The notes beneath the pieces were generated by a model. It was not told where the DNA came from. It ran no database searches and saw only the letters and a list, made by a program, of their open reading frames with translations. Of a stretch of 64,000 bases of DNA, positions 1 through 64,000 are shown piece after piece. A program made the position numbers and the translations under genes. Numbering within the stretch: the first letter of the stretch is position 1; each line of letters begins with the position of its first letter. Source of the stretch: Candidatus Accumulibacter sp. ACC003 (GTDB lineage Bacteria; Pseudomonadota; Gammaproteobacteria; Burkholderiales; Rhodocyclaceae); the NCBI RefSeq assembly GCF_907163085.1, contig NZ_CAJQTX010000007.1:248001-312000 (forward strand), read 5' to 3'.

Positions 1-1371
1 AGTGGTGAGCAGAACGAGGTCAAAGACTTCGCTGCCGAGGGTATCGACGTTCGTCCGTATCGCGAGGTGATCGCCAAAGGCATCGGCGGCAGGGATGTCG
101 ACGAGTGCTTCAAGGATGGCCGCCACCCGTTCCGTGTGGCCGTGGTCTGCGCCATGTGGCTGACCGGCTTCGATGTCAAATCGCTGGCCACCCTGTATCT
201 GGACAAACCGATGAAGGGGCACACGCTGATGCAGGCCATTGCGCGCGTCAACCGCGTGACGCCACACAAGAAGAACGGCCTGATCATCGACTACAACGGC
301 ATGCTCAAGAGCTTGCGCAAGGCCCTGGCGACTTTCGCGCAAGCTGACCAGGGTGCCGCTGCCGATCCGCTGCTGGATGAAGAGCAGGCCTTGGCCGAAT
401 ACGAAACAGCCATCGCCAAGGTAGAGGCGTATCTCGCGAGCGTCGGTTTTGACCTGAGCTTATTGATCGGAGCCGAAAAGGGCGAGGAAAGCTGGCAGGC
501 CTTGCTGGATGCACAGAACGCCGTTTGCCGTTCAGCCGAGAACAAGAAGACCTTCCAGGTCCTGGCCGAGGACGCGGCCGACCGCTTCCGCGGCTTGTTT
601 CCGAACCCGGGCCTGTTCAAGTACGAGCCCCAAGAGAGAGCCATTTCGGCAATCTACAATCTCCTGCAGAAACAGAAATCAGGCGCCGACATCACTGCGA
701 TCATGCAGGAGATTCGCGGCTTGATCGACAGCGCGCTGGAGCTTGCCCCGCGGGACGGGTTCAAGCAGCCGCCGAACAAGCAGTACGACCTGTCGGGTAT
801 CGACTTTGAACGCCTGCGCGCGGAGTTCGCCAGGTCGCCCTACAAGAACACCACCGTCCTGACGCTGCAGGAGAGGATTCAGGCGCGGCTTGAGCAGATG
901 CTTGCTCAGAACCCGAGCCGTGTTGACCTCTACAGACGCTATCGGGAGATCATCGACGCATTCAACCGCGACAAGGATGCCGCCCAAATCGAGCGGGTCT
1001 TCGCAGACTTGCTGAGGGTCCATGATTTGCTCGACGTCGAGGAGCGACGCTATGTGCGAGAAGGCTTTGAGAGCGAGCGCGAGCTGACCGTGTATGACCT
1101 GCTGAGCAAGGACAAGGCGAGCATCAAGAAAAGCGATGTCGAGAAGATCAAGCAGCTCGCGAGGCAGTTGATGGCCACGGTCGAGCAGCGCCGCCACGAG
1201 ATGGGCGACTTGCGCGACCGCGCTTCAGCGCAGGCACAGATGAAGGCGGCGATCATTGACCGGCTGCTCGCAGACATGCCGGACGACTTTTCAAACGAGG
1301 ACATCGAGCGGCGGGCCGAGGTGATCTTCCAGTACGTGCAGCAACAGATGCACTCGGCGAGGGTGCATTGA
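1..1371 (+). CDS. hsdR: Type I restriction enzyme R subunit, C-terminal part (5' end outside window)
   Basis: The frame is open from base 1, so the gene begins before the window and only about 456 C-terminal residues are present. The first part carries the second RecA-like helicase lobe of a type I restriction translocase: an FRVAVVCAMWLTGFDVKSL stretch followed by DKPMKG-HTLMQAIARVNR, the motif V/VI region that contacts ATP and DNA. The rest is the long helical C-terminal region that docks HsdR onto the HsdM/HsdS methyltransferase. HsdR translocates and cuts unmodified DNA. The nuclease domain and hsdM/hsdS are not in view. The following ATPase/nuclease pair lies only 38 bases downstream on the same strand, which suggests a defence island. 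Family assignment is secure; the specific system type cannot be judged. Confidence 0.88.
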   Translation, partial: SGEQNEVKDFAAEGIDVRPYREVIAKGIGGRDVDECFKDGRHPFRVAVVCAMWLTGFDVKSLATLYLDKPMKGHTLMQAIARVNRVTPHKKNGLIIDYNGMLKSLRKALATFAQADQGAAADPLLDEEQALAEYETAIAKVEAYLASVGFDLSLLIGAEKGEESWQALLDAQNAVCRSAENKKTFQVLAEDAADRFRGLFPNPGLFKYEPQERAISAIYNLLQKQKSGADITAIMQEIRGLIDSALELAPRDGFKQPPNKQYDLSGIDFERLRAEFARSPYKNTTVLTLQERIQARLEQMLAQNPSRVDLYRRYREIIDAFNRDKDAAQIERVFADLLRVHDLLDVEERRYVREGFESERELTVYDLLSKDKASIKKSDVEKIKQLARQLMATVEQRRHEMGDLRDRASAQAQMKAAIIDRLLADMPDDFSNEDIERRAEVIFQYVQQQMHSARVH

Positions 1372-1409
1372 CGTCGACTAGAGTGCTGAATGTTTTCAGG
1401 AGTTAATCT

Positions 1410-2768
1410 ATGGCTGTAAATGATGATGCTTCACCAAACAAACCGGGAAAGCGGAACGTGAATAAGGCCCTTGGAAATACGCTGACTGCAATTTCAGTTG
1501 TCGGCTACAAATCACTGACAGACAAGCAGCGAATGGAGATACGCCCACTGACACTGCTGGCTGGCGCCAATAGCGGTGGCAAGTCCAGCGTCATGCAGCC
1601 CGTATTGCTCCTCAAGCAGACTATAGATGCTCCCTACGATTCTGGTAGTCTCCTTTTGGGTGGGCCAAATGTGCGCCTGACTTCCGCAAGCCAGTTATTG
1701 TCAAAAACATCGAGTTCGCGTTCGGGTACCGTTGACGAATTTTCCATCGACTTCGAGATCGGCAAGAAGAAAATTGGGCTGTGCTTTCGGCAGGTTCCGC
1801 GCAGGGGGCTGGAGATATTCAGTAATACCATTTCGGATGGAGAATCAGATATCGTTCTGACTTTGGAAAATGAATTTCCAGGGGATATCCAGAAAATTCT
1901 TTCTGACTATGGATTGCCGGAAGAAATATTTAAGAATGCGGAACCGAAGGTGGTTCGTGACCGATGTTTTCTCGCAGTCGCACTGGTGACGTCGCACGGT
2001 GAGTTTAAACTGCCACCTTTGCACGGTGGAGAACGGCTTGCGTCATTGATCGCAAAGCTGATACATGTTCCTGGCTTGCGTGGAAACCCGGAGCGCAACT
2101 ACAAGACGACCGCGGTTGGCGATTCGTTCCCGGGGACGTTCGAAAACTATGTGGCCAGCGTGATCCAGGATTGGCAGACCAGCAGAGACGGTCGGCTGTC
2201 ACATTTGAACAAGCAACTGGAAAACCTCGGGCTGACATGGAAGGTCATGGCCGAGCAAAAGGATGAGACGCAAGTTGAATTGAAAGTCGGGCGCTTGCCA
2301 CACGGACAGCGAGGAGGCGCGCACGATCTGGTCAGTATTGCCGATGTCGGCTTCGGCGTTTCTCAAGCCTTGCCTGTTCTGGTTGCCTTGCTCGCGGCTG
2401 AGCCGGGGCAGTTGGTTTATGTGGAGCAACCCGAAATCCACCTGCATCCGAGCGCGCAACGCTCCCTGGCCACCGTTCTGGCAGAGGCCGCCAGGCGAGG
2501 GGTAATTGTCATAGTGGAAACCCACAGTGCGCTGCTGCTGCGCGGTATTCAAACCCTGGTTGCGAAAGATGAATTACCGCAGGACCTGGTGAAATTACAC
2601 TGGTTTCAACGTGATAAATTCGGGAAGACCTCAATTGTGAGTTCAGACCTCGATGAATCTGGCGCCTTCGGGGATTGGCCCGAGGATTTCGACGAGGTGG
2701 AGCTGGATGCCGATAACGAGTATCTCTCCGCCGCCGAAGAAAAATTATTCCGGAACGCCAGGCTATGA
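1410..2768 (+). CDS. AAA family (OLD/SMC-like) ATPase, probable defence ATPase
   Basis: The protein has 452 residues, with a good ribosome site (CAGGAG, 1396-1401). Residues 26-60 form the typical N-terminal strand and P-loop of ABC-type OLD-like ATPases: a VVGYKSL-type opening and Walker A GANSGGKSS with Lys58. About 280 residues later come the paired C-terminal motifs, VYVEQPEIHLHPSAQ (Walker B, near residue 338) and VIVIVETHSALLL (His switch, near 368). That split arrangement is seen in ATPases of the PARIS, Gabija and Septu defence families and in DUF3696-like proteins. The gene overlaps the next one by an ATGA, so the two are probably translated together. Likely role, inferred: the sensor/ATPase half of a two-gene anti-phage or genome-maintenance cassette. 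The exact family is not recognised. Confidence 0.8.
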   Translation: MAVNDDASPNKPGKRNVNKALGNTLTAISVVGYKSLTDKQRMEIRPLTLLAGANSGGKSSVMQPVLLLKQTIDAPYDSGSLLLGGPNVRLTSASQLLSKTSSSRSGTVDEFSIDFEIGKKKIGLCFRQVPRRGLEIFSNTISDGESDIVLTLENEFPGDIQKILSDYGLPEEIFKNAEPKVVRDRCFLAVALVTSHGEFKLPPLHGGERLASLIAKLIHVPGLRGNPERNYKTTAVGDSFPGTFENYVASVIQDWQTSRDGRLSHLNKQLENLGLTWKVMAEQKDETQVELKVGRLPHGQRGGAHDLVSIADVGFGVSQALPVLVALLAAEPGQLVYVEQPEIHLHPSAQRSLATVLAEAARRGVIVIVETHSALLLRGIQTLVAKDELPQDLVKLHWFQRDKFGKTSIVSSDLDESGAFGDWPEDFDEVELDADNEYLSAAEEKLFRNARL

Positions 2769-3307
2769 AAAAAAATCGCACAAGCCGCCTGGTGATTGAT
2801 GCGTCTGTGGCGCGCGCTTCGGGTGGTGTCGAGGCCGTTCATCCCACAGCAACGGCCGTGCGTGATTTCCTGCAACAGGTGCTGATAATATGCCACCGAG
2901 CGGTAATGACTCCGGCGATACGGCTCGAATGGGAAAAGCACGAATCTGCTTTTGCAAGAAGATGGCGAAGATCCATGGTTTCCCGGAAAAAGCTGGTCGC
3001 GCTTGACCTGCCCGAGATGCCCGGCTTGAGGGTGGCGATTGATGATGGGCCAGCATCGAACAAAGACAAGTCCGCAATGATCAAGGATATGCTTTTGGTG
3101 GAGGCGGCAATTGCCACAGATGAGCGAATCATTGCTCTGGACGATAGAGTCAAGGCGCTATTCAGCGAGGAGTCAAAAAGGATAGCCGAACTGAGAGGTC
3201 TTGTCTGGATTAATCCGGTCACAAATCCGGCAGGGGTAAAGGCTTTGCTGAAAGCGGACGAGAGCGAACGGCAATGGACCCTGGCGGCGATGAGCAAAGC
3301 GGTGTGA
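2765..3307 (+). CDS. PIN-like domain protein, candidate nuclease effector
   Basis: This 180-residue protein starts in a 4-base overlap with the upstream ATPase. It has the spaced acidic residues of a PIN-fold RNase: Asp12 in a first-strand VIDASVAR segment, Glu55 in TPAIRLEWEKH, Asp108 in KDMLLVEAAIATDERIIAL and Asp126/Asp127 right after it. The segment from Lys107 to Val129 closely follows the PIN core pattern of acid, helix, 'I-A-L-D-D'. PIN nucleases commonly cut RNA as VapC-type toxins, but no small antitoxin gene precedes this one; the partner is a large ATPase. The inferred role is an effector nuclease controlled by that ATPase. The fold assignment is from pattern only, so function is moderately supported. 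Confidence 0.65.
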   Translation: MKKNRTSRLVIDASVARASGGVEAVHPTATAVRDFLQQVLIICHRAVMTPAIRLEWEKHESAFARRWRRSMVSRKKLVALDLPEMPGLRVAIDDGPASNKDKSAMIKDMLLVEAAIATDERIIALDDRVKALFSEESKRIAELRGLVWINPVTNPAGVKALLKADESERQWTLAAMSKAV

Positions 3308-3336
3308 CTTCGATACGGCATGTCTGAGAGGACAGG

Positions 3337-5019
3337 TCAACGCGCCAGCAACATCAGCAAAACCAGGTTGAGCAGCAGCGAAACGCCGGCGATGATCCGC
3401 CAGGTGACCAGCGGGTTGCGCATCGCCAGGGGCGTCACCGGTGGCCGGTTGAGCGGCCGGCTGGCGCCGCGTTCGAGCGCCAGCAGGAATTCCTCGGCGG
3501 TTTCGAAGCGCTGCGCCGGATCCTTGGCGACTGCCTTGAGCAGCGCGTTCTCCAGCCAGCCGGGGATGTCGGGTCGGTAGCGCGTCGGCGCCACCGGCTC
3601 GCCAAATTTGGGATGCTGGAAGGGCTCGATCTCGCCGTAGGGGTACTTGCGCGTCAGCAGGTGGTACAGGGTGACGCCAGCGGCATAGAGGTCGTGCGCC
3701 TGGCCGGCCTGTTCGCCGGCGAGCAATTCCGGCGCCATGTAGCTGGGAGTGCCCGGGCTGCCGACGCTGCGGTCGTCTTCCGAGAGGCTGAGCGCGACAC
3801 CGAGGTCGAGGATGCGCAGGCGGCCGTCGCGGCCGACGTGGATGTTGTCGGGTTTGATATCGCGGTGCGCGACGTCGAGGCGGTGCAGCGCCGAGAGTCC
3901 TTTCATCAGCCGGACGCCGTGCTGGACGGCGTCGGCGACGGTGAAGTGCAGGCCGGCGTCGAGCATCCGCTGCAGCGTCGCGCCCTCGTGCCAGGTCTGC
4001 AGATAATACAGGTAGCTGCGTCCTTCGGCAGGCAGCAGTTGCGCGAAGAATGGCGATGAGATGCGTCGTCCGCGCCATTCCTCCATGATCAGCGCTCGGA
4101 TCTCGTCAGCGTCGTCGGCCAACTCCGGGCGCAGCGTCTTGAGCACCAGCTGCTGGCCAGACGCCTGGTCGGTGACCCGGTAGAGCAGCGTCGCGCGCGA
4201 GTCGTGCAGCACTTCGTCGATCAGCAGCCCGTCGATCTCCTGGCCAGGTTTGAAGAGCGGCGGCAGCGGCAGGCGCGCCGTACCCTCGAGCGAGTCGCGC
4301 AGGTTCTCGGCGGGCAGCTCTTCGATGCGTGCGACGACGGCGCTGGCGTTGTCCTGGCCGCCGGCGGCCAGCGCCAGGCTGGTCAGCGACGCCGCCGCCT
4401 GCTGCGCATCGGGATGCGCGAGCAGCGTGGCGCGGATTCGCGCGTCGCCGAGGACACCCCAGACGCCGTCGGAACAGAGCAGAAAACAGTCGCCCTCTTT
4501 CAGTTCGCCGTCGGCGAAATCGATCCGGAAATGACGGTCGAGGCCGACCGCGCGCGACAGCACGTTCTTCAGCTCCGGGTGTTCCCAGAGGTGGTCGACG
4601 GTCAGTTGCGTGCAGCTGCCATCGCGCAACAGGTAGAGCCGCGAATCGCCGACGTGGCCGCTGACGTAGCGGCGGCCACGCAGGACCAGCATGGTCAGCG
4701 TCGTCGCCATGCCGGTGAGCTCGGGTTGGCGGCTGGCCTGGGCCATCACCCAGCGGTTGAGCGGCACGACGACCTTTTCCAGCGCGTGCGGAACGCTCCA
4801 GGTGTCGGGTGTCGCGAAGTAATCGGAGAGCAGGCCGCGGACGGTATATTCGGCGGCTTCGCGGCCGCCCTGATGGCCGCCGACGCCGTCGGCAAGCGCT
4901 GCGATCAGGCCCTTGTTTTCGAGCTCGGCGCCGTGTGGCGTGACCATGCCGCAGAAATCCTCGTTGCGCTGGCGCGGACCGGTCAGCGACGAATGGCCAA
5001 TGTCAACTCTTAGCGGCAT
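3337..5019 (-). CDS. Bifunctional PP2C-type phosphatase / Ser-Thr protein kinase, membrane-tethered
   Basis: The protein has 560 residues and two catalytic halves. Residues 1-235 are a PP2C phosphatase: RNED at 18-21, ADGVGGHQGG at 43-52, GHVGDSRL at 121-128, LCSDGVW at 181-187 and GGQDNAS at 220-226 supply the metal-binding aspartates. Residues 265-520 are a Hanks-type kinase with Lys294 in the VLK motif, HRDIKPDN at 385-392, DLG (not DFG) at 405-407 and APE at 429-431. A single C-terminal transmembrane helix (about 541-559) would anchor it to the inner membrane. It follows the nitrate transporter gene on the same strand, a linkage seen in many proteobacterial nitrate-assimilation loci, so a role in controlling nitrogen uptake is plausible but inferred. 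A hairpin terminator separates it from the transporter gene. Confidence 0.9.
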   Translation of the reverse strand: MPLRVDIGHSSLTGPRQRNEDFCGMVTPHGAELENKGLIAALADGVGGHQGGREAAEYTVRGLLSDYFATPDTWSVPHALEKVVVPLNRWVMAQASRQPELTGMATTLTMLVLRGRRYVSGHVGDSRLYLLRDGSCTQLTVDHLWEHPELKNVLSRAVGLDRHFRIDFADGELKEGDCFLLCSDGVWGVLGDARIRATLLAHPDAQQAAASLTSLALAAGGQDNASAVVARIEELPAENLRDSLEGTARLPLPPLFKPGQEIDGLLIDEVLHDSRATLLYRVTDQASGQQLVLKTLRPELADDADEIRALIMEEWRGRRISSPFFAQLLPAEGRSYLYYLQTWHEGATLQRMLDAGLHFTVADAVQHGVRLMKGLSALHRLDVAHRDIKPDNIHVGRDGRLRILDLGVALSLSEDDRSVGSPGTPSYMAPELLAGEQAGQAHDLYAAGVTLYHLLTRKYPYGEIEPFQHPKFGEPVAPTRYRPDIPGWLENALLKAVAKDPAQRFETAEEFLLALERGASRPLNRPPVTPLAMRNPLVTWRIIAGVSLLLNLVLLMLLAR

Positions 5020-5035
5020 GCAGATGCGGCTCCGG

Positions 5036-5079
5036 AAATGATAAAGGGGCGGCAGGTACGCAATGTACCCTGCCGCCCC
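5036..5079 (-). terminator. Rho-independent terminator or attenuator after nitrate transporter gene
   Basis: Bases 5046-5079 form a strong GC-rich stem: 14 bases on one arm, 15 on the other with a single bulged base, and a short loop around 5060-5065. Read on the minus strand it is followed by TTTATCATTT. It lies about 46 bases past the transporter stop codon and about 17 bases upstream of the kinase start. It could therefore end the nirBD-transporter mRNA or lower expression of the kinase. Confidence 0.7.
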
Positions 5080-5124
5080 GGGCTGTTGAAAGGAGTCGTC
5101 GGATTCGTCCGTCCGCTGAGCCGA

Positions 5125-6336
5125 TCAGATCTTGGCCGCCGTCAGGTGCGCGGCACCCCAGGTGGTGCGCCAGCGGTTCTTGACGGCGCTCAGCCCGGCG
5201 AGAGCCAGCAGCGCCAGCGCGGCGAAGATCAGGAAGCCGGCCTGGTAGCTGCCGGTGAGCTGCTTGGCGTAGCCGAGCGATGACGCCAGGTAGAAGCCGC
5301 CGACGCCGCCGGCCATGCCGACCAGGCCGGTCATCACGCCGATCTCCTTGCGGAAGCGCTGTGGCACCAGCTGGAAGACGGCGCCGTTGCCCATGCCCAA
5401 CGCCAGCATCGCACCGACGAAGGCGAGCAGCGCCATCCACGCCTCGGGCAGGCCGACGCTGACGATGGCCAGGAAGATCGCCGCGAAGACGTACATCACC
5501 GACAGGCTCTTGATGCCGCCGATGCGGTCGGCGACGTTGCCGCCGATCGGCCGCACCATCGAACCGGCGAAGACGCACGCGGCGGTGAAGAAGCCGGCGG
5601 TCTTGGCGTCGAGGCCGTACTGGATGTTGAAGTAGATGGTCAGCGACGACGCCAGGCCGACGAAACCGCCGAAGGTCACCGAGTAGAAGAACATGAACCA
5701 CCACGCGTCGCTGTCCTTGAGCACTTTCAGGTACTCGGCAAGCGACTTCGGTGGCGGGCATTCGGGCGAGTCCTTGGCGGCGATCATGTAGTACACGAAG
5801 ACCAGAAACAGCGGCACCAGCGCCAGGCCGAAGACGTTGGTCCAGCCGTAGGCGATCGCCAGACTCGGTGCGATCAGCGCCGCCAGCGCGGTGCCCGAGT
5901 TGCCGGCGCCGGCGATTCCCAGCGCCGTACCCTGATGCTCGGGCGGATACCAGCGCGAGGCGAGCGGCAGCGCGACGGCGAACGAGGCGCCGGCGACACC
6001 GAGGAAGACGCCGAGAATCAGCGTCTGCTCGTAGCTATGCACGCCCAGCTTCCAGGCGAAGAACAGCGACACCATGACGACAATCTGGCCGATGGCACCG
6101 GTCATTTTCGGCTTCAGGTGGTCGACCAGCAGGCCCATGACGATTCGTAGCAGGGCGCCGGCCAGCACCGGCGTGGCGACCATCATTCCCTTCTGGGCGT
6201 GCGTCAGGCCGAGATCGCTGGCGATCTGCACGCCGAGCGGGCCGAGCATCACCCAGACCATGAAGGCCAGGTCGAAGTAGAGGAATGAGGCGATCAGTGT
6301 CGGCCGGTGGCCGGCCTTCCAGAACGAGTTGTCCAT
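5125..6336 (-). CDS. Nitrate/nitrite MFS transporter (NarK/NasA family)
   Basis: This 403-residue protein has about 12 hydrophobic segments. Two glycine-rich nitrate signatures typical of the nitrate/nitrite porter family are visible: ALGIAGAGNSGTA in the first half and ALGMGNGAVFQL in the second. An arginine in the LLRIVMG segment of the second helix, and another in VRPIGGNVADRIGG after the midpoint, match the substrate-binding arginines and the loop motif of the family. It lies 42 bases downstream of nirD in the same direction. It would bring nitrate (or nitrite) across the inner membrane to feed the NirBD reductase. Whether it is a proton symporter or a nitrate/nitrite antiporter cannot be told. 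No nitrate reductase gene is in the window. Confidence 0.92.
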   Translation of the reverse strand: MDNSFWKAGHRPTLIASFLYFDLAFMVWVMLGPLGVQIASDLGLTHAQKGMMVATPVLAGALLRIVMGLLVDHLKPKMTGAIGQIVVMVSLFFAWKLGVHSYEQTLILGVFLGVAGASFAVALPLASRWYPPEHQGTALGIAGAGNSGTALAALIAPSLAIAYGWTNVFGLALVPLFLVFVYYMIAAKDSPECPPPKSLAEYLKVLKDSDAWWFMFFYSVTFGGFVGLASSLTIYFNIQYGLDAKTAGFFTAACVFAGSMVRPIGGNVADRIGGIKSLSVMYVFAAIFLAIVSVGLPEAWMALLAFVGAMLALGMGNGAVFQLVPQRFRKEIGVMTGLVGMAGGVGGFYLASSLGYAKQLTGSYQAGFLIFAALALLALAGLSAVKNRWRTTWGAAHLTAAKI

Positions 6337-6378
6337 TGTCGTAGTCCGTTGGTTGCGGGTAGATGGAGCGAAAAAAAC

Positions 6379-6687
6379 TCAGATTTCGAGGAAAACGGTG
6401 CCACTTTCGACGCGGATCGGGTAGCGGCGCGAGCAGCCCTGGTCGGGGGCGACGGCTTCACCGGAATCCAGTTGCAGTTTCCAGCCGTGCAGTGGGCAGG
6501 TCACCTGTTGGCCATGCACGATTCCCTGCGACAGCGGTCCGCCCTTGTGCGGGCAGCGGTCGCGCAGCGCGAACACCTCGTCGGTCGACGTGCGGAAGAC
6601 CGCAATATCGCCGCTCGTTGCGCGGACGACGCGACTACCCAGTCGCGGGATCTGGTCAATCGTACAGATCGATTTCCATTCAGCCAT
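6379..6687 (-). CDS. nirD: Assimilatory nitrite reductase (NADH) small subunit, Rieske type
   Basis: The protein has 102 residues, starting at the ATG at 6687-6685, which opens a MAEWKSICTIDQIPR sequence. Rieske-like ligands are present as Cys45-Pro-His47 in RCPHKGGPLSQG and Cys64-Pro-Leu-His67 in CPLHGWKL. It has retained both Cys-His pairs, so it probably holds a 2Fe-2S cluster; many NirD proteins have lost these ligands. It sits 17 bases after nirB and supports the large subunit in the six-electron reduction of nitrite to ammonia in the cytoplasm. A longer overlapping open frame that runs into nirB is only a shadow; the short start is preferred because it gives the exact family length. Confidence 0.92.
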   Translation of the reverse strand: MAEWKSICTIDQIPRLGSRVVRATSGDIAVFRTSTDEVFALRDRCPHKGGPLSQGIVHGQQVTCPLHGWKLQLDSGEAVAPDQGCSRRYPIRVESGTVFLEI

Positions 6688-6704
6688 TTCCGTTCTCCAG
6701 TTCT

Positions 6705-9134
6705 CTATACCGAAAGCAGTTCGTATTCGTTCTTCTCGACGCCGGCGATACGCTCGGCCCAGGGGTCTTTGGCGTCTTTCAGCTCGGCCAGCAGACGAGC
6801 GTGCAGCGCCTTGCGGTTTTCCGCGTCGTCGACAACGCGATTCTTGGCGTGTTCGAGGCCGACGCGTTCGAGGTAGTGGCAGGTGCGTTCGAGGTAGAAG
6901 CCTTCCTCGCGGTAGAGCTGCAGGAAGGCGCCGGCGTACTCCATCACTTCTGCGTCGTTGCTGACCTTGACGAAGAACTGCGCGACCTCGGTCTTGATGC
7001 CGCCGTTGCCGCCGACGTACAGTTCGTAGCCCGAATCGACGCCGATCACGCCGACGTCCTTGATGCCGGCTTCGGCGCAGTTGCGCGGGCAACCCGAAAC
7101 GGCCAGCTTGACCTTGTGCGGCGCGTACATGTCGAAGAGCATCTTTTCGAGCTTGACGCCCATGTCCATCGCCAGTTGCGTGCCGAAACGGCAGTGTTCG
7201 GCGCCGACGCAGGTCTTGACCGTGCGGATCGACTTGCCGTAGGCATGGCCCGAGGGCATGTCGAGGTCTTTCCAGACGCCGATCAGGTCTTCCTTCTTGA
7301 TCCCCAGGAGGTCGATGCGCTGGCCGCCGGTGACCTTGATCGTCGGTACCTGGTACTTTTCGGCGACGTCTGCGATGCGCCGCAGCTCGGCAGAAGTGGT
7401 CAGCCCGCCCCACATCCGCGGCACCACCGAGTAGGTGCCGTCCTTCTGGATGTTGGCGTGCGCGCGCTCATTGATCAGCCGCGAGCGCGGATCGTCCCTG
7501 GCCTCTTTCGGCCAGGTCGAGATCAGGTAGTAGTTGAGCGCCGGGCGGCATTTTTCGCAGCCATCGGGAGTCGTCCATTCGAGGAAGCGCATCGTTTCGC
7601 CGATGCTCAGCAGGCGCTGCTGACGGATCGCGTCGCGCACTTCCTGGTGCGAGAAGTCGGTGCAGCCGCAGACCGCTTTGCGGTTCGACGCCGCCGGCGT
7701 GTAGGCGCCGCCGATGGTCGCCGAGAGCAGCTGTTCGCAAAGTCCGGCACACGAGCCACACGACGACGCCGCCTTGGTGTGCTTCTTGATGTCGTCGAGC
7801 GTGAACAGGCCGTTTTCCTTGATCGCCTTGACGATCGTCCCCTTGCTGACGCCGTTGCAGCCGCAGACTTCGGCGCTGTCGGCCATCGCCGCGGCCTTGC
7901 TGTGGCCCTGGTGGCCGACGTCGCCGACGTGCGCCTGACCGAACAGCAGGTGGTCGCGAATCTCGTGGATGTCCTGGCCGTCGCGCAGAAGCTGGTAGTA
8001 CCACGGACCGTCGGCGGTGTCGCCGTAAAGCACGCCGCCGACCAGTTTGTTGTCCTGGATCACCAGCTTCTTGTACACGCCACCGGCGGCGTCGTTGAGG
8101 ATGATCTCCTCGGTATCCTTGCCGCCGAAGAAGTCGCCGGCCGAAAACAGGTCGATGCCGGTGACCTTGAGTTTGGTCGAGGTTACCGAACCGGTATAGC
8201 GGCCGATGCCGTAGTTGCCGAGGTGGTTGGCGGCGACCTTGGCCTGCTCGAACAGCGGCGCGACGAGGCCGTAGGCGATGCCGCGGTGCGCGACGCACTC
8301 GCCGACCGAGTACACCTTCGGATCGTAGGTCTGCATGGTGTCGTTGACGACGATGCCGCGGTTGCAGTGGATGCCGGCCGCCTCGGCCAGGGCGACATTC
8401 GGACGGATGCCGATGGCCATCACCACCAGGTCGGCCGGCAGCTGCACGCCGTCCTTGAGGCGGACGGCGGCGACGCGGCCGCTTTCACCGGCGACCAGCA
8501 TTTCGGTCTGCTTGCCGAGCAGGAACTTGAGGCCGCGCTCTTCCAGCGATTTCTGCAGCATCCGCCCGGCGGTCTCGTCGAGCTGCCGCTCGAGCAGCCA
8601 GTCGGCGAGATGCACGACGGTCACGTCCATGCCGCGCAGCTTCAGGCCGTTGGCCGCTTCGAGGCCGAGCAGACCGCCACCGATCACCACCGCGTGCCCG
8701 TAACGGCGAGCGGCGTCGATCATCGCGTCGGTATCGGCGATGTCGCGGTACGAGATCACGCCCGGCAGCTCGTTGCCGGGGATCGGCAGCATGAACGGGG
8801 TCGAGCCGGTCGCCAGCAGCAGCCGGTCGTACGCTTCCTCGGTGCCGTCTTCGGCGATCACCCGCCGCTTGACGCGGTCGATGCGGCTGACCTTCTTGCC
8901 GAGGTGCAGGGTGATGCCGTGCTCGGCGTACCACTGGTGATCGTTGAGGATGATGTCCTGGATCGTCATCTCGCCGGCGAGCACCGGCGAAAGCAGGATG
9001 CGGTTGTAATTGGGGTGCGGCTCGGCGCCGAACACCGCGATATCGTAGTAATCGGGGGCGATTTTCAGCAGCTCCTCGAGCGTCCGCACGCCCGCCATGC
9101 CGTTGCCGACCATCACCAGTTTCTTCTTGCTCAT
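6705..9134 (-). CDS. nirB: Assimilatory nitrite reductase (NADH) large subunit
   Basis: This 809-residue enzyme has the full NirB domain order. The N-terminus is an FAD-binding NADH oxidoreductase (MVGNGMAGVRTLEEL at the start, and VVIGGGLLGLEAANGL for NAD). Next come BFD-like 2Fe-2S cysteine motifs (CGCNGVSKGT and CGSCAGLCEQLL) and a CGCTDFSH segment. The C-terminal sulfite/nitrite reductase ferredoxin repeat and catalytic domain follow. The siroheme-4Fe4S ligands are Cys642, Cys648, Cys682 and Cys686 (TCVGAEHC and SGCPRNC). With NirD it reduces nitrite to ammonium in the cytosol. It is the first gene of the operon, and a consensus sigma-54 promoter about 40 bases upstream implies nitrogen-status control through an NtrC-type activator. 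Confidence 0.96.
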   Translation of the reverse strand: MSKKKLVMVGNGMAGVRTLEELLKIAPDYYDIAVFGAEPHPNYNRILLSPVLAGEMTIQDIILNDHQWYAEHGITLHLGKKVSRIDRVKRRVIAEDGTEEAYDRLLLATGSTPFMLPIPGNELPGVISYRDIADTDAMIDAARRYGHAVVIGGGLLGLEAANGLKLRGMDVTVVHLADWLLERQLDETAGRMLQKSLEERGLKFLLGKQTEMLVAGESGRVAAVRLKDGVQLPADLVVMAIGIRPNVALAEAAGIHCNRGIVVNDTMQTYDPKVYSVGECVAHRGIAYGLVAPLFEQAKVAANHLGNYGIGRYTGSVTSTKLKVTGIDLFSAGDFFGGKDTEEIILNDAAGGVYKKLVIQDNKLVGGVLYGDTADGPWYYQLLRDGQDIHEIRDHLLFGQAHVGDVGHQGHSKAAAMADSAEVCGCNGVSKGTIVKAIKENGLFTLDDIKKHTKAASSCGSCAGLCEQLLSATIGGAYTPAASNRKAVCGCTDFSHQEVRDAIRQQRLLSIGETMRFLEWTTPDGCEKCRPALNYYLISTWPKEARDDPRSRLINERAHANIQKDGTYSVVPRMWGGLTTSAELRRIADVAEKYQVPTIKVTGGQRIDLLGIKKEDLIGVWKDLDMPSGHAYGKSIRTVKTCVGAEHCRFGTQLAMDMGVKLEKMLFDMYAPHKVKLAVSGCPRNCAEAGIKDVGVIGVDSGYELYVGGNGGIKTEVAQFFVKVSNDAEVMEYAGAFLQLYREEGFYLERTCHYLERVGLEHAKNRVVDDAENRKALHARLLAELKDAKDPWAERIAGVEKNEYELLSV

Positions 9135-9174
9135 TTTCGCGACTCCAGTCGATGCGTCTTGATGGATGCGTCAA

Positions 9175-9191
9175 AGCAATTGCCGTGCCAA
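9175..9191 (-). promoter_or_regulatory. Sigma-54 (RpoN) promoter for nirBD-transporter operon
   Basis: On the minus strand the bases read TTGGCACGGCAATTGCT. This matches the RpoN -24/-12 consensus YTGGCACGRNNNTTGCW at every defined position, with GG and GC in the required spacing of ten bases. Transcription would begin near 9164, leaving a leader of about 30 bases before the nirB ATG. This fits nitrogen-limited expression of assimilatory nitrite reductase. Confidence 0.85.
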
Positions 9192-9206
9192 TGAGCGTGC
9201 TCATTG
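9189..9206. promoter_or_regulatory. Perfect 18-bp palindrome abutting the sigma-54 promoter
   Basis: CAATGAGC-GT-GCTCATTG is an exact inverted repeat whose edge overlaps the -24 element of the nirB promoter. It is a good shape for a dimeric regulator site. It does not match the NtrC consensus (GCACC-N5-GGTGC type), so the protein that binds is unknown. The rest of the 9135-9436 divergent intergenic region shows no other clear signal. Confidence 0.45.
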
Positions 9207-9436
9207 ATTTGCCGGGAATTTTCGAGTGCTGCGGGTGACGCGCAATGATGCGGCGCACAATTTCGGGGCGCAAGCGAGCGAGCTGGTGCGGAATTTGGTG
9301 CGGCGCGGGCACCGTTTCAGAGCGTTGGCAGCCTCCGCAATTCCTCCCGGATTTCTCCCTCGCGCTTACCAGATCGCTCTCCAGAATAGCGTCCATCGAT
9401 GGCCACCAGCGCTATCGCCAAGCACAGGAGAATGCG

Positions 9437-9691
9437 ATGGAAGCACCCTTGCCAGGGTCTCGGCGACTCGGGGACTTGATCCTGAACGCCAACGGCTACA
9501 CCTTCGACACCCGCACCGGCAGGAGTTACAGCGTCAATCCGCCCGGCATGATCGCCTTGCTGATTATGCAGGACGGGAAATCGCGGCGCGCGATGATCGA
9601 TGCGCTGGTCGCTGCTTGCCAGCAGCCGCGTGCCGTCGTCGAGGCCGGCGTCGACGATTTTATCCAGCAGCTTACGAGGTGCGTGTCGTGA
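9437..9691 (+). CDS. PqqD-like small protein (84 aa)
   Basis: The start is the ATG at 9437, six bases after a CAGGAG ribosome site. The sequence (GDLILNANGYTFDTRTGRSYSVNPPGMIALLIMQDG, then a helical tail with LVAACQQPRAVVEAGVDDFIQQL) follows the PqqD/RRE winged-helix pattern. That pattern is beta strands with 'G..Y.ld..Tg..y.lN..a..i..ll.dG', then an acidic helix carrying the D-V-x-x-F-type ending. PqqD-like domains bind precursor peptides and hand them to modifying enzymes. Here it overlaps the ATP-grasp gene by four bases, so it is likely the recognition partner of that enzyme. No precursor-peptide gene was found beside it. The assignment rests on pattern, not on a search. Confidence 0.65.
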   Translation: MEAPLPGSRRLGDLILNANGYTFDTRTGRSYSVNPPGMIALLIMQDGKSRRAMIDALVAACQQPRAVVEAGVDDFIQQLTRCVS

Positions 9692-10800
9692 TCCGGCACG
9701 CCGATCAGCCGCATTGGACGGCTTGGAATGTCGCGCTCACGGGTATCAACGCCAAGCCCGACAACCCCGGTCCGGGCTGTGCCGTGGCGCGTTGCCTGCG
9801 GCAGGCGGCGGGCTTTCGCGGCCGCATCATCGGCCTCGCCTACGAGACGCTTGACGCCGGTCTTTATCAGCGGGAAACCTGCGACAGCGGTCACTTGCTA
9901 CCGTATCCAGCGACCGGCGCGGCGGCGCTACTCGAGCGACTCGACGAGATCCTGCCGCACGACCCGGTCGATGCTCTGCTGCCGTGTCTCGACGCCGAAC
10001 TGCCCAACTTCATTGCCGTCGAAGGCGAGCTCAAGCGGCGTGGCATTCGCCTCCTGTTGCCGCAGCGTGCGCAATTGCGCCGCCGCGACAAGGATCGCCT
10101 GCCAGCGCTGTGCGCAGCGGCCGGCGTCGCCACGCCGGCCGTGCAGAGCCTGGTCGACGAGCGATTCTTCGACGACTGCGACGCCGACGGCTGGGATTAC
10201 CCGCTGCTGGTCAAAGGCGTTTTTTACGACGCGTACGTCGTCTATTCGGCGTCCGAAGCTCGCCAGCGTTACCGGCAGATAGTCGCCACCTGGGGCTACC
10301 CGGTGCTGGTCCAGAAGTTCGTCCATGGTGAGGAAGTCAACCTGACGGCGCTTGGCGACGGCAGCGGCGCGATGATCGGCGAGGTGATGATGAAGAAACA
10401 GGCGCTCACCGACAAGGGCAAGGCCTGGGCCGGTGTCACCATCGATGACCCGGATCTGCAGGCGGCCGGCCGGCGTTTGTTCGACGCCCTCAAGTGGCGC
10501 GGGCCGCTCGAAATCGAGATGCTTCGCGACCAGGCCGGCCGCCTGCAGCTGATCGAAATCAATCCGCGCTTTCCGGCCTGGATCTATCTTGCGCACGGCG
10601 TTGGCCGCAATCTGCCGGCCGCGCTGCTGGCCTTGATGGACGGCGTCAAACCGTCGCAGCTGAAGCTGGCGCCGCCGTGCCCGGGCACCAGCTTCATCCG
10701 TCACGCGCAGGAAACGATCGTCGCCCTCGATGAAATCGCCAGCCTGGCGATGAGTGGCAGCACGGCGCGTCCGCACGCGCTCGCCAGCCGCGCCGCCTGA
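9688..10800 (+). CDS. ATP-grasp family ligase
   Basis: The start is taken as GTG 9688, which overlaps the stop of the PqqD-like gene (GTGA); GTG 9679 in the same frame is an alternative. The product has about 370 residues. It has an N-terminal pre-ATP-grasp region (VALTGINAKPDNPGPGCAVARCL). The nucleotide-binding fold follows: YPLLVKGVF (ATP lysine), VLVQKFVHGEEVNL (adenine contact and lid) and LIEINPRFPAWIY, the metal-binding Glu-x-Asn motif of carboxylate-amine ligases. Such enzymes activate a carboxylate as acyl phosphate and join it to an amine or thiol. The substrate is unknown. Its place between a PqqD-like protein and a PLP decarboxylase suggests it ligates an amino acid or the decarboxylated amine. 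Confidence 0.8.
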   Translation: MIRHADQPHWTAWNVALTGINAKPDNPGPGCAVARCLRQAAGFRGRIIGLAYETLDAGLYQRETCDSGHLLPYPATGAAALLERLDEILPHDPVDALLPCLDAELPNFIAVEGELKRRGIRLLLPQRAQLRRRDKDRLPALCAAAGVATPAVQSLVDERFFDDCDADGWDYPLLVKGVFYDAYVVYSASEARQRYRQIVATWGYPVLVQKFVHGEEVNLTALGDGSGAMIGEVMMKKQALTDKGKAWAGVTIDDPDLQAAGRRLFDALKWRGPLEIEMLRDQAGRLQLIEINPRFPAWIYLAHGVGRNLPAALLALMDGVKPSQLKLAPPCPGTSFIRHAQETIVALDEIASLAMSGSTARPHALASRAA

Positions 10801-10819
10801 AACCCGCAAGGAGAAAAGA

Positions 10820-12223
10820 ATGAGCAAGATGACCTGGCAAGCCCCGCGTATAGAACCCCTGACACTGCCCGCGTTGAACAGGTTTGGCCGGCGCCGGCTG
10901 GCTGCCGACGCGCAGTCGGCAATCGACGGCGTGGCGGTCGAAACGCTGGTCGAGCGCTACGGCTCGCCACTCTACGTCACCTCCGAGTCACGTCTGCGCG
11001 CCAACGTCCGGCGTATCACGCAGGCTTTTGCCAGTCGTTACCCGAAGGTGATTCATGGCTGGTCTTACAAGACCAATTACAACGGTGCGGTCTGTTCGAT
11101 CCTCCACCAGGAAGGCTCGTGGGCCGAAGTGGTGTCGCGCTTCGAGTATGAAAAGGCGCGCGCGCTTGGCGTGCCGGGCGAGCACATCATCTTCAACGGC
11201 CCGAACAAGCCGCGTTCGATTCTCGAACGGGCGATCGCCGAAGGCGCCTTGATCCACGTCGATCACGCCGACGAGCTGGCATTGATCGAAACCATCGCCG
11301 AAGAACGCCGCGAGTGCGTTCCGGTGACGCTGCGCCTGAATTTCAAGACCGGTTACAGCGAGCCCTGGAGTCGCTTCGGCTTCAATCTCGAATCTGGCGC
11401 GGCGCGCGCGGCAATCAAGCGGGTAAAGGTCAGCCGACACTTGCGCCTCAACGGCCTGCACAGCCACATCGGCACCTTCATCCTCGATCCGCGCGCCTAC
11501 GCCGCCGCAGTGAGCACGCTCTGCATGTTGGCCCGCGAGATCGAGGCCGACGGCACGCGCCTGAGCTACATCGATATTGGCGGCGGCCTGCCGTCCAATA
11601 ACGCCCTGCAGGGCATCTATCTGCCGCCCGAACAGTCCACGCCGGACCTCGAGGAATATGCCGACGCGATCTGCAGCGCCTTTCTGGACGGAACGGCGTA
11701 CCGACTCGACCAGGGCGAAGAACGTCCGGCGCTGCTTTTTGAGAGCGGCCGGGCGGTGATCGACGACGCGCAGAGCCTGATCACCTCGGTGGTCGGCCGC
11801 AAGGAAACCGCCGACGGTCGCCCGGCCGCGATCCTCGACGCCGGTCTGAACACCCTGTTTACGGCATTGTGGTACGACCAGCCGGTGCGCCTTGCTTCGC
11901 CGGCGCGCGGCGAGCTGCGCGACACCGTGCTCTACGGCCCGCTGTGCATGAACATCGATGTGCTGCGGCACTCGGTGCAACTGCCACCACTGGCCGTCGG
12001 CGATCGTCTGGTGTTCGCGCCGGTTGGCGCCTACAACACCACCCAGTCGATGCAGTTCATCGAATACCGTCCGGCCGTGGTGCTGATCCACGGTGACCGC
12101 GAGCTGAGCCTGATCCGGGCGGCGGAGGATCTCGAAGTGGTCTGCGCGCAGGAACGGCTACCGGCGCATCTGGCGCCGAAAACGGCGGCAGCTGTCGTCG
12201 CCCTGCGCGCCGCTGGAGGCTGA
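10820..12223 (+). CDS. PLP-dependent group III (alanine-racemase-fold) amino-acid decarboxylase
   Basis: The protein has 467 residues from the ATG at 10820, with an AAGGAG site at 10808-10813; a longer upstream frame overlaps the ATP-grasp gene and is not used. It shows the ornithine/diaminopimelate decarboxylase signature set: the PLP lysine in WSYKTNYNG (Lys84), HSHIGTF, DIGGGLPSNN for phosphate binding, ESGRAV, and YGPLCMNIDVL for the active-site cysteine region at the dimer interface. It likely removes the alpha-carboxylate from a basic amino acid or diaminopimelate-like compound. The usual lysA neighbours are absent and the sequence departs from LysA in several motifs. A dedicated decarboxylase for the cluster product is therefore more likely than lysine biosynthesis, but that is inference. 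Confidence 0.82.
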   Translation: MSKMTWQAPRIEPLTLPALNRFGRRRLAADAQSAIDGVAVETLVERYGSPLYVTSESRLRANVRRITQAFASRYPKVIHGWSYKTNYNGAVCSILHQEGSWAEVVSRFEYEKARALGVPGEHIIFNGPNKPRSILERAIAEGALIHVDHADELALIETIAEERRECVPVTLRLNFKTGYSEPWSRFGFNLESGAARAAIKRVKVSRHLRLNGLHSHIGTFILDPRAYAAAVSTLCMLAREIEADGTRLSYIDIGGGLPSNNALQGIYLPPEQSTPDLEEYADAICSAFLDGTAYRLDQGEERPALLFESGRAVIDDAQSLITSVVGRKETADGRPAAILDAGLNTLFTALWYDQPVRLASPARGELRDTVLYGPLCMNIDVLRHSVQLPPLAVGDRLVFAPVGAYNTTQSMQFIEYRPAVVLIHGDRELSLIRAAEDLEVVCAQERLPAHLAPKTAAAVVALRAAGG

Positions 12224-12224
12224 G

Positions 12225-14384
12225 ATGAAGGTCCTGATCGACGGCCTGAACAGCCTGCTCGACGCCTATGGCGCGCTGTTCCTGGCGCGCCAGCGCGTCG
12301 TCGGTGCGCTGCTCCTGGCGGCGACGCTGAGCGATCCGGAAACGGGTCTCTGCGGTCTGCTGGCGGGCGTCAGCGCACTGCTGACGCGCGCCTTGCTGCG
12401 TTTGCCGGGCATGGCTGGCGAGGCCGAGATCCTCAACGCCATTTACGCCGGTCTGGCCCTAGGCGCCTTCTACGGCGGTCCGCCGCGGACTCTTGCGCTG
12501 GCCGCATTTGGCGGCCTGTTGGCCGTGCCGCTGGCGACCGCGCTGCGCCAGATGCTCGCCGGCCCGTTCGGCGCGCGTGGCTTGCCGCTGCTCGGTGCGC
12601 CATTTCTGGTCACCGCCTGGACCTTGCTCGCGGTGGCCAAGACCATCGGCCTGCCGTTGCGCTCGCTGTGGCCGGTCTGGCCGGTCTTTCCGGACTGGCT
12701 GCCGGCGGCCAGCGCAACGGCGCTGGCGCACGTCGGCGCGCTGTTTTTTGTGGCGAATCCGCTGGCCGGCGTGCTGGTCCTCGCCGCCGTACTCCTGACC
12801 TCGCCGCTCCTGGCCCTGCTGGCCATCGCCGGCGGCTTGTTGGCGAGTGGCGTGCTGTCGGTGGCCAGCAGCTCGCCGACCTCGAGCCTGGCCATGCTGG
12901 GAGTCTTCAACGGTGCACTGGTGGCGATCTTTGTCGGTGGCACGCTGGCCGTGCCAGGCAGACGTACCCTGCTGCTTGCGGCCGGCGCCGTGCTGGTCGC
13001 CAGCGCGCTCTCGGCCGGGATGTTCGCGCTGTCGATAGTGCTCGGCGTGCCGCCCCTGTCGGCGCCGTTCGTGCTCACCGTGTGGCTGGCCAGCGCGGCC
13101 TTGCGAGCCGAGAGCAGCTTCTTCTGGGCACGCTTCTGGCTGTCGGTACCGGCGTCTCCCGAAGACAGTATGGTCAACGCACGCCTGGCCAGGGCGCGCG
13201 GGCTGGCCGCCGGCAGCGTTGCTCTGCTACCCCCGTACGCCGGCCGCATGGCGGTGTCGCAGGCGGTCGACGGTCCGCATACGCATCGCGGCGAATGGCG
13301 CTATGCGCTCGATTTCGTCCGTCTCGTTGACGGCCAGAGCTATCGCCGCGACGGCGCCAGGCTGAACGATTTCCATGCTTTCGACGAGCCGGTGTTGTCG
13401 CCGGCCGACGGCTACGTGACGGCGTGTCGCGGCGATATTGCCGACAACCGGCCGGGTGAAATGAATTCGCTCGAGAACTGGGGGAACCACGTCCTGATCG
13501 ACATCGGCGCTGGCCTTTATGTGTTGCTGGCGCATCTCCGTCGCGGCAGTATCAAGGTCGAGCCGGGACAGCGCGTCGCGCCGGGTGCGCTGCTCGGTCA
13601 CTGCGGCAATTCGGGCCGCTCGGCACAGCCGCACCTGCATTTGCACGTCCAGCGCGGACCCCGCCTGGGTTCGCCGACGCTGCCATTTCATCTCGCACAC
13701 TGCCTGATCGACGGCCGCGAATACGCGCTCGACGGCCATCCGCAGGAGGGTCAGTCGGTCGAGGCGGTGCTCAATGACCCGTCGATGGCGGCGGCCTGTG
13801 CCCCCAGGGCAGGCCGCGAATGGTTGTTCGAGGAGCGGGCGAACGAGTGGCGGCTGGCTGCCGAAGTCGGTTTGCTGGGTGAAACCAGCCTGCTCTCTTC
13901 CGGCGGTGGCCGCGTCCAGGCCAACAGCGCGCGCAGCCTGCTGGCTCTCCATCAGCGGCGGGGTTCGCCGGACCGCCTGCTCGATGCCTTTGTCCTGGCT
14001 TTCGGGATGACGCCCTTTGCCGCGCAAGCTTTGCAGTGGGGCGACGCGCCCGACGCGTCGCTGTTGCCACTGCCGCTGGCGCTGCGGCTGGCGCGGCGCT
14101 TGCGTCATCCTTTTGGCGGCAATCTCGAAAGCGCTTGCGAGCGCAGCTGGGACCCTACTCGCCGCCTCTGGTGTCAGCGCTCGCGTCACCGCTTGACGAC
14201 TGCTCTTGGCGAGGTCGACGGCGAGAGTATCGGCTGGCTCTCCGAAGCGTGTGGTCCGGTGGCGTTCTCGCTGGTGGTCGACGGCCAGACGATCGTCGAC
14301 GCGGCGCTTGTCGGCTACGGCAATCGTGGCGATCATGGCGTTCCGGCCTGGTCGGCCGCCTACCCGCAAACATCGATGTCATGA
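12225..14384 (+). CDS. Urea-transporter-like membrane domain fused to M23 metallopeptidase
   Basis: The protein has 719 residues and starts one base after the decarboxylase stop. About residues 10-300 are very hydrophobic with two similar halves, and resemble the SLC14/UT urea channel family (segments such as AEILNAIYAGLALGAFYGG and LAMLGVFNGALVAIFVGG, the paired LxGxxxNG-type motif). Residues 340-480 form an M23/LytM peptidase. The zinc ligands look intact: His354...Asp363 (HRGEWRYALD) and the HLHLH box at 470-474, with an intervening GNHVLIDIG strand. The last 240 residues have no recognised domain. M23 enzymes usually cut peptidoglycan peptides. A channel joined to one is unusual, and the function is unknown. 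The ATG of the sensor kinase overlaps its stop. Confidence 0.82.
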   Translation: MKVLIDGLNSLLDAYGALFLARQRVVGALLLAATLSDPETGLCGLLAGVSALLTRALLRLPGMAGEAEILNAIYAGLALGAFYGGPPRTLALAAFGGLLAVPLATALRQMLAGPFGARGLPLLGAPFLVTAWTLLAVAKTIGLPLRSLWPVWPVFPDWLPAASATALAHVGALFFVANPLAGVLVLAAVLLTSPLLALLAIAGGLLASGVLSVASSSPTSSLAMLGVFNGALVAIFVGGTLAVPGRRTLLLAAGAVLVASALSAGMFALSIVLGVPPLSAPFVLTVWLASAALRAESSFFWARFWLSVPASPEDSMVNARLARARGLAAGSVALLPPYAGRMAVSQAVDGPHTHRGEWRYALDFVRLVDGQSYRRDGARLNDFHAFDEPVLSPADGYVTACRGDIADNRPGEMNSLENWGNHVLIDIGAGLYVLLAHLRRGSIKVEPGQRVAPGALLGHCGNSGRSAQPHLHLHVQRGPRLGSPTLPFHLAHCLIDGREYALDGHPQEGQSVEAVLNDPSMAAACAPRAGREWLFEERANEWRLAAEVGLLGETSLLSSGGGRVQANSARSLLALHQRRGSPDRLLDAFVLAFGMTPFAAQALQWGDAPDASLLPLPLALRLARRLRHPFGGNLESACERSWDPTRRLWCQRSRHRLTTALGEVDGESIGWLSEACGPVAFSLVVDGQTIVDAALVGYGNRGDHGVPAWSAAYPQTSMS

Positions 14385-15922
14385 TCCGCCTAACCATTCA
14401 ACGCAAGGTCTTTCTCGCCAGCTTCGCTCTGGCGACGAGTATGGCCGTGCTCCTCACCCTGGTCATGCGCTGGAATCTCGGCGACGGTTTCGAGCGCTAC
14501 ACGAGTGCCGCCGAGTTGGCCGGCCTCGACGGCATGGTCAGCAACATCGAGGCCGAATACGCCAGGCACGGCAACTGGGACTTCGTTCGCGCGGCACCCG
14601 AGCAGAGCTGGCGGCGCCTGTCGCGCCCGAGTTCGGGGAACGCTGCGGAGCCTGCGGGTGGCTTTTCGCCCGGCTTGCCGCCGCCGTTCGGGCCAGGGCC
14701 AGGCGCCGCCCGTCCGCCCTGGGGTGAGCGGCCGCTACCGCCCGACGTTGATCGGCGGCCAGCGGGCGAAGCCAACGCCGCTGCGACGCCGCCGCAAGGC
14801 TCGCCCGGCAGTCCGCCGCCGGGCGACATCCTGCGCCTTGGCCAGCGTCTTGCGCTGCTTGACGCCGACGGCCAGTGGCTGGCGGGTAAGGCCCGGGCGA
14901 GCGGCGTCGGTGCCGCAACGCCGATTGTCCACCAGGGCAAGGTCGTCGGTCAGCTGACCCTGCAGGCCGTACCGTCGTCGGGACGCGCACTCGACGCGGC
15001 TTTCCTGGCCAGCCAGACCGAGAACATGCTCTTCGCCGGACTGGCGGCGCTGGGCTTCTCGCTGCTCGCCGCGTGGCTGCTGGCACGGCATCTACTGGCG
15101 CCGATTGGTGATCTGGAACGAGCGGCGCGGCAGATCGCCGACGGCTCGCTGGATACGCGCATTGACGTCCGCAGTGAAGACGAGCTCGGCCAGTTGGCCA
15201 CCAATTTCAATGCCATGGCCGTGCGCCTGGGCCGTGTCGAGGAATCACGCCGGGCCTGGATCGCCGAGAGCTCGCACGAACTGCGGACGCCGCTGGCCGT
15301 CCTGCGCGCCGAGATCGAGGCGATGCAGGACGGCGTGCGCCGGCCCGACGCGGCGACGCTGGCGCGGCTACACAAGCAGGTGCTGCAGCTCGCGAAGCTG
15401 GTCGACGACCTCCGGCTGACACTCGATCGCGAAGCCGGTGGGGGCGAAATGGAGCAGCGTCTGCTGATGCCGGTGGCGATACTCGAAGAGACCGTCGCCG
15501 CATTTCGCGAACGCTACCTCGATGCCAACATCCGGCTTGACACCGCGCGCCTGGTCGATCTCGGCTGGTGGGTGCGCGGTGACGCCGGACGCCTGACGCA
15601 GGTATTTGCCAATCTGCTCGAGAACAGCCTGCGCTACACCGACGCCGGTGGACAGCTGGCGATTGCCGCGCAAGCCAGCAAGCAACAGCTGCTGCTGGAC
15701 TTTGACGACAGCGCGCCAGGGCCACCGGCGGCCGCGCTGCCGCGACTGTTCGAGCGCTTCTTTCGCGCCGAGGAGTCGCGCAGCCGGGCCTTCGGCGGTT
15801 CCGGCCTCGGCCTGGCGATTTGCAAGGCGCTGGTCGAGGCGCACGGTGGCCGCATCAGCGCGACGCCAGCAAAGCTTGGCGGCCTGCACATCCGCGTCGA
15901 ATTACCCCTGGAGAAAGCATGA
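14381..15922 (+). CDS. Sensor histidine kinase, BaeS-like
   Basis: The start is the ATG at 14381 (ATGA overlap with the previous gene), giving 513 residues. The first transmembrane helix is near residues 10-30. A long periplasmic section follows, with a Pro/Gly-rich low-complexity stretch at about 85-150, and the second helix is near 215-235 (MLFAGLAALGFSLLAAWLLA). Next are a HAMP domain (LLAPIGDLERAARQIADGSL), the dimerisation/phosphorylation helix with His299 in SSHELRTPL, and a HATPase_c domain with N-, F- and G-boxes (ANLLENSLRYTD, FERFFRAEESR, GSGLGLAI). It should phosphorylate the regulator encoded immediately after it. The signal is unknown; overlap with the urea-transporter/M23 gene suggests it senses an envelope state or product linked to this cluster. 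Confidence 0.92.
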   Translation: MIRLTIQRKVFLASFALATSMAVLLTLVMRWNLGDGFERYTSAAELAGLDGMVSNIEAEYARHGNWDFVRAAPEQSWRRLSRPSSGNAAEPAGGFSPGLPPPFGPGPGAARPPWGERPLPPDVDRRPAGEANAAATPPQGSPGSPPPGDILRLGQRLALLDADGQWLAGKARASGVGAATPIVHQGKVVGQLTLQAVPSSGRALDAAFLASQTENMLFAGLAALGFSLLAAWLLARHLLAPIGDLERAARQIADGSLDTRIDVRSEDELGQLATNFNAMAVRLGRVEESRRAWIAESSHELRTPLAVLRAEIEAMQDGVRRPDAATLARLHKQVLQLAKLVDDLRLTLDREAGGGEMEQRLLMPVAILEETVAAFRERYLDANIRLDTARLVDLGWWVRGDAGRLTQVFANLLENSLRYTDAGGQLAIAAQASKQQLLLDFDDSAPGPPAAALPRLFERFFRAEESRSRAFGGSGLGLAICKALVEAHGGRISATPAKLGGLHIRVELPLEKA

Positions 15923-16605
15923 GCAAAGAGATCCTGATCGTCGAGGACGAACTCGACCTCGCCCAGATCCTCGCCGAATACCTGCAGCGCGACGGTTTCG
16001 CAACGACCACCATGGCCGACGGCCTGGCGGCCATGGCGGTCCTCCGGCGAACGCCGCCCGACCTGCTTTTGCTCGACCTGATGCTGCCCGGGATGGACGG
16101 CATTTCGATCCTGCGCGAGTTGCGCAAAACATCGAACTTGCCGGTGATCATGGTCACTGCCCGCGTCGACGAAATCGACCGCCTGCTCGGCCTCGAACTC
16201 GGCGCCGACGACTACGTCTGCAAACCCTACTCGCCACGCGAAGTAGTGGCCCGCGTCAAGACCGTACTGCGTCGCATACAGCCGGCGGCGGGCCTTACCG
16301 TCAGCCCGAAAATCGGCGGCGCAGCGCTGGAAATCGACGCTGACGCCTTGCAGGCGCGGGTCGCCGGCAAGAGCCTTGAACTGACGCCCAAGGAATTCCG
16401 GCTGCTGCGGGCGCTGGCCGGCAAACCGGGACGCGTCTTCTCGCGTGCGCAACTACTCGACGCGCTCTACGACGATCATCTCGAGGTTTCAGAACGTGCC
16501 ATCGACAGCCACCTGAAGAACCTTCGCAAGAAACTTGTCCAGGCTTTCCCGGGTGAGGAGCCGATCCGTTCGATCTACGGAGTCGGTTTTGCCTTCGAAT
16601 CGTAA
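15919..16605 (+). CDS. OmpR/PhoB-family response regulator, BaeR-like
   Basis: This 228-residue protein overlaps the kinase stop by four bases. The receiver domain carries the acidic pair Glu9-Asp10, the phospho-acceptor Asp53 in LLLDLMLPGMDG, the switch Thr in VTARVDE and the conserved Lys in CKPYSPRE. The C-terminal winged-helix DNA-binding domain is complete (LTPKEFRLLRALAGKPGRVFSRAQLLDALY through SIYGVGFAFE). It likely regulates its own cluster or the TRAP transporter that begins 241 bases downstream. Family identification is strong; target genes are not shown by the sequence. Confidence 0.93.
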   Translation: MSKEILIVEDELDLAQILAEYLQRDGFATTTMADGLAAMAVLRRTPPDLLLLDLMLPGMDGISILRELRKTSNLPVIMVTARVDEIDRLLGLELGADDYVCKPYSPREVVARVKTVLRRIQPAAGLTVSPKIGGAALEIDADALQARVAGKSLELTPKEFRLLRALAGKPGRVFSRAQLLDALYDDHLEVSERAIDSHLKNLRKKLVQAFPGEEPIRSIYGVGFAFES

Positions 16606-16742
16606 GCACGGCGCTGGGCCGGAGCACGCCACCGACCGCCGATGAAGCCCCGGGGAATCAGCAAAACCCTCGTCGCGATCTTTGCCGGCCTGGCGATCAT
16701 CGCCAGGAACAGCCGCGTTGCGCGTCCGCTGCCGCCGATTGC

Positions 16743-16771
16743 TTGACAAGCGGCGGTGACACTTCCATTCT
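16743..16771 (+). promoter_or_regulatory. Predicted sigma-70 promoter for TRAP transporter operon
   Basis: A perfect -35 box TTGACA (16743-16748) is followed after 17 bases by CATTCT (16766-16771), a weak -10. It lies about 75 bases upstream of the dctP start, in the 241-base gap between the response regulator and the TRAP genes. The weak -10 suggests a need for an activator. Confidence 0.5.
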
Positions 16772-16846
16772 TGGCAGCGCTGCTGTCGGCCATTGGCCAG
16801 CGAAATCCCGGCGACGCTGCTCAAACCCCCGCTACGAGGAGACGAT

Positions 16847-17839
16847 ATGAAACTGCCTTCGCTGCTGCGTCATTCCGCGGCTGCCCTGTTTGCCGCCGGT
16901 CTTGCGCTCTCGGCGTCTGCCGAGACCAGGTGGGACATGCCGACGCCGTATCCGGTGAGCAACTTCCATACCGAGAATATCCAGCAGTTTGCCAGCGCCG
17001 TCGATGCCGCCACCGGCGGCAAACTGAAGATCACGGTGCATGCCAACGGCGCCCTGTACAAGGCCAACGAAATCAAGCGCGCGGTGCAGGGTGGGCAGGC
17101 GCAGATCGGCGAGATCATCATTTCCGGGGCGGCCAACGAAGACCCGCTGTTCGCCCTCGACACCATCCCCTTCCTGGCCAGCAGTTATCCGGAAGCGCGC
17201 GCGCTGTGGCAGGCGTCGCGCGCCAGGATCGAGGAGAAATTCGCCAAGCAGGGGCTGAAGGTGCTGTTCTCGGTGCCGTGGCCGCCGCAGGGAATCTACT
17301 CGAAAGTCGCGCTGAATTCGTCGGCTGACCTGAAGGGTGTGAAGATCCGCTCATACAGCCCGACGGTGGCGCGGATGATCGAATTGATGGGCGCCCAGCC
17401 GGTGACCGTGCAGGCCGCCGAACTGACGCAGGCGCTGACTACCGGTGTCGTTTCGGCGAACATCACCTCGGCGTCTACGGGTTACGACTCGAAGAGCTGG
17501 GAACAGTTGAGCTATTACTTCGACGTCCAGGCGTGGTTACCGAAGAACATCGTGATCGTCAACCAGAAGCAGTTCGACAGCCTCGACAAAGCCAGCCGCG
17601 ACGCGCTGCTGAAGGCCGGCGCCGCCGCCGAGTTGCGCGGCTGGAAGACGTCCGAGGAAAAGACGCGCTGGTACGTCGAACAACTGAAGAAGAACAACAT
17701 GAAGGTCCTGCCGGCTTCGGCAGACCTGCAACACGACCTGCTCGGGATTGGCCAGCGGATGACCAGGGAATGGCTCGAGCAGGCGGGTCCCGAAGGGCAG
17801 CAGGTCTACGACGCGTACCGCAAGGCGGTCAAGAAGTAG
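16847..17839 (+). CDS. dctP: TRAP transporter solute-binding protein, DctP family
   Basis: The protein has 330 residues, with a GAGGAG site at 16836-16841 before the ATG. The N-terminus is a Sec signal peptide with likely cleavage after ALSASA (residue 25). The mature protein follows the DctP pattern. It has an early PVSNFHTENIQQFASAVDAATGGKLKITVHANGALY stretch, the ALTTGVVSANITS region, and the central LKGVKIRSYSPT segment. That segment carries the arginine (Arg in KIRSYS) that normally pairs with a carboxylate ligand. It is the periplasmic receptor for an organic acid, which it passes to the DctQ/DctM membrane pair encoded next. The particular substrate cannot be read from sequence alone. 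Confidence 0.93.
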   Translation: MKLPSLLRHSAAALFAAGLALSASAETRWDMPTPYPVSNFHTENIQQFASAVDAATGGKLKITVHANGALYKANEIKRAVQGGQAQIGEIIISGAANEDPLFALDTIPFLASSYPEARALWQASRARIEEKFAKQGLKVLFSVPWPPQGIYSKVALNSSADLKGVKIRSYSPTVARMIELMGAQPVTVQAAELTQALTTGVVSANITSASTGYDSKSWEQLSYYFDVQAWLPKNIVIVNQKQFDSLDKASRDALLKAGAAAELRGWKTSEEKTRWYVEQLKKNNMKVLPASADLQHDLLGIGQRMTREWLEQAGPEGQQVYDAYRKAVKK

Positions 17840-17895
17840 GGCAGGCGCGGGACGGCAGGGCAGCCGTCGCGCTGGCCTGAGTTCAGCGGCCGCCG

Positions 17896-18414
17896 ATGCG
17901 CACCCTGCTCAACCTGATCTATCGCTGTAGTGGCGCCGCTGCGGCACTGTGCATGGTCGGCGTGCTGCTGATGGTGATCACCGGTGTCGTCACTCGCGAA
18001 CTCGGTATCTACGTTCGTGGCACCGACGACTACGCCGGCTATTGCATGGCGGCCGCCGGTTTTTTGGCGCTCGCCTATACCTTCAAGCACGGCGAACACA
18101 TCCGCGTGACCTTGCTCATCGAGCATCTCTCGGGTACGCCGAAGAAAGTTCTGGAGTGGTCGGCGCTGGCTTTCGGAACGCTGATCAGCGGCGCCCTGGC
18201 GTGGTACAGCGTACGCCTGGTACTCAACTCCCGGCAGTTCAATGACATTTCGCAGGGCGTCGACGCGACGCCCTTGTGGATCCCGCAACTGGCGATGGCC
18301 ATCGGCACCGTGGTGCTGTTGCTGGCCTTCATCGACGACCTGTTGCTGTTCAGTCTCGGCCGGCCGCCGGCGCGCCTGCAAAAGTCGGGCGACGAAGCGG
18401 TGCGTAGCGAGTGA
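17896..18414 (+). CDS. dctQ: TRAP transporter small permease, DctQ family
   Basis: The protein has 172 residues and four predicted membrane helices (about 15-40, 53-70, 90-110 and 135-160), matching the small TRAP subunit in length and layout. Motifs such as VVTRELGIYVRGTDDYAGYCMAAAGFLALAYTFKHGEHIRVTLL contain the family's hallmark 'EhIRVtll' helix end. It bridges the DctP receptor and the large DctM permease in a sodium-driven importer. It lies 56 bases after dctP and 13 bases before dctM, so the three are one operon. Confidence 0.92.
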   Translation: MRTLLNLIYRCSGAAAALCMVGVLLMVITGVVTRELGIYVRGTDDYAGYCMAAAGFLALAYTFKHGEHIRVTLLIEHLSGTPKKVLEWSALAFGTLISGALAWYSVRLVLNSRQFNDISQGVDATPLWIPQLAMAIGTVVLLLAFIDDLLLFSLGRPPARLQKSGDEAVRSE

Positions 18415-18427
18415 GCGGGCTGGCTAT

Positions 18428-19726
18428 ATGGACCTGCTGATCGCTGCCGCGCTGGTCGTCGTGCTGCTGGCCTTTCTGGCCGGCGGCGTCTGGATCGGGC
18501 TGGCGCTGGCTGGCGTCGGCTACGTCGGCATGCTGCTGTTCACGCCGCGCTCGCCGGGCGACGCGATGGCGGTGACCATCTGGGGATCGAGTTCGGGCTG
18601 GACGCTGACCGCGTTGCCGCTGTTTCTGTGGATGGGCGAGATCCTTTTTCGCAGCCGTCTCTCGGAAGACATGTTCAAAGGCCTGTCACCGTGGCTAGAG
18701 CGCCTTCCGGGTCGCCTGCTGCACGCCAACATCATCGGTTGCACGATCTTCGCCGCGGTTTCGGGTTCGTCGGCGGCGACCTGCGCGACGGTCGGCAAGA
18801 TCACCCTGCCCGAACTGCGCAAGCGCGGCTATCCGGAGCACATGGCGATCGGCACTCTGGCCGGTGCCGGGACGCTCGGGCTGCTGATTCCACCGTCGAT
18901 CATCATGATCGTTTACGGCGTCGCGGCGGAGGTGTCGATCGCCAGGCTGTTCATCGGCGGTGTCCTGCCGGCGCTGTTGCTGGCCGCCCTGTTCATGGGC
19001 TGGGTCATCCTTTGGGCGCTGCGCCATCCCGAACAGGTGCCGCCGATCAGCGTCCGCACGACGCTGCCGCAGAAGCTGGCCGCGTCGATCAGCCTGCTGC
19101 CGGTGCTACTGCTGATCGTCACCGTTCTTGGTTCGATCTATGCCGGCATCGCCACGGCAACCGAGGCCGCCGGCCTTGGTGTCGTCGGCAGTATGCTGAT
19201 CGCGCTGCTGCAGCGCTCGCTGCACTGGTCAAGCTTCCGCGACAGTCTGATGGGAGCCACCCGGCTGTATTGCATGATCGCGCTGATCCTCTCGGGTTCG
19301 TCGTTCCTGACTCTGGCCATGGGCTACATCGGCCTGCCGCGGCAACTGGCCGCATGGGTCGCTTCGCTGGGCCTCGAACCGGGCTCGCTGCTGCTGGTTC
19401 TGGGCGTCTTGTTCATCGTTCTGGGCTGTTTTCTCGACGGCATTTCAATGGTCGTCCTGACCATGGCCGTTCTCCTGCCGACGGTGACTGCCGCCGGTAT
19501 CGACCTGATCTGGTTCGGCGTGTACATCGTGCTGGTCGTCGAGATGGCCCAGATCACGCCGCCAGTCGGCTTCAATCTGTTTGTGCTGCAGGGCATGACC
19601 GGTCGCCAGATGACCGAAATCGCGCGCTATGCGACGCCGTATTTCGTGCTGATGTGCGTCGCGGTAACGATCACTTACTGGTTTCCCGGAATTGTCACCT
19701 GGTTGCCGGCGAAGATGATCCATTGA
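18428..19726 (+). CDS. dctM: TRAP transporter large permease, DctM family
   Basis: The start is the ATG at 18428 (a longer upstream frame overlaps dctQ). This gives 432 residues with 11-13 hydrophobic helices. Family motifs include AAVSGSSAATCATVGKITLPELRKRGYP near residue 120, the GTLAGAGTLGLLIPPSIIMIVYG re-entrant segment, and a second LGCFLDGISMVVLTMAVLLPTV segment with the later EMAQITPPVGFNLFVLQG. These two segments form the transport and sodium sites. It completes the TRAP importer with the two genes before it. Confidence 0.94.
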   Translation: MDLLIAAALVVVLLAFLAGGVWIGLALAGVGYVGMLLFTPRSPGDAMAVTIWGSSSGWTLTALPLFLWMGEILFRSRLSEDMFKGLSPWLERLPGRLLHANIIGCTIFAAVSGSSAATCATVGKITLPELRKRGYPEHMAIGTLAGAGTLGLLIPPSIIMIVYGVAAEVSIARLFIGGVLPALLLAALFMGWVILWALRHPEQVPPISVRTTLPQKLAASISLLPVLLLIVTVLGSIYAGIATATEAAGLGVVGSMLIALLQRSLHWSSFRDSLMGATRLYCMIALILSGSSFLTLAMGYIGLPRQLAAWVASLGLEPGSLLLVLGVLFIVLGCFLDGISMVVLTMAVLLPTVTAAGIDLIWFGVYIVLVVEMAQITPPVGFNLFVLQGMTGRQMTEIARYATPYFVLMCVAVTITYWFPGIVTWLPAKMIH

Positions 19727-19736
19727 CCCTCGTTGC

Positions 19737-19757
19737 CGGCGCCTGCGCACGGCGCCG
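19737..19757. terminator. Hairpin between convergent dctM and cheR
   Basis: A 7-bp perfect stem (CGGCGCC/GGCGCCG) with a 7-base loop lies in the 54-base space between two convergent genes. There is no T-run on either strand, so it may only assist factor-dependent termination. Confidence 0.35.
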
Positions 19758-19780
19758 AGGCGGGCGAGCGACGGTGAGAC

Positions 19781-20593
19781 TCACTCGGGCAGGCGGTAGA
19801 TTGTCGGTCGTACCGGCAACAGCCGGTCACAAATGCCATGCAGCGATTCCGAGTGGCCGACGATGAAGTAGCCGCCGGGGCGCAGCCGCGGCAGCAGGTT
19901 GGCGACTACCCGGCGCTTCGTTTCGCTATCGAAATAGATCATCACGTTGCGCAGGAAGATGACTTCGAAAGAGCCGATTCCGGCGTCGATGGCTTGCGTC
20001 AGATTGACCTGCGCGAAGCGGACGCGCTGGCGGATCGGCGGCGCGATCACGAAGTTTCCCTGGCCGGCCGCTGCTCCCTGCAGGCAGTACTTGCGCATCC
20101 AGGCGGCCGGGATGCCTTCGTTGCGGTGCAGCGGGTAGAGGGCGGTCCGCGCCCTGGCCAGGACCTGCGTGCTGATGTCCGAAGCAAAAACTTCCCACGG
20201 CGTCTGCGGCAGGCTCTCGGCAAGCAGCATGGCCATGCTGAACGCCTCTTCGCCGCTCGAGCTGGCGGCGCTCCAGATACGAAAGTTGTCGCCTTGCCGG
20301 CGGCCTGCCAGGACCTCGTCACGGAGAAAGTCAAAGTGCCGCGATTCGCGGAAGAAGTAGGTTTCGTTGGTGGTCAGCAGATCGACCATTGTCTGCACCT
20401 CGTCGGGGTGCTGGCCGCTGGTCAGCAGGCGGTAGTACTGGCTGAAGCTGTCCAGCTGTCGCTCCCTGAGGCGGCGTTGCAGGCGGCCGACGAGCAGGAG
20501 CTTCTTGCTGTCGGCCAGACTGATGCCGGCGAGCGTCTTGATCAGCTTCTGAAAGAGCGTGAATTCCTGGTCGGTGATCGTCGCCGGCTCCAT
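19781..20593 (-). CDS. cheR: CheR-type protein-glutamate methyltransferase
   Basis: The protein has 270 residues in two parts: an all-helical N-terminal CheR domain (about 1-75, with FQKLIKTLAGISLADSKKLLLVGRLQRRLRE) and a SAM-dependent methyltransferase domain. The SAM site is RIWSAASSSGEEAFSMAML, and the FASDISTQVLARAR and IFLRNVMIYFD segments are those seen in CheR. CheR adds methyl groups from SAM to glutamates on chemoreceptors. No receptor, cheA or cheB is next to it, so it may serve a distant chemotaxis or Wsp/Pil-like pathway. The gene is alone on the minus strand. Confidence 0.93.
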   Translation of the reverse strand: MEPATITDQEFTLFQKLIKTLAGISLADSKKLLLVGRLQRRLRERQLDSFSQYYRLLTSGQHPDEVQTMVDLLTTNETYFFRESRHFDFLRDEVLAGRRQGDNFRIWSAASSSGEEAFSMAMLLAESLPQTPWEVFASDISTQVLARARTALYPLHRNEGIPAAWMRKYCLQGAAAGQGNFVIAPPIRQRVRFAQVNLTQAIDAGIGSFEVIFLRNVMIYFDSETKRRVVANLLPRLRPGGYFIVGHSESLHGICDRLLPVRPTIYRLPE

Positions 20594-20983
20594 CAGCGCG
20601 AGGCAGCGCCGCAGCCGGCGTCAGCCACCTGGCCCGCCAGCAATCGGGCGGCGAGATAGTTATCAATATATATCAGCATGTTATAGAATGCCTTTCGAGA
20701 TCTTGCGAAATCGGACTAAAGAAACGACGCGAAGTGTGCGTTATTTCTCTTGTTGGGCGCAACGAAACACGTATTCTGCGTTCGTCCAAGAGCGGCATCG
20801 CCGTGATCAAAAAACGCGATAAGGGGTGTTTACGATACGCCGGCTGGCCGCTACTGGGTAGCGCTACGGCCACGCCGCTGTTGATCCAGCGCAGCAGCAG
20901 CACGGCTCTGCGGGTGGTCGGTGGCGATGAGCATTGAACGAAATGAAGGAAATGAAGGAAATGGCTGGCCGGGATCGTCACTT
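20594..20983. other. Intergenic region between cheR and the exopolysaccharide locus
   Basis: No convincing gene is present here; the short open frames have no ribosome sites or recognisable content. The stretch is less GC-rich than its surroundings. Near the right end a 9-base unit (AAATGAAGG) is repeated in tandem at about 20941-20958. Divergent promoters for cheR and for the polysaccharide locus probably lie in this region. Confidence 0.5.
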
Positions 20984-21011
20984 TTGTCGGCACGGACAAT
21001 TCAACTATACT
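20984..21011 (+). promoter_or_regulatory. Predicted sigma-70 promoter of the exopolysaccharide locus
   Basis: TTGTCG (20984-20989) and TATACT (21006-21011) are separated by 16 bases. Both boxes are close to consensus and are set in a locally AT-rich patch of an otherwise GC-rich region. The first gene starts 90 bases downstream, leaving a leader of about 80 bases. Confidence 0.6.
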
Positions 21012-21100
21012 GTGGCGCGCTTCACGATACCCGTCAGCGCAATGTCTTGTGGATCTGCCGCAACCCGTTTCCAGGCCGGCGACTAAAAAAGGAGAGGATC

Positions 21101-21730
21101 ATGCTTACACGCCTGCACGATGTTGTCGGCGCCGCGTTTCGTTGGCTTGCGTTGGGCGCACTGGCGGCACTGCTGGTGGCTTGTGCTTCAGCGCATCCGC
21201 CAGCACCAGCTGACGCCGCTTCGCCCGACTATCGCTACATCATTGGCCCGGGCGACAGTGTGAATATCATTGTCTGGCGCAATCCCGAGCTGTCGATGAC
21301 CGTTCCGGTTCGCCCGGACGGTTTGATCGCCGGTCCGCTGATTGAGGACATGCAGGCGATGGGCAAGACGCCAACGATGTTGGCACGCGACATGGAAAAA
21401 GCGCTGGGGACGTTTATTCGCGACCCGGTGGTGACGGTGATCGTGACCGGCTTCGTCGGCAGTCAGAGCGAGCAGATTCGCGTCGTCGGCGAGGCGTCGA
21501 AGCCGCAGGCGCTCCCTTACCGGCAGCAGATGACCCTGCTTGACGTGATGATTGCCGTTGGCGGTCTGACTGATTTTGCCGACGGCAATGGCGCGACGCT
21601 GTTGCGCCAATCGGACGGCAACAAGCAGTACAGCGTTCGCTTGAACGATCTGATCCGGCGCGGTGACATATCGGCCAACGTGGACGTCAAGCCCGGAGAC
21701 GTGCTGATCATTCCGCAAAGCTGGTTCTAA
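21101..21730 (+). CDS. Polysaccharide export outer-membrane lipoprotein (Wza-like, XrtA-locus type)
   Basis: The protein has 209 residues from the ATG at 21101, with a GGAGAGG site just before it. A lipoprotein signal with lipobox LVAC places the acylated Cys at position 28. The Poly_export domain follows (YIIGPGDSVNIIVWRNPELSMTVPVRPDGLI, then a SLBB-like section with IRVVGEASKPQALPYRQQMTLLDVMIAVGG). This short Wza form is typical of exosortase-A exopolysaccharide loci, where it forms part of the outer-membrane export channel with the beta-barrel encoded three genes later. It is the first gene of the long plus-strand operon. Confidence 0.93.
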   Translation: MLTRLHDVVGAAFRWLALGALAALLVACASAHPPAPADAASPDYRYIIGPGDSVNIIVWRNPELSMTVPVRPDGLIAGPLIEDMQAMGKTPTMLARDMEKALGTFIRDPVVTVIVTGFVGSQSEQIRVVGEASKPQALPYRQQMTLLDVMIAVGGLTDFADGNGATLLRQSDGNKQYSVRLNDLIRRGDISANVDVKPGDVLIIPQSWF

Positions 21731-21763
21731 GCGGCCCGCTGCCTGCTTGCCAAGACGATTCCT

Positions 21764-21800
21764 CTGCTGTTCGTTGCGTCACCGACGTGACGAACAGCAG
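21764..21800 (+). other. Intercistronic hairpin
   Basis: Eleven-base perfect arms (CTGCTGTTCGT and ACGAACAGCAG) flank a 15-base loop in the 103-base gap before the chain-length gene. No T-run follows, so it is more likely an mRNA processing or stability element than a terminator. Confidence 0.4.
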
Positions 21801-21833
21801 TCCTGCAACCGATACCGATAGAGTCTGAATTCG

Positions 21834-23393
21834 ATGGATGAACTGCTTCGACAAGCGGCAACGATCATGCGCGGAATGTGGAAGCGCCGTTGGCTGGGGA
21901 TCGCCGTCGCCTGGGTCGTCGGCGTGGCCAGCGTTGCGGCGGTCCTGGCCATTCCCGACAAATACGAGGCCTCAGCGCGTATTTTCGTCGATACACAGAC
22001 GGTTCTCCGGCCACTGATGTCCGGTCTGGTCATGCAGCCGAATATTGATCAGCAGGTGATGATGTTGAGCCGCACGCTGATTACCCGGCCGAACGTCGAA
22101 AAGCTGATCCGGATGGCCGATCTCGACCTCAAGATCGAGTCCAAGGCCGACAAAGACGCACTCACCGAGGAGCTGATGAAGTCGCTGAAAATCGCCAACA
22201 CCACGCGTGACAATATCTACACGATCAACTTCCGCGACACCCAGCCCGAAAACGCCAAACGGGTGGTCCAGTCGCTGGTGTCGATCTTCGTCGAGTCCAA
22301 TCTCGGCGACGCGCGCCGGGACACGGAGTCGGCTCGGAAATTCATCGACGAACAGATCACCACTTACGAGCAGAAGCTAGAGGACGCGGAGGCGCGGCTC
22401 AAGGACTTCAAGCTACGCAATCTGGGAACGCAGAATTCGGAAGGTAAAGATCATTTTGCCCGGATGACCGAAGCTGGCGCTGTGCTCGAGCAGAGCAAGC
22501 TGGCCTTGCGCGAGGCCGAGCAATCGCGCGATGCGCTCAGGCGACAGCTCCTCGGCGAGGAGCCGCAGTTGCTGCCGAATGGATTCCAGGAGTCTATTTC
22601 GGGGGTGTCGGTTCCCGAAATAGACGGGCGGCTGGACGCCATGCAGCGGAATCTGGACAACATGCTGTCGCGCTTTACCGAAAAACATCCGGACGTCGTC
22701 AGCACGCGTCGCCTGATCAAGGATCTCGAAGACCAGAAACGCAAGGAGCTCGCGGCACGGCGTGCGGCGGCGCTTGCTAATCCGACCACGTCGGTGAGCA
22801 CCAACCCGGTACATCAGCAGCTGAGCATCTCGGCTTCCGAAACCGAGGCGAAGGTTGCGGCCTTGACGACGCGCGTCGCTGAATACCAGGCGCGCTACGA
22901 CCGGATGCAACAGGAAGTCAAGCTGATGCCGCAGATCGAGGCCGAGTTTGCCCAACTCAACCGCGATTACGAGATCAACAAGAAGAATTACGAACAACTG
23001 GTTCAGCGTCGTGAGTCGGCCAGCATGGGCAGCGAGATCAACAGCTCTGCCGGTGTCGATTTTCGCCTGATCGATCCGCCACGCGTGTCGCCGAAGCCGG
23101 TCGCTCCGAATCGCGCCCTGTTTCTCCCACTGACCCTCCTCCTGGCGCTCGCTGCCGGAGTCGCAGCCACCATTGCGGCCAGTCAGCTGCGACCGATGTT
23201 TTTCGATTCGCGCTCTTTGCGGGAAGCCTGTGGCTTGCCACTGTTGGGGACGGTATCGATGATCACCGATGAAGTGAGAAAGCGTCGTGAAAGAAGCGAT
23301 CTGCTGCGCTTTGCCGCCGCCTGTATCTCGCTGGTCGGCGCCTACGGCGCTGGACTCGCGGCCTTGTTCCTTCTTTCCGCCCGTACTGGCTGA
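21834..23393 (+). CDS. Polysaccharide chain-length determinant protein (Wzz/GNVR, XrtA-locus type)
   Basis: This 519-residue inner-membrane protein starts with a cytoplasmic end and a transmembrane helix at about 18-38 (RWLGIAVAWVVGVASVAAVLAIP). The Wzz domain follows (DKYEASARIFVDTQTVLRPLMSGL). A long coiled-coil region comes next (about 160-400, EQITTYEQKLEDAEARLKDFKLR onward), then a GNVR-like section with a proline-rich PRVSPKPVAPNR motif before the second helix near 425-445. A third hydrophobic helix lies at the C-terminus. It controls polymer length and partners the tyrosine autokinase encoded 9 bases later. Length and layout match the XrtA-associated family. Confidence 0.93.
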   Translation: MDELLRQAATIMRGMWKRRWLGIAVAWVVGVASVAAVLAIPDKYEASARIFVDTQTVLRPLMSGLVMQPNIDQQVMMLSRTLITRPNVEKLIRMADLDLKIESKADKDALTEELMKSLKIANTTRDNIYTINFRDTQPENAKRVVQSLVSIFVESNLGDARRDTESARKFIDEQITTYEQKLEDAEARLKDFKLRNLGTQNSEGKDHFARMTEAGAVLEQSKLALREAEQSRDALRRQLLGEEPQLLPNGFQESISGVSVPEIDGRLDAMQRNLDNMLSRFTEKHPDVVSTRRLIKDLEDQKRKELAARRAAALANPTTSVSTNPVHQQLSISASETEAKVAALTTRVAEYQARYDRMQQEVKLMPQIEAEFAQLNRDYEINKKNYEQLVQRRESASMGSEINSSAGVDFRLIDPPRVSPKPVAPNRALFLPLTLLLALAAGVAATIAASQLRPMFFDSRSLREACGLPLLGTVSMITDEVRKRRERSDLLRFAAACISLVGAYGAGLAALFLLSARTG

Positions 23394-23402
23394 GGAAAAG
23401 CG

Positions 23403-24374
23403 ATGAGTCTCATTGAACAAGCGGCAACGCGTCTGGCACAGCTGCGCAGGGCGGGTGTGGAAATCCCGGGATCGGCTGCCAGCGAGGTCACGCCGGTGCC
23501 TGCCGAAGCGGCTACCGAGTCTCGCCCACCAGCGGCGTCGGCGGCAGACCTCAGGCGCCAAAGGGCCGTCCTGTCGAGTAGCCAGGTGTCTCAGTCAGCG
23601 GCGGCGGCATCGCGTCGGATTGATCTCGACCTCAATGCGCTTGCCGCCAGCGGCCTGATCAGTCCGGATGCGCCACGCTCGCAACTTGCCGATCAGTATC
23701 GGGTCATCAAACGGCCCTTGATTGCCAATGCCATGGGCAAGGGCGCGACAGCGGTCAAACGCGGCAACCTGATCATGGTTACCAGCGCGCTTTCCGGTGA
23801 GGGCAAGACTTTTACAGCGATAAACCTGGCGATGAGCATCGCCATGGAGCTGGACAATACGGTGATGCTGGTCGATGCCGATGTGCCGAAGCCATCGGTG
23901 CTCAAGATGCTCGGTTTGCCGCAATCGCGTGGCTTGCTCGACGTGCTCACCGACGACAGCGTCGATCTCGCGCAGGTGCTGCTGAAAACCAACGTCGAAA
24001 CACTCAGTATTCTGCCGAGTGGTACGCAGCACGCGCGGGCGACCGAACTCCTGGCCAGCGATGCCATGGTTGCTCTGCTCGAGGAAATGGCCAACCGATA
24101 TCCAGACCGAATCATCATTTTTGACTCACCGCCGCTGTTGATGACCACCGAGTCGCGTGTCCTGGCGACGCACATGGGGCAGGTAATCGTCGTCGTCAAG
24201 GCCGAAAGTACCGTTCGCAGTGACGTCAAACACGCCCTGGCGGCCATTGAGTCATGCCCCTTGAAGCTGATGTTGCTCAACCAGGCGAAATCAAGTGCCC
24301 AGGATGGTTACGGCTATGGCTATGGCTATGGTTACGGCTACGGTTACGGCGATGGTTCTTCCGATGGCGCTTGA
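23403..24374 (+). CDS. XrtA-locus tyrosine autokinase (BY-kinase) with Tyr-Gly tail
   Basis: The protein has 323 residues and follows a GAGGAAAAG site. It has a BY-kinase ATPase domain: Walker A SALSGEGKTFTAINLAMS (Lys135), Walker A' VMLVDADVPKPS (Asp158/Asp160), and Walker B IIIFDSPPLL. The C-terminal 20 residues are an alternating Tyr-Gly run, the multi-tyrosine cluster that such kinases phosphorylate in trans. Cycles of phosphorylation set its assembly with the chain-length protein and so control polymer export. The N-terminal ~100 residues are Ala/Ser-rich and probably flexible. The repetitive tail DNA overlaps possible early starts of the next gene. Confidence 0.94.
   Translation: MSLIEQAATRLAQLRRAGVEIPGSAASEVTPVPAEAATESRPPAASAADLRRQRAVLSSSQVSQSAAAASRRIDLDLNALAASGLISPDAPRSQLADQYRVIKRPLIANAMGKGATAVKRGNLIMVTSALSGEGKTFTAINLAMSIAMELDNTVMLVDADVPKPSVLKMLGLPQSRGLLDVLTDDSVDLAQVLLKTNVETLSILPSGTQHARATELLASDAMVALLEEMANRYPDRIIIFDSPPLLMTTESRVLATHMGQVIVVVKAESTVRSDVKHALAAIESCPLKLMLLNQAKSSAQDGYGYGYGYGYGYGYGDGSSDGA
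24308..24354 (+). repeat. TAYGGY hexamer repeat encoding the Tyr-Gly tail
   Basis: Seven to eight degenerate copies of a six-base unit (TAC/TAT-GGC/GGT) in a row encode the alternating Tyr-Gly end of the tyrosine kinase. Such a run could expand or contract by replication slippage in steps of two residues, changing the number of phosphorylatable tyrosines without shifting frame. Confidence 0.75.
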
Positions 24375-25977
24375 GGCGATTCGCGCGGCCGCCGGCGGCC
24401 GGCAAGCCCTGGCGCCTTCGACGCCCGATCAAGCGGCCGGGAATGGCGGCAGGAAGCGGCACCCGGGTGCGCTGCGGTCGTTGTCGCTGCTTGGCCTGGC
24501 TGTACTTTGCGTGACTACCCCGGCACGCGCCGAGAAGTGGCAGATCACGCCGACCGTGGCCGTCAAGGAAACTCTGACCAACAACGTCTTTCTCGCCCCC
24601 AGCAATCCGACCAGCGATTCCGTTACCGGTATCACGCCGGCGATCGCGATCGACGGCACCGGCGCGCGCGCCAAGCTGCGCCTCAATTACGCGATCACCG
24701 AGCAGCTCTATGCGCGGGAAACGTCGTCGAACAACCACCAGAATTCGCTTAATGCAGTGGGTATGGTAGAAGCGATTGAAGATTTCCTGTTCGTCGACGC
24801 GACGGGGCGCATCTCGCAGCAATACCTTTCCGCCTTCGGCGCCGTTTCGCCGAGCGACGCCAACGTCAGCAACAACCGCACCGAGACGTCGAACTACTCG
24901 CTGTCGCCATACCTCAAGGGGAGAATCGACACCTGGGCCGAGTATCTCCTGCGCTATCGTGCGACGACCACCAGTTCGCAGTCGAGCCTGGCGTCCGGCG
25001 TGAATACGTCGGAATGGACCGGTGGGCTCAAGGGCACCACCCGCTTGAGTCAGGTGACCTGGGCGCTCGATGCCATGGACACGCACAGCGAGTATTCGAA
25101 TAATTTGAATAATCGGACGTACAACGCATCGCGCTACATGGCGACCGTTTCGTACCGCTTCAATCCGCAGATTCAGGTGTCGCTGATCGGCGGGCAGGAG
25201 TCGAACGACTACGTCAGCGTCTCGCAGCAATCGAACTTTACGCGCGGGGGCGGCTTTGACTGGACTCCGGACAAACGTACGGCACTGCACGCGTTCGCCC
25301 AGAACCGCTTCTTCGGTACCGGCTACGACGTCAATTTCAGCCATCGGCGGCCGCTTTCGCAGGTCACTTTCCGGGCCAAGAGGGACGTCTCGCTGCAGCC
25401 GAGTGGCGCGACGAACACCAGCCAGGGCACCAACTACGATGCTTTTTACTCGATCGTCTCGGCGGCCAACCCGGGAATGGCGCCCGACGCGATTGCCGCG
25501 CAGGTTGCCGACATACTCCTGCAGAGCGGCGTTCCGGCCGACGGGACGGTAGTGAACGGCTATCTGACCGATCGCCCCAACCTGCAGAATCTGATGCAGC
25601 TGACGGGCGCCTTGATCGGTGTCCGTAACACCGTCACCTTCACCGCGACGCGCAGTGAGCAACAGAACCTGAGCGTGGTCAACGGCTTGACCGATAACTA
25701 CGCGCTACCCAACCGCGTCCTGCAACGTGGCTATGGGATCATCTGGTCGCACAAGCTGTCGGGGCTGTCGTCGCTAGCGCTTTCCTTCAATCAGCAGCGC
25801 AGCAGCAACTTCACCGCCAACTCGCTGGAAACCGAGACCACTGGCGGTTATCTGCTGCTATCCACCCGCCTCGGGCCGAATACCAGCGCCAACATCGGCG
25901 CCCGCCGGGTCGTTTCCAGTGGCGTCAGCAGCTACACCGAGAGCGCGCTGACCGGCGCCATCTCCCACCGTTTTTGA
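24364..25977 (+). CDS. Outer-membrane beta-barrel protein of XrtA/PEP-CTERM locus
   Basis: The start is set at the ATG at 24364 (ATG 24352 also possible); the longer frame lies inside the kinase tail repeat. This gives about 537 residues. A signal peptide is visible with hydrophobic core LSLLGLAVLCV and cleavage at ARA before EKWQITPTVAVKETLTNNVFL. The mature part is rich in alternating polar/aromatic strands (for example YMATVSYRFNPQIQVSLIGGQESNDYVS) and ends in a C-terminal phenylalanine (GAISHRF), as outer-membrane barrels do. It fits the conserved barrel protein family linked to exosortase-A polysaccharide loci, probably part of the export pore. An exact role has not been shown in sequence. 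Confidence 0.8.
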   Translation: MALEAIRAAAGGRQALAPSTPDQAAGNGGRKRHPGALRSLSLLGLAVLCVTTPARAEKWQITPTVAVKETLTNNVFLAPSNPTSDSVTGITPAIAIDGTGARAKLRLNYAITEQLYARETSSNNHQNSLNAVGMVEAIEDFLFVDATGRISQQYLSAFGAVSPSDANVSNNRTETSNYSLSPYLKGRIDTWAEYLLRYRATTTSSQSSLASGVNTSEWTGGLKGTTRLSQVTWALDAMDTHSEYSNNLNNRTYNASRYMATVSYRFNPQIQVSLIGGQESNDYVSVSQQSNFTRGGGFDWTPDKRTALHAFAQNRFFGTGYDVNFSHRRPLSQVTFRAKRDVSLQPSGATNTSQGTNYDAFYSIVSAANPGMAPDAIAAQVADILLQSGVPADGTVVNGYLTDRPNLQNLMQLTGALIGVRNTVTFTATRSEQQNLSVVNGLTDNYALPNRVLQRGYGIIWSHKLSGLSSLALSFNQQRSSNFTANSLETETTGGYLLLSTRLGPNTSANIGARRVVSSGVSSYTESALTGAISHRF

Positions 25978-25986
25978 TCGGTCGTC

Positions 25987-27090
25987 ATGTACGAGTCTTT
26001 CTATGGTTTGACCAGCAAGCCGTTTCAACTCAATCCCGACCCCTCGTTTTATTTTGCTTCCAAACAGCACCGGCGGGCGATGGCCTACCTCGAATACGGC
26101 CTGAATCAGAACGAGGGTTTCATCGTCGTTACCGGCGAGATCGGGGCAGGCAAGACGACCATCGTCCGTGGTCTGCTCAATGAGCTGGATTCCGACAAGG
26201 TCGTCGCCGCACAACTGGTCAGCACGCAACTCGACGCCGAGGATACCCTGCGGATGGTCGCCGCGGCGTTTGGCGTCGGCACCAAGAATGTCGGCAAGTC
26301 GGAGATGCTGCTGGCGCTGGAGGCTTTCCTGGTCGAGGTCACCAGCCAGGGGAAACGTTGCCTGCTGATCGTAGACGAGGCGCAGAACCTGACGCCGCGG
26401 GCGGTTGAAGAACTGCGGATGCTGTCGAACTTCCAGTTTGGCACACAGGCCTTGCTGCAGAGTTTCCTGATCGGCCAACCCGAGTTCAGGAACGTCATGC
26501 AGAGCCCGCAGATGCAGCAGTTGCGGCAGCGGGTGATCGCCGCGTGTCACATTGGTCCAATGGATCAGGACGAGACGCAGGCGTATATCGAGCATCGCCT
26601 CAAGTGCGCCGGATCGCAAGGGTCGCCACACTTTGACGCGGGCGCTTTCGAGGCCGTTTTCGAGGCCAGCGGCGGTATTCCGCGACGGATCAATGCGCAT
26701 TGCGATCGCTTGTTGTTGTCCGGCTTTCTGGGTGGCAAAAGCCAATTCACGCGTGCCGACGTCGAAGAAGTTGCCCGGGAACTCAAAGAGGAAACGCAGT
26801 CTGCACCGGCATTAACGGCGAGCAAGGTCGGTGGCGGCGGCGCGCTGAATCCGCAGTTGACCGAGAGCGGCATTCTGGACGTCGACCTGTCGCGACTCGA
26901 ACTCGACAACAGCACCGCCGAGCGGGCGTCACGCGCCATCACCGAGCTGAAGGATGGCCATGTCGAACAGCGACTGATCCGCATCGAGCGCAGCATTGCC
27001 CGTCTGGAACGGAGCAATGCTGCCGTTCTCTCGCTGATTCAGCAGCTGGTCGATGCGGTCCGCGTGAAAGATCAAGGAAAATCACTTTGA
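25987..27090 (+). CDS. XrtA-locus ATPase, ExeA/GspA-like AAA family
   Basis: The 367-residue protein starts MYESFYGLTSKPFQLNPDPSF, the hallmark opening of this family. Walker A is GEIGAGKTTI (Lys56), Walker B is CLLIVDEAQNL (Asp130-Glu131), and a helical tail (about 300-360) carries a short coiled coil. It resembles the ExeA ATPases that help assemble envelope secretion machines and is a constant member of exosortase-A exopolysaccharide loci. It lies 10 bases after the outer-membrane barrel gene, in line with a role in building or driving the export channel. The 3' end touches a decayed epimerase remnant. Confidence 0.92.
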   Translation: MYESFYGLTSKPFQLNPDPSFYFASKQHRRAMAYLEYGLNQNEGFIVVTGEIGAGKTTIVRGLLNELDSDKVVAAQLVSTQLDAEDTLRMVAAAFGVGTKNVGKSEMLLALEAFLVEVTSQGKRCLLIVDEAQNLTPRAVEELRMLSNFQFGTQALLQSFLIGQPEFRNVMQSPQMQQLRQRVIAACHIGPMDQDETQAYIEHRLKCAGSQGSPHFDAGAFEAVFEASGGIPRRINAHCDRLLLSGFLGGKSQFTRADVEEVARELKEETQSAPALTASKVGGGGALNPQLTESGILDVDLSRLELDNSTAERASRAITELKDGHVEQRLIRIERSIARLERSNAAVLSLIQQLVDAVRVKDQGKSL

Positions 27091-27365
27091 CCGATCCGCG
27101 GTGGCCCCGTGAGCTCGGCCCGGTGCTCTGTGGCGTCGGTGCCCAGCCAGGTTTCATGAAGATGGCAGCGATTCTGCGCGCTGGCAGCGCTCGCCACGCG
27201 GCCGTGCCGACGGTGCGGGTGCACGCCAGCCAGCAGGCTATGAACGATCGCTTGTTCGCCGACCTGCACCTGCCCTATCCCGAGATCTCGGGTGGCCGCC
27301 TGGCGCCGCGAATCGCCGCCGAAGTGGCGGCGAGCGCATGGCGCCGGCCAGCGACAGCGAGGTGA
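27087..27365 (+). pseudogene. wecB: UDP-GlcNAc 2-epimerase remnant (N-terminal ~90 codons only)
   Basis: A TTG-initiated frame overlapping the ATPase stop, with an AAGGAAA site, encodes 92 residues. VLCGVGAQPGFMKMAAILRA...PTVRVHASQQAMNDRLFADLHLPYPEIS follows the start of WecB-type epimerases (V-G-T-R-P-x-x-x-K-x-A-P, V-H-T-G-Q-H-Y, L-x-F-x-D-L-x-L-P-x-P). The conserved Arg of the T-R-P motif and the catalytic-region His of G-Q-H are replaced (AQP, SQQ). The sequence stops at about one quarter of the usual ~375 residues, and no later epimerase segment follows before the deacetylase. Full-length wecB often sits exactly here in exosortase-A loci. I read this as a truncated, inactivated relic; expression of a short peptide is not excluded. 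Confidence 0.65.
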
Positions 27366-27370
27366 GAGAA

Positions 27371-28234
27371 ATGTCAGGCCAGCCGATCATCAACGCCATG
27401 ACCATCGACGTCGAAGACTATTTTCAGGTCTCCGCGCTGGCGCCGTACATTCCGCGTGCGCAGTGGGATTCGCGCGAGTGTCGCATCGAGGCCAATGTCG
27501 AGCGCATTCTTCTGATGCTCGACGAACATCAGACCGTAGCGACTTTCTTCACCCTCGGCTGGATTGCCGAACGCTACCCGCAGCTGGTCCGGCGGATCGT
27601 CGCCGCGGGTCACGAGCTAGCCAGCCATGGCTACGGTCATCAGCGCGTCAGTGAGCTCGATGAAGCCGAGTTCTCGGCCGATATCGGCTCGGCCAAGCGG
27701 CTGCTCGAAGACCTCTCCGGTCAGGAAGTCAAAGGCTATCGGGCGCCGAGCTTTTCCATTGGCGAAGGCAATCTCTGGGCTTTCGACTGTCTCGAGCGCG
27801 CCGGTTATCGCTACAGTTCGAGCATCTACCCGATTCGCCACGATCACTACGGGATGCCCGACGCGCCGCGCTTCGCGCACCAGGTGCGCGCCGGCTTGCT
27901 CGAGCTGCCGGTGACCACCGCGCGTTTCTTCGACCGCAACTGGCCGGCCAGTGGTGGTGGTTACTTCCGCTTGCTGCCGTATCCGCTGTCGCGGTGGCTG
28001 CTGCAACAAGTCAACGAAGGTGATCGTCAGGCGGCAATTTTCTACTTCCATCCCTGGGAGATCGACGCCGGGCAGCCGCGCGTTCCCGGGATCAGTGCCA
28101 AGACGCGTTTTCGTCACTACCTTAACCTGAAGCACACAGAAAGCCGGCTCAGACGCTTGCTCGCCGACTTCCGCTGGGGGCGAATGGACGAGGTGTTCCT
28201 CGACGCTCCCGCGCAGACGAAAGCGGTGAATTGA
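27371..28234 (+). CDS. XrtA-locus polysaccharide deacetylase
   Basis: The start is the ATG at 27371 (an in-frame GTG at 27362 is possible), giving 287 residues. The NodB fold is clear: TIDVEDYF with Asp13/Asp16 (general base and metal), HELASHGYGH with metal-binding His86 and His90, and RAPSFS with Arg124. Later FYFHPWEID provides the last histidine motif. The sequence type is that of deacetylases found specifically in exosortase-A polysaccharide loci. It would remove N-acetyl groups from polymer amino sugars. It overlaps the FemAB-like gene by one base. Confidence 0.93.
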   Translation: MSGQPIINAMTIDVEDYFQVSALAPYIPRAQWDSRECRIEANVERILLMLDEHQTVATFFTLGWIAERYPQLVRRIVAAGHELASHGYGHQRVSELDEAEFSADIGSAKRLLEDLSGQEVKGYRAPSFSIGEGNLWAFDCLERAGYRYSSSIYPIRHDHYGMPDAPRFAHQVRAGLLELPVTTARFFDRNWPASGGGYFRLLPYPLSRWLLQQVNEGDRQAAIFYFHPWEIDAGQPRVPGISAKTRFRHYLNLKHTESRLRRLLADFRWGRMDEVFLDAPAQTKAVN

Positions 28235-29325
28235 TGAATACGACTACGACCATCGAAGAAGTGGCCAGGCTGGTCGCGGCGAGTGCGCCACTGAGTATGC
28301 ATAGCCTGAATCCGGACGATCGCGTCGCGGTTGCCAAATGGGACGCTTTTGTCGACGCGTGTCCGGAGGCGACCTTCTTCCACAAGGCGGGCTGGCAGCG
28401 AATCGTCGCCGAGGTCTTTTCTCATCGCACGCATTTTCTCTACGTTGAGCGTTCAGGCGTCATCGAGGGCGTGCTGCCGCTGGCGCAGGTCAAGAGCGTG
28501 CTCTTCGGCAATACCCTGGTGTCGCTGCCGTTTGCCGTTTATGGCGGCGTTGCGGCGAGTAGCACCGCAGCCGCCGAGGCGCTGGAACTGGAAGCGCAAG
28601 CGATTGCCCAGCGTCTGGGCGTCGATCACCTGGAACTGCGCAACCTTCGCCAGCGTCATCCGCAGTGGCCGCTGCAGGATCTTTATGTGCGCTTTCGCAA
28701 GGAGATCCTGCCCGAGGTCGAAGCCAACATGCTGGCCATCCCGCGCAAGCAGCGGGCGATGGTGCGCAAGGGAATCAAGAATGGCCTGCGCAGCGAAATC
28801 GACGACGATCCGGGTCGTTTCTTCGCGCTGTACGCCGACAACGTTCATCGTCACGGGACGCCGGCCTTGCCAAAGCGTTATTTTGCGGCGCTGCAACGCG
28901 TTTTCGGCGCCGATTGTGAGGCGCTTACCGTCGTTGATGGCGCCGGGCGTCCGCTGAGTGCCGTGCTGAGCTTTTATTTTCGTGACGAGGTGCTGCCGTA
29001 CTACGCCGGTGACGAGCCGTCGGCGCGTAATCTGGCGGCCAACGACTTCAAATACTGGGAGTTGCTGCGTCGCTCGTGTGAGCGTGGCGTCAAGGTTTTC
29101 GATTACGGCCGCAGCAAGCAGGGTACCGGCTCGTACTCATTCAAGAAGAATTGGGGCTTCGAGCCGCAGCCGCTGTTCTACGAGTATTGTCTTTATCGTC
29201 GTGATTCCATTCCGCAGAACAACCCGTCGAACGCCAAGTACCGCCTGTTGATCGAGACCTGGCGGCGGTTGCCGATCGGTCTGGCCAACTGGCTGGGGCC
29301 GTTCATCGTGCGCAACCTGGGTTAG
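28234..29325 (+). CDS. FemAB-family (GNAT-fold) protein of XrtA locus
   Basis: The start is the ATG at 28234, whose first base is the last base of the deacetylase stop; 363 residues. The pattern is a FemAB/GNAT_6 tandem acyltransferase: an early WDAFVDACPEATFFHKAGWQRIV, the central MLAIPRKQRAMVRKGIKNGLRSEID and a late YWELLRRSCERGVKVFDYGRSKQGTGSYSFKKNWGFEPQPLFYEY. FemAB proteins transfer amino acids from aminoacyl-tRNA to cell-wall precursors. In exosortase-A loci the homologue is conserved and probably adds an aminoacyl group to the polysaccharide or to a lipid-linked precursor; this role is inferred. It lies between the deacetylase and the exosortase. Confidence 0.9.
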   Translation: MNTTTTIEEVARLVAASAPLSMHSLNPDDRVAVAKWDAFVDACPEATFFHKAGWQRIVAEVFSHRTHFLYVERSGVIEGVLPLAQVKSVLFGNTLVSLPFAVYGGVAASSTAAAEALELEAQAIAQRLGVDHLELRNLRQRHPQWPLQDLYVRFRKEILPEVEANMLAIPRKQRAMVRKGIKNGLRSEIDDDPGRFFALYADNVHRHGTPALPKRYFAALQRVFGADCEALTVVDGAGRPLSAVLSFYFRDEVLPYYAGDEPSARNLAANDFKYWELLRRSCERGVKVFDYGRSKQGTGSYSFKKNWGFEPQPLFYEYCLYRRDSIPQNNPSNAKYRLLIETWRRLPIGLANWLGPFIVRNLG

Positions 29326-29411
29326 TCGCTGCCGCGCCGTGCCACCTGCGGCGGGTGGTCGTTCGCGAACTGATGATTCCTGAATCGTATCCGCATGCTG
29401 AAAGCCACTTC

Positions 29412-30962
29412 ATGAAGCCGTCCGAAGCAAGTCTGACCTCCTTTAGCGCTCACCCGGGCTGGCGAGTCGCTCTGCCGGCGATTGTCCTGACCGAGCTGAT
29501 CGTGGTGCTGCTTTTTCGCGACACGGCGCTGGCGATGGCCAGCATCTGGCAGCGCTCCGACACCTATGCGCATGGCTTCATCGTGCCGCCGATCACGCTC
29601 TGGTTGATCTGGCGAATACGTTCCAGTCTGGCGGTTCTGCCGCCTCGACACAGCTATAGCGCCGTTTTCCTGTTTGCCGGCGTCGGCTTTGCCTGGCTTC
29701 TTGGCGAGTTGGCGGCGGTCAACGTGGTCGCCCAGTTTGCCCTGGTGGCGATGCTGATTCTGGCTGTGCCGGCAGTTCTTGGCTGGCAGCTCGCACGGCG
29801 GATCACTTTCCCGCTGCTGTTCCTGTTCTTTGCCGTGCCTTTCGGCGATTTCGCGCTGCCGACGCTGATGGACTGGACGGCGCACTTCACCGTGCTCGGC
29901 CTGCGCCTGAGCGGCATACCGGTGCACAGCGAGGGACTGCGCTTCGTTATTCCCACCGGCAGCTGGTCGGTCGTCGAGGCGTGTAGCGGTGTTCGCTATC
30001 TCATCGCTTCGGTCACCGTCGGAACGCTTTTCGCGTATCTCAGCTATCGTTCGCTGACGCGGCGGCTGGTCTTCGTCGCCGTTTCGTTTCTCGTGCCGAT
30101 CGTCGCCAACTGGGTGCGTGCCTACATGATCGTGATGCTCGGGCACCTGTCGGGCAACACGCTTGCCGTTGGCGTTGACCATCTGATCTACGGCTGGGTG
30201 TTCTTTGGCGTGGTGATCGTGACCATGTTCTGGGTCGGCGCGCGCTGGCGCGAGGACGAACTCGAGCCGCTGGCGCCCGTTGTCGCGCCGGGAACGGCGA
30301 CGGCGGCGGTGACTGCGCCGTCGCTGATCGCTGCCGCATTCACCGTGCTGGTCGGCGGCGGCTGGAGCGCTGCCCTTTGGCAAATCGAGCACCAGCTGGC
30401 GCCACCGATCGCTCAGTTTGCCGCGCTCGAGCCGATTGCCGGCTGGTCTGCCATCGCCGCAGCCGATGACGAGTGGCAACCGAAGTACGAGAACTACGCG
30501 GCAAAAACGCAAGCGATCTTCGCCAAGGACGGCAGTGCGGTGGGGCTATTTGTGGCCTATTACCGCAACCAGGATCAGCACAGCAAGATGGTCAGCTCAA
30601 GCAACGTTCTGGTTACCAGCCAGGATCACACTTGGGCCCGAGTGGGTGGCGGAACGCGCGAAATTGCGTTCAACCAGCAGCCATTGAAGGTTCGCACGAC
30701 GCGTTTTCGCGCCAGCGGCAACCGCGAGATGTTGGTCTGGCAGTGGTATTGGGTGGACGGTCGCTGGACCGCCAGCGACGCGCTGGCCAAGGCTTACACG
30801 GCCTGGGCACGGCTCAGCGGCAAGGGCGACGATTCGGCGGTGCTGGTCGTCTACGCGCAGAGCGATCGGCTGGCTGACGGCGAGGCGGCGCTGGCCGCCT
30901 TCTCGGCGGCTGCCGGACCGGCGATCGAGACCGCGCTGCGGCAGACCATGGGCGCCCGATGA
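29412..30962 (+). CDS. xrtA: Exosortase A with C-terminal EpsI domain
   Basis: The start is taken as the ATG at 29412 (ATG 29373 and GTG 29355 are in frame but give unusual N-termini); 516 residues. The first ~275 residues are a multi-pass exosortase with the catalytic triad: Cys191 in VVEACSGVRYL, Arg236 in NWVRAYMIV and His257 in VGVDHLIYGWV. The C-terminal ~190 residues form an EpsI domain, seen as a fused partner in this exosortase subtype. Exosortase A recognises PEP-CTERM tails on secreted proteins, cleaves them and probably moves them to the surface with the polysaccharide. No PEP-CTERM substrate gene was found in this window. It overlaps the next gene by ATGA. Confidence 0.95.
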   Translation: MKPSEASLTSFSAHPGWRVALPAIVLTELIVVLLFRDTALAMASIWQRSDTYAHGFIVPPITLWLIWRIRSSLAVLPPRHSYSAVFLFAGVGFAWLLGELAAVNVVAQFALVAMLILAVPAVLGWQLARRITFPLLFLFFAVPFGDFALPTLMDWTAHFTVLGLRLSGIPVHSEGLRFVIPTGSWSVVEACSGVRYLIASVTVGTLFAYLSYRSLTRRLVFVAVSFLVPIVANWVRAYMIVMLGHLSGNTLAVGVDHLIYGWVFFGVVIVTMFWVGARWREDELEPLAPVVAPGTATAAVTAPSLIAAAFTVLVGGGWSAALWQIEHQLAPPIAQFAALEPIAGWSAIAAADDEWQPKYENYAAKTQAIFAKDGSAVGLFVAYYRNQDQHSKMVSSSNVLVTSQDHTWARVGGGTREIAFNQQPLKVRTTRFRASGNREMLVWQWYWVDGRWTASDALAKAYTAWARLSGKGDDSAVLVVYAQSDRLADGEAALAAFSAAAGPAIETALRQTMGAR

Positions 30963-32146
30963 CCGACGCCGGTGACTCGCGTCTGCTGGTCGCGCACGTG
31001 CTCTTCCGCTTCGACGTCGGCGGGCTGGAAAACGGCGTCGTCAATCTGATCAATCGCATGCCGCACGACGTCTATCGGCACGTGGTGATTTCCTTGACCG
31101 AGATTACCGATTTCCGAAAACGGATCGTCCGCGACGACGTCGGCTTCATTGCCCTGAACAAGAAACCGGGGCACACGCTGTGGCTTTACCCGCGCTTGTT
31201 CAAGCTGTTCCGCGAGTTACGACCGGCGATCGTGCACAGCCGCAACCTGGCCGCGCTGGAAGTGCTCGTCCCGGCCTGGGCGGCGGGTGTTCCGGTACGG
31301 ATCCACGGCGAACACGGCCGCGACGTCGGCGACCTCGACGGCTTGAGCAAGAAGTACCAATGGCTGCGCCGCGTTTATCGCCCTTTCGTGACGCATTACA
31401 TCGCGCTGTCACGCGATCTCGCCGACTATCTGACTGGCCGGGTCGGCATCTCGTCGACCCGCGTGGCGCAAATTTACAACGGTGTCGATACGCGGCTATT
31501 CCATCCGGCGAGTCCGCGCCAGCCGATTGCCGCTTGCCCGTTTGCCGACCCGTCGTGTTGGCTGGTCGGTACGGTCGGGCGGATGCAGGTGGTCAAGGAT
31601 CAGACGACGCTGGCGGCGGCTTTTATCCGCGCCCTGGCGGCGTTCCCCGAGCTCGCTTCGCGGCTGCGGCTGGTGATGATCGGCGATGGACCTTTGCGGG
31701 CGAAGGCGCAGGCGATGCTGGATCAGGCTGGGGTGGCAAAGTGGGCGTGGTTACCCGGGGCGCGCGACGACGTCCCCGAAATACTGCGCGGCCTCGACTG
31801 TTTCGTGTTGCCCTCGTTGGCCGAAGGCGTCTCCAATACCATCCTCGAAGCGATGGCCAGCGGCCTGCCGGTGATTGCCACCGACGTTGGCGGCAATCGC
31901 GAATTGGTCGATAGTCACCGCACGGGCGAACTGCTGCCGGCGGCCGATGTCGCGACGATGGCGCAGAAAATCGCTGCTTATGCGGTCGACCCGGAGCGCA
32001 GCCGAGCCGCCGGTGCGGCCGGGCGGGCGCGGGTCGAGCAGCAGTTCAGTATTGAAGCGATGAGCCACAACTACCTGCGGCTCTACGGCGAGTTGGTGGC
32101 GTCGCGAACCGGCAAGGCCGGTGCCAAGGCACTGATTTATCCGTAG
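30959..32146 (+). CDS. Glycosyltransferase family 4/1 (XrtA-locus type)
   Basis: This 395-residue GT-B enzyme opens with LLVAHVLFRFDVGGLENGVVNLINRMP, the acceptor-side N-terminal Rossmann half. Later it has WLVGTVGRMQVVKDQTTL and the donor-site motif SLAEGVSNTILEAMASGLPVIATDVGGNRELV, in which the glutamate pair binds the nucleotide sugar. It closely fits the glycosyltransferase that accompanies exosortase A in many genomes. It adds one sugar to the growing lipid-linked repeat on the cytoplasmic face. Donor and acceptor are unknown. Four-base overlap with xrtA indicates translational coupling. Confidence 0.92.
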   Translation: MTDAGDSRLLVAHVLFRFDVGGLENGVVNLINRMPHDVYRHVVISLTEITDFRKRIVRDDVGFIALNKKPGHTLWLYPRLFKLFRELRPAIVHSRNLAALEVLVPAWAAGVPVRIHGEHGRDVGDLDGLSKKYQWLRRVYRPFVTHYIALSRDLADYLTGRVGISSTRVAQIYNGVDTRLFHPASPRQPIAACPFADPSCWLVGTVGRMQVVKDQTTLAAAFIRALAAFPELASRLRLVMIGDGPLRAKAQAMLDQAGVAKWAWLPGARDDVPEILRGLDCFVLPSLAEGVSNTILEAMASGLPVIATDVGGNRELVDSHRTGELLPAADVATMAQKIAAYAVDPERSRAAGAAGRARVEQQFSIEAMSHNYLRLYGELVASRTGKAGAKALIYP

Positions 32147-32167
32147 GCGAACGCAGAAGGGAAGCAC

Positions 32168-34108
32168 ATGTGTGGAATTACCGGAATTTTCGATACGCGT
32201 GGCAGGCGTGACATAGACCGCGCGGTGCTCACGCGCATGAACGAGTCGCAACGTCATCGTGGCCCCGACGAGGGCGGCCTGCACGTCGAAGCCGGCGTCG
32301 GACTGGGCCATCGGCGGCTGTCGATCATCGACCTGTCGACCGGCCAGCAGCCGCTGTACAACGAGGACCAGAGCGTCTGCGTGGTGTTCAACGGCGAGAT
32401 CTACAACTATCAGGAATTGATCCCGGAGTTGCAGGCGCTTGGCCATGTCTTCCATACGCGTAGCGATACCGAGGTCATCGTGCACGCCTGGGAGGCGTGG
32501 GGCGAAGATTGCGTTCGACGCTTTCGCGGCATGTTCGCCTTTGCCCTGTGGGATCGCAATCGCGAGACACTTTTTCTGGCGCGTGACCGGCTGGCGGTCA
32601 AGCCCCTGTACTACGCGCTGCTGCCCGACGGCTTCCTGCTCTTTGGTTCCGAGCTCAAGTCGCTGCTGGCGCACGGCGGACTGGCGCGCGATATCGACCC
32701 GCTGGCGGTCGAAGAGTACTTCGCCCTCGGTTACGTTGCCGAGCCGAGAACGATCTTTCGGCAAGCGCTGAAACTGCCGCCGGCGCACACCCTGAGCTGG
32801 CGCCGTGGGCAGCCGCCGGCGGCAGCGAAAGCGTACTGGGACGTGCGCTTCAGCCTCGATCAACCCTTGGCCCTTGACGAGGCCTGCGCACAGCTCAACG
32901 AAAAACTTCGTGAGTCGATTCGCCTGCGCATGATCGCCGACGTGCCACTCGGTGCTTTCCTTTCGGGCGGCGTCGATTCAAGCGCCGTCGTCGCCTTGAT
33001 GGCCGGGCTCTCGGGCGAGCCGGTCAACACCTGTTCGATCGCTTTCGATGACCCGGCTTTCAATGAGGCCGCCTTCGCACAAAAGGTCGCCGACCGTTAT
33101 CACACCAACCACCATTGTGATCTGGTCGCCAGCGACGATTTCGATCTGATCGACGAGTTGGCGAGGCTTTACGACGAGCCCTACGCCGATAGTTCGGCGA
33201 TCCCGACCTACCGGGTGTGCCAGCTGGCGCGTCGGCACGTGACCGTCGCGCTGTCGGGCGACGGCGGTGACGAGACCTTCGGCGGCTACCGGCGCTACCG
33301 CATGCACCTGATGGAAGAGCGCTTGCGCGGCGCGCTGCCGCAGAAGCTGCGCCGGCCGCTGTTTGGCCTGCTCGGCCGTGTCTATCCGAAAGCCGACTGG
33401 GCGCCGCGTGTCCTCCGTGCCAAGACGACCTTCGAAGGGATGGCCAGGAATTCCGTCGAAGCCTACTTTCATTCGGTGTCGATCCTGCGGGGCCCGATGC
33501 GGGACAAGTTGTTCAGCGACCGCTTCCGGAGTGAACTCGCCGGTTACAGCGCCGAGGAGGTGTTCCGTACGCATGCCCAGCGCGCCGATACCGACGACCC
33601 GCTGGCGCTGATCCAGTACCTCGACCTCAAGACCTATCTGGTCGGCGACATCAATACCAAGGTTGACCGCGCCAGCATGGCGCACTCGCTCGAAGTTCGT
33701 GAGCCGCTGATGGATCACGAACTGGTCGAGTGGATGGCGACCTTGCCGTCGTCGCTGAAGGTGAGCGGCCAGGAAGGCAAGTATCTGTTGAAAAAAGCGC
33801 TCGCGCCCAGCCTCCCCGAAGACATTCTCTATCGGCCAAAAATGGGCTTCGCCGTGCCGCTGGCGCGCTGGTTTCGCGGGCCGCTGCGCGACCGCGTCCG
33901 GCAAGCTGTGCTCGGCCCCCGCCTGGCCGCGACCGGCTGGTTCAATCAGGATTATCTCCGGCACCTGGTCGATGCGCATCAGTCGGGAGCGAGCGACTAC
34001 AGTTCGCCGCTGTGGACGGTGCTGATGTTCGAGGCTTTCCTGCGCAACGTGCTCGACGCACCGACCGAGCAGGCGGTGCTGCTCGGTGCCACGCCGGGGC
34101 CGCGATGA
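32168..34108 (+). CDS. Asparagine synthetase-like amidotransferase 1 (XrtA locus)
   Basis: The 646-residue protein starts MCGITGIFDT, so Cys2 is available as the glutaminase nucleophile (class II amidotransferase domain, about 1-215). The synthetase half holds the PP-loop SGGVDSS near residue 266 and LSGDGGDETFGGYRRY near 360. The lasso of conserved residues including KVDRASMAHSLEVREPLMDHEL is also present. It uses glutamine nitrogen and ATP to amidate a carboxylate. In exosortase-A loci the target is probably a uronic acid or amino acid on the polymer rather than free aspartate; that is inferred from context. The next gene overlaps by ATGA. Confidence 0.93.
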   Translation: MCGITGIFDTRGRRDIDRAVLTRMNESQRHRGPDEGGLHVEAGVGLGHRRLSIIDLSTGQQPLYNEDQSVCVVFNGEIYNYQELIPELQALGHVFHTRSDTEVIVHAWEAWGEDCVRRFRGMFAFALWDRNRETLFLARDRLAVKPLYYALLPDGFLLFGSELKSLLAHGGLARDIDPLAVEEYFALGYVAEPRTIFRQALKLPPAHTLSWRRGQPPAAAKAYWDVRFSLDQPLALDEACAQLNEKLRESIRLRMIADVPLGAFLSGGVDSSAVVALMAGLSGEPVNTCSIAFDDPAFNEAAFAQKVADRYHTNHHCDLVASDDFDLIDELARLYDEPYADSSAIPTYRVCQLARRHVTVALSGDGGDETFGGYRRYRMHLMEERLRGALPQKLRRPLFGLLGRVYPKADWAPRVLRAKTTFEGMARNSVEAYFHSVSILRGPMRDKLFSDRFRSELAGYSAEEVFRTHAQRADTDDPLALIQYLDLKTYLVGDINTKVDRASMAHSLEVREPLMDHELVEWMATLPSSLKVSGQEGKYLLKKALAPSLPEDILYRPKMGFAVPLARWFRGPLRDRVRQAVLGPRLAATGWFNQDYLRHLVDAHQSGASDYSSPLWTVLMFEAFLRNVLDAPTEQAVLLGATPGPR

Positions 34109-35322
34109 GCCTGCGCGTTCTGCATGTTTTCGATCATTCCTTGCCCTTGCACAGCGGCTACAGCTTTCGCTCGCTGGCCATCCTGCGCGAGCAACGTGCG
34201 CTCGGTTGGCAGACCTTCCATCTGACGACGCCCAAACAGGGAGTCGGGACGGCACTCCGCCAGGAGGTCGACGGCTGGTTGTTCGAGCGCACGCCGAACG
34301 GCGAAGGTCGTGGCCTGCTGGCGCAGATGCGCTTGACGGCCGCGCGCCTGCAGGAGGTCGTCACGGCGACGCAGCCGGATCTGCTGCACGCCCACTCGCC
34401 GGTTCTCAACGCCTTGCCGAGTCTGTGGGTCGGCCGTCGTCGGAAATTGCCGGTGGTGTACGAAATGCGGGCCTCGTGGGAGGATGCCGCGGTCGATCAT
34501 GGGACGACGGTGGCCGGCAGTCTGCGCTACCGGGCGTCGCGCGGCCTCGAAACGCTGGCCCTGCGTGGTGCCGACCAGGTGACGACGATCTGTGAAGGAC
34601 TGCGCAACGATATTGCTGGCCGCGGCATTCCGCCGGAACGGATCACGGTGATCCCGAATGCGGTGGACGTCGCCTTGTTCAGGTTCGGCGTCGAAGCTAA
34701 TGCCGGCTTGCGCCGCTCACTCGGACTCGATGGCGCGACCGTCCTCGGCTTTGCCGGCTCTTTCTACGGCTACGAAGGGCTTGATCTGTTGATCGAGGCG
34801 CTTCGCCGGATGTTGCCCGAGCAGCCGCAGTTGCGCCTGCTGTTGGTCGGTGGCGGACCGCAGGAGGCCCGCTTGAGGGCGCAGGCGCTAGCTGCCGGTC
34901 TGCAAGATCATGTCATTTTCACCGGCCGGGTGCCGCACGCCGATGTACAGCGCTATTACGAACTGATCGACGTGCTGGCGTATCCGCGCCTGCCGATCCG
35001 CTTGACCGAACTGGTCACCCCGCTGAAGCCTCTGGAGGCGATGGCGCAGGGACGGATGTTCGTCGCTTCCGACGTCGGCGGTCACCGCGAGCTGGTTCGG
35101 CACGGCGAGACCGGCTTCCTCTTTCCCGCCGGCGACCCGGGGGCGCTGGCGACAGCGCTCGACGACGTCCTGGCCAGGCGTTCGCAGTGGCCACAGATTG
35201 CCGCGCAGGCGCGCCGCTTCGTCGAGGTCGAGCGTACCTGGACGAGCAGTGTGGCGCGCTATCGGGACGTCTATCGGCGGGCGCTGGCCGGCTTTGCCGG
35301 TAACCGTAATCCATCCATTTGA
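34105..35322 (+). CDS. Glycosyltransferase family 4/1 (XrtA-locus type)
   Basis: The start is the ATG at 34105 (overlap with the amidotransferase stop), giving 405 residues. The N-terminal half includes VLHVFDHSLPLHSGYSFRSLAILREQRALGW. The nucleotide-sugar half contains FAGSFYGYEGLDLLIEAL, LLLVGGGPQEARLRAQA and VTPLKPLEAMAQGRMFVASDVGGHRELV. This is a GT-B retaining glycosyltransferase. The opening HSLPLHSGY sequence is characteristic of one of the glycosyltransferase types tied to exosortase A. It acts on the cytosolic lipid-linked repeat unit. The exact sugar cannot be named. Confidence 0.9.
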   Translation: MSLRVLHVFDHSLPLHSGYSFRSLAILREQRALGWQTFHLTTPKQGVGTALRQEVDGWLFERTPNGEGRGLLAQMRLTAARLQEVVTATQPDLLHAHSPVLNALPSLWVGRRRKLPVVYEMRASWEDAAVDHGTTVAGSLRYRASRGLETLALRGADQVTTICEGLRNDIAGRGIPPERITVIPNAVDVALFRFGVEANAGLRRSLGLDGATVLGFAGSFYGYEGLDLLIEALRRMLPEQPQLRLLLVGGGPQEARLRAQALAAGLQDHVIFTGRVPHADVQRYYELIDVLAYPRLPIRLTELVTPLKPLEAMAQGRMFVASDVGGHRELVRHGETGFLFPAGDPGALATALDDVLARRSQWPQIAAQARRFVEVERTWTSSVARYRDVYRRALAGFAGNRNPSI

Positions 35323-35337
35323 CCCTGAGGCGCCATT

Positions 35338-37263
35338 GTGTGTGGTATCCACGGTATCTATCGTTTTGACGGGGTCAGTGTCGAGCCCCGGATCCTGTCT
35401 GCCATGGGCGATCGCACCAGGCACCGCGGTCCGGACGACGAAGGCAGCCATGTCGATGGCCCCTGCGGGATCGCCATGCGTCGGCTGTCGATCATCGACC
35501 TCGCCGGTGGCCACCAGCCGCTGTCGAACGCCGACCAGAGCCTGTGGTTGGTGTGCAACGGCGAGATCTACAACTTCCGCGAATTGCGTAGCGAACTGCA
35601 GGGCAAGGGCTATCACTTCAAGACCGGCTCCGACAGCGAGGTGATGCTGCACCTCTACGACGCCGAGGGCGATGATTTCGTCAAGCGCTTGAACGGGATG
35701 TTCGACTTTGCCCTGTGGGACGCGCGCCGTCATCGCCTGCTGATCGGTCGCGACCGGCTCGGCGTCAAGCCGCTGTACGTCTTGCAGGACTGGCAGCGGC
35801 TGGCTTTCGCCAGTGAGGCCAAAGCCTTGCTGGCGCTGCCCGGGGTCAGCGCCGAACTCGATCGACAGGTGGTTGCCGACTATCTACACCTGGGCTACGT
35901 GGCGGCGCCGGGGTGCATCTTCAAGGGCATCCGCAAGCTGCCGCCGGCGACCCTGCTGGCGGTCGAAAACGGGCAGGTGCGCGAGTGGCGCTACTGGCGC
36001 TTGCCGGCGCAGATCACGCCCGACGTTTCGGAGCGCGAGTGGACCGAACGCGTGCGTGCGCAGCTCGAGGAGTCGGTACGCATGCAGATGGTCAGCGACG
36101 TGCCGATCGGCGCCTTTCTCTCCGGCGGCGTCGATTCGAGTGCCGTCGTCGGCTTGATGGCGCGGCACTCGCAGCAGCCGATACGCACCTACGCCATCGG
36201 CTTTTCCGGCGGCGAAGCCGAGGCGCTGTACAACGAGCTACCGTACGCGCGCCGCGTCGCCGAGCTGTTTGGCACCGAGCATCGCGAAATTCTCGTCCGC
36301 CCAGACGTCGTCGCGCTGTTGCCGAAGCTGCTCTGGCATATGGACGAGCCCTTGTCGGACACCGCCTTCATTACCACCTATCTGGTTTCGGAATTCGCTC
36401 GCCAGGACGTCAAGGTGATCCTTTCGGGGGTCGGCGGTGACGAGCTTTTCGGTGGTTACCGGCGCTACCTCGGCGGCCACTACGCGCAGCGCTATCGCCG
36501 CTGGCCGGGGTGGTTGCGGAATTCCGCCAGCTTCGTCGCACGGCATTTGCCCGCCGACCGCCATTCCGGCTTGCTCAATCGCCTGCGGCTGGCGAAGGGT
36601 TTCCTGGCCAGCGCCGAAATGAGCGACGACGATCGTTATCGGAGCTACCTGCAGGTGCTCGATCGTCAGGGCGTCGCGGCTTTGCTGCTCGAGCCGCCGG
36701 CGAGCGGATCGGACTCGCTGGAGCGGGCCTTTGCCGCCGCTGGCAACGACGACGAATTGAACCGGATGTTCGCCGTCGACGCCGAAACGCAGCTGCCCGA
36801 CGACCTGCTGTTGCTCACCGACAAGATGAGCATGGCGGTCTCGCTCGAATGCCGGGTGCCGCTGCTCGATCATCAACTGGTTGAACTGGCGGCGGCCATG
36901 CCGGCGTCGATCAAGGTCCGTGACGGTCGCCTCAAGCACCTGCTGAAGGCGTCGCTGAGCGACCTCCTGCCCGACGACATCCTGAACCGCAAGAAGCGCG
37001 GTTTCGGCACGCCGATGGGCGCCTGGCTCAAGCGCGAGCTGGCACCGCTGCTGCAGCGACTGCTGTCTGCCGAGGTCGTGCAGGCGCGCGGCCTGTACCG
37101 GCACGCGGTGGTCGATCGGCTGATGGCCGATCACCAGGCCAACCGGATCGACGGCACCGACATCCTGCTGGCGATGATGAACCTCGAGATCTGGAGCCGC
37201 ATTTTTCTTGATTGCCGCGACCCGGCCGATGTGGCCGAAGAACTGCAGGGCTACGTGCGATGA
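35338..37263 (+). CDS. Asparagine synthetase-like amidotransferase 2 (XrtA locus)
   Basis: The 641-residue protein begins at a GTG that directly precedes a Cys codon (GTG-TGT-GGT), so after Met removal Cys is the catalytic N-terminus. It contains the class II glutaminase domain (CGIHGIYRF, RGPDDEG) and the synthetase domain with SGGVDSS near residue 262, LSGVGGDELFGGYRRY, and KMSMAVSLECRVPLLDHQLVEL. It shares domain layout with the amidotransferase encoded at 32168-34108, yet the sequences differ throughout, so this is an old duplication or separate acquisition. It probably amidates a second position or sugar on the polymer. It overlaps the next glycosyltransferase by ATGA. Confidence 0.93.
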   Translation: MCGIHGIYRFDGVSVEPRILSAMGDRTRHRGPDDEGSHVDGPCGIAMRRLSIIDLAGGHQPLSNADQSLWLVCNGEIYNFRELRSELQGKGYHFKTGSDSEVMLHLYDAEGDDFVKRLNGMFDFALWDARRHRLLIGRDRLGVKPLYVLQDWQRLAFASEAKALLALPGVSAELDRQVVADYLHLGYVAAPGCIFKGIRKLPPATLLAVENGQVREWRYWRLPAQITPDVSEREWTERVRAQLEESVRMQMVSDVPIGAFLSGGVDSSAVVGLMARHSQQPIRTYAIGFSGGEAEALYNELPYARRVAELFGTEHREILVRPDVVALLPKLLWHMDEPLSDTAFITTYLVSEFARQDVKVILSGVGGDELFGGYRRYLGGHYAQRYRRWPGWLRNSASFVARHLPADRHSGLLNRLRLAKGFLASAEMSDDDRYRSYLQVLDRQGVAALLLEPPASGSDSLERAFAAAGNDDELNRMFAVDAETQLPDDLLLLTDKMSMAVSLECRVPLLDHQLVELAAAMPASIKVRDGRLKHLLKASLSDLLPDDILNRKKRGFGTPMGAWLKRELAPLLQRLLSAEVVQARGLYRHAVVDRLMADHQANRIDGTDILLAMMNLEIWSRIFLDCRDPADVAEELQGYVR

Positions 37264-38465
37264 ACATTCTTTACGTCTGCCACCGTTTTCCGTTCCCACC
37301 CAAGCGTGGCGGCAAGATTCGGCCTTTCAACATGATTCGCCATCTCTCGGCCAGCGGCCATCGGGTGACGGTCTGCTCGCTCGCCCGCTCACCGGAAGAG
37401 GCCGCCGAGGGGCAGGGGATTGCCGCGCATTGCGCCAGCTTCGAAGTGGCGCAGGTCAGCGACCGGGTGCAGACCCTGCGCATGATTACGCGTCTGCCGC
37501 TGACGACGCCTTCGTCGATGGGTTACTTCTACTCGCCATCGTTGCGCCAGCGCGTACGTCGCTTGCTGGGCGCCGAGAAATGGGACCTGATTTTCGTGCA
37601 TTGCTCGTCGGTTGCGCAGTACGTGGAGGACGTTCGCGACGTGCCGAAGATTCTTGATTTCGGCGACATGGACTCGCAAAAATGGCTCGAGTACGCCAAC
37701 TACAAGCCTTTTCCGCTGTCGCTCGGCTATCGCCTCGAAGGGACCAAGATGCTCGCCGCCGAGAAACGCCTGGCGCGACTTTTCGACCTATGTACGGCGA
37801 CCACGCGCGCCGAGTGGGAGACCCTCGAAGGCTATCGCACAGGCGTGCCGACCGACTGGTTCCCGAACGGCGTCGACGCCGACTTCTTCTGCCCGGTCGA
37901 CGAGCCCTATGACCCGGAGACGCTCAGCTTCATCGGGCGCATGGACTATTACCCGAATCAGGAATGTATGGCGCGCTTCTGCGAGCAGATCTGGCCCCTG
38001 CTGAAAGAGCGCCGACCGTCGCTCAAGCTGCTGATCGTCGGTGCCGATCCTTCACCCGAGATGCGCAAGCTTGGCGAGCTGCCGGGCGTGACGGTCACCG
38101 GCTCGGTGCCCGATGTGCGGCCGTTCATTCGCCAGTCGGCACTGATGGTGGCGCCGCTGAACATCGCCCGCGGCACGCAGAACAAGATCCTCGAGGCGAT
38201 GGCGATGGGCGTGCCGGTGGTCACCAGCCGCGTCGCCGCCGGTGGTGTCGATGCCGAATCCGTGACGCACTTCCTTGTCGCCGATACACCACAGGAATAT
38301 TCTGAGGCCATCCTGCGGATCCTGGATGATCCAGCGGAACGGCGGCGATTGGCGCTCGCCGGGCGACAGCGGATGCTCAGCAACCACGCCTGGCCACACT
38401 CGATGGCGCGGCTGGATGGGATCATCGATCGCTGCATCACGAACTTTAGGGAAAGCAAAGGATAA
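37260..38465 (+). CDS. Glycosyltransferase family 4/1 (XrtA-locus type)
   Basis: The start is the ATG at 37260, giving 401 residues. The N-terminus is ILYVCHRFPFPPKRGGKIRPFNMIRHLSASGH. The middle contains DFGDMDSQKWLEYA. The C-terminal half has LSFIGRMDYYPNQECMARFCEQIWPLLKERRP, LLIVGADPSPEMRKLG and GTQNKILEAMAMGVPVVTSRVAAGGVDAE. The short HRFPFPPKRGGKIR opening and the PNxxA donor motif are typical of a glycosyltransferase subtype conserved with exosortase A. It is part of the repeat-unit assembly set; substrate unknown. The nucleotide-sugar dehydrogenase follows five bases after its stop. Confidence 0.91.
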   Translation: MNILYVCHRFPFPPKRGGKIRPFNMIRHLSASGHRVTVCSLARSPEEAAEGQGIAAHCASFEVAQVSDRVQTLRMITRLPLTTPSSMGYFYSPSLRQRVRRLLGAEKWDLIFVHCSSVAQYVEDVRDVPKILDFGDMDSQKWLEYANYKPFPLSLGYRLEGTKMLAAEKRLARLFDLCTATTRAEWETLEGYRTGVPTDWFPNGVDADFFCPVDEPYDPETLSFIGRMDYYPNQECMARFCEQIWPLLKERRPSLKLLIVGADPSPEMRKLGELPGVTVTGSVPDVRPFIRQSALMVAPLNIARGTQNKILEAMAMGVPVVTSRVAAGGVDAESVTHFLVADTPQEYSEAILRILDDPAERRRLALAGRQRMLSNHAWPHSMARLDGIIDRCITNFRESKG

Positions 38466-38470
38466 CTCGC

Positions 38471-39787
38471 ATGAAGATCAGCATTTTCGGTTTGGGCTAT
38501 GTTGGGGCGGTGTCGCTGGCGTGTCTGACGCGCGACGGCCACGAGGTGATCGGCGTCGATATCGACGCCACCAAGCTTGATCTGATCATGGCCGGCAAGA
38601 CGCCGGTGGTCGAGGAGGGGATGGTTGATCTGATGGCCGCGGCGGCCAGCAGCGGTCGCGTCTCGGTGACCACCGACGCGCAGCGCGCGGTCCTCGACAG
38701 CGAGATTTCGCTGGTCTGCGTCGGTACGCCGTCGGCGGCCAACGGTAGCCAGGACCAGGGAGCGATCCTGCGCCTGGCCGAAGAAATGGGCCGGGCGATT
38801 GCCGCCAAGAGCGCGCCGCACATCGTCGTCCTGCGCTCGACGCTGGTGCCGGGTACGGTCGAAGACGTGCTGCGGCCGATCATCGAAGAAAAGTCGGGCA
38901 AGAAGGACGGCGAGGGCTTCTTCCTCTGTTTTCAGCCCGAATTTTTGCGTGAAGGTTCGTCGATCCGCGATTACGACAAGCCGCCGTTCACCGTCGTCGG
39001 CGCCAATCATGCCTATCCGGTCGAGCGCTTGCGGCAGTTGTTCGGGGGTCTGCCGTGCCGCTTCATCGAGACCTCGGTGCGTTCGGCCGAGATGATGAAG
39101 TATTGCTGCAACAACTTTCACGCGCTCAAGATCACCTTCGCCAACGAAACCGCGCGGCTGTGCGAGGCGCTCGGCGTCGACGCTTTCGAGGTCATGGATC
39201 TGATCTGTCAGGACCACCAGCTCAATATCTCGCCGGCTTATCTCAAGCCCGGCTTCGCTTTCGGCGGTTCGTGCCTGCCGAAGGACTTGCGGGCGACCAC
39301 CTATCTGGCCAAGATGCACGACGTCGAGATCCCGATGCTGGCTGGCATCATGCAGTCGAACCGCAATCATCTCGACCTGGCGCTGCGCAAGCTGCTGGCG
39401 CTCGGCAAGCGCAAGATCGGTTTCGTCGGCCTGTCGTTCAAGACTGGCACCGACGATCTGCGCGAAAGTCCGCTGGTGACGCTCGCCGAACAGTTGATCG
39501 GCAAGGGAATGCAACTGACGATCTACGATCCCGAGGTCCATCTGGCCAGCCTGCTGGGCGCCAACCGCAGCTTCATCGAGCGCCATCTGCCGCACATCGG
39601 CGAGATGATGCGGGCCGATATCGAGGGCGTCATCGCCGAGTCCGAGGTGCTGGTGATCGGCCTCTCGGGAAGCGAGGTCGCCGAGACGCTGGCCAGGCTG
39701 TGCCGTCCCGAGCAAGTGCTGCTTGACCTCGTCAATCTGCCGAAGGGCGCCGCGATTTCGGCCAGGGTCGAAGGCCTGTGCTGGTAG
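38471..39787 (+). CDS. GDP-mannose 6-dehydrogenase-type nucleotide-sugar dehydrogenase
   Basis: The 438-residue protein has an N-terminal NAD fold (ISIFGLGYVGAVSLACLTRDGHEVIGVDID) and the catalytic FGGSCLPKDLRA motif with Cys268. The family's CFQPEFLREGSSIRDYDKPPFTVVG segment and a C-terminal nucleotide-binding half (FVGLSFKTGTDDLRESPLVTLAEQLIGKG) are also present. Length and the position of the catalytic cysteine are the same as in Pseudomonas AlgD (436 residues, Cys268), so GDP-mannose is the favoured substrate over UDP-glucose. It would supply GDP-mannuronate, an acidic sugar, for the polymer. This fits with the alginate-lyase-like secreted enzyme at the end of the locus. No other GDP-mannose pathway gene is in the window. 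Confidence 0.9.
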   Translation: MKISIFGLGYVGAVSLACLTRDGHEVIGVDIDATKLDLIMAGKTPVVEEGMVDLMAAAASSGRVSVTTDAQRAVLDSEISLVCVGTPSAANGSQDQGAILRLAEEMGRAIAAKSAPHIVVLRSTLVPGTVEDVLRPIIEEKSGKKDGEGFFLCFQPEFLREGSSIRDYDKPPFTVVGANHAYPVERLRQLFGGLPCRFIETSVRSAEMMKYCCNNFHALKITFANETARLCEALGVDAFEVMDLICQDHQLNISPAYLKPGFAFGGSCLPKDLRATTYLAKMHDVEIPMLAGIMQSNRNHLDLALRKLLALGKRKIGFVGLSFKTGTDDLRESPLVTLAEQLIGKGMQLTIYDPEVHLASLLGANRSFIERHLPHIGEMMRADIEGVIAESEVLVIGLSGSEVAETLARLCRPEQVLLDLVNLPKGAAISARVEGLCW

Positions 39788-39798
39788 AGGGCGGCAGC

Positions 39799-40830
39799 GT
39801 GTCCGACACGGTTCGTTTTTGGCGGCGCGGTATCTGGCTCAGCTTGCTGGCGATGCTGCTGGCGATGCTGTCGCTGGCGCCGTATTTCACCAGTTCGACC
39901 GAACTGGTGCGCCTGCGACACGCGCTGCTGCTGAGCGAAACCGGTGATCGCGGCGATGCTGGCTTCGCGTGGACGCCGGCGAACATTCCGGCCGACTTCA
40001 TGCTCGAACGTGCGGCGCCGTACCCGGAGTTTACCGACGTCGTCGATCGCCTCGGGCTGGCGGCGATGCCTACGGACTGGCAGCGGGCGGTCGCCATCAG
40101 CCGCCATCTGCTCGGCTCAAGCCCGGTATTGTCGGGCGGTGCGATCCAGTCGGACCTGCGCGACACCTACCAGCGGATCGTCAAGCAGGGCCAGGGCTAC
40201 TGCGGCGATTTCGTCCGTGCCTTCACCGGCCTGGCCATCGCCGCCGGCATTCCCGTACGTGCCTGGGCTTTTTCCTTTGACGGTTTCGGTGGGCATGGCC
40301 ACATTTGGCCGGAGATCTATAACCGGCAGCTCGGTCGCTGGCAACTGCTGGACGTCTTCAACAACGCCTATCTGGTCGGCGCCGATGGAGTGGCGCTGTC
40401 GGCGATCGAAGTTCGCCGGACGATGCTCGAGAATCCGGCTTCGTTGCGTATGCTGCCCTTATATCCCGGTGCGCGACCCGGCTTCGCGATCGAAGAGAAA
40501 GGCTGGGACTATTACCGCCGGGGCCTTGGCCAATGGTCGATGCTGTGGGGCAACAACGTCTTCTCCTACGACCAGGCGTCGCTGGTGCGTGCCTTCGGGA
40601 GTGTCTCGCGCTCACTCGAACAGTTCGGCGGCATCGTGCAGGGGGTTTACCCTGGCGTCAAAATTCTCGCCGACGAAAGCAATCAGGACCAGGTGGCGGC
40701 GATCCAGCGTCTGCGCTGGCATCTTTTCGTTGTCGCCGGGATCATTCTAGCTGCCTTGCTCGGCCTGCTCGTTGCTCTCGCCGGCTGGTGGCAAGCGCGG
40801 GCGAACTTGTCGCCTGCGCGGAGGCGCTGA
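39799..40830 (+). CDS. Transglutaminase-like membrane protein
   Basis: The start is chosen as GTG 39799, which has an AGAGG site, over GTG 39778; 343 residues. A hydrophobic segment follows the start (about 10-33) and another ends the protein (about 312-333, FVVAGIILAALLGLLVALAGWW), so the core faces the periplasm. The core has a transglutaminase-like catalytic triad: Cys135 in GQGYCGDFVRAFTGLAIAAGIPVRAW, His166/His168 in GHGHIWPEI and an Asp in WQLLDVF. The fold can act as a cysteine protease, amidase or acyl transferase. Its place in the polysaccharide operon suggests modification of polymer or of a bound peptide, but there is no direct evidence. Confidence 0.8.
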   Translation: MSDTVRFWRRGIWLSLLAMLLAMLSLAPYFTSSTELVRLRHALLLSETGDRGDAGFAWTPANIPADFMLERAAPYPEFTDVVDRLGLAAMPTDWQRAVAISRHLLGSSPVLSGGAIQSDLRDTYQRIVKQGQGYCGDFVRAFTGLAIAAGIPVRAWAFSFDGFGGHGHIWPEIYNRQLGRWQLLDVFNNAYLVGADGVALSAIEVRRTMLENPASLRMLPLYPGARPGFAIEEKGWDYYRRGLGQWSMLWGNNVFSYDQASLVRAFGSVSRSLEQFGGIVQGVYPGVKILADESNQDQVAAIQRLRWHLFVVAGIILAALLGLLVALAGWWQARANLSPARRR

Positions 40831-40832
40831 CG

Positions 40833-42005
40833 ATGGCCAGTGAAGTGAGCGAAGGCAGTGGAGGCATTGGCGCCAGGGGAGTCGATGAACTCTCTGCGTA
40901 CCAGGTCGCCGGTCGCCAGGCGTGGCCAGCCGTGTGCATCGTTGGGCCCTTGCCACCGCCATCCGGCGGCATGGCCAATCAATGCGAGCAGCTGCTGCGG
41001 CTGTTGGGCGATGAAGGCCTTGCCGTCGAGCTGGTGCGCACCAACCCGCCCTATCGACCGGCATGGGTTGGGCGCGTGCCGCTGTTGCGTGCGCTTTGTC
41101 GCCTGCTGCCTTACCTTTGCCATCTTTGGCAGGCGGCAGGACGGGCGCAGGTGCTGCACGTTCTCGCCAACTCCGGCTGGGCCTGGCACCTGTTTGCGGC
41201 ACCGGCAATAGTGATCGCCCGCCTGCGTCAGACGCCGGTGATCGTCAATTACCGGGGTGGTAATGCCGACGGTTTTTTTGCGAGCGCCCCGAGGTATGTT
41301 CTTGGTATGCTCGGCGGAGTGTCGATGCGGGTCACGCCGTCGGGTTTTTTGCGCCGGGTTTTCTCGGTGCACGGGCTGAGTGCGGAAGTTATTCCCAATA
41401 TCATCGACCTGTCGCGTTTTGCGCCGGCGCCAGCGCGCTCATTTTTTGACGCGCCGCATCTGGTGGTCACCCGCAATCTGGAGCCGATCTACGACATTCC
41501 GACTGCGATTCGTGCCTTCGCTGCGATTCGTTCTGATTTTCCGGCTGCGCGACTGACCGTTGCCGGCAGTGGTCCCGAGCTGGCGCGACTGCAGGCGCTG
41601 GTCGCCGAGCTAAGCCTGCAGGACGGCGTTTGCTTTTCCGGGCGGATTGAGAACGCGGCGATACCGGCGCTTTACGCAGCAGCCGATTGCCTGCTCAATC
41701 CGACGACGGTCGACAATATGCCGATCTCAATCCTCGAGGCTTTCGCCAGCGGCGTACCGGTGGTCAGTACCTGCGCCGGCGGCATTCCGGACCTCGTCGA
41801 GCACGGAGTCACTGGTCTACTTGTGCCCGTGGGCGACCATCAGGCGATGGCTCGGGAAGTGCTCCGCGTCCTGCAGGATGCGGCGCTGGCCGCTGGCCTA
41901 CGGCAGGCAGGGTTGGCCGAGGCGCAGCGCTACGCCTGGCCACAGGTACGCGAAAAGTGGCTTAAGGCTTATTGCCGCGTTGGCGCAGCGAGGGGAGTAT
42001 CGTGA
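40833..42005 (+). CDS. Glycosyltransferase family 4/1
   Basis: The start is the ATG at 40833, two bases after the transglutaminase-like gene stop; 390 residues. The GT-B pattern is seen in VCIVGPLPPPSGGMANQCEQLLRLLGDEG at the N-terminus and TVAGSGPELARLQALVAELSLQDGVCFSGRI. The donor motif is NPTTVDNMPISILEAFASGVPVVSTCAGGIPDLVEHG. The first ~30 residues are poorly conserved-looking and may include a mis-set start; Met1 is nevertheless the only ATG near the gene junction. It adds another sugar of the repeat. Overlap of GTGA with the CapK-like gene. Confidence 0.88.
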   Translation: MASEVSEGSGGIGARGVDELSAYQVAGRQAWPAVCIVGPLPPPSGGMANQCEQLLRLLGDEGLAVELVRTNPPYRPAWVGRVPLLRALCRLLPYLCHLWQAAGRAQVLHVLANSGWAWHLFAAPAIVIARLRQTPVIVNYRGGNADGFFASAPRYVLGMLGGVSMRVTPSGFLRRVFSVHGLSAEVIPNIIDLSRFAPAPARSFFDAPHLVVTRNLEPIYDIPTAIRAFAAIRSDFPAARLTVAGSGPELARLQALVAELSLQDGVCFSGRIENAAIPALYAAADCLLNPTTVDNMPISILEAFASGVPVVSTCAGGIPDLVEHGVTGLLVPVGDHQAMAREVLRVLQDAALAAGLRQAGLAEAQRYAWPQVREKWLKAYCRVGAARGVS

Positions 42006-43381
42006 GTTTCTATACGGCTATGTGTTCGCAGCTCCTGTTTCCGCTGCACGAACGGCTCAAGGGCCATGACTCGGTTGCTTGGCGTGCGCGCCTGGAGGAA
42101 AGTCAGTGGTGGTCCGCCGCGCAACTCGCCGACTACCGGGTCGAGCGCTTGCGCGACTTCCTGGTCGATATCGGCCAGCACGTTCCCTATTATCGAGATC
42201 TGTTCAGCCGTCTTGGCTTCGTTGCGGAGTCTGTCAATTCCCTGGACGCGCTGCTCGCGCTGCCGCTGCTCGACAAGCCCGATATCCGGGCCAACGTCGA
42301 ACGCCTCAAGGCCGACGGTCATGGTCCGCTGATGCGCTACAACACCGGCGGATCGTCGGGCGAGCCGCTGATTTTCTACATGGGCAAAGCGCGCAAGAGC
42401 CACGACGTGGCAGCCAAGTGGCGCGCCACCCGCTGGTGGGACGTCGACATCGGTGACCGCGAACTGGTGGTCTGGGGCAGCCCGGTCGAGCTCGGCGCGC
42501 AGGACCGTATCCGCCGCCTGCGCGACGGGCTGCTGCGCAGCCATTTGCTGCCCGCCTTCGAAATGTCTTTGGCCAACCTCGACCGTTTCGTGGACACCAT
42601 TCGTGCGACGCGTCCGGCGATACTTTTCGGTTACCCCTCGAGTCTTTCGCTGATTGCGCTGCACGCGCGCCAGAAGAATATCGAGATGAGCCGCTTGGGA
42701 ATCAAGGTCGCTTTCGTCACCTCCGAAAAGCTCTATGACGAACAGCGGGCGGTGATCAGCGAGGTCTTCGGCTGCCCGGTGGCCAACGGCTACGGAGCCC
42801 GCGACGCCGGCTTCATTGCGCACGAGTGCCCGTCGGGCAGTCTGCACATCAGCGCCGAGGACCTGGTCGTCGAAACGCTACGTCCGGACGGCACGCCGAC
42901 CAGCGTTGGTGAAGCCGGCGAGATCGTCGTCACGCACCTGGCGACGGCCGAATTCCCGTTTGTCCGCTACCGCACCGGCGACGTCGGCGTTCTCGCCAGC
43001 AAGAGCTGTGCTTGCGGTCGCGGTTTGCCGGTGCTCGAAGAAATCAGCGGCCGCTCTACCGACTTCGTCGTCGCCCATGACGGTACGGTGATGCACGGCC
43101 TGGCGCTGATCTACACGGTGCGCGATCTGCCAGGGGTGGAGCGCTTCAAGATCGAGCAGCTATCGATCGACCAGACCGTCGTGCAACTGGTAACCGGGCC
43201 AGCCTTCGATCGCCAGGCCGAGGAACGCATCGTCAGGGATTTCAAGGCCAGGCTGGGGCAGGCGGTCGATATTCGCGTTATTCAGGTCGCCGACATCGCC
43301 AACGAGTCCTCGGGCAAGTTCCGCTACGTCGTCAGTCACGTCAAGCCCTATGTGGGGGGTCGGACAGAGACACATGCGTGA
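42002..43381 (+). CDS. CapK / phenylacetate-CoA ligase-like adenylating enzyme
   Basis: The start is GTG 42002, with an AGGGGAG site; 459 residues. The ANL-superfamily P-loop is YNTGGSSGEPLIFY, and later NGYGARDAGFIAHECPSG, VVTHLATAEFPFVRYRTGDVG and a C-terminal lid domain are visible. Cys-rich CACGRGLPVLEEISGR follows the adenylation motif as in PaaK/CapK proteins. Such enzymes adenylate a carboxylic acid. In capsule and exopolysaccharide loci they are thought to activate an acyl group for attachment to the polymer. It sits between a glycosyltransferase and the O-antigen-ligase-like gene with overlapping ends. The acyl substrate is unknown. Confidence 0.88.
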   Translation: MSFYTAMCSQLLFPLHERLKGHDSVAWRARLEESQWWSAAQLADYRVERLRDFLVDIGQHVPYYRDLFSRLGFVAESVNSLDALLALPLLDKPDIRANVERLKADGHGPLMRYNTGGSSGEPLIFYMGKARKSHDVAAKWRATRWWDVDIGDRELVVWGSPVELGAQDRIRRLRDGLLRSHLLPAFEMSLANLDRFVDTIRATRPAILFGYPSSLSLIALHARQKNIEMSRLGIKVAFVTSEKLYDEQRAVISEVFGCPVANGYGARDAGFIAHECPSGSLHISAEDLVVETLRPDGTPTSVGEAGEIVVTHLATAEFPFVRYRTGDVGVLASKSCACGRGLPVLEEISGRSTDFVVAHDGTVMHGLALIYTVRDLPGVERFKIEQLSIDQTVVQLVTGPAFDRQAEERIVRDFKARLGQAVDIRVIQVADIANESSGKFRYVVSHVKPYVGGRTETHA

Positions 43382-44696
43382 TTTGTTGATACTCGGAATC
43401 GTTCTCGGTTCCCTGCCGTTTGCGCTGCGCCATACCTGGATGGCGGTAATCTTGTGGACCTGGGTCAGCATCATGAACCCCCACAAGCTGGCATTCGGTT
43501 TTATACACGATGCCCCAATAGCCGCGGTAGCGGCAGGTGCAGCGCTTCTATCGCTTGTAATCACCCGCGACAAGCTGCGCATGCCATGGAGCCCTCCCGT
43601 TGTTGTTCTGTTGTTGTGGGTGTTTTGGATGTGTTTGACTACGGCTTTTGCAATTGATCCGGCAGGTTCTTCCACCCAGCTTAACAAGGTTCTGAAAATC
43701 CAGCTAATGACCGCCGTTGCCTTGATGGCCTTGCACGAGCGCAAACATATCCAGGTATTCCTCTGGGTCAACGTTTTGTCGATCGCTTACTTTGGCGTCA
43801 AGGGCGGAATATTCACTATCTTGCATGGCGGCGAGTCAAAAGTCTGGGGGCCGCCTGGTGGTTTCATTGAGGAAAACAATTCACTGGCTGTTGCCACCAT
43901 CATCATTATTCCTCTGTTTTACTACTTGCGGACGCTCTCCACTCGTGTTTGGCAACGTTTTGCTTTGCTGGTCATGATGCTGCTCTGTGCATTCTCCGCG
44001 TTGGGGTCGCAATCCAGAGGGGCTCTGGTGGCGGTTTCGGCGATGAGTTTGGTACTGTGGTACCGCTCCCAGCGAAAAGTGGTCGTTGGTATAGGCCTCA
44101 TCGTTGTCGCCGCTTCCTTGCTTGCTTTCATGCCGTCATCGTGGGAGCATCGCATGGGGACGATACAGACCTACGAAGAGGATCAGTCCGCAATGGGACG
44201 CATACATGCATGGCAGACCGCGATTAACATCGCCAATCACCGACCATTTGGCGGCGGCTTTGATATCTATAATTGGACGATTCACGCGATGTATTCGCCG
44301 CCGGAAGCCTTGCTGCCTCGCGCCGCGCACAGTATTTACTTTTCGGTGCTCGGGGAGCACGGGTACGTTGGCCTGTTTCTATACCTGCTGATGTGGTGGC
44401 TAGTATTTCGTTTGGCCGGAAAAATGCGCAAAGAGACCAAGAACATCGCCGAGCTCGCGTGGGTCTATGAACTGGTCGGGATGTGTCAGGTTTCCTTGGT
44501 AGGATTTGCGGTCGGAGGCGCTTTCTTGAGCCTTGCCTATTTTGACTTGCCGTTCAATATCCTGGTGATTGTCGTCGTCACCAGGCGTTGGCTGAATGAG
44601 GGTGGCTGGAAACGCGAAACGGCTGTTGTGCCAGGCTCTGGCGATGGTTTCAGTTCATCTGCGGTAACGGATGCGACAACTCTTAGGGCGCCCTAA
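43374..44696 (+). CDS. O-antigen ligase/polymerase-like protein (XrtA-locus type)
   Basis: The start is the ATG at 43374, eight bases before the previous stop codon; 440 residues. About 11 membrane helices are predicted. The opening MRDLLILGIVLGSLPFALRHTWMAVILWTWVSIMNPHKLAFGF is the signature of the putative O-glycosylation ligase linked to exosortase A. A large periplasmic loop with WHAQTAINIANHRPFGGGFDI-like sequence (real reading MGRIHAWQTAINIANH) and a nearby HSIYFSVLGEHGYVGL carries the Wzy_C-type arginine and histidine. It would polymerise repeat units or transfer glycan to surface proteins. Codon usage is visibly less GC-biased than in the upstream genes. Confidence 0.86.
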   Translation: MRDLLILGIVLGSLPFALRHTWMAVILWTWVSIMNPHKLAFGFIHDAPIAAVAAGAALLSLVITRDKLRMPWSPPVVVLLLWVFWMCLTTAFAIDPAGSSTQLNKVLKIQLMTAVALMALHERKHIQVFLWVNVLSIAYFGVKGGIFTILHGGESKVWGPPGGFIEENNSLAVATIIIIPLFYYLRTLSTRVWQRFALLVMMLLCAFSALGSQSRGALVAVSAMSLVLWYRSQRKVVVGIGLIVVAASLLAFMPSSWEHRMGTIQTYEEDQSAMGRIHAWQTAINIANHRPFGGGFDIYNWTIHAMYSPPEALLPRAAHSIYFSVLGEHGYVGLFLYLLMWWLVFRLAGKMRKETKNIAELAWVYELVGMCQVSLVGFAVGGAFLSLAYFDLPFNILVIVVVTRRWLNEGGWKRETAVVPGSGDGFSSSAVTDATTLRAP

Positions 44697-45673
44697 TGAT
44701 AGCCAAGACTTTAGTGAGGGTCGTGTCACCCGGCGGGCAGCACGGTAGGCTGTCGATTCTAATTTTTCATCGGGTTCTTGCGCGACAGGATCCGGTTCTC
44801 ACGTGGGATCTCGATGCGCTTGGCTTCGAACGGACCGTTAGTTGGCTGAAGGAGTGGTTTAACGTGTTGCCGCTTGACCAGGCTATTTCTCGTCTAAATG
44901 ACAATTCGTTGCCGCCGCGCGCCGCGGCGATTACCTTCGATGACGGTTATGCTGACAATTTTACGGTGGCTATGCCGATTCTCAGGGCCAGCAGTCTGAC
45001 AGCGACTTTTTTTATCGCGACGGGTTATCTGAATGGCGGGCGGATGTGGAACGACACGATTGTCGAGGCAGTACGCCACTGCAAAAAGGCAAAGCTGGAT
45101 CTTTCGAAAGAGGACCTTGGGGTGTATGAATTGGGTTCTGTAGGCGCCATCCGGCAAGCCATACATGGCATTCTCGGAGACGTAAAGTATCGAGACCGCC
45201 TTGAGCGTCAAAAAGCAGCTGATTATGTGGCAGAAGTGACTGGCGCCAAGTTGCCGTCAGACTTGATGCTGACCACGGAGCAAGTGAGGGAGATGCGTCG
45301 GGCGGGCATGTCGATCGGCGCGCATACTGTCTCACACCCAATTCTTGCAAGGCTGGATCCGGCGGAAGCAAAGGCAGAGGTCGCCGAGAGCAAGCAATTT
45401 CTCGAATCCTTGCTGCAGGAGCGTGTCGCCATTTTTGCCTACCCGAATGGGAAACCGAATGTGGACTATCGGGCTGCAGACGCCGAAATGATTCGCAGCT
45501 TGGGCTTTGACGCCGCGCTGACGACTGCCTGGGGCGTGGCAGATGCGGCAAGCGACCTGATGCAACTGCCGCGGTTCACTCCGTGGGATCGAACGCGATT
45601 GCGTTTTGGGGCAAGACTTGTCCAGAACTTGCTGAAAAATCCAGCATTGCGATCTGCGCAGCTTGCCGATTAG
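44696..45673 (+). CDS. Polysaccharide deacetylase family protein (second copy)
   Basis: The 325-residue protein starts in a TAATG overlap with the ligase gene. The NodB core includes LIFHRVL, AITFDDGYADNFTVAMPILRASSLTATFFIATGYLNGG (catalytic Asp pair), MSIGAHTVSHPILARL (metal histidines) and a later IFAYPNGKPNVDY. This is the common peptidoglycan/polysaccharide deacetylase type, distinct from the exosortase-specific one at 27371-28234. It may remove acetyl groups from a different sugar. It is the last plus-strand gene of this arm; the next genes are on the opposite strand. Base composition matches the neighbouring ligase (less GC-biased), which hints at a separate origin. Confidence 0.88.
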   Translation: MIAKTLVRVVSPGGQHGRLSILIFHRVLARQDPVLTWDLDALGFERTVSWLKEWFNVLPLDQAISRLNDNSLPPRAAAITFDDGYADNFTVAMPILRASSLTATFFIATGYLNGGRMWNDTIVEAVRHCKKAKLDLSKEDLGVYELGSVGAIRQAIHGILGDVKYRDRLERQKAADYVAEVTGAKLPSDLMLTTEQVREMRRAGMSIGAHTVSHPILARLDPAEAKAEVAESKQFLESLLQERVAIFAYPNGKPNVDYRAADAEMIRSLGFDAALTTAWGVADAASDLMQLPRFTPWDRTRLRFGARLVQNLLKNPALRSAQLAD

Positions 45674-45878
45674 GGACTCGCGGATTTGGTTGCCAGGTTT
45701 CCTCACGGCAGAATTCGTTCATTGCCCCTGCGCGTGCTCCCGCCGAAGCCGGTCGTTTTTTTTCCAGCTTGACTTTTAACGCAAGAAGCAGTTGACGCGA
45801 CGCAGCGCGTAAGGGGATGCAACAGTTCATGTCATGGCTGGAATTCGTGGCGGCGGTCTAGGCGCATCAGCCCCCTTG

Positions 45879-47330
45879 TCAGGGTTCTCGGTGCTTGTCG
45901 CGCCCCAGCAGCTTCAGCAGCGCGCTAGCGCTGCGGCGATCGAAGTACCACAGCAGCAGCAATTGGCACAGAGCGCCGACCAAGCAGCTGCCGATCAGCC
46001 CTGGCACGGTCAGAGCGGTTGGTCCGAGCGCACGTGCCGTCAGTGTCACTACTGCAACCATCGTAGCGCTGCACAGCAACGGTGGCGCCAAGGCCTTCAA
46101 GACCGCTTGTAGTCCGAAACCGAGTACGCCTCGTGCGCGCCGCATGTTCACCGCCAGCAGCAGCGGCAGGCCGACCAGCCAGGCGGCGGCCAAGCCCTCT
46201 GCACCCTGCAGCGAACCGATCGCAAACAAGGGCGGCAGCAGGACGGCGCCGGTGAGAGTGTTTCGCAGATCCAGCCCGGCGTGTCCCAGCCCTTGCAGAG
46301 CGGTGGCCAGCAAGGTACTGACCAGCCGCAAGGGCAAAGCGACACAGACGATCTGCAGAGGCAGCACTGCGCCGTTCCAGGCGGGGCCGATGAGCACCGG
46401 GATCACCCAGGGCGCCACGGCCGCCAACCCCCACAGTAGCGGCACCACGACGTGGCCGATCATGCGTAAGGAGCCGAGCAGGTGCGACAGCACGTCACCT
46501 TTATTCCGGTTAACGTCGGCTATAGCGGGGAAGGCTACGGTATTGAGCACCCCCATTAGCTTGCCCATCGGCATCATCGCCAGATGCATGGCGATAGAGT
46601 ACACGCCGAGCTCAGACTTTGCCAGCACGCGCCCGGCGATGAGCACGTCGGATTGCCCCAGCACGTAGCTGGCCATGCGTGAGACGGTGATCTTAAGTCC
46701 ATAACTCAGTAGCCGCCTGGCGACACTGATCTTGAAGCTCGGTGCGATCCAGATTCGTGCCATGGCAAACACCATAGTGGCTCGCATGGCAGCGCCCGCT
46801 ACGGGTCCGATGATCAACGACCAGACGCCGGCCCCACTCGCTGCCAGCGAGACCGTGACCAGCGTTGCCATCATGCTGGTGCAGAACTCGACCACGGAGA
46901 TGCGTGCGAATGCCATATCGCGCCGCAGGTAGGCGTCTGGCAGCGTCGCAAGCGAGCTCAGGACGAGCGTCAACATCGCGACCTGGATCATCGGAACGGC
47001 CTCGGGCGCTCGGTAGAAACTACCCAACAGGGGCGCCGCCAGGGCGACGACTCCCGCACAAAGCGAAGAGAAGAGTAGCGACGCACCGAAGACACTGCGC
47101 ACCTCGTCGCGGCTCAACGTAGCCGCCTGGACGATCGCCGCACCAAAGCCGAATTCGGCGATCAGCGACGCCAGCATCAGCACTGCGGAACAGATCGCTG
47201 CCAGCCCATAGTCGGTCGGCGCCAACAAGCGCATGACGTAAATGGTACCCACCCATGACACGATCTGGGCGGCGATACGAGCGGCCCCCAGCAGGCGGAT
47301 ACCCCTGGCGAACTTGGCTTGAATGGTCAT
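45879..47330 (-). CDS. Polysaccharide flippase (Wzx/MATE-type)
   Basis: The start is set at the ATG at 47330-47328 (MTIQAKFARGIRLLG); the longer frame upstream is unlike a membrane protein and has no family resemblance. The result is 483 residues with 12-14 helices, including IVSWVGTIYVMRLLAPTDYGLAAICSAVLML near the N-terminus, the typical opening of the lipopolysaccharide biosynthesis/teichuronic-type translocase family. It would flip lipid-linked repeat units across the inner membrane, completing the Wzx/Wzy-style pathway with the ligase/polymerase encoded at 43374-44696. It points against that gene, about 205 bases away, with no strong terminator between them. Confidence 0.9.
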   Translation of the reverse strand: MTIQAKFARGIRLLGAARIAAQIVSWVGTIYVMRLLAPTDYGLAAICSAVLMLASLIAEFGFGAAIVQAATLSRDEVRSVFGASLLFSSLCAGVVALAAPLLGSFYRAPEAVPMIQVAMLTLVLSSLATLPDAYLRRDMAFARISVVEFCTSMMATLVTVSLAASGAGVWSLIIGPVAGAAMRATMVFAMARIWIAPSFKISVARRLLSYGLKITVSRMASYVLGQSDVLIAGRVLAKSELGVYSIAMHLAMMPMGKLMGVLNTVAFPAIADVNRNKGDVLSHLLGSLRMIGHVVVPLLWGLAAVAPWVIPVLIGPAWNGAVLPLQIVCVALPLRLVSTLLATALQGLGHAGLDLRNTLTGAVLLPPLFAIGSLQGAEGLAAAWLVGLPLLLAVNMRRARGVLGFGLQAVLKALAPPLLCSATMVAVVTLTARALGPTALTVPGLIGSCLVGALCQLLLLWYFDRRSASALLKLLGRDKHREP

Positions 47331-47529
47331 CGACGATCGCTTCGGGGCGACAGTGGACGCGAACACAAAAGCGCTGCAGGGAAGTGTGCGCAAGTGCAGA
47401 CAGGTGGGAGAGTGGCCAGGAACTGTCGGCGTTGGCCAGTGGCGGACCGTCGTTCTTGCCGGGGAATGGTACACACCATCTCATGGAAGACGGCTTTCTG
47501 GCCCGGACCCGGGCGCGTGTCATTGGTTC

Positions 47530-48234
47530 TCACTTGGCTGAATTGGCTGTCGAAACATCGTCCGCTGGCGGATGCTCCGCGAGCGGCGCTGCCGCCTCGG
47601 TTGAACGACCGCCAAGTAAGCGATACTGTTCGCGGAGCACCTTGGCGTTTGGACTGTACTTGAGGCCGGCGTTGACGATACGCTTCGCTTCAGCTCTCTT
47701 CCCGCTTTGCATCAGGAACTCAGCCCAGCTGCTATACGCTGGCCAGTAATCGGGCTTCAGTGCTCTGGCTTGAGCAAACGATTTGCTGGCGTCGTTAGGT
47801 CTGGAACGAAGCAGGTACACCTCGCCGTTGCGAGTGAGCATTTCTGGAAGCAGAACAAAGTTTTTCGCTACACGTCTGATGCTGTACTCAAAATCACTCG
47901 TGCTGGCGCCCAGGAGATACTGTGCTTGTTCTCGGGAAGTGCTGCTGCGCCTGGCGCGCTGCAACTCTATGAGCCCCCAACAATAATGGTGAATATGCTT
48001 GAAGGATTCTTGACCTAAGCGTGCCTCCCACAATTTCGCTTCTGGGGCGCTATTCCCTGGGAAACTTTTGGAATAGGCGCAATAACGCGGGAGCAGAGCG
48101 GTCTCCGCATCGGTAATCGTGGACAGGTCGAGGGCTGCACCGATGTTTGGTATTGCAATTAGCGTTGACGCAATCACCAGACGCGTCAGGGTGACGAAGT
48201 TGACGCCGCTTCTTGTTACCATGTGCTTGCACAT
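47530..48234 (-). CDS. Secreted tetratricopeptide-repeat protein
   Basis: The start is set at the ATG at 48234, preceded by an AGGGA site on the minus strand; 234 residues (ATG 48222 is a possible alternative). The frame continues upstream without a stop, but that part looks non-coding. The N-terminus has a signal peptide (LTRLVIASTLIAIPNIGAA). The middle, with ARYCAYSKSFPGN-type and YCWGLIELQRA sequences, is not recognised. The C-terminal third has two TPR units (NGEVYLLRSRPNDASKSFAQARALKPDY and WPAYSSWAEFLMQSGKRAEAKRIVNAGLKYSPN). It may be a periplasmic adaptor in polymer assembly or export. A small number of TPR proteins occur in such loci; the role is not known. Confidence 0.75.
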   Translation of the reverse strand: MCKHMVTRSGVNFVTLTRLVIASTLIAIPNIGAALDLSTITDAETALLPRYCAYSKSFPGNSAPEAKLWEARLGQESFKHIHHYCWGLIELQRARRSSTSREQAQYLLGASTSDFEYSIRRVAKNFVLLPEMLTRNGEVYLLRSRPNDASKSFAQARALKPDYWPAYSSWAEFLMQSGKRAEAKRIVNAGLKYSPNAKVLREQYRLLGGRSTEAAAPLAEHPPADDVSTANSAK

Positions 48235-48654
48235 ATCGATGATTTCCCTAGTTCTTGTTGGTCGGTGATCGCAGGCACTCTTGAAGGCAATCCCGGCGTA
48301 GGTCGTTTCGTGTGGAACGGGCCCCGGCGAGCCGGATGCGCATTCCGATCCCTTCCGCCGCGGCTCGCCCCTTCTTGAGCACGCTCTCAACGCCCGAAAG
48401 ACCACTGTTTCGGGTTGCCGGCCATCTCGGCAGGAAGAGGCGAGCGGCGTCAGCACCCATTCGTCTGAAGTTCCTGCAACAGGGTAGCGTCCGCACGCAG
48501 TCATCCTTCCGCCGACGGGATGTCGTGGTGTCTTCCGGGAGGTGCGGTCGAGGTGGGGGCATGGGTCTGACGCTTTCGGGGTTTCTCATCCGATTCCGCG
48601 CACTTCCTGTTCTGCTTGTCACGCTGGGCATGATTGGCTGAAGGCTGGTAGTGG
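48235..48654. other. Intergenic region, no gene supported
   Basis: About 420 bases lie between the TPR protein and the glycosyltransferase. Open frames exist on both strands but are Arg/Pro/Ser-rich, lack ribosome sites and match no family that I recognise. The region may be a degraded gene or carry the promoter for the TPR gene. Confidence 0.4.
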
Positions 48655-49938
48655 TCAGGAGAGTGAATGTGGTGCAGCAGGCGTAAGTTGGTGGAGGAGG
48701 TTGGCAAGTTCAGCAGTGCGCGACTGGCGCGAGCTCTTGGCCGCCAACTCTCGCGCCACCCCACTTCTGTCGCCATCGCGTAGACGCCCAAGGAGTTTGA
48801 GCAGACTCGTGGCAATATCTTCCGTGCTGGCCATATCAGAAATGTCGTTCACGCCCGCTTGCCGTAGCTTGGTCGCGGTGATCCCGTGCAGACCTACGAG
48901 GGCAAAGATAGGCTTGCCGGCACGAAAGTATTCGTAGATCTTGGCGGGTATCTGATGGTCGCAGGTGCTCCCCTGAAACAGCAGCAAGGCATCGGCGCGG
49001 AGCATCTCTTGCAGTGCGTCTCGATAGCCAATGATGGGCTCGAGGTGAACGATGTCGTCGATGTCCAGTTCTTTGAGCATCGGCCGATAGCGATCGTCGG
49101 TGCCGGTTGCTCGAAGGATTATTCGCAATCCCTTGCTATCGATATGGCCAGCGTCCTTCAGCTTACGCACGGCAGCAAAGAAGGGGCGCGGATCTCGCTC
49201 AATCGGGTAGAGCAAGCCGCTGTGGACGAGGGTGAGTTGGCCGAACGATCCCAGGGGGGCCGCGTCAATACCCATTTCAGCATCGCTGAAGTTGCCTTCA
49301 TCGAAGCCGTTCTCGATGACCTCCCAGCGCGCTTGCGGGTATTCTGGATAGCGGTCGGCATATATTTGCCGTGTACGCTCTGTCGTAAAGACAGCTCGTG
49401 TGCAATGTCGAACGATTCCTTGCTCCAGCTTGCGGTGGACTTTCCAGGTCAATGGGTCGCTCGGATAGCCGGGTTCGGTCATCGAATCGCGGAAGTCGGC
49501 GACCCACGGCAGGCCGCTTTTTTTTGCCAGGCTAAGTCCAATACGGTGTGCTGTCGCAATCGGAAAGGTGGACATTATGGCCGCTGGTTGGTAGCGCTTG
49601 ATCATGCGCATGCCCGTCCACACGGCTCCTGGCCACCAGCTTATCCAGCGGTCCGGTTGAGCCATCCAGCGGAAGTATTTGCCGGCGATGGCCAGATGGC
49701 GAGAGGTGTTCAGCCCGAAAGCGCGTTCAACGACTACATCATCGGGAATTTCGCGCATTTGGTCAGGGCTGGTGGCTTCGTAGGCGGCCGGTGAAATCGT
49801 CAGGACCAGTGGATCCCAGCCATATTCCCGAAGGTAGGTACAGAACTTCAAGGTGCGTTGAATGCCGCTACTGCCCTTGCAAGGTGGGAAGTGGTAGGCA
49901 ATTATCAAGATGCGCTTGTTCTTGGGGGTGTTGGTCAT
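48655..49938 (-). CDS. Glycosyltransferase family 4/1
   Basis: This 427-residue GT-B protein has an N-terminal acceptor domain (ILIIAYHFPPCKGSSGIQRTLKFCTYLREYGWDPLVLTI), a central LPWVADFRDSMTEPGYPSDP segment and VIENGFDEGNF. The donor end is DHQIPAKIYEYFRAGKPIFALVGLHG. The VADFRDxW/M-like centre and 'IPAKxYEYxRAxxPI' end place it with glycosyltransferases of capsule and O-antigen loci. It adds a sugar in the cytosol. It is in the minus-strand arm with the flippase and the third asparagine-synthetase homologue. Its base usage is less biased to GC than the core of the locus. Confidence 0.88.
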   Translation of the reverse strand: MTNTPKNKRILIIAYHFPPCKGSSGIQRTLKFCTYLREYGWDPLVLTISPAAYEATSPDQMREIPDDVVVERAFGLNTSRHLAIAGKYFRWMAQPDRWISWWPGAVWTGMRMIKRYQPAAIMSTFPIATAHRIGLSLAKKSGLPWVADFRDSMTEPGYPSDPLTWKVHRKLEQGIVRHCTRAVFTTERTRQIYADRYPEYPQARWEVIENGFDEGNFSDAEMGIDAAPLGSFGQLTLVHSGLLYPIERDPRPFFAAVRKLKDAGHIDSKGLRIILRATGTDDRYRPMLKELDIDDIVHLEPIIGYRDALQEMLRADALLLFQGSTCDHQIPAKIYEYFRAGKPIFALVGLHGITATKLRQAGVNDISDMASTEDIATSLLKLLGRLRDGDRSGVARELAAKSSRQSRTAELANLLHQLTPAAPHSLS

Positions 49939-50075
49939 CGTTCCAGTGGCGTGCTTCAGGGCGCGCTAAAAATTCCGCACCCGTGGGGTCGCGGCGATCA
50001 AATTCATGGACTTCCTGGAGCTTGATTCTGCCTTCCAGCGCTTCGGCCCGGTGGGGCTCTGCGCCCATTCTGAAC

Positions 50076-50316
50076 CTAAGCCATCTTGGTGTTTGGCCGA
50101 ATCACGGACCGTGCCGAATTGCCCGAAAGGTGCTCTGGAAGATGGATTCTCGCTGGACTCCTGCTCCGCGTCAGCACCTCTTGAGCGCGAACAATGCCAT
50201 CTCGGAGTTTGGCAAATGTCTTGGGCGCGATGAGGCCAGGGAGTTCCGCAATTCTAAAGAAGAAACGCTGTGGCGACTGTGAAATAATTCGCCGTACGCG
50301 AGAAAAGTAAGGTCAT
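50076..50316 (-). pseudogene. Possible decayed gene start in a 535-base gap
   Basis: The gap 49939-50473 has no intact gene. On the minus strand an ATG at 50316 opens MTLLFSR. A one-base shift then joins a 78-codon frame, clear of stops (50079-50312), that reads RRIISQSPQRFFFRIAELPGLIAPKTFAKLRDGIVRAQEVLTR and ends at a stop at 50076. The Arg/hydrophobic pattern looks like real coding sequence, possibly the N-terminus of a heparinase II/III-type or related polymer enzyme, but this is a weak guess. No homology could be tested. Confidence 0.35.
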
Positions 50317-50394
50317 CACACGGCCGTTGACCTCGTCAATGCGGCGGGCTTTTGATTCTGCAGCGAGCCGTCATTCATGCCGCTCGACAGCGAT

Positions 50395-50432
50395 GCGCTA
50401 GCCGGTGCCGGTGAACCGACGCCGGCTAGCGC
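50395..50432 (-). other. Inverted repeat downstream of asparagine-synthetase homologue 3
   Basis: Perfect 11-base arms (GCGCTAGCCGG and CCGGCTAGCGC) enclose a 16-base loop that contains a further small stem. It is about 40 bases past the stop of the minus-strand gene at 50474-52234. With no T-run it is at best a weak terminator; mRNA 3'-end protection is possible. Confidence 0.4.
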
Positions 50433-50473
50433 GAGCGGTGCAGCCAGGCAGAGGTAGTTATCCCGGCTTCGAT

Positions 50474-52234
50474 TCACGCGCTTTTTCTGCCCTGCAACCA
50501 TTGTTCGAGCGTCATCAGGATCCACACCATCTCGCCGTAATAACCGGGGTGCGTCGGGAGGTGCTCGGTGAGCAGCGTGTGGATGAAGTCGGCCTGGACG
50601 ATACCTCGTTTCGCCAGGCTATGCAGCGAATCCTCGGCGAGTTTCATGAGCGCCGGATTTCGTGTCGCCCAGACGCCGAACGGCAGTCCGAAGCCTTTTT
50701 TCGACTTGCTGATGATCTTGTCAGGCAGGTAACCGCGCAGCGCTTCCTTGAAGAACCAGCGTAGTTTGAAGCGGCGCAGCTTCCAATTGGCGGGCAAGTT
50801 CATCGAAAAGTCGGTCAAGCGGTCGGAAAGCAGGGGGTAGCCGACCGCGAGGCCAGCCATTTCGGTGGCGCCGCGTACTTTCGGAAGGTCGCTATCGGCG
50901 AGCGTATAGCGCCAATCGTAGGCCAGCATACGATTGATCAGGCTGCGTGCCTTGCACTCGCTCCATGTCGTCTGCATGTGCTTTGACGGTTCATGCAGGT
51001 CGACCTGCGCCAGGAAGTCGGCGGTGAGTACCTTTGCTGGATCCAGTTGCATGATCAGGTTGAAGCTCTGCAGTCGGTCTGGCATCGGTATCCGCGAGTG
51101 ACGGACGTAACCGGTCGCCTGCTTGAGGCCGGGGATCCGTCGCAGAAGGCTGCCATCTTCGCACAGTGGTTCGATGCGGCGTCGCAGGCTTTCCGGTACG
51201 GCTTGGTAGAACTCGAACAGGCGCTGCATCGCGTAGCGCGAATTGCCGCCGAACAGCTCGTCGCCACCATCGCCAGCGAGAATCTTGCTGCAGCCGTCGG
51301 CTTGCGCCATCCTGGCGCAGTAGTAGGCGGGTAGCGCTGACGAGTTGCCGAAGGGTTGATCGTGATATTGGGCGACGGCCGGGATGCTGGCTACCAGGTC
51401 AGCTGGCGTCACGTAGTACTCGTGGTGCTGGCATCCGAAATGCTTCGCCGCCAGGCGAGCATACTCCATTTCGTCATAGCCCTCGGCGGCGAAGCCGATC
51501 GAGTACACCGGCGCGGCCTGGCCGGTGACCTCGCCAAGCATGCCGGCCACCGTCGAGCTGTCGGTGCCGCCCGACAGGAAAGCGCCGACGGGTTGTTGGC
51601 CGGCGACCTCGTCGATCACGCTGTCGCGAATCAGCTTGCGGAAGACGTCGCGAGTCGCCGCAAACGGTTGGCGGTGGTTTTCGTCGAAGCGCAGAGGCCA
51701 GTGGCGTATCTCGTGCGCGCCTTGCCGGTCGACCAGCAGGGCGTGCGCCGCCGGCAGTCGGCGCACGTGCTTGAAGATCGTTCGTGGCGCCGGGATCATG
51801 TGGAAGTAAAGGTAGTTGAAGATCGCCTGCTGATCGAGCTCGTCGCCGCCGCCCTGAACGCGGTCGGCACGGTCGGCGAAGGCCAGCGTTTTGTCATCGA
51901 CGCGATAGCACAGGGTCTGGATCGCGAAGCGGTCGACAACCAGAAAGACGCACTCGCGTAGCGTATCGACTATGGCTACGGCGTAGGATCCGCGGATCCG
52001 TGAAGCCACCTCGACGCCGCTCGCGTGCCAGCCCTTGAGGAGCTCAGCAGCCATGCCGGACGGTGGTGCCGCGCTGGCGTTCCCGAAAGCGGGAGAGCCG
52101 ATCACTGCACACACGGCATCGCCGTCGTGCGCCACATCGTCGCCGCGAAGGGCTAGTGACTTGATCAGAATCCGGGCAGCGCCAGGTTCGAACAGGCTAG
52201 CCAGGTCAATCTGGCCAGAAAATTTGTCTATCAT
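50474..52234 (-). CDS. Asparagine synthetase-like protein 3 lacking the glutaminase cysteine
   Basis: The 586-residue protein starts MIDKFSGQIDLASLF, so there is no Cys2 and the N-terminal glutaminase domain is degenerate. It can be traced only by fold-like segments such as GSYAVAIVDTLRECVFLVVDRFAIQTLCYRV. The synthetase half keeps its PP-loop SGGTDSS at 221-227, LAGDGGDELFGGNSRYAMQRLFEFYQ, and KVRGATEMAGLAVGYPLLSDRL. It likely activates a carboxylate with ATP and uses free ammonia or an amine instead of glutamine, giving an amide with a different nucleophile; this is inferred. Two full amidotransferases lie in the plus-strand arm. Its start is 461 bases from the lyase gene on the opposite strand. 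Confidence 0.85.
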   Translation of the reverse strand: MIDKFSGQIDLASLFEPGAARILIKSLALRGDDVAHDGDAVCAVIGSPAFGNASAAPPSGMAAELLKGWHASGVEVASRIRGSYAVAIVDTLRECVFLVVDRFAIQTLCYRVDDKTLAFADRADRVQGGGDELDQQAIFNYLYFHMIPAPRTIFKHVRRLPAAHALLVDRQGAHEIRHWPLRFDENHRQPFAATRDVFRKLIRDSVIDEVAGQQPVGAFLSGGTDSSTVAGMLGEVTGQAAPVYSIGFAAEGYDEMEYARLAAKHFGCQHHEYYVTPADLVASIPAVAQYHDQPFGNSSALPAYYCARMAQADGCSKILAGDGGDELFGGNSRYAMQRLFEFYQAVPESLRRRIEPLCEDGSLLRRIPGLKQATGYVRHSRIPMPDRLQSFNLIMQLDPAKVLTADFLAQVDLHEPSKHMQTTWSECKARSLINRMLAYDWRYTLADSDLPKVRGATEMAGLAVGYPLLSDRLTDFSMNLPANWKLRRFKLRWFFKEALRGYLPDKIISKSKKGFGLPFGVWATRNPALMKLAEDSLHSLAKRGIVQADFIHTLLTEHLPTHPGYYGEMVWILMTLEQWLQGRKSA

Positions 52235-52695
52235 GAGATGTCAGCCAGCAGCGGTTGGTTGGATGGCGGCTTCGTCGGGGCGGCGGGTGGCCGGCGACTA
52301 TCCTGTCTGGCGGCGGCGCCGATCTCGGCAAAAGCATGGCCGGCGACGACAGCGGTGGTTCGACGGGTCAAACGCGAGATCCTGCCGACGCTTCGTCGAT
52401 CGCGGACGAGCCGCTACGCTACAGCAAAGACTCGTGCGGTGCCAGACCTGAGCTTGCGTCACGGGCGATTATCAAGGTCACTGGGCAGGTGGGCCGTGCG
52501 CCGCCAGCAGGACTGGCGATCGCCGCGTGCCGGCAACTGCCAAGGAGCCGCCGAGCTTGACAAGCGAATGCTTGGGCCGAGAAGATGCGTCCGACCTGTC
52601 GGCGATCGTATCCGGGGCGGCAGGGGCGCGCCGGCTGCCAGGTGCCACGCCGCCGACGCTTCCGTCAATGAAGTCTTCTGGAATGGTGACCTGAA
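52235..52695. other. Divergent intergenic region
   Basis: This is a 461-base GC-rich gap between two divergent genes. No supported gene was seen; the long open frames on both strands have shadow-type composition. It should hold the promoters of asparagine-synthetase homologue 3 (leftward) and the polysaccharide lyase (rightward). Confidence 0.45.
52557..52586 (+). promoter_or_regulatory. Possible promoter of the polysaccharide lyase gene
   Basis: A perfect TTGACA (52557-52562) is followed after 18 bases by GAAGAT (52581-52586), a weak -10. It would leave a leader of about 100 bases to the GTG at 52696. Support is limited to the good -35 box. Confidence 0.3.
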
Positions 52696-54237
52696 GTGAG
52701 CGCCTTTCGTCTTGCTTTCCGATTCGCGCAGGTCGCCTTGCGCTTTCTGTCCTTCAGCGTAGTGCTGCTGGTCAGCAGCATGCGCGTTGACGCGGCGGCT
52801 GGCACAGATTCGCTCGACCTCGCGGCTCGCAGTCCCCTCTACGAGGGCGACGGGGGCGCATCGTGTTCGCATTTTCTGGCGGATGTCCTGCCCTGGGAGC
52901 GTCGCGGCGGTGATTGGCGCGACGCCCGCGGCAAACTTCACGGCGAGCAGCCGTTTGCCGAGGCGGCGCCTGGTACCAGTTCTACCAGCTGGGATGTGAC
53001 GGGATTGGTTCGCCAGTGGGCCGAGAAAGGGGTTAGCAGAGGCGCCTTCTTCCTGCGCCCGGTCTCGGGTTCGGGTTATGTGAAGTTCAGCAGCCGTGAA
53101 GGGAAGAGCCAAAGCGATTGGCCAGTCCTCATTCTTGAAATGGATAACGGTCGTCGGCAAGTCCTCAAGCCAACGGCCGATACCCAATTGGACTGCTCGA
53201 CCCGCCGCTCGTTGGGAACGCTCGACGCGCTGCAGGTGTCGGGGTCGGTGGTCTCGCTGGTGCAGTTTCAGCTTCCTGCCGACCTTTCGGCGCGTCGTCT
53301 TCAGAGTGCCCAGCTGGTCTTGTCTAGCCTGCTTGCGCCGCGCGGCAAGGACCTGCGCATCGGCATCTTTGAAGTCGCCGTGCCAGCCTTTCCAGCGTCA
53401 CCCGAGCGCCGCGGTCTGGCTGCTGACTATCCGGCCGACGAGGGAATCGCGACCAATTCAGACGTCGTCTTTGCCGCGGGATTCGAGGAGTGGCTGCGCT
53501 GGGTTTGGCCTTGGGAAAAGAATCCGGTGGGTGAGTTCGACGTGGTCAGTGCCGATTGGGACCGCCGGTTCGAGCCACTTGTCGGTAAGGCACTGCGCGT
53601 CAAGATCAAAAAGGGGGCCCACTACGGCGCCAACCTGCGCGTCTTGCTCAAGGACCACGGCGGAGAGGTTGACGAGCTGTTCTTTCGCTATTACCTGCGC
53701 CTTGGCGACGATTGGGATCCGACCGTCGACGGCGGCAAATTACCCGGCCTGGCGGGTACCTACGGCAAGGCTGGCTGGGGAGGCAGGCGTTCGGACGGAA
53801 CCAACGGCTGGGCCTTGCGCGGCGGTTTCTTTCGCGCTTTCCCGGCGGATCATCCGCTGCACGGGCTGACCCAACTGAGTACCTACGCTTACCATGCTGA
53901 CATGGAGAGCGCCTATGGCGACCCCTGGAGCTGGCCGGGCGCTCTGTTGCAGCGTAATCGCTGGTACTCGATAGAGCAGCAGGTGCGCTTGAACACCCCG
54001 GGTTTGGCCGACGGCGTGTTGCGTGTCTGGCTCGACGGGCGTCTGTTGATGGAGCGCCAGAATCTCAGATTGCGTACCATCGACGCGCTGCACATCGAGA
54101 CGGTCTGGCTGGACGTCTACCATGGCGGCACCGCTCAATCGCCGTACGACCAGCATCTCTACATCGATAACGTCGTCGTTGCACGCCGCTATATCGGTCC
54201 AATGGCGGGCAGGCCCGGCGGCAACGCCGGCAAGTGA
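52696..54237 (+). CDS. Secreted DNRLRE-domain / polysaccharide lyase 14-like protein
   Basis: The protein has 513 residues from a GTG start without a clear ribosome site. A signal peptide is present (FSVVLLVSSMRVDAAAG). The first part (about 50-250) has the DNRLRE-type beta-fold pattern (WDVTGLVRQWAEKGVSRGAFFLRP...GYVKFSSREGKSQSDWPVLILEM), found in surface and adhesin-like proteins. Residues 275-500 match polysaccharide lyase family 14-like enzymes: DELFFRYYLRLGDDWDP, KLPGLAGTYG-GWGGRRSDGTNGWALRG, YAYHADMESAYGD, RWYSIEQQVRLNTPGLADGVLRVWLDGRLLMERQNL. Members cut alginate or glucuronan. It likely trims or releases the uronate-containing polymer at the cell surface. It is the last gene of the locus before an IS. 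Confidence 0.78.
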   Translation: MSAFRLAFRFAQVALRFLSFSVVLLVSSMRVDAAAGTDSLDLAARSPLYEGDGGASCSHFLADVLPWERRGGDWRDARGKLHGEQPFAEAAPGTSSTSWDVTGLVRQWAEKGVSRGAFFLRPVSGSGYVKFSSREGKSQSDWPVLILEMDNGRRQVLKPTADTQLDCSTRRSLGTLDALQVSGSVVSLVQFQLPADLSARRLQSAQLVLSSLLAPRGKDLRIGIFEVAVPAFPASPERRGLAADYPADEGIATNSDVVFAAGFEEWLRWVWPWEKNPVGEFDVVSADWDRRFEPLVGKALRVKIKKGAHYGANLRVLLKDHGGEVDELFFRYYLRLGDDWDPTVDGGKLPGLAGTYGKAGWGGRRSDGTNGWALRGGFFRAFPADHPLHGLTQLSTYAYHADMESAYGDPWSWPGALLQRNRWYSIEQQVRLNTPGLADGVLRVWLDGRLLMERQNLRLRTIDALHIETVWLDVYHGGTAQSPYDQHLYIDNVVVARRYIGPMAGRPGGNAGK

Positions 54238-54415
54238 GATTGTCAGCTGCCGTAGCGCAAGGGCCGGGCTGTGGACACGTCGGCGTGCCCTTGGTGCCGA
54301 TGGCGCCAGGCGAGCACGATCAGCGCGATTACGGTGAGTAGAGCAGCAGCCCGACGATCACCGCGTTCATCGCCGGCAGTAAGGATGGCCAGACCAAGGA
54401 GCCGTTCATCCCGGG

Positions 54416-56042
54416 TTCCGCGATTCAATCTGAATAGATAGCGGGAATGCCCCGCCAAGCCTTGATCTTGGGTAGAGTGATGTTACTGAGACAGTCACCT
54501 ATTTGGAGAGCAAAGGAGGCGGGGCGATGGGAACTCTGGCACAAACGGTGCTTCCGTTCAAGGTTGAAGCGACGGACGAACTGCTGACGGCGAATGCCGG
54601 GCTGGTGCTGTTCGGCGAATTTGTGCGCGGCTTGGGATTGAATCGGTGGCTGGGTACGGAGATGCCCAAGCCCGGCAGTCGGCGCGGCTATCAAGCCAGT
54701 GCCTATGTCACCCCGCTGGTGCTCATGCTGACCGGTGGTGGTCGTTCGTTGGAAGACCTGCGGACGCTGAAGAACGACGCCGCCCTGGGCCATCTCCTCA
54801 AGCAGGATGCGCTGCCCAGCACCGACGCCGTAGGCGACTGGCTGCGCCGCACCGGTGCCGGCGACGGACTTGCCGGGCTGGATCGCATCAACCGACGCGT
54901 CGTGGCGACGCGGCTTCGGCAGAGTGGTCTCATCGCCCATACGCTGGATGGTGACGCTTCGCAGATCGTCGCCGAAAAGGAAGCGGCGCAGCACACGTAC
55001 AAGGGAGAGCAAGGCTACATGCCGATGATCGGGCATCTGGCTGAAGCCGGTATCGTGATCTTCGACGAGTTTCGGGAAGGCAATATCGCCCCGGCGACAG
55101 AGAACTTCGAATTCATTCAGGCGTGCGAAGCACGCCTGCCCAAAGGGCATCGCATTGCCCATGTCCGCCTGGACTCGGCCGGCTATCAGGCCGACATCGT
55201 CAACTACTGCGAAGACACCGGCAAGACCTTCGCCATCGGTGGACGGCTGGATGGGGCGACCCAACAGGCCATTGCCGGAATCCCCGAAGCCGCCTGGAAA
55301 ACCTACGCGGACTGTGCCGTGGCCGAAACGCTGCACAGCATGAACGAGACCAGGAAAGCGTTCCGCTTGATCGTCGTCAAATATCGACGGCAGGCCGAGC
55401 TGTTCGACGACGCACCGAAATACCACGTCATTGTCAGCAATCGGGTCGAATCGACCGCAGACACCTTGATCTGGTATCGCCAGCGCGGCGAAACTTCCGA
55501 GAACGGGATCAAGGAACTGAAGATCGGCTTCGGCATGGAGCGCATGCCCTGCGGACAGTTTGCCGCCAACGCCGCCTTTTTCCGCATCGGCGTCATCGCC
55601 CACAACCTGTTCGTCCTGTTCAAGCAGGCCGCCCTGGACACCGCCTGGCAACGCCACAAAGTCGCTACCGTTCGCTGGCGTCTGTTTCATCTGCCGGGCA
55701 AGGTCGTGCGCCATGCCGGGGCATGGGTGTTGAAGGTCGCCGGCGACACCGTCGACTTATTCCACAGCATTCGCACCCGTAGCTTCGCGCAGGCCATGGC
55801 AAGTCCTCCATAGCAAGCGCCCGTTCTCTCTCGACACGCCGGAAAAAACTCCCCCGCGCCGCGATGCGCGAGGATCGGTTCGCCCAGAATTCGCGTCAGC
55901 AATGCCATTGGGATCCTTTCGTCCCGCTTTTGACTGCTCAGCGACCTTCAGCACGCTCTGGCGCAGGCTAACTCGCGCCTTGAGGTGCTCCAGCGTAGGG
56001 CAGAGCCCCGGCATCAGGTCGGCAAGAATTCCAATCGCGGAA
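54416..56042 (+). mobile_element. IS1380-family insertion sequence
   Basis: A complete transposase gene (54527-55813) lies within 1627 bases bounded by matching 10-base ends: TTCCGCGATT at 54416-54425 and its complement AATCGCGGAA at 56033-56042. Size and one-gene layout fit IS1380 elements (about 1.6-1.7 kb). No target-site duplication was evident beside either end (CGGG versus TTTG), so the exact tips are tentative and one may have been altered after insertion. The last 229 bases hold no gene that I can support. Confidence 0.6.
54527..55813 (+). CDS. IS1380-family transposase
   Basis: The start is the ATG at 54527 after an AAGGAGG site; 428 residues. The sequence has the DDE transposase pattern of this family: an N-terminal QTVLPFKVEATDELLTANAGLVLFGEF start, the HTLDGDASQIVAEKEAAQHTYKGEQGYMPM core with the first Asp, HVRLDSAGYQADIVNYCEDTG with the second, and RQRGETSENGIKELKIGFGMERMPCGQFAANAAFFRIG with the catalytic Glu. 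No frameshift or stop interrupts it, so it may still be active. The element separates the polysaccharide locus from the housekeeping genes. Confidence 0.93.
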   Translation: MGTLAQTVLPFKVEATDELLTANAGLVLFGEFVRGLGLNRWLGTEMPKPGSRRGYQASAYVTPLVLMLTGGGRSLEDLRTLKNDAALGHLLKQDALPSTDAVGDWLRRTGAGDGLAGLDRINRRVVATRLRQSGLIAHTLDGDASQIVAEKEAAQHTYKGEQGYMPMIGHLAEAGIVIFDEFREGNIAPATENFEFIQACEARLPKGHRIAHVRLDSAGYQADIVNYCEDTGKTFAIGGRLDGATQQAIAGIPEAAWKTYADCAVAETLHSMNETRKAFRLIVVKYRRQAELFDDAPKYHVIVSNRVESTADTLIWYRQRGETSENGIKELKIGFGMERMPCGQFAANAAFFRIGVIAHNLFVLFKQAALDTAWQRHKVATVRWRLFHLPGKVVRHAGAWVLKVAGDTVDLFHSIRTRSFAQAMASPP

Positions 56043-56082
56043 TTTGGGGTTCATTCACGCTAGCTGTTGCGCCGGGGGGGTG

Positions 56083-56091
56083 TGCTAGAAT
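56083..56091 (+). promoter_or_regulatory. Extended -10 promoter for thrS operon
   Basis: TGC-TAGAAT is an extended -10 element (TGN plus a near-consensus hexamer) about 140 bases upstream of the thrS start. No -35 box with normal spacing is obvious, which extended -10 promoters do not require. Confidence 0.45.
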
Positions 56092-56157
56092 CCAGCGCTC
56101 GCGGCCGTGGTAGCCGGTTCCCGCCCGGCGTCGGATTGGCGCGCGTCACACACCTGC

Positions 56158-56182
56158 AAGCCAGAGCCGGGCTCTGGCTTTT
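56158..56182 (+). terminator. Hairpin plus T-run in thrS leader (attenuator-like)
   Basis: The stem AAGCCAGAG/CTCTGGCTT (9 bp) with a CCGGG loop is followed by TT. It is a good intrinsic terminator lying about 50 bases before the thrS start and just downstream of the presumed transcription start. Premature termination in the leader is one way that aminoacyl-tRNA synthetase genes are regulated; here the mechanism is inferred. Confidence 0.55.
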
Positions 56183-56232
56183 CCATTGGTCCTTTCCGGT
56201 GGCTTTCTAAATTTTCACGCTGGGGTTTCGCT

Positions 56233-58149
56233 ATGCCGGTGGTCACACTGCCTGACGGTTCGACAAGGGAGTTCGCAAAAGCGGTTACGGTTGCCGAAGT
56301 CGCGCAAAGCATCGGCGCGGGTCTGGCGCGTGCGGCGCTGGCCGGCAAGGTCGACGGCCGGCTGGTCGATACGTCCTTCTCGATCAGCGGCGACGTACAG
56401 TTGGGGATCGTCACCGAGAAGGATGCGGACGGCCTCGAAGTGATCCGGCACTCGACCGCACACCTGCTGGCGTACGCGGTCAAGGAACTCTTTCCAACGG
56501 CGCAGGTGACGATTGGCCCGGTGATCGACAACGGCTTTTACTACGATTTCGCGTATCAGCGTCCGTTCACCAACGACGATCTGGCAGCGATCGAAAAGCG
56601 CATGGGCGAATTGGCGCGGCGCGATATTGCCGTGCACCGCGAGGTTTGGCAGCGCGATGCCGCAGTCGCTTTCTTCGAGTCGATCGGCGAGCACTACAAG
56701 GCCGAACTGATCGGCGCGATCCCGCAGAATCAGGAGGTCTCGCTCTATCGCCAGGGCGACTTCGTCGATCTCTGCCGTGGCCCGCACGTCCCGTCGACGG
56801 CTAAGTTGAAGGTCTTCAAGCTGATGAAGCTGGCCGGCGCCTACTGGCGCGGCGACCATCGCAACGAGCAGTTGCAGCGCATCTACGGTACTGCCTGGGC
56901 GCGCAAGGAAGATCAGGAAGCCTACCTGCACATGCTCGCGGAGGCCGAGAAGCGCGATCACCGCAAGCTCGGTCGGCAACTGGATCTCTTCCATCTGCAG
57001 GAAGAGTCGCCGGGGATGGTCTTCTGGCACCCGAAGGGATGGGTCATCTGGCAGGAAGTCGAGCAGTACATGCGGCGCCTGCTCGACCGTAACGGCTATA
57101 GCGAGGTGAAGACGCCGATGATCATGGATCGCTCCTTGTGGGAGCGTTCGGGTCACTGGGAGAACTACGCCGAGCACATGTTTACGACAGCGTCGGAAAA
57201 CCGCGATTACGCGATCAAGCCGATGAACTGCCCCGGGCACATCCAGATCTTCAATCAGGGCTTGCGCAGCTATCGCGATCTGCCTTTGCGGCTTGCCGAG
57301 TTTGGCTCTTGCCATCGCAACGAACCGTCCGGAGCGCTGCACGGCATCATGCGCGTCCGTGCTTTTGTCCAGGATGACGCTCACATCTTTTGTACGGAAG
57401 CGCAGGTTTTGTCGGAGACCACGGCTTTCATCGATCTCTTACAGGAGGTCTATGCCGATTTCGGCTTTGACGACATTCTCGTCAAGCTGTCGACGCGGCC
57501 CGACAAGCGTATTGGTTCGGACGAGGTCTGGGACCGGGCCGAAGTCGCTCTCGCCGAGGGCCTTGCTGCCAAAGGTCTGAGCTACGATCTGCAGCCTGGA
57601 GAGGGCGCATTCTACGGACCGAAGATCGAGTTCTCGCTGCGTGACTGCCTGGGCCGGGTCTGGCAATGCGGTACCCTGCAGCTTGATTTTGCCTTGCCGG
57701 AGCGCCTTGACGCGCACTATGCCGGCGAGGACAACGAGCGGCACATTCCGGTGATGTTGCACCGGGCGATCCTCGGCTCGCTGGAGCGTTTCATCGGTAT
57801 CCTCATCGAGCATTATGCTGGCGCCATGCCGCTGTGGCTGTCGCCGACGCAGGCCGTAGTGCTCAATATTTCCGAGAAGCAAGGCGCGTACGCCGCCCAA
57901 GTGGCGGCAAGCCTGCGCCATGCCGGACTGCGAGTCGAAGCAGATTTGCGCAACGAAAAAATTACCTATAAAATACGAGAACATAGCTTGAACAAGCTGC
58001 CCTATCAGATCGTCGTTGGCGACAAGGAAGTGGCAGCAAACCTGGTGGCCGTGCGCACACGCGGTGGTGGGGATCTCGGACAAATGTCGATCGAGGCTCT
58101 AACCGGGCGACTTCTTGACGAAGTTGCCGCGCGACGTGGCACGGTCTAA
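56233..58149 (+). CDS. thrS: Threonyl-tRNA synthetase
   Basis: The start is the ATG at 56233 ([18 protein letters not shown]); 638 residues, normal for bacterial ThrRS. The order is TGS domain, editing domain with [34 protein letters not shown] (His-x3-His zinc site of the editing pocket), class II catalytic core and anticodon-binding domain. The core holds motif 1 around [13 protein letters not shown], motif 2 [31 protein letters not shown] and motif 3 [25 protein letters not shown] carries the Cys zinc ligand. It charges tRNA-Thr. It is the first gene of the translation operon with infC, rpmI and rplT, the conserved order of betaproteobacteria. Confidence 0.98.
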
Positions 58150-58175
58150 CTTTTGTCAAGACAAGGAGCTGAACC

Positions 58176-58703
58176 ATCGCACTGCAAAAGGCGCAACGCG
58201 TTAACGGAGAAATCAACGCACTGGAAGTCCGTCTCGTCGGGGAAGAGGGCGAGGCGTTGGGGGTCATGAGTGCCAGGGAGGCGTTGTCGCTGGCCGAGGA
58301 GGCGGGGCTCGATCTGGTCGAGATCGCCCCAATGGCGCGCCCGCCAGTTTGCCGAATCGTCGATTTCGGCAAGTTCAAGTACCAGGAGCAGAAGCGTCAG
58401 CACGAGCAGCGGCAGAAGCAGAAGCAGGTACAGGTCAAGGAAGTCAAGTTGCGTCCGGGTACCGACGAGAACGACTACCAGATCAAACTGCGCAACATGA
58501 CGCGTTTCCTCGAAGAAGACGACAAGGTCAAAGTTACTTTGCGATTTCGTGGGCGCGAAATGGCGCACCAGGATATCGGCATGCGTCAGATCGAGCGCAT
58601 CAGAGCTGACCTGATGGAAGTCGCGGTGGTCGAGCAGATGCCCAAGATGGAAGGCCGTCAAATGATCATGGTGCTGACCCCGAACAAGAAGAAGCTGCAG
58701 TAG
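58176..58703 (+). CDS. infC: Translation initiation factor IF-3 (ATC start)
   Basis: The start is assigned to the rare codon ATC at 58176, seven bases after an AAGGAG site (58163-58168); 175 residues. The N-terminal reading [30 protein letters not shown] is the conserved IF-3 opening and precedes the first ATG in frame (58266) by 30 codons, so an ATG start would remove the N-terminal domain. The C-terminal domain has the [44 protein letters not shown] sequence. IF-3 rejects rare starts; its own rare codon allows negative feedback, as known in E. coli infC (AUU). It lies 26 bases after thrS. Confidence 0.96.
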
Positions 58704-58783
58704 TAGAGTAGAAGGCGCAGTGATCGTGGGTTCAAACATTCAACTCGTATTTGAATGAGCAAGTCCTTGCAGTAAAAACAAGT

Positions 58784-58820
58784 GGTGTCGGGTTCGAAGT
58801 GCTCCCGTTGGGAGACACCT
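58784..58820 (+). promoter_or_regulatory. Structured leader before rpmI-rplT
   Basis: The 146-base gap between infC and rpmI contains CTCCC-GTT-GGGAG (58802-58814) nested within GGTGTC/GACACC (58784-58789 and 58814-58819). This position corresponds to the L20-controlled region of other bacteria, where L20 represses rpmI-rplT. I see structure but cannot confirm an L20 site. Confidence 0.3.
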
Positions 58821-58849
58821 GCCAGCATGTTTATAAATGGAGCATAAAA

Positions 58850-59047
58850 ATGCCCAAAATGAAGACCAAAAGCGGCGCGAAAAAGCGCTTCACGGTCAGC
58901 GCCAGCGGACGTATCAAGCGCGCGAATGCGTTCAAGCGGCACATTCTCACCAAGAAAGACACCAAGACGAAACGCCAGTTGCGCGGGACGACCGAAGTGC
59001 ATGCTGCTGACAAGGCCATGGTTCGTTCCATGCTGCCTTACGCTTGA
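58850..59047 (+). CDS. rpmI: 50S ribosomal protein L35
   Basis: The start is the ATG at 58850 with GGAG at 58839-58842; 65 residues, standard length. The sequence [45 protein letters not shown] is the family pattern, very rich in Lys and Arg. It is a small basic protein of the large ribosomal subunit, co-expressed with L20, whose start is 11 bases downstream. An upstream in-frame extension to 58751 is unlike L35 and is not used. Confidence 0.97.
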
Positions 59048-59058
59048 GGAGATAAAAG

Positions 59059-59418
59059 ATGCCCAGAGTCAAACGTGGTGTAACGGCGCACGCGCGTCAC
59101 AAGAAAATTCTCGCCCTCGCCAAGGGTTATCGCGGCCGCCGCAAGAACGTCTATCGCGTCGCCAAGCAGGCGGTGATGAAGGCCGGTCAATACGCTTACC
59201 GTGACCGCCGTCAGCGCAAGCGCCAATTCCGCAGTCTGTGGATTGCCCGTATCAACGCGGCGGCCAGGGAACTCGGCATGAAGTACAGCACCTTCATGAA
59301 TGGCCTCAAGAAAGCGCAGATCGAAGTCGATCGCAAAGTCCTGGCTGATCTGGCGGTTTTCGATAAGCCGGCCTTCGCTGCTCTGGCTGGACAGGCCAAG
59401 GCTCAACTCGACGCCTGA
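59059..59418 (+). CDS. rplT: 50S ribosomal protein L20
   Basis: The 119-residue protein [54 protein letters not shown] matches the universal L20 pattern from the N-terminal helix to the end. It binds 23S rRNA early in assembly of the large subunit and often represses its own operon through the mRNA leader. It has a GAGGAG site before the ATG. An intrinsic terminator follows 17 bases after the stop. Confidence 0.98.
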
Positions 59419-59435
59419 AGCAGATGAGCGTCAAG

Positions 59436-59460
59436 AAAGGAGGCGTCAGCCTCCTTTTTT
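59436..59460 (+). terminator. Rho-independent terminator after rplT
   Basis: The stem AAAGGAGGC/GCCTCCTTT (9 bp) with loop GTCA is followed by a short T-run. It ends just before pheS, so the phenylalanine synthetase genes need read-through or another start. Confidence 0.85.
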
Positions 59461-59467
59461 TCGGTGA

Positions 59468-60517
<1,050 letters not shown>

Positions 60518-60567
60518 GCGCGCCTGACGATGCGTCTGACAATGATTCCACCTGATATGTTGTACTC

Positions 60568-62943
60568 ATGAAATTCTCTGAATCCTGGCTCCGCACTTTC
60601 GTTGATCCCGCTTGCGCGGGCGATGAGTTCTCGCACTTGTTGACCATGGCTGGTCTCGAGGTAGAGGAAGAGGCGACCGTTGCCCCCCCCTTCAACAAGG
60701 TCGTCGTCGCGCAGGTGCTGGAGGTCGGCGTGCATCCGGACGCCGATCGCCTCAAGGTCTGCCGGGTCGACGTCGGTTCGGGCGAGCCTCTGCAGATCGT
60801 CTGCGGTGCGCCGAATGCCGCGCCCGGCATCAAGGTTCCGTGTGCCTTGCCCGGCGCCGAACTGCCCGGCGGCCTGCAAATCAAGATCGCCAAGGTGCGC
60901 GGCATCGAGTCTTCGGGGATGTTGTGCTCGGCCAAGGAACTCGGCACGGCGGACGATGCAGCGGGCTTGCTGGTGTTGGCCGCCGACGCGCCGGTGGGCG
61001 TCGATATCCGTCGCCATCTTGACCTCGACGATCGCCTGCTGACCCTCAAGCTGACGCCAAATCGGGCCGACTGCCTGTCGCTGGAAGGCGTTGCTCGCGA
61101 GGTCGCCGCGCTGACCGGAACGCCGGCGCGTCTTGTCCAGGTCGCGACCGTGGCAGCGACGATCGACAGTCAGCGCGAAGTCGTTCTGGATGCTCCAGAA
61201 GCGTGTCCGCGCTACTGCGGGCGGGTGATTGTCGGCGTCGACGCCCGCGCGGCGACGCCAACGTGGATGAGTCGCCGCCTCGAACGTAGCGGTATCCGTC
61301 CGATTTCAGCGCTGGTAGACATCACCAACTACGTGATGCTCGAAGTTGGCCAGCCCCTGCACGCTTTCGACAATAGCCGGTTGCAGGGCGCCATTCATGC
61401 GCGCATGGCGCAGGCCGGCGAAAAGATCACCCTGCTCAACGAGCAGACCCTGGAGTTGCAGCCGGATGTACTGCTGATCAGCGATGAGCGCGGCCCGGTG
61501 GCAATGGCCGGGATCATGGGCGGTGAAGAAAGCGGCATCAGCCTGGCGACCACCGAGGTGTTCCTCGAGTCCGCCTTCTTTGCGCCGAAGGCGATTGCCG
61601 GGCGCGCGCGTCGCTACAGCTTTGTCTCTGACGCCTCGCATCGCTTCGAGCGTGGCGTCGACTTTGGCGGTAGCCGCCGCGCTCTCGAACGCGCTTCGCG
61701 CCTGATGCTCGACATCTGTGGCGGCCAGGCCGGGCCGGTGAGCGAAGGTCTGGCCGAATTGCCCGCGCGATGCTCGGTTCGTCTGCGTCCAGCGCGGGTC
61801 GCCAAAGTTCTTGGCCTGACGTTCAGCAGTGAGCGTATCGGCGACTTGCTGGCGCGCCTCGACCTGTCGTTTGTCAAGGATCAGGACGATTTCATCGTCA
61901 CCCCGCCAAGCTATCGTTTTGACCTCGAAATCGAGGAAGATCTGATCGAAGAGGTGGCGCGGCTGCATGGCTACGAGAACATTCCGTCGCCGACGCCGGT
62001 GGGCCTGTTGTCGATGCTGCCGCAGACCGAGCAATCGCGGTCGCGGGCGCGCATTCGGCAGCTTCTCGCCGACACCGGCTATCAGGAGGTGGTGAACTTC
62101 GCTTTCGTCGAAGAGGCGTGGGAACGCGATTTTGCCGACAACGGCGCGCTGATTCGTCTGGCCAATCCGATTGCCAGTCAGTTGAGCGTGATGCGTTCGA
62201 CGCTGATTGGTGGTCTGCTCGCCAACGTCGCCACCAACCTCAAACGTCGGCAGAGTCGGGCGCGCTTTTTCGAGACCGGGCGTTGCTTCGGCCGCGACCC
62301 GCAAGGCGCTCCGGTTGCCGGCTTTCGGCAACCCTGGAAGCTGGCCGCCCTGGCTTACGGGACGGCTTTGCCCGAGCAGTGGGGAGTTGCGGCGCGCAAG
62401 GTCGATTTCTTTGACCTCAAGGGCGACCTGGAACAACTCCTCGCGCCGCGCCAGGCAAGCTTCGAGAAGACTCATCATCCGGCCCTGCATCCCGGGCGAA
62501 GTGCGCGCGTTCTGGTCGATGGCCAGGCGATTGGCTTCCTTGGCGAGTTGCATCCACAGTGGCAGCAGAAATATGATTTGCCGCTGGCGCCGGTGCTTTT
62601 CGAACTCGAACTTGATGCCGTTGTCCTGGCGACGCTGCCACGCTACGGTGAAGTCTCCAGGCAACCACCTGTCATTCGGGATATGGCCATTGTCGTCGAT
62701 CAGGCGCTTGAGTTGCAGCAGCTGATCGCTGCGATGACCGTCAATCGCCCGAAAATAGTTCGAGAAATCAGTCTGTTCGACGTCTATGTCGGGCGCGGTG
62801 TCGACGCCGGCAAGAAAAGCCTTGCCTTCCGCATAATGATGCAAGATACTCAAAAAACATTGCAGGAAGCCGAAGTCGATGCCGCCATGCAACAGTTGCT
62901 GGCTTATCTGCAAGAGGCGTTCGCGGCGCAGCTTCGCGTCTGA
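60568..62943 (+). CDS. pheT: Phenylalanyl-tRNA synthetase beta subunit
   Basis: The 791-residue protein follows the full beta-subunit order. It starts with the [14 protein letters not shown] opening and an EMAP/OB-like tRNA-binding domain with [42 protein letters not shown]3/B4 editing domain comes next ([19 protein letters not shown] follows the core). Then come a B5 domain, a class II-like core and a C-terminal anticodon-binding FDX-ACB domain ([24 protein letters not shown]). It edits mischarged Tyr and binds tRNA-Phe. It is translated with pheS as one unit; ihfA follows 12 bases later. Confidence 0.98.
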
Positions 62944-62954
62944 GAGGGGGGGGA

Positions 62955-63257
62955 ATGACGCTTACCAAAGCAGAGCTCGCGGACTTGCTGTTCGAGAAAG
63001 TTGGCCTCAACAAGCGCGAGGCCAAGGATATGGTCGAGGCTTTTTTCGAGGAAATCCGGAATGCGCTGGAGCGTGGCGACGGCGTCAAGTTGTCGGGATT
63101 CGGCAATTTTCAGCTGCGCGACAAGCCGCAGCGGCCCGGCCGAAATCCCAAGACCGGCGAAGAAATTCCGATCACGGCAAGACGAGTGGTTACTTTTCAT
63201 GCCAGCCAGAAACTGAAGGCCGAAGTGGAGCACGCTTATGATGGAAGCCAGTCCTAG
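62955..63257 (+). CDS. ihfA: Integration host factor alpha subunit
   Basis: The 100-residue protein [57 protein letters not shown] carries the HU/IHF fold. The [14 protein letters not shown] arm holds Pro65, which inserts into DNA to make the sharp IHF bend. With IHF-beta it bends DNA at promoters, including sigma-54 promoters such as that of nirB, and in recombination. Its place after pheT is conserved in proteobacteria. The start of the MerR-type gene overlaps its last 20 bases. Confidence 0.97.
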
Positions 63258-63612
63258 AGACAACGGCGATGAGCCATTGCCGGCAATTCCGGCCAAGCGC
63301 TACTTCACGATTGGCGAGGTCAGCGAGCTGTGTGGCGTGAAGCCGCACGTCCTGCGCTATTGGGAGCAGGAGTTTGCGCAGCTCAAGCCGGTCAAGCGCC
63401 GAGGCAATCGCCGTTATTATCAGCATCACGAAGTTCTTCTGGTACGTCGGATCCGTGAGCTTCTTTATAGTCAGGGTTTTACGATCAGTGGCGCGCGCAA
63501 TCGTCTTGGCGACGCCGAGCCTGAGCCCGCGCTTACTCCCCGCGCGTCGGCGCTGACTGACGAAGTGCTGCGCGTCGAGCTGTTGAGCATCGCAGAAATG
63601 CTGCGCGTTTGA
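63238..63612 (+). CDS. MerR-family transcriptional regulator
   Basis: The 124-residue protein has a winged-helix MerR domain ([71 protein letters not shown]). There is no effector-binding domain with metal-binding cysteines; the tail is short and ends in a possible dimer helix ([16 protein letters not shown]). This small regulator follows ihfA in most betaproteobacteria and many gammaproteobacteria; its targets are not known. Start ATG 63238 or the adjacent ATG 63241. Confidence 0.93.
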
Positions 63613-63634
63613 GCGTTGGCCGCGGGATTTCGGT

Positions 63635-63640
63635 TATAAT
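63635..63640 (+). promoter_or_regulatory. -10 box of the tRNA-Pro gene
   Basis: A perfect TATAAT lies 12 bases before the tRNA, followed by a GC-rich discriminator (TCGCGGG), which is typical of growth-rate-controlled stable RNA promoters. No -35 box at ideal spacing is clear; TTGAGC at 63609 is 20 bases away. Confidence 0.55.
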
Positions 63641-63651
63641 TCGCGGGTTGT

Positions 63652-63728
63652 CGGGGCGTGGCGCAGCCTGGTAGCGCACTTGCATGGGGTGCAAGGGGTC
63701 CCGAGTTCGAATCCCGGCGCCCCGACCA
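63652..63728 (+). tRNA. tRNA-Pro, anticodon GGG
   Basis: This 77-nucleotide cloverleaf has acceptor CGGGGCG/CGCCCCG, a D-loop with GCGCAGCCTGGTAGCGC, anticodon stem CTTGC/GCAAG with loop ATGGGGT (anticodon GGG), and T-arm CCGAG-TTCGAAT-CCCGG. CCA is encoded at the 3' end. It reads the proline codons CCC and CCT. It is followed after 30 bases by an intrinsic terminator. Confidence 0.97.
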
Positions 63729-63758
63729 ACAAAAACAAGTAGTTAAGAAGAACCGAAG

Positions 63759-63782
63759 AACCGGCCATGGGCCGGTTTTTTG
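63759..63782 (+). terminator. Rho-independent terminator after tRNA-Pro
   Basis: The stem AACCGGCC/GGCCGGTT (8 bp) with loop ATG is followed by TTTTTG. The last ~218 bases of the window (63783-64000) contain no gene that I can support, only a short inverted repeat GCCGCCAG-CGG-CTGGCGGC at the very end. Confidence 0.85.
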
Positions 63783-64000
63783 TTTTCAGGAGCGGCGGCG
63801 CGAGGCCTTGGCTGAGCGCAAAAGCCCGCCTTGTTCCCTTTCGCCCGGGCCACCTGCAGACAGCCGTTGATGTCGGGATTCGACGTTTTCAGGGCGATCG
63901 GTCGCTGCCCGTCAGGGTGCGCCGCTTGGCCCATGTCGCCAGATCCCCCAGGCTGGCTCGGCCAGCTGCTGGCCGCGTGGCCGCCAGCGGCTGGCGGCGG

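Follow-up and report, generated by a model that had tools for sequence, protein, structure and literature searches.

What does a compact gene cluster make when it places a urea-channel-type (UT) domain fused to an M23 peptidase directly behind a PqqD-like protein, an ATP-grasp enzyme and a PLP-dependent decarboxylase, and what passes through the channel? The cluster lies in the window, a 64,000-nucleotide stretch of the Candidatus Accumulibacter sp. ACC003 genome, whose ORF reading gave six + strand ORFs at 9437–16605:

9437..9691, + strand: PqqD-like protein, 84 aa (PF05402, above cut-off)
9688..10800, + strand: ATP-grasp ligase-type enzyme, 370 aa (PRK12767 CarB-like models; 2pn1 by profile)
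10820..12223, + strand: alanine-racemase (AR)-fold PLP decarboxylase with FigC-like active-site residues (PF02784/PF00278)
12225..14384, + strand: UT-M23 fusion, 719 aa (PF03253 and PF01551)
14381..15922, + strand: histidine kinase, an optional part (HAMP, HisKA, HATPase_c)
15919..16605, + strand: OmpR-type response regulator, an optional part (Response_reg, Trans_reg_C)

The ATP-grasp ORF starts with GTG and overlaps the PqqD-like ORF by four bases; the decarboxylase has an ATG behind AGGAG and starts 19 bases past the ATP-grasp stop; the UT-M23 ORF begins one base after the decarboxylase stop; and four-base overlaps recur at the UT-M23/kinase and kinase/regulator junctions. This ORF check bears out the original prediction of six same-strand genes with these overlaps and the one-base gap, and domain profiles matched its calls for PqqD, decarboxylase, UT, M23, kinase and regulator. 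A promoter scan found 0 sites, and terminator-like sites numbered 6 against 5.4 expected. The downstream TRAP genes were rejected as part of the system because no DctP relative was found at E 1e-10 among the ORFs of the best 80 of 234 loci.

Conservation and optional partners

The order PqqD-like protein, ATP-grasp, PLP decarboxylase, UT-M23 was kept in 65 of the 67 relatives' loci in which 2.9 kb or more of sequence precedes UT-M23, so the first four genes are a set conserved beyond chance, and this set occurs in several phyla. The loci examined were the best-scoring 80 of 234 confirmed, and their counts therefore lean towards nearer relatives; among these 80, relatives of the decarboxylase were present in 77, of the ATP-grasp enzyme in 71 and of the PqqD-like protein in 66. 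All three large proteins occur together in 32 of 398 phylum genomes; the genomes that have each one of them number 36, 37 and 39. Plain common descent would also give the distance correlations. At one locus (L037), UT-M23 is accompanied by just a fragment of a decarboxylase, and L102–L104 carry the enzymes of this cassette (cassette 1) without UT-M23. Searches of open-access papers found no description of this gene set, in agreement with the earlier statement that it matched no described system.

The original expectation that six genes travel together holds for the first four, including the PqqD-like, ATP-grasp and UT-M23 genes proposed for a neighborhood search, but not for the two-component pair, which is present in 25 of 64 loci and was on that count rejected as core. 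This variable attachment, originally cast as a BaeSR-like envelope monitor, scores below the model cut-offs (kinase against BaeS, 378 bits, cut-off 500; regulator against BaeR, 293 bits, cut-off 380). In place of the pair, 28 of the 64 loci encode an outer-membrane barrel, modelled with 14 strands, and a TPR protein; in the genome that holds the window, a search without a positive control turned up no relative of the barrel. These partners, like the second enzyme cassette described below, are not visible from the window alone.

The UT-M23 fusion

The fusion scored 97.9 bits for UT and 51.4 bits for Peptidase_M23, and its structure model reached a pLDDT of 91.6 and a pTM of 0.86. It comprises:

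12225..13196, + strand: UT domain, residues 1–324
13215..13736, + strand: M23 domain, residues 331–504, predicted cytoplasmic
13737..14381, + strand: beta-rich C-terminal domain, residues 505–719, with strands in the full-protein model and no Pfam match

Predicted to adopt the urea-channel fold of the UT/SLC14 family, the UT domain lacks that family's urea-contacting Gln/Glu and Thr pattern in the 101 sequences compared: dvUT Q24, E187, T130 and T294, which we take to be the urea-contacting residues, are replaced by A, S or G at the equivalent positions of 92, 101, 95 and 99 of these, respectively. Against the urea transporter model TIGR03441, the score was 41.7 bits (cut-off 274.6). With the urea-contacting residues replaced, urea transport by this domain was set aside as unsupported, and with it the passage of urea first envisaged for UT-M23; proteins labelled "urea transporter" in databases may not carry urea. 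UT pores pass small neutral solutes, and an amine that carries a charge is not the cargo one would expect of such a pore.

The M23 site is intact, with H354, D363, H470, H472 and H437 present in 101/101 aligned sequences, and it contains the H(x)nD and HxH motifs given for M23 in PMC9662197. Loop charges, read by the positive-inside rule, favor a cytoplasmic C-terminus in 101/101 sequences; M23 is predicted to lie in the cytoplasm, contrary to its initial casting as an envelope-facing cutter. In the relatives P0110 and P0113, a CubicO-type domain is fused to UT-M23, with a hydrophobic helix between the M23 and CubicO parts.

The decarboxylase, the PqqD-like protein and the ATP-grasp enzyme

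The decarboxylase (Orn_Arg_deC_N, 111.7 bits) has FigC as its nearest solved relative (7kh2, 281 bits by profile), and residues M377, T348, W351 and Y352 are invariant across 33 sequences. The reading of these Met, Thr, Trp and Tyr positions as FigC-like specificity positions follows PMC7857480. They stand where DAP-reading residues would be expected, the residues are unlike those of ODC, LDC or DAPDC, and the FigC-like character suggests a conjugated amino acid as substrate. An amino-acid-derived product, as originally envisaged, fits. Scores fell below the cut-offs of both TIGR01048 (LysA; 229 bits, cut-off 297.9) and NF041039 (N-citrylornithine decarboxylase FslC/FigC; 215.5 bits, cut-off 500). 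The same genome encodes a separate LysA scoring 508 bits against the cut-off of 297.9; the decarboxylase was therefore rejected as the genome's LysA, which answers the earlier concern that it might be an ordinary primary-metabolism enzyme of this kind.

The PqqD-like protein matches PF05402, the PqqD domain of RiPP/RRE pathways, at 25.9 bits (cut-off 23.4), and its best NCBIfam match is to a lasso-peptide PqqD chaperone, whose cut-off of 70 bits the score of 32.5 does not reach. In other lineages, a TetR-like part is fused to PqqD. The ATP-grasp enzyme fell just short of the Pfam cut-off (28.2 against 29.1) and matched the PRK12767 CarB-like models, all below their cut-offs, as well as structure 2pn1 (E 4e-15 by profile). 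As to a carrier, the PqqD C-terminus is not conserved, and no other small carrier was found near the cluster. Nor did the search near the cluster yield a conserved short ORF or precursor peptide common to groups, a search that an unlinked precursor would escape; most of what it returned were artefacts of composition or stretches of kinase and regulator genes. A single short-ORF family that looks real is confined to four Accumulibacter loci and lies on the opposite strand.

A second enzyme cassette

Cassette 2, found at four loci in three lineages (L074, L075, L100 and L101), pairs UT-M23 with an AAT-fold Orn/Lys/Arg-type decarboxylase, an ATP-grasp-type protein and a C45 enzyme. Its decarboxylase is non-homologous to that of cassette 1, its ATP-grasp-type protein is likewise a different one, and PqqD is absent. 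At the three loci examined, the UT filter differs as well (W; N or G). This second enzyme set, too, occurs apart from UT-M23: of 398 genomes, 17 encode the AAT-fold decarboxylase, and in just G045 and G073 does it lie next to UT-M23. A search of open-access papers found no description of cassette 2. The constant theme is a decarboxylase, an ATP-grasp protein and UT-M23. The families to which its AAT-fold decarboxylase belongs act on free amino acids, so a tether fits cassette 2 poorly.

Proposed pathway and alternatives

Gene order and conservation, the intact M23 site, the replaced urea-contacting residues and the occurrence of UT-M23 beside either of two unrelated decarboxylase/ATP-grasp sets are what was directly observed. 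We tentatively propose that the product of the four-gene set could be a small amine-type compound assembled on a tether, with UT-M23 as the candidate for its release. The ATP-grasp enzyme would use ATP to join an amino acid via its side chain to a carrier, which the PqqD-like protein would present or form part of. Judging by its active-site residues, the PLP decarboxylase would then strip the alpha-carboxyl of the conjugated amino acid, much as FigC, BtrK and MccE decarboxylate their own conjugates. Relatives of the M23 domain cleave the link from D-Ala to the side-chain amine of diaminopimelate; here the domain would hydrolyse the tether. The freed amine would exit via the adjoining UT pore, whose filter is no longer urea-channel-like, and in many relatives the barrel/TPR pair may then take it across the outer membrane. 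Expression would be set by the two-component pair or, in other lineages, by the TetR-like part. More doubtful is the specific picture of UT-M23 as an amine-retooled channel in which a cytoplasmic M23 domain frees a carrier-bound amine at the pore mouth, so that two unrelated decarboxylase/ATP-grasp lines share one exit gate. If true, these proposals would add a widespread, unnamed metabolite pathway, place an M23 peptidase at work inside the cell, and fuse a channel with the very enzyme that sets its cargo free, a new way to make and export a metabolite; they pose the question of which product is common to two non-homologous enzyme sets sharing one membrane protein.

Other readings of the same proteins were weighed against this tethered-amine proposal. 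Some bacteria use ammonium-transporter folds as receptors, and by analogy UT-M23 might be a sensor rather than a conduit, its UT-like domain binding an outside small molecule and switching the cytoplasmic M23; we consider this unlikely. A RiPP-type pathway, in which PqqD binds the leader of a ribosomal peptide encoded elsewhere, the ATP-grasp enzyme and decarboxylase modify that peptide and M23 cuts the leader off, would account for the PqqD match, its lasso-peptide affinity and its frequency among the 80 loci, but it is rather improbable given that no short ORF common to groups was found near the cluster, that cassette 2 does without PqqD and that AR-fold decarboxylases need a free alpha-amine.

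Alternatively, the enzymes might yield an amine-capped peptide or peptidoglycan precursor, with a periplasmic M23 trimming peptidoglycan near the barrel/TPR pair. Known M23 enzymes act on peptidoglycan outside the cytoplasm (PMC9662197), and the barrel and TPR partners and the CubicO fusions would suit such envelope modification; the loop charges, which place M23 in the cytoplasm in every sequence, and the helix that parts M23 from CubicO make it as improbable as a sensor. Ordinary polyamine or urea metabolism, with a diamine-forming decarboxylase beside a urea channel, is suggested by the domain names UT and Orn/DAP decarboxylase and by the Orn/Lys/Arg-type enzyme of cassette 2, but appears very unlikely in view of the replaced urea-contacting residues, the low TIGR03441 score and the decarboxylase residues, and it leaves the ATP-grasp enzyme and M23 unexplained.

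Comparison with known systems

UT-M23 differs from dvUT, UT-A and UT-B in its replaced urea-contacting residues and its fusion to M23, and from LytM, EnpA and DipM in that its M23 domain is fused behind a channel, is predicted to be cytoplasmic and has the first-motif H and D nine residues apart (H354, D363). In PMC7857480, FigC/FslC and SbnH are citryl-amino-acid decarboxylases of siderophore pathways, and the decarboxylase here shares with them a Met beside the catalytic Cys and the Thr and Tyr of the specificity helix. However, the citrate-side H357 and R387 of FigC correspond to I379 and Q409 here (profile alignment), and the partner is an ATP-grasp enzyme, with no siderophore synthetase among the recurrent neighbors.

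In butirosin biosynthesis, the ATP-grasp enzyme is BtrJ. BtrI is an 87-residue carrier protein and BtrK an AR-fold decarboxylase acting on a conjugate (PMC7857480). The scheme proposed here runs in the same way: an ATP-grasp enzyme would load a carrier, and an AR-fold decarboxylase would then act on the conjugate. The small protein here is PqqD-like rather than a BtrI-type carrier, and butirosin biosynthesis is not known to involve a channel-peptidase. The LysW carrier pathway likewise proceeds through ATP-grasp tethering, work on the tether and release by a hydrolase, the same steps proposed here; it uses other enzymes and a carrier with no LysW-like counterpart seen in this cluster, where the domain of release would be a channel-fused M23.

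Gene cluster and its surroundings

In agreement with the original prediction, the cluster comprises six forward-strand open reading frames, with overlaps of four bases at three junctions and a single-base gap at one; the domain assignments likewise hold. The window (G000:C7:248001–312000) lies in a genome of 5.39 Mb.

6379–9134 (−), flank, nirBD-type nitrite reductase genes in appearance, by eye
9437–9691 (+), PqqD-like protein
9688–10800 (+), ATP-grasp protein
10820–12223 (+), PLP decarboxylase of alanine-racemase fold
12225–14384 (+), UT-M23, a fusion of a urea-transporter-fold (UT) domain, an M23 peptidase domain and a beta-rich C-terminal domain
14381–15922 (+), kinase
15919–16605 (+), regulator
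16793–19726 (+), flank, TRAP transporter genes in appearance, by eye

The open-access literature searched, outside which most subscription papers lie, contained no description of the cluster or of any UT-M23 fusion, and neither is described in passages of PMC8503589, PMC12419801 and PMC9662197.

Conservation of the four-gene set

Scanning one genome per species brought up 234 loci with a relative of UT-M23; the best 80 were examined, so that the sample leans to nearer relatives. The closest named locus is that of Candidatus Accumulibacter aalborgensis (L005; 93% identity in the best UT-M23 segment). Among these best 80 of 234, the order PqqD-like, ATP-grasp, decarboxylase, UT-M23 is conserved on one strand in 66. 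Where 2.9 kb or more of sequence precedes UT-M23, as in 67 loci, it is kept in 65 (exceptions, L037 and L075). By record title, many records being metagenome bins, the taxa include Accumulibacter, Allochromatium, Thiocystis, Mariprofundus, Magnetococcales, Methylococcales, Reyranella, Desulfobulbaceae, Nitrospirae, Obscuribacterales/Melainabacteria and Eremiobacterota. At strict cut-offs, 398 genomes of the window's phylum yielded UT-M23 in 36, the ATP-grasp in 37, the decarboxylase in 39 and all three in 32; presence is patchy, UT-M23 occurring in 15 of 61 genomes of one hit-rich family. Distances among the four protein families correlate across 64 loci (r 0.78 to 0.90; 0 of 500 permutations as high), an outcome that common descent alone would also be expected to produce.

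Several loci carry further features. P0110 and P0113, two UT-M23 relatives, bear an extra hydrophobic helix and a CubicO/beta-lactamase-type domain. In one genome (G069) there are two PqqD/ATP-grasp/decarboxylase sets, each on its own contig (L107, L108), one adjoining UT-M23. In 11 loci (L024, L039, L041, L044, L045, L050, L051, L057, L058, L059, L063) a TetR-like part appears by eye to precede the PqqD domain in one frame (L044 alone profile-scanned). A conserved protein of ~115 residues lies on the opposite strand upstream of the cluster in four Accumulibacter loci, and asparagine-synthase-like genes (L079 alone profile-scanned) adjoin the cluster or stand a few kb off in four others.

L006:3753–4109, L007:5351–5695, L008:5365–5709 and L009:11–355 (all −), ~115-residue protein
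L042:11085–12623, L076:3950–5518, L071:587–2560 and L079:1869–3833, asparagine-synthase-like genes

A second cassette beside UT-M23

In L075, UT-M23 adjoins a different cassette. Its decarboxylase is of AAT fold and Orn/Lys/Arg type (PF01276), with 9n0n and 9n0o as the best solved relatives at 610 bits. Its ATP-grasp-type protein is PRK06524-like, scoring 501 bits where the cut-off is 684, and has no Pfam match at E 1e-4; the cassette also includes a C45 acyltransferase/hydrolase. The L075 record is titled Bordetella parapertussis yet is a metagenome bin, and the name may be wrong. The same cassette adjoins UT-M23 in L074, L100 and L101; L100 and L101 belong to one genus, so the four loci count as three lineages, and the genomes of L100 and L101 carry UT-M23 without either enzyme of the first cassette. 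Between L075 and L100/L101, identity is 53% for UT-M23, 55–56% for the decarboxylase and ATP-grasp, and 69% for C45. BLAST of decarboxylase against decarboxylase and ATP-grasp against ATP-grasp across the two cassettes gave no significant similarity. The four UT-M23 proteins form one group (support 1.0); the tree is midpoint-rooted, so either cassette could be the earlier.

Each cassette also occurs apart from UT-M23. The first, as a PqqD/ATP-grasp/decarboxylase trio, stands without it in L102, L103 and L104; in the congeneric L102 and L104 it adjoins an FGE-sulfatase-like gene and a facing gene for an RND-type pump. The AAT-fold decarboxylase was found in 17 of the 398 phylum genomes, and at 11 of the 17 loci the cassette-2 ATP-grasp or C45 gene lies no more than 1.5 kb away; three of the 17 genomes (G000, G045, G073) also encode UT-M23, adjoining only in G045 and G073. 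The window genome itself carries the cassette-2 AAT-fold decarboxylase, C45 enzyme and edge of the ATP-grasp on another contig (G000:C4:476956–482532), without UT-M23.

Proposed pathway

The folds in this system are model-based. The PqqD-like protein would present a carrier, to which an amino acid would be ligated by way of its side chain. The ATP-grasp has the CarB-like 2pn1 as its nearest solved relative (profile, E 4e-15), and its K135, K176, E290 and N292, by motif presumably the ATP- and metal-binding residues, are invariant in 41 of 41 aligned sequences. The carrier-bound amino acid may then be decarboxylated in place and the product cut from the carrier by M23, whose site is intact. Known M23 endopeptidases cleave the linkage of D-Ala to the side-chain amine of diaminopimelate; we suggest M23 as the releaser because this target is an amide of the kind formed in the ligation step. 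The freed product could leave via the UT pore, whose filter is altered. In the three cassette-2 UT-M23 proteins examined, W occupies the position of Q24 and N or G that of E187, two of the urea-contacting residues of the urea transporter dvUT. Least secure are the missing carrier, the putative cargo and the fit of the cassette-2 decarboxylase; relatives of this AAT-fold enzyme act on free amino acids.

Comparison with FigC

The cassette-1 decarboxylase scores under the cut-offs of the LysA and FslC profile models. The window genome has a separate LysA (508 bits) and a third relative (266 bits; G000:C7:329062–330261, beyond the window). Elsewhere, at L106:9130–15694, a lone decarboxylase relative (560 bits) adjoins a TIR-domain, an AAA and a WD40-repeat protein, together resembling a conflict system.

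By profile search, the nearest solved relative of the cassette-1 decarboxylase is FigC at 281 bits, ahead of a DAP decarboxylase at 208. According to PMC7857480, the specificity helix carries Asp in ODC, ADC and CASDC and Arg in DAPDC; in FigC it holds T327, T330 and Y331, and M355 occupies the site of the acidic residue that reads the side-chain amine in other enzymes. Their counterparts, read by hand from the alignment, are T348, W351, Y352 and M377, invariant in all 33 aligned decarboxylases (the window's and 32 from the 77 loci with a relative). On the citrate side, H357 and R387 of FigC are replaced by I379 and Q409, so these residues point to a conjugated substrate, though not to a citrate conjugate of the FigC kind.
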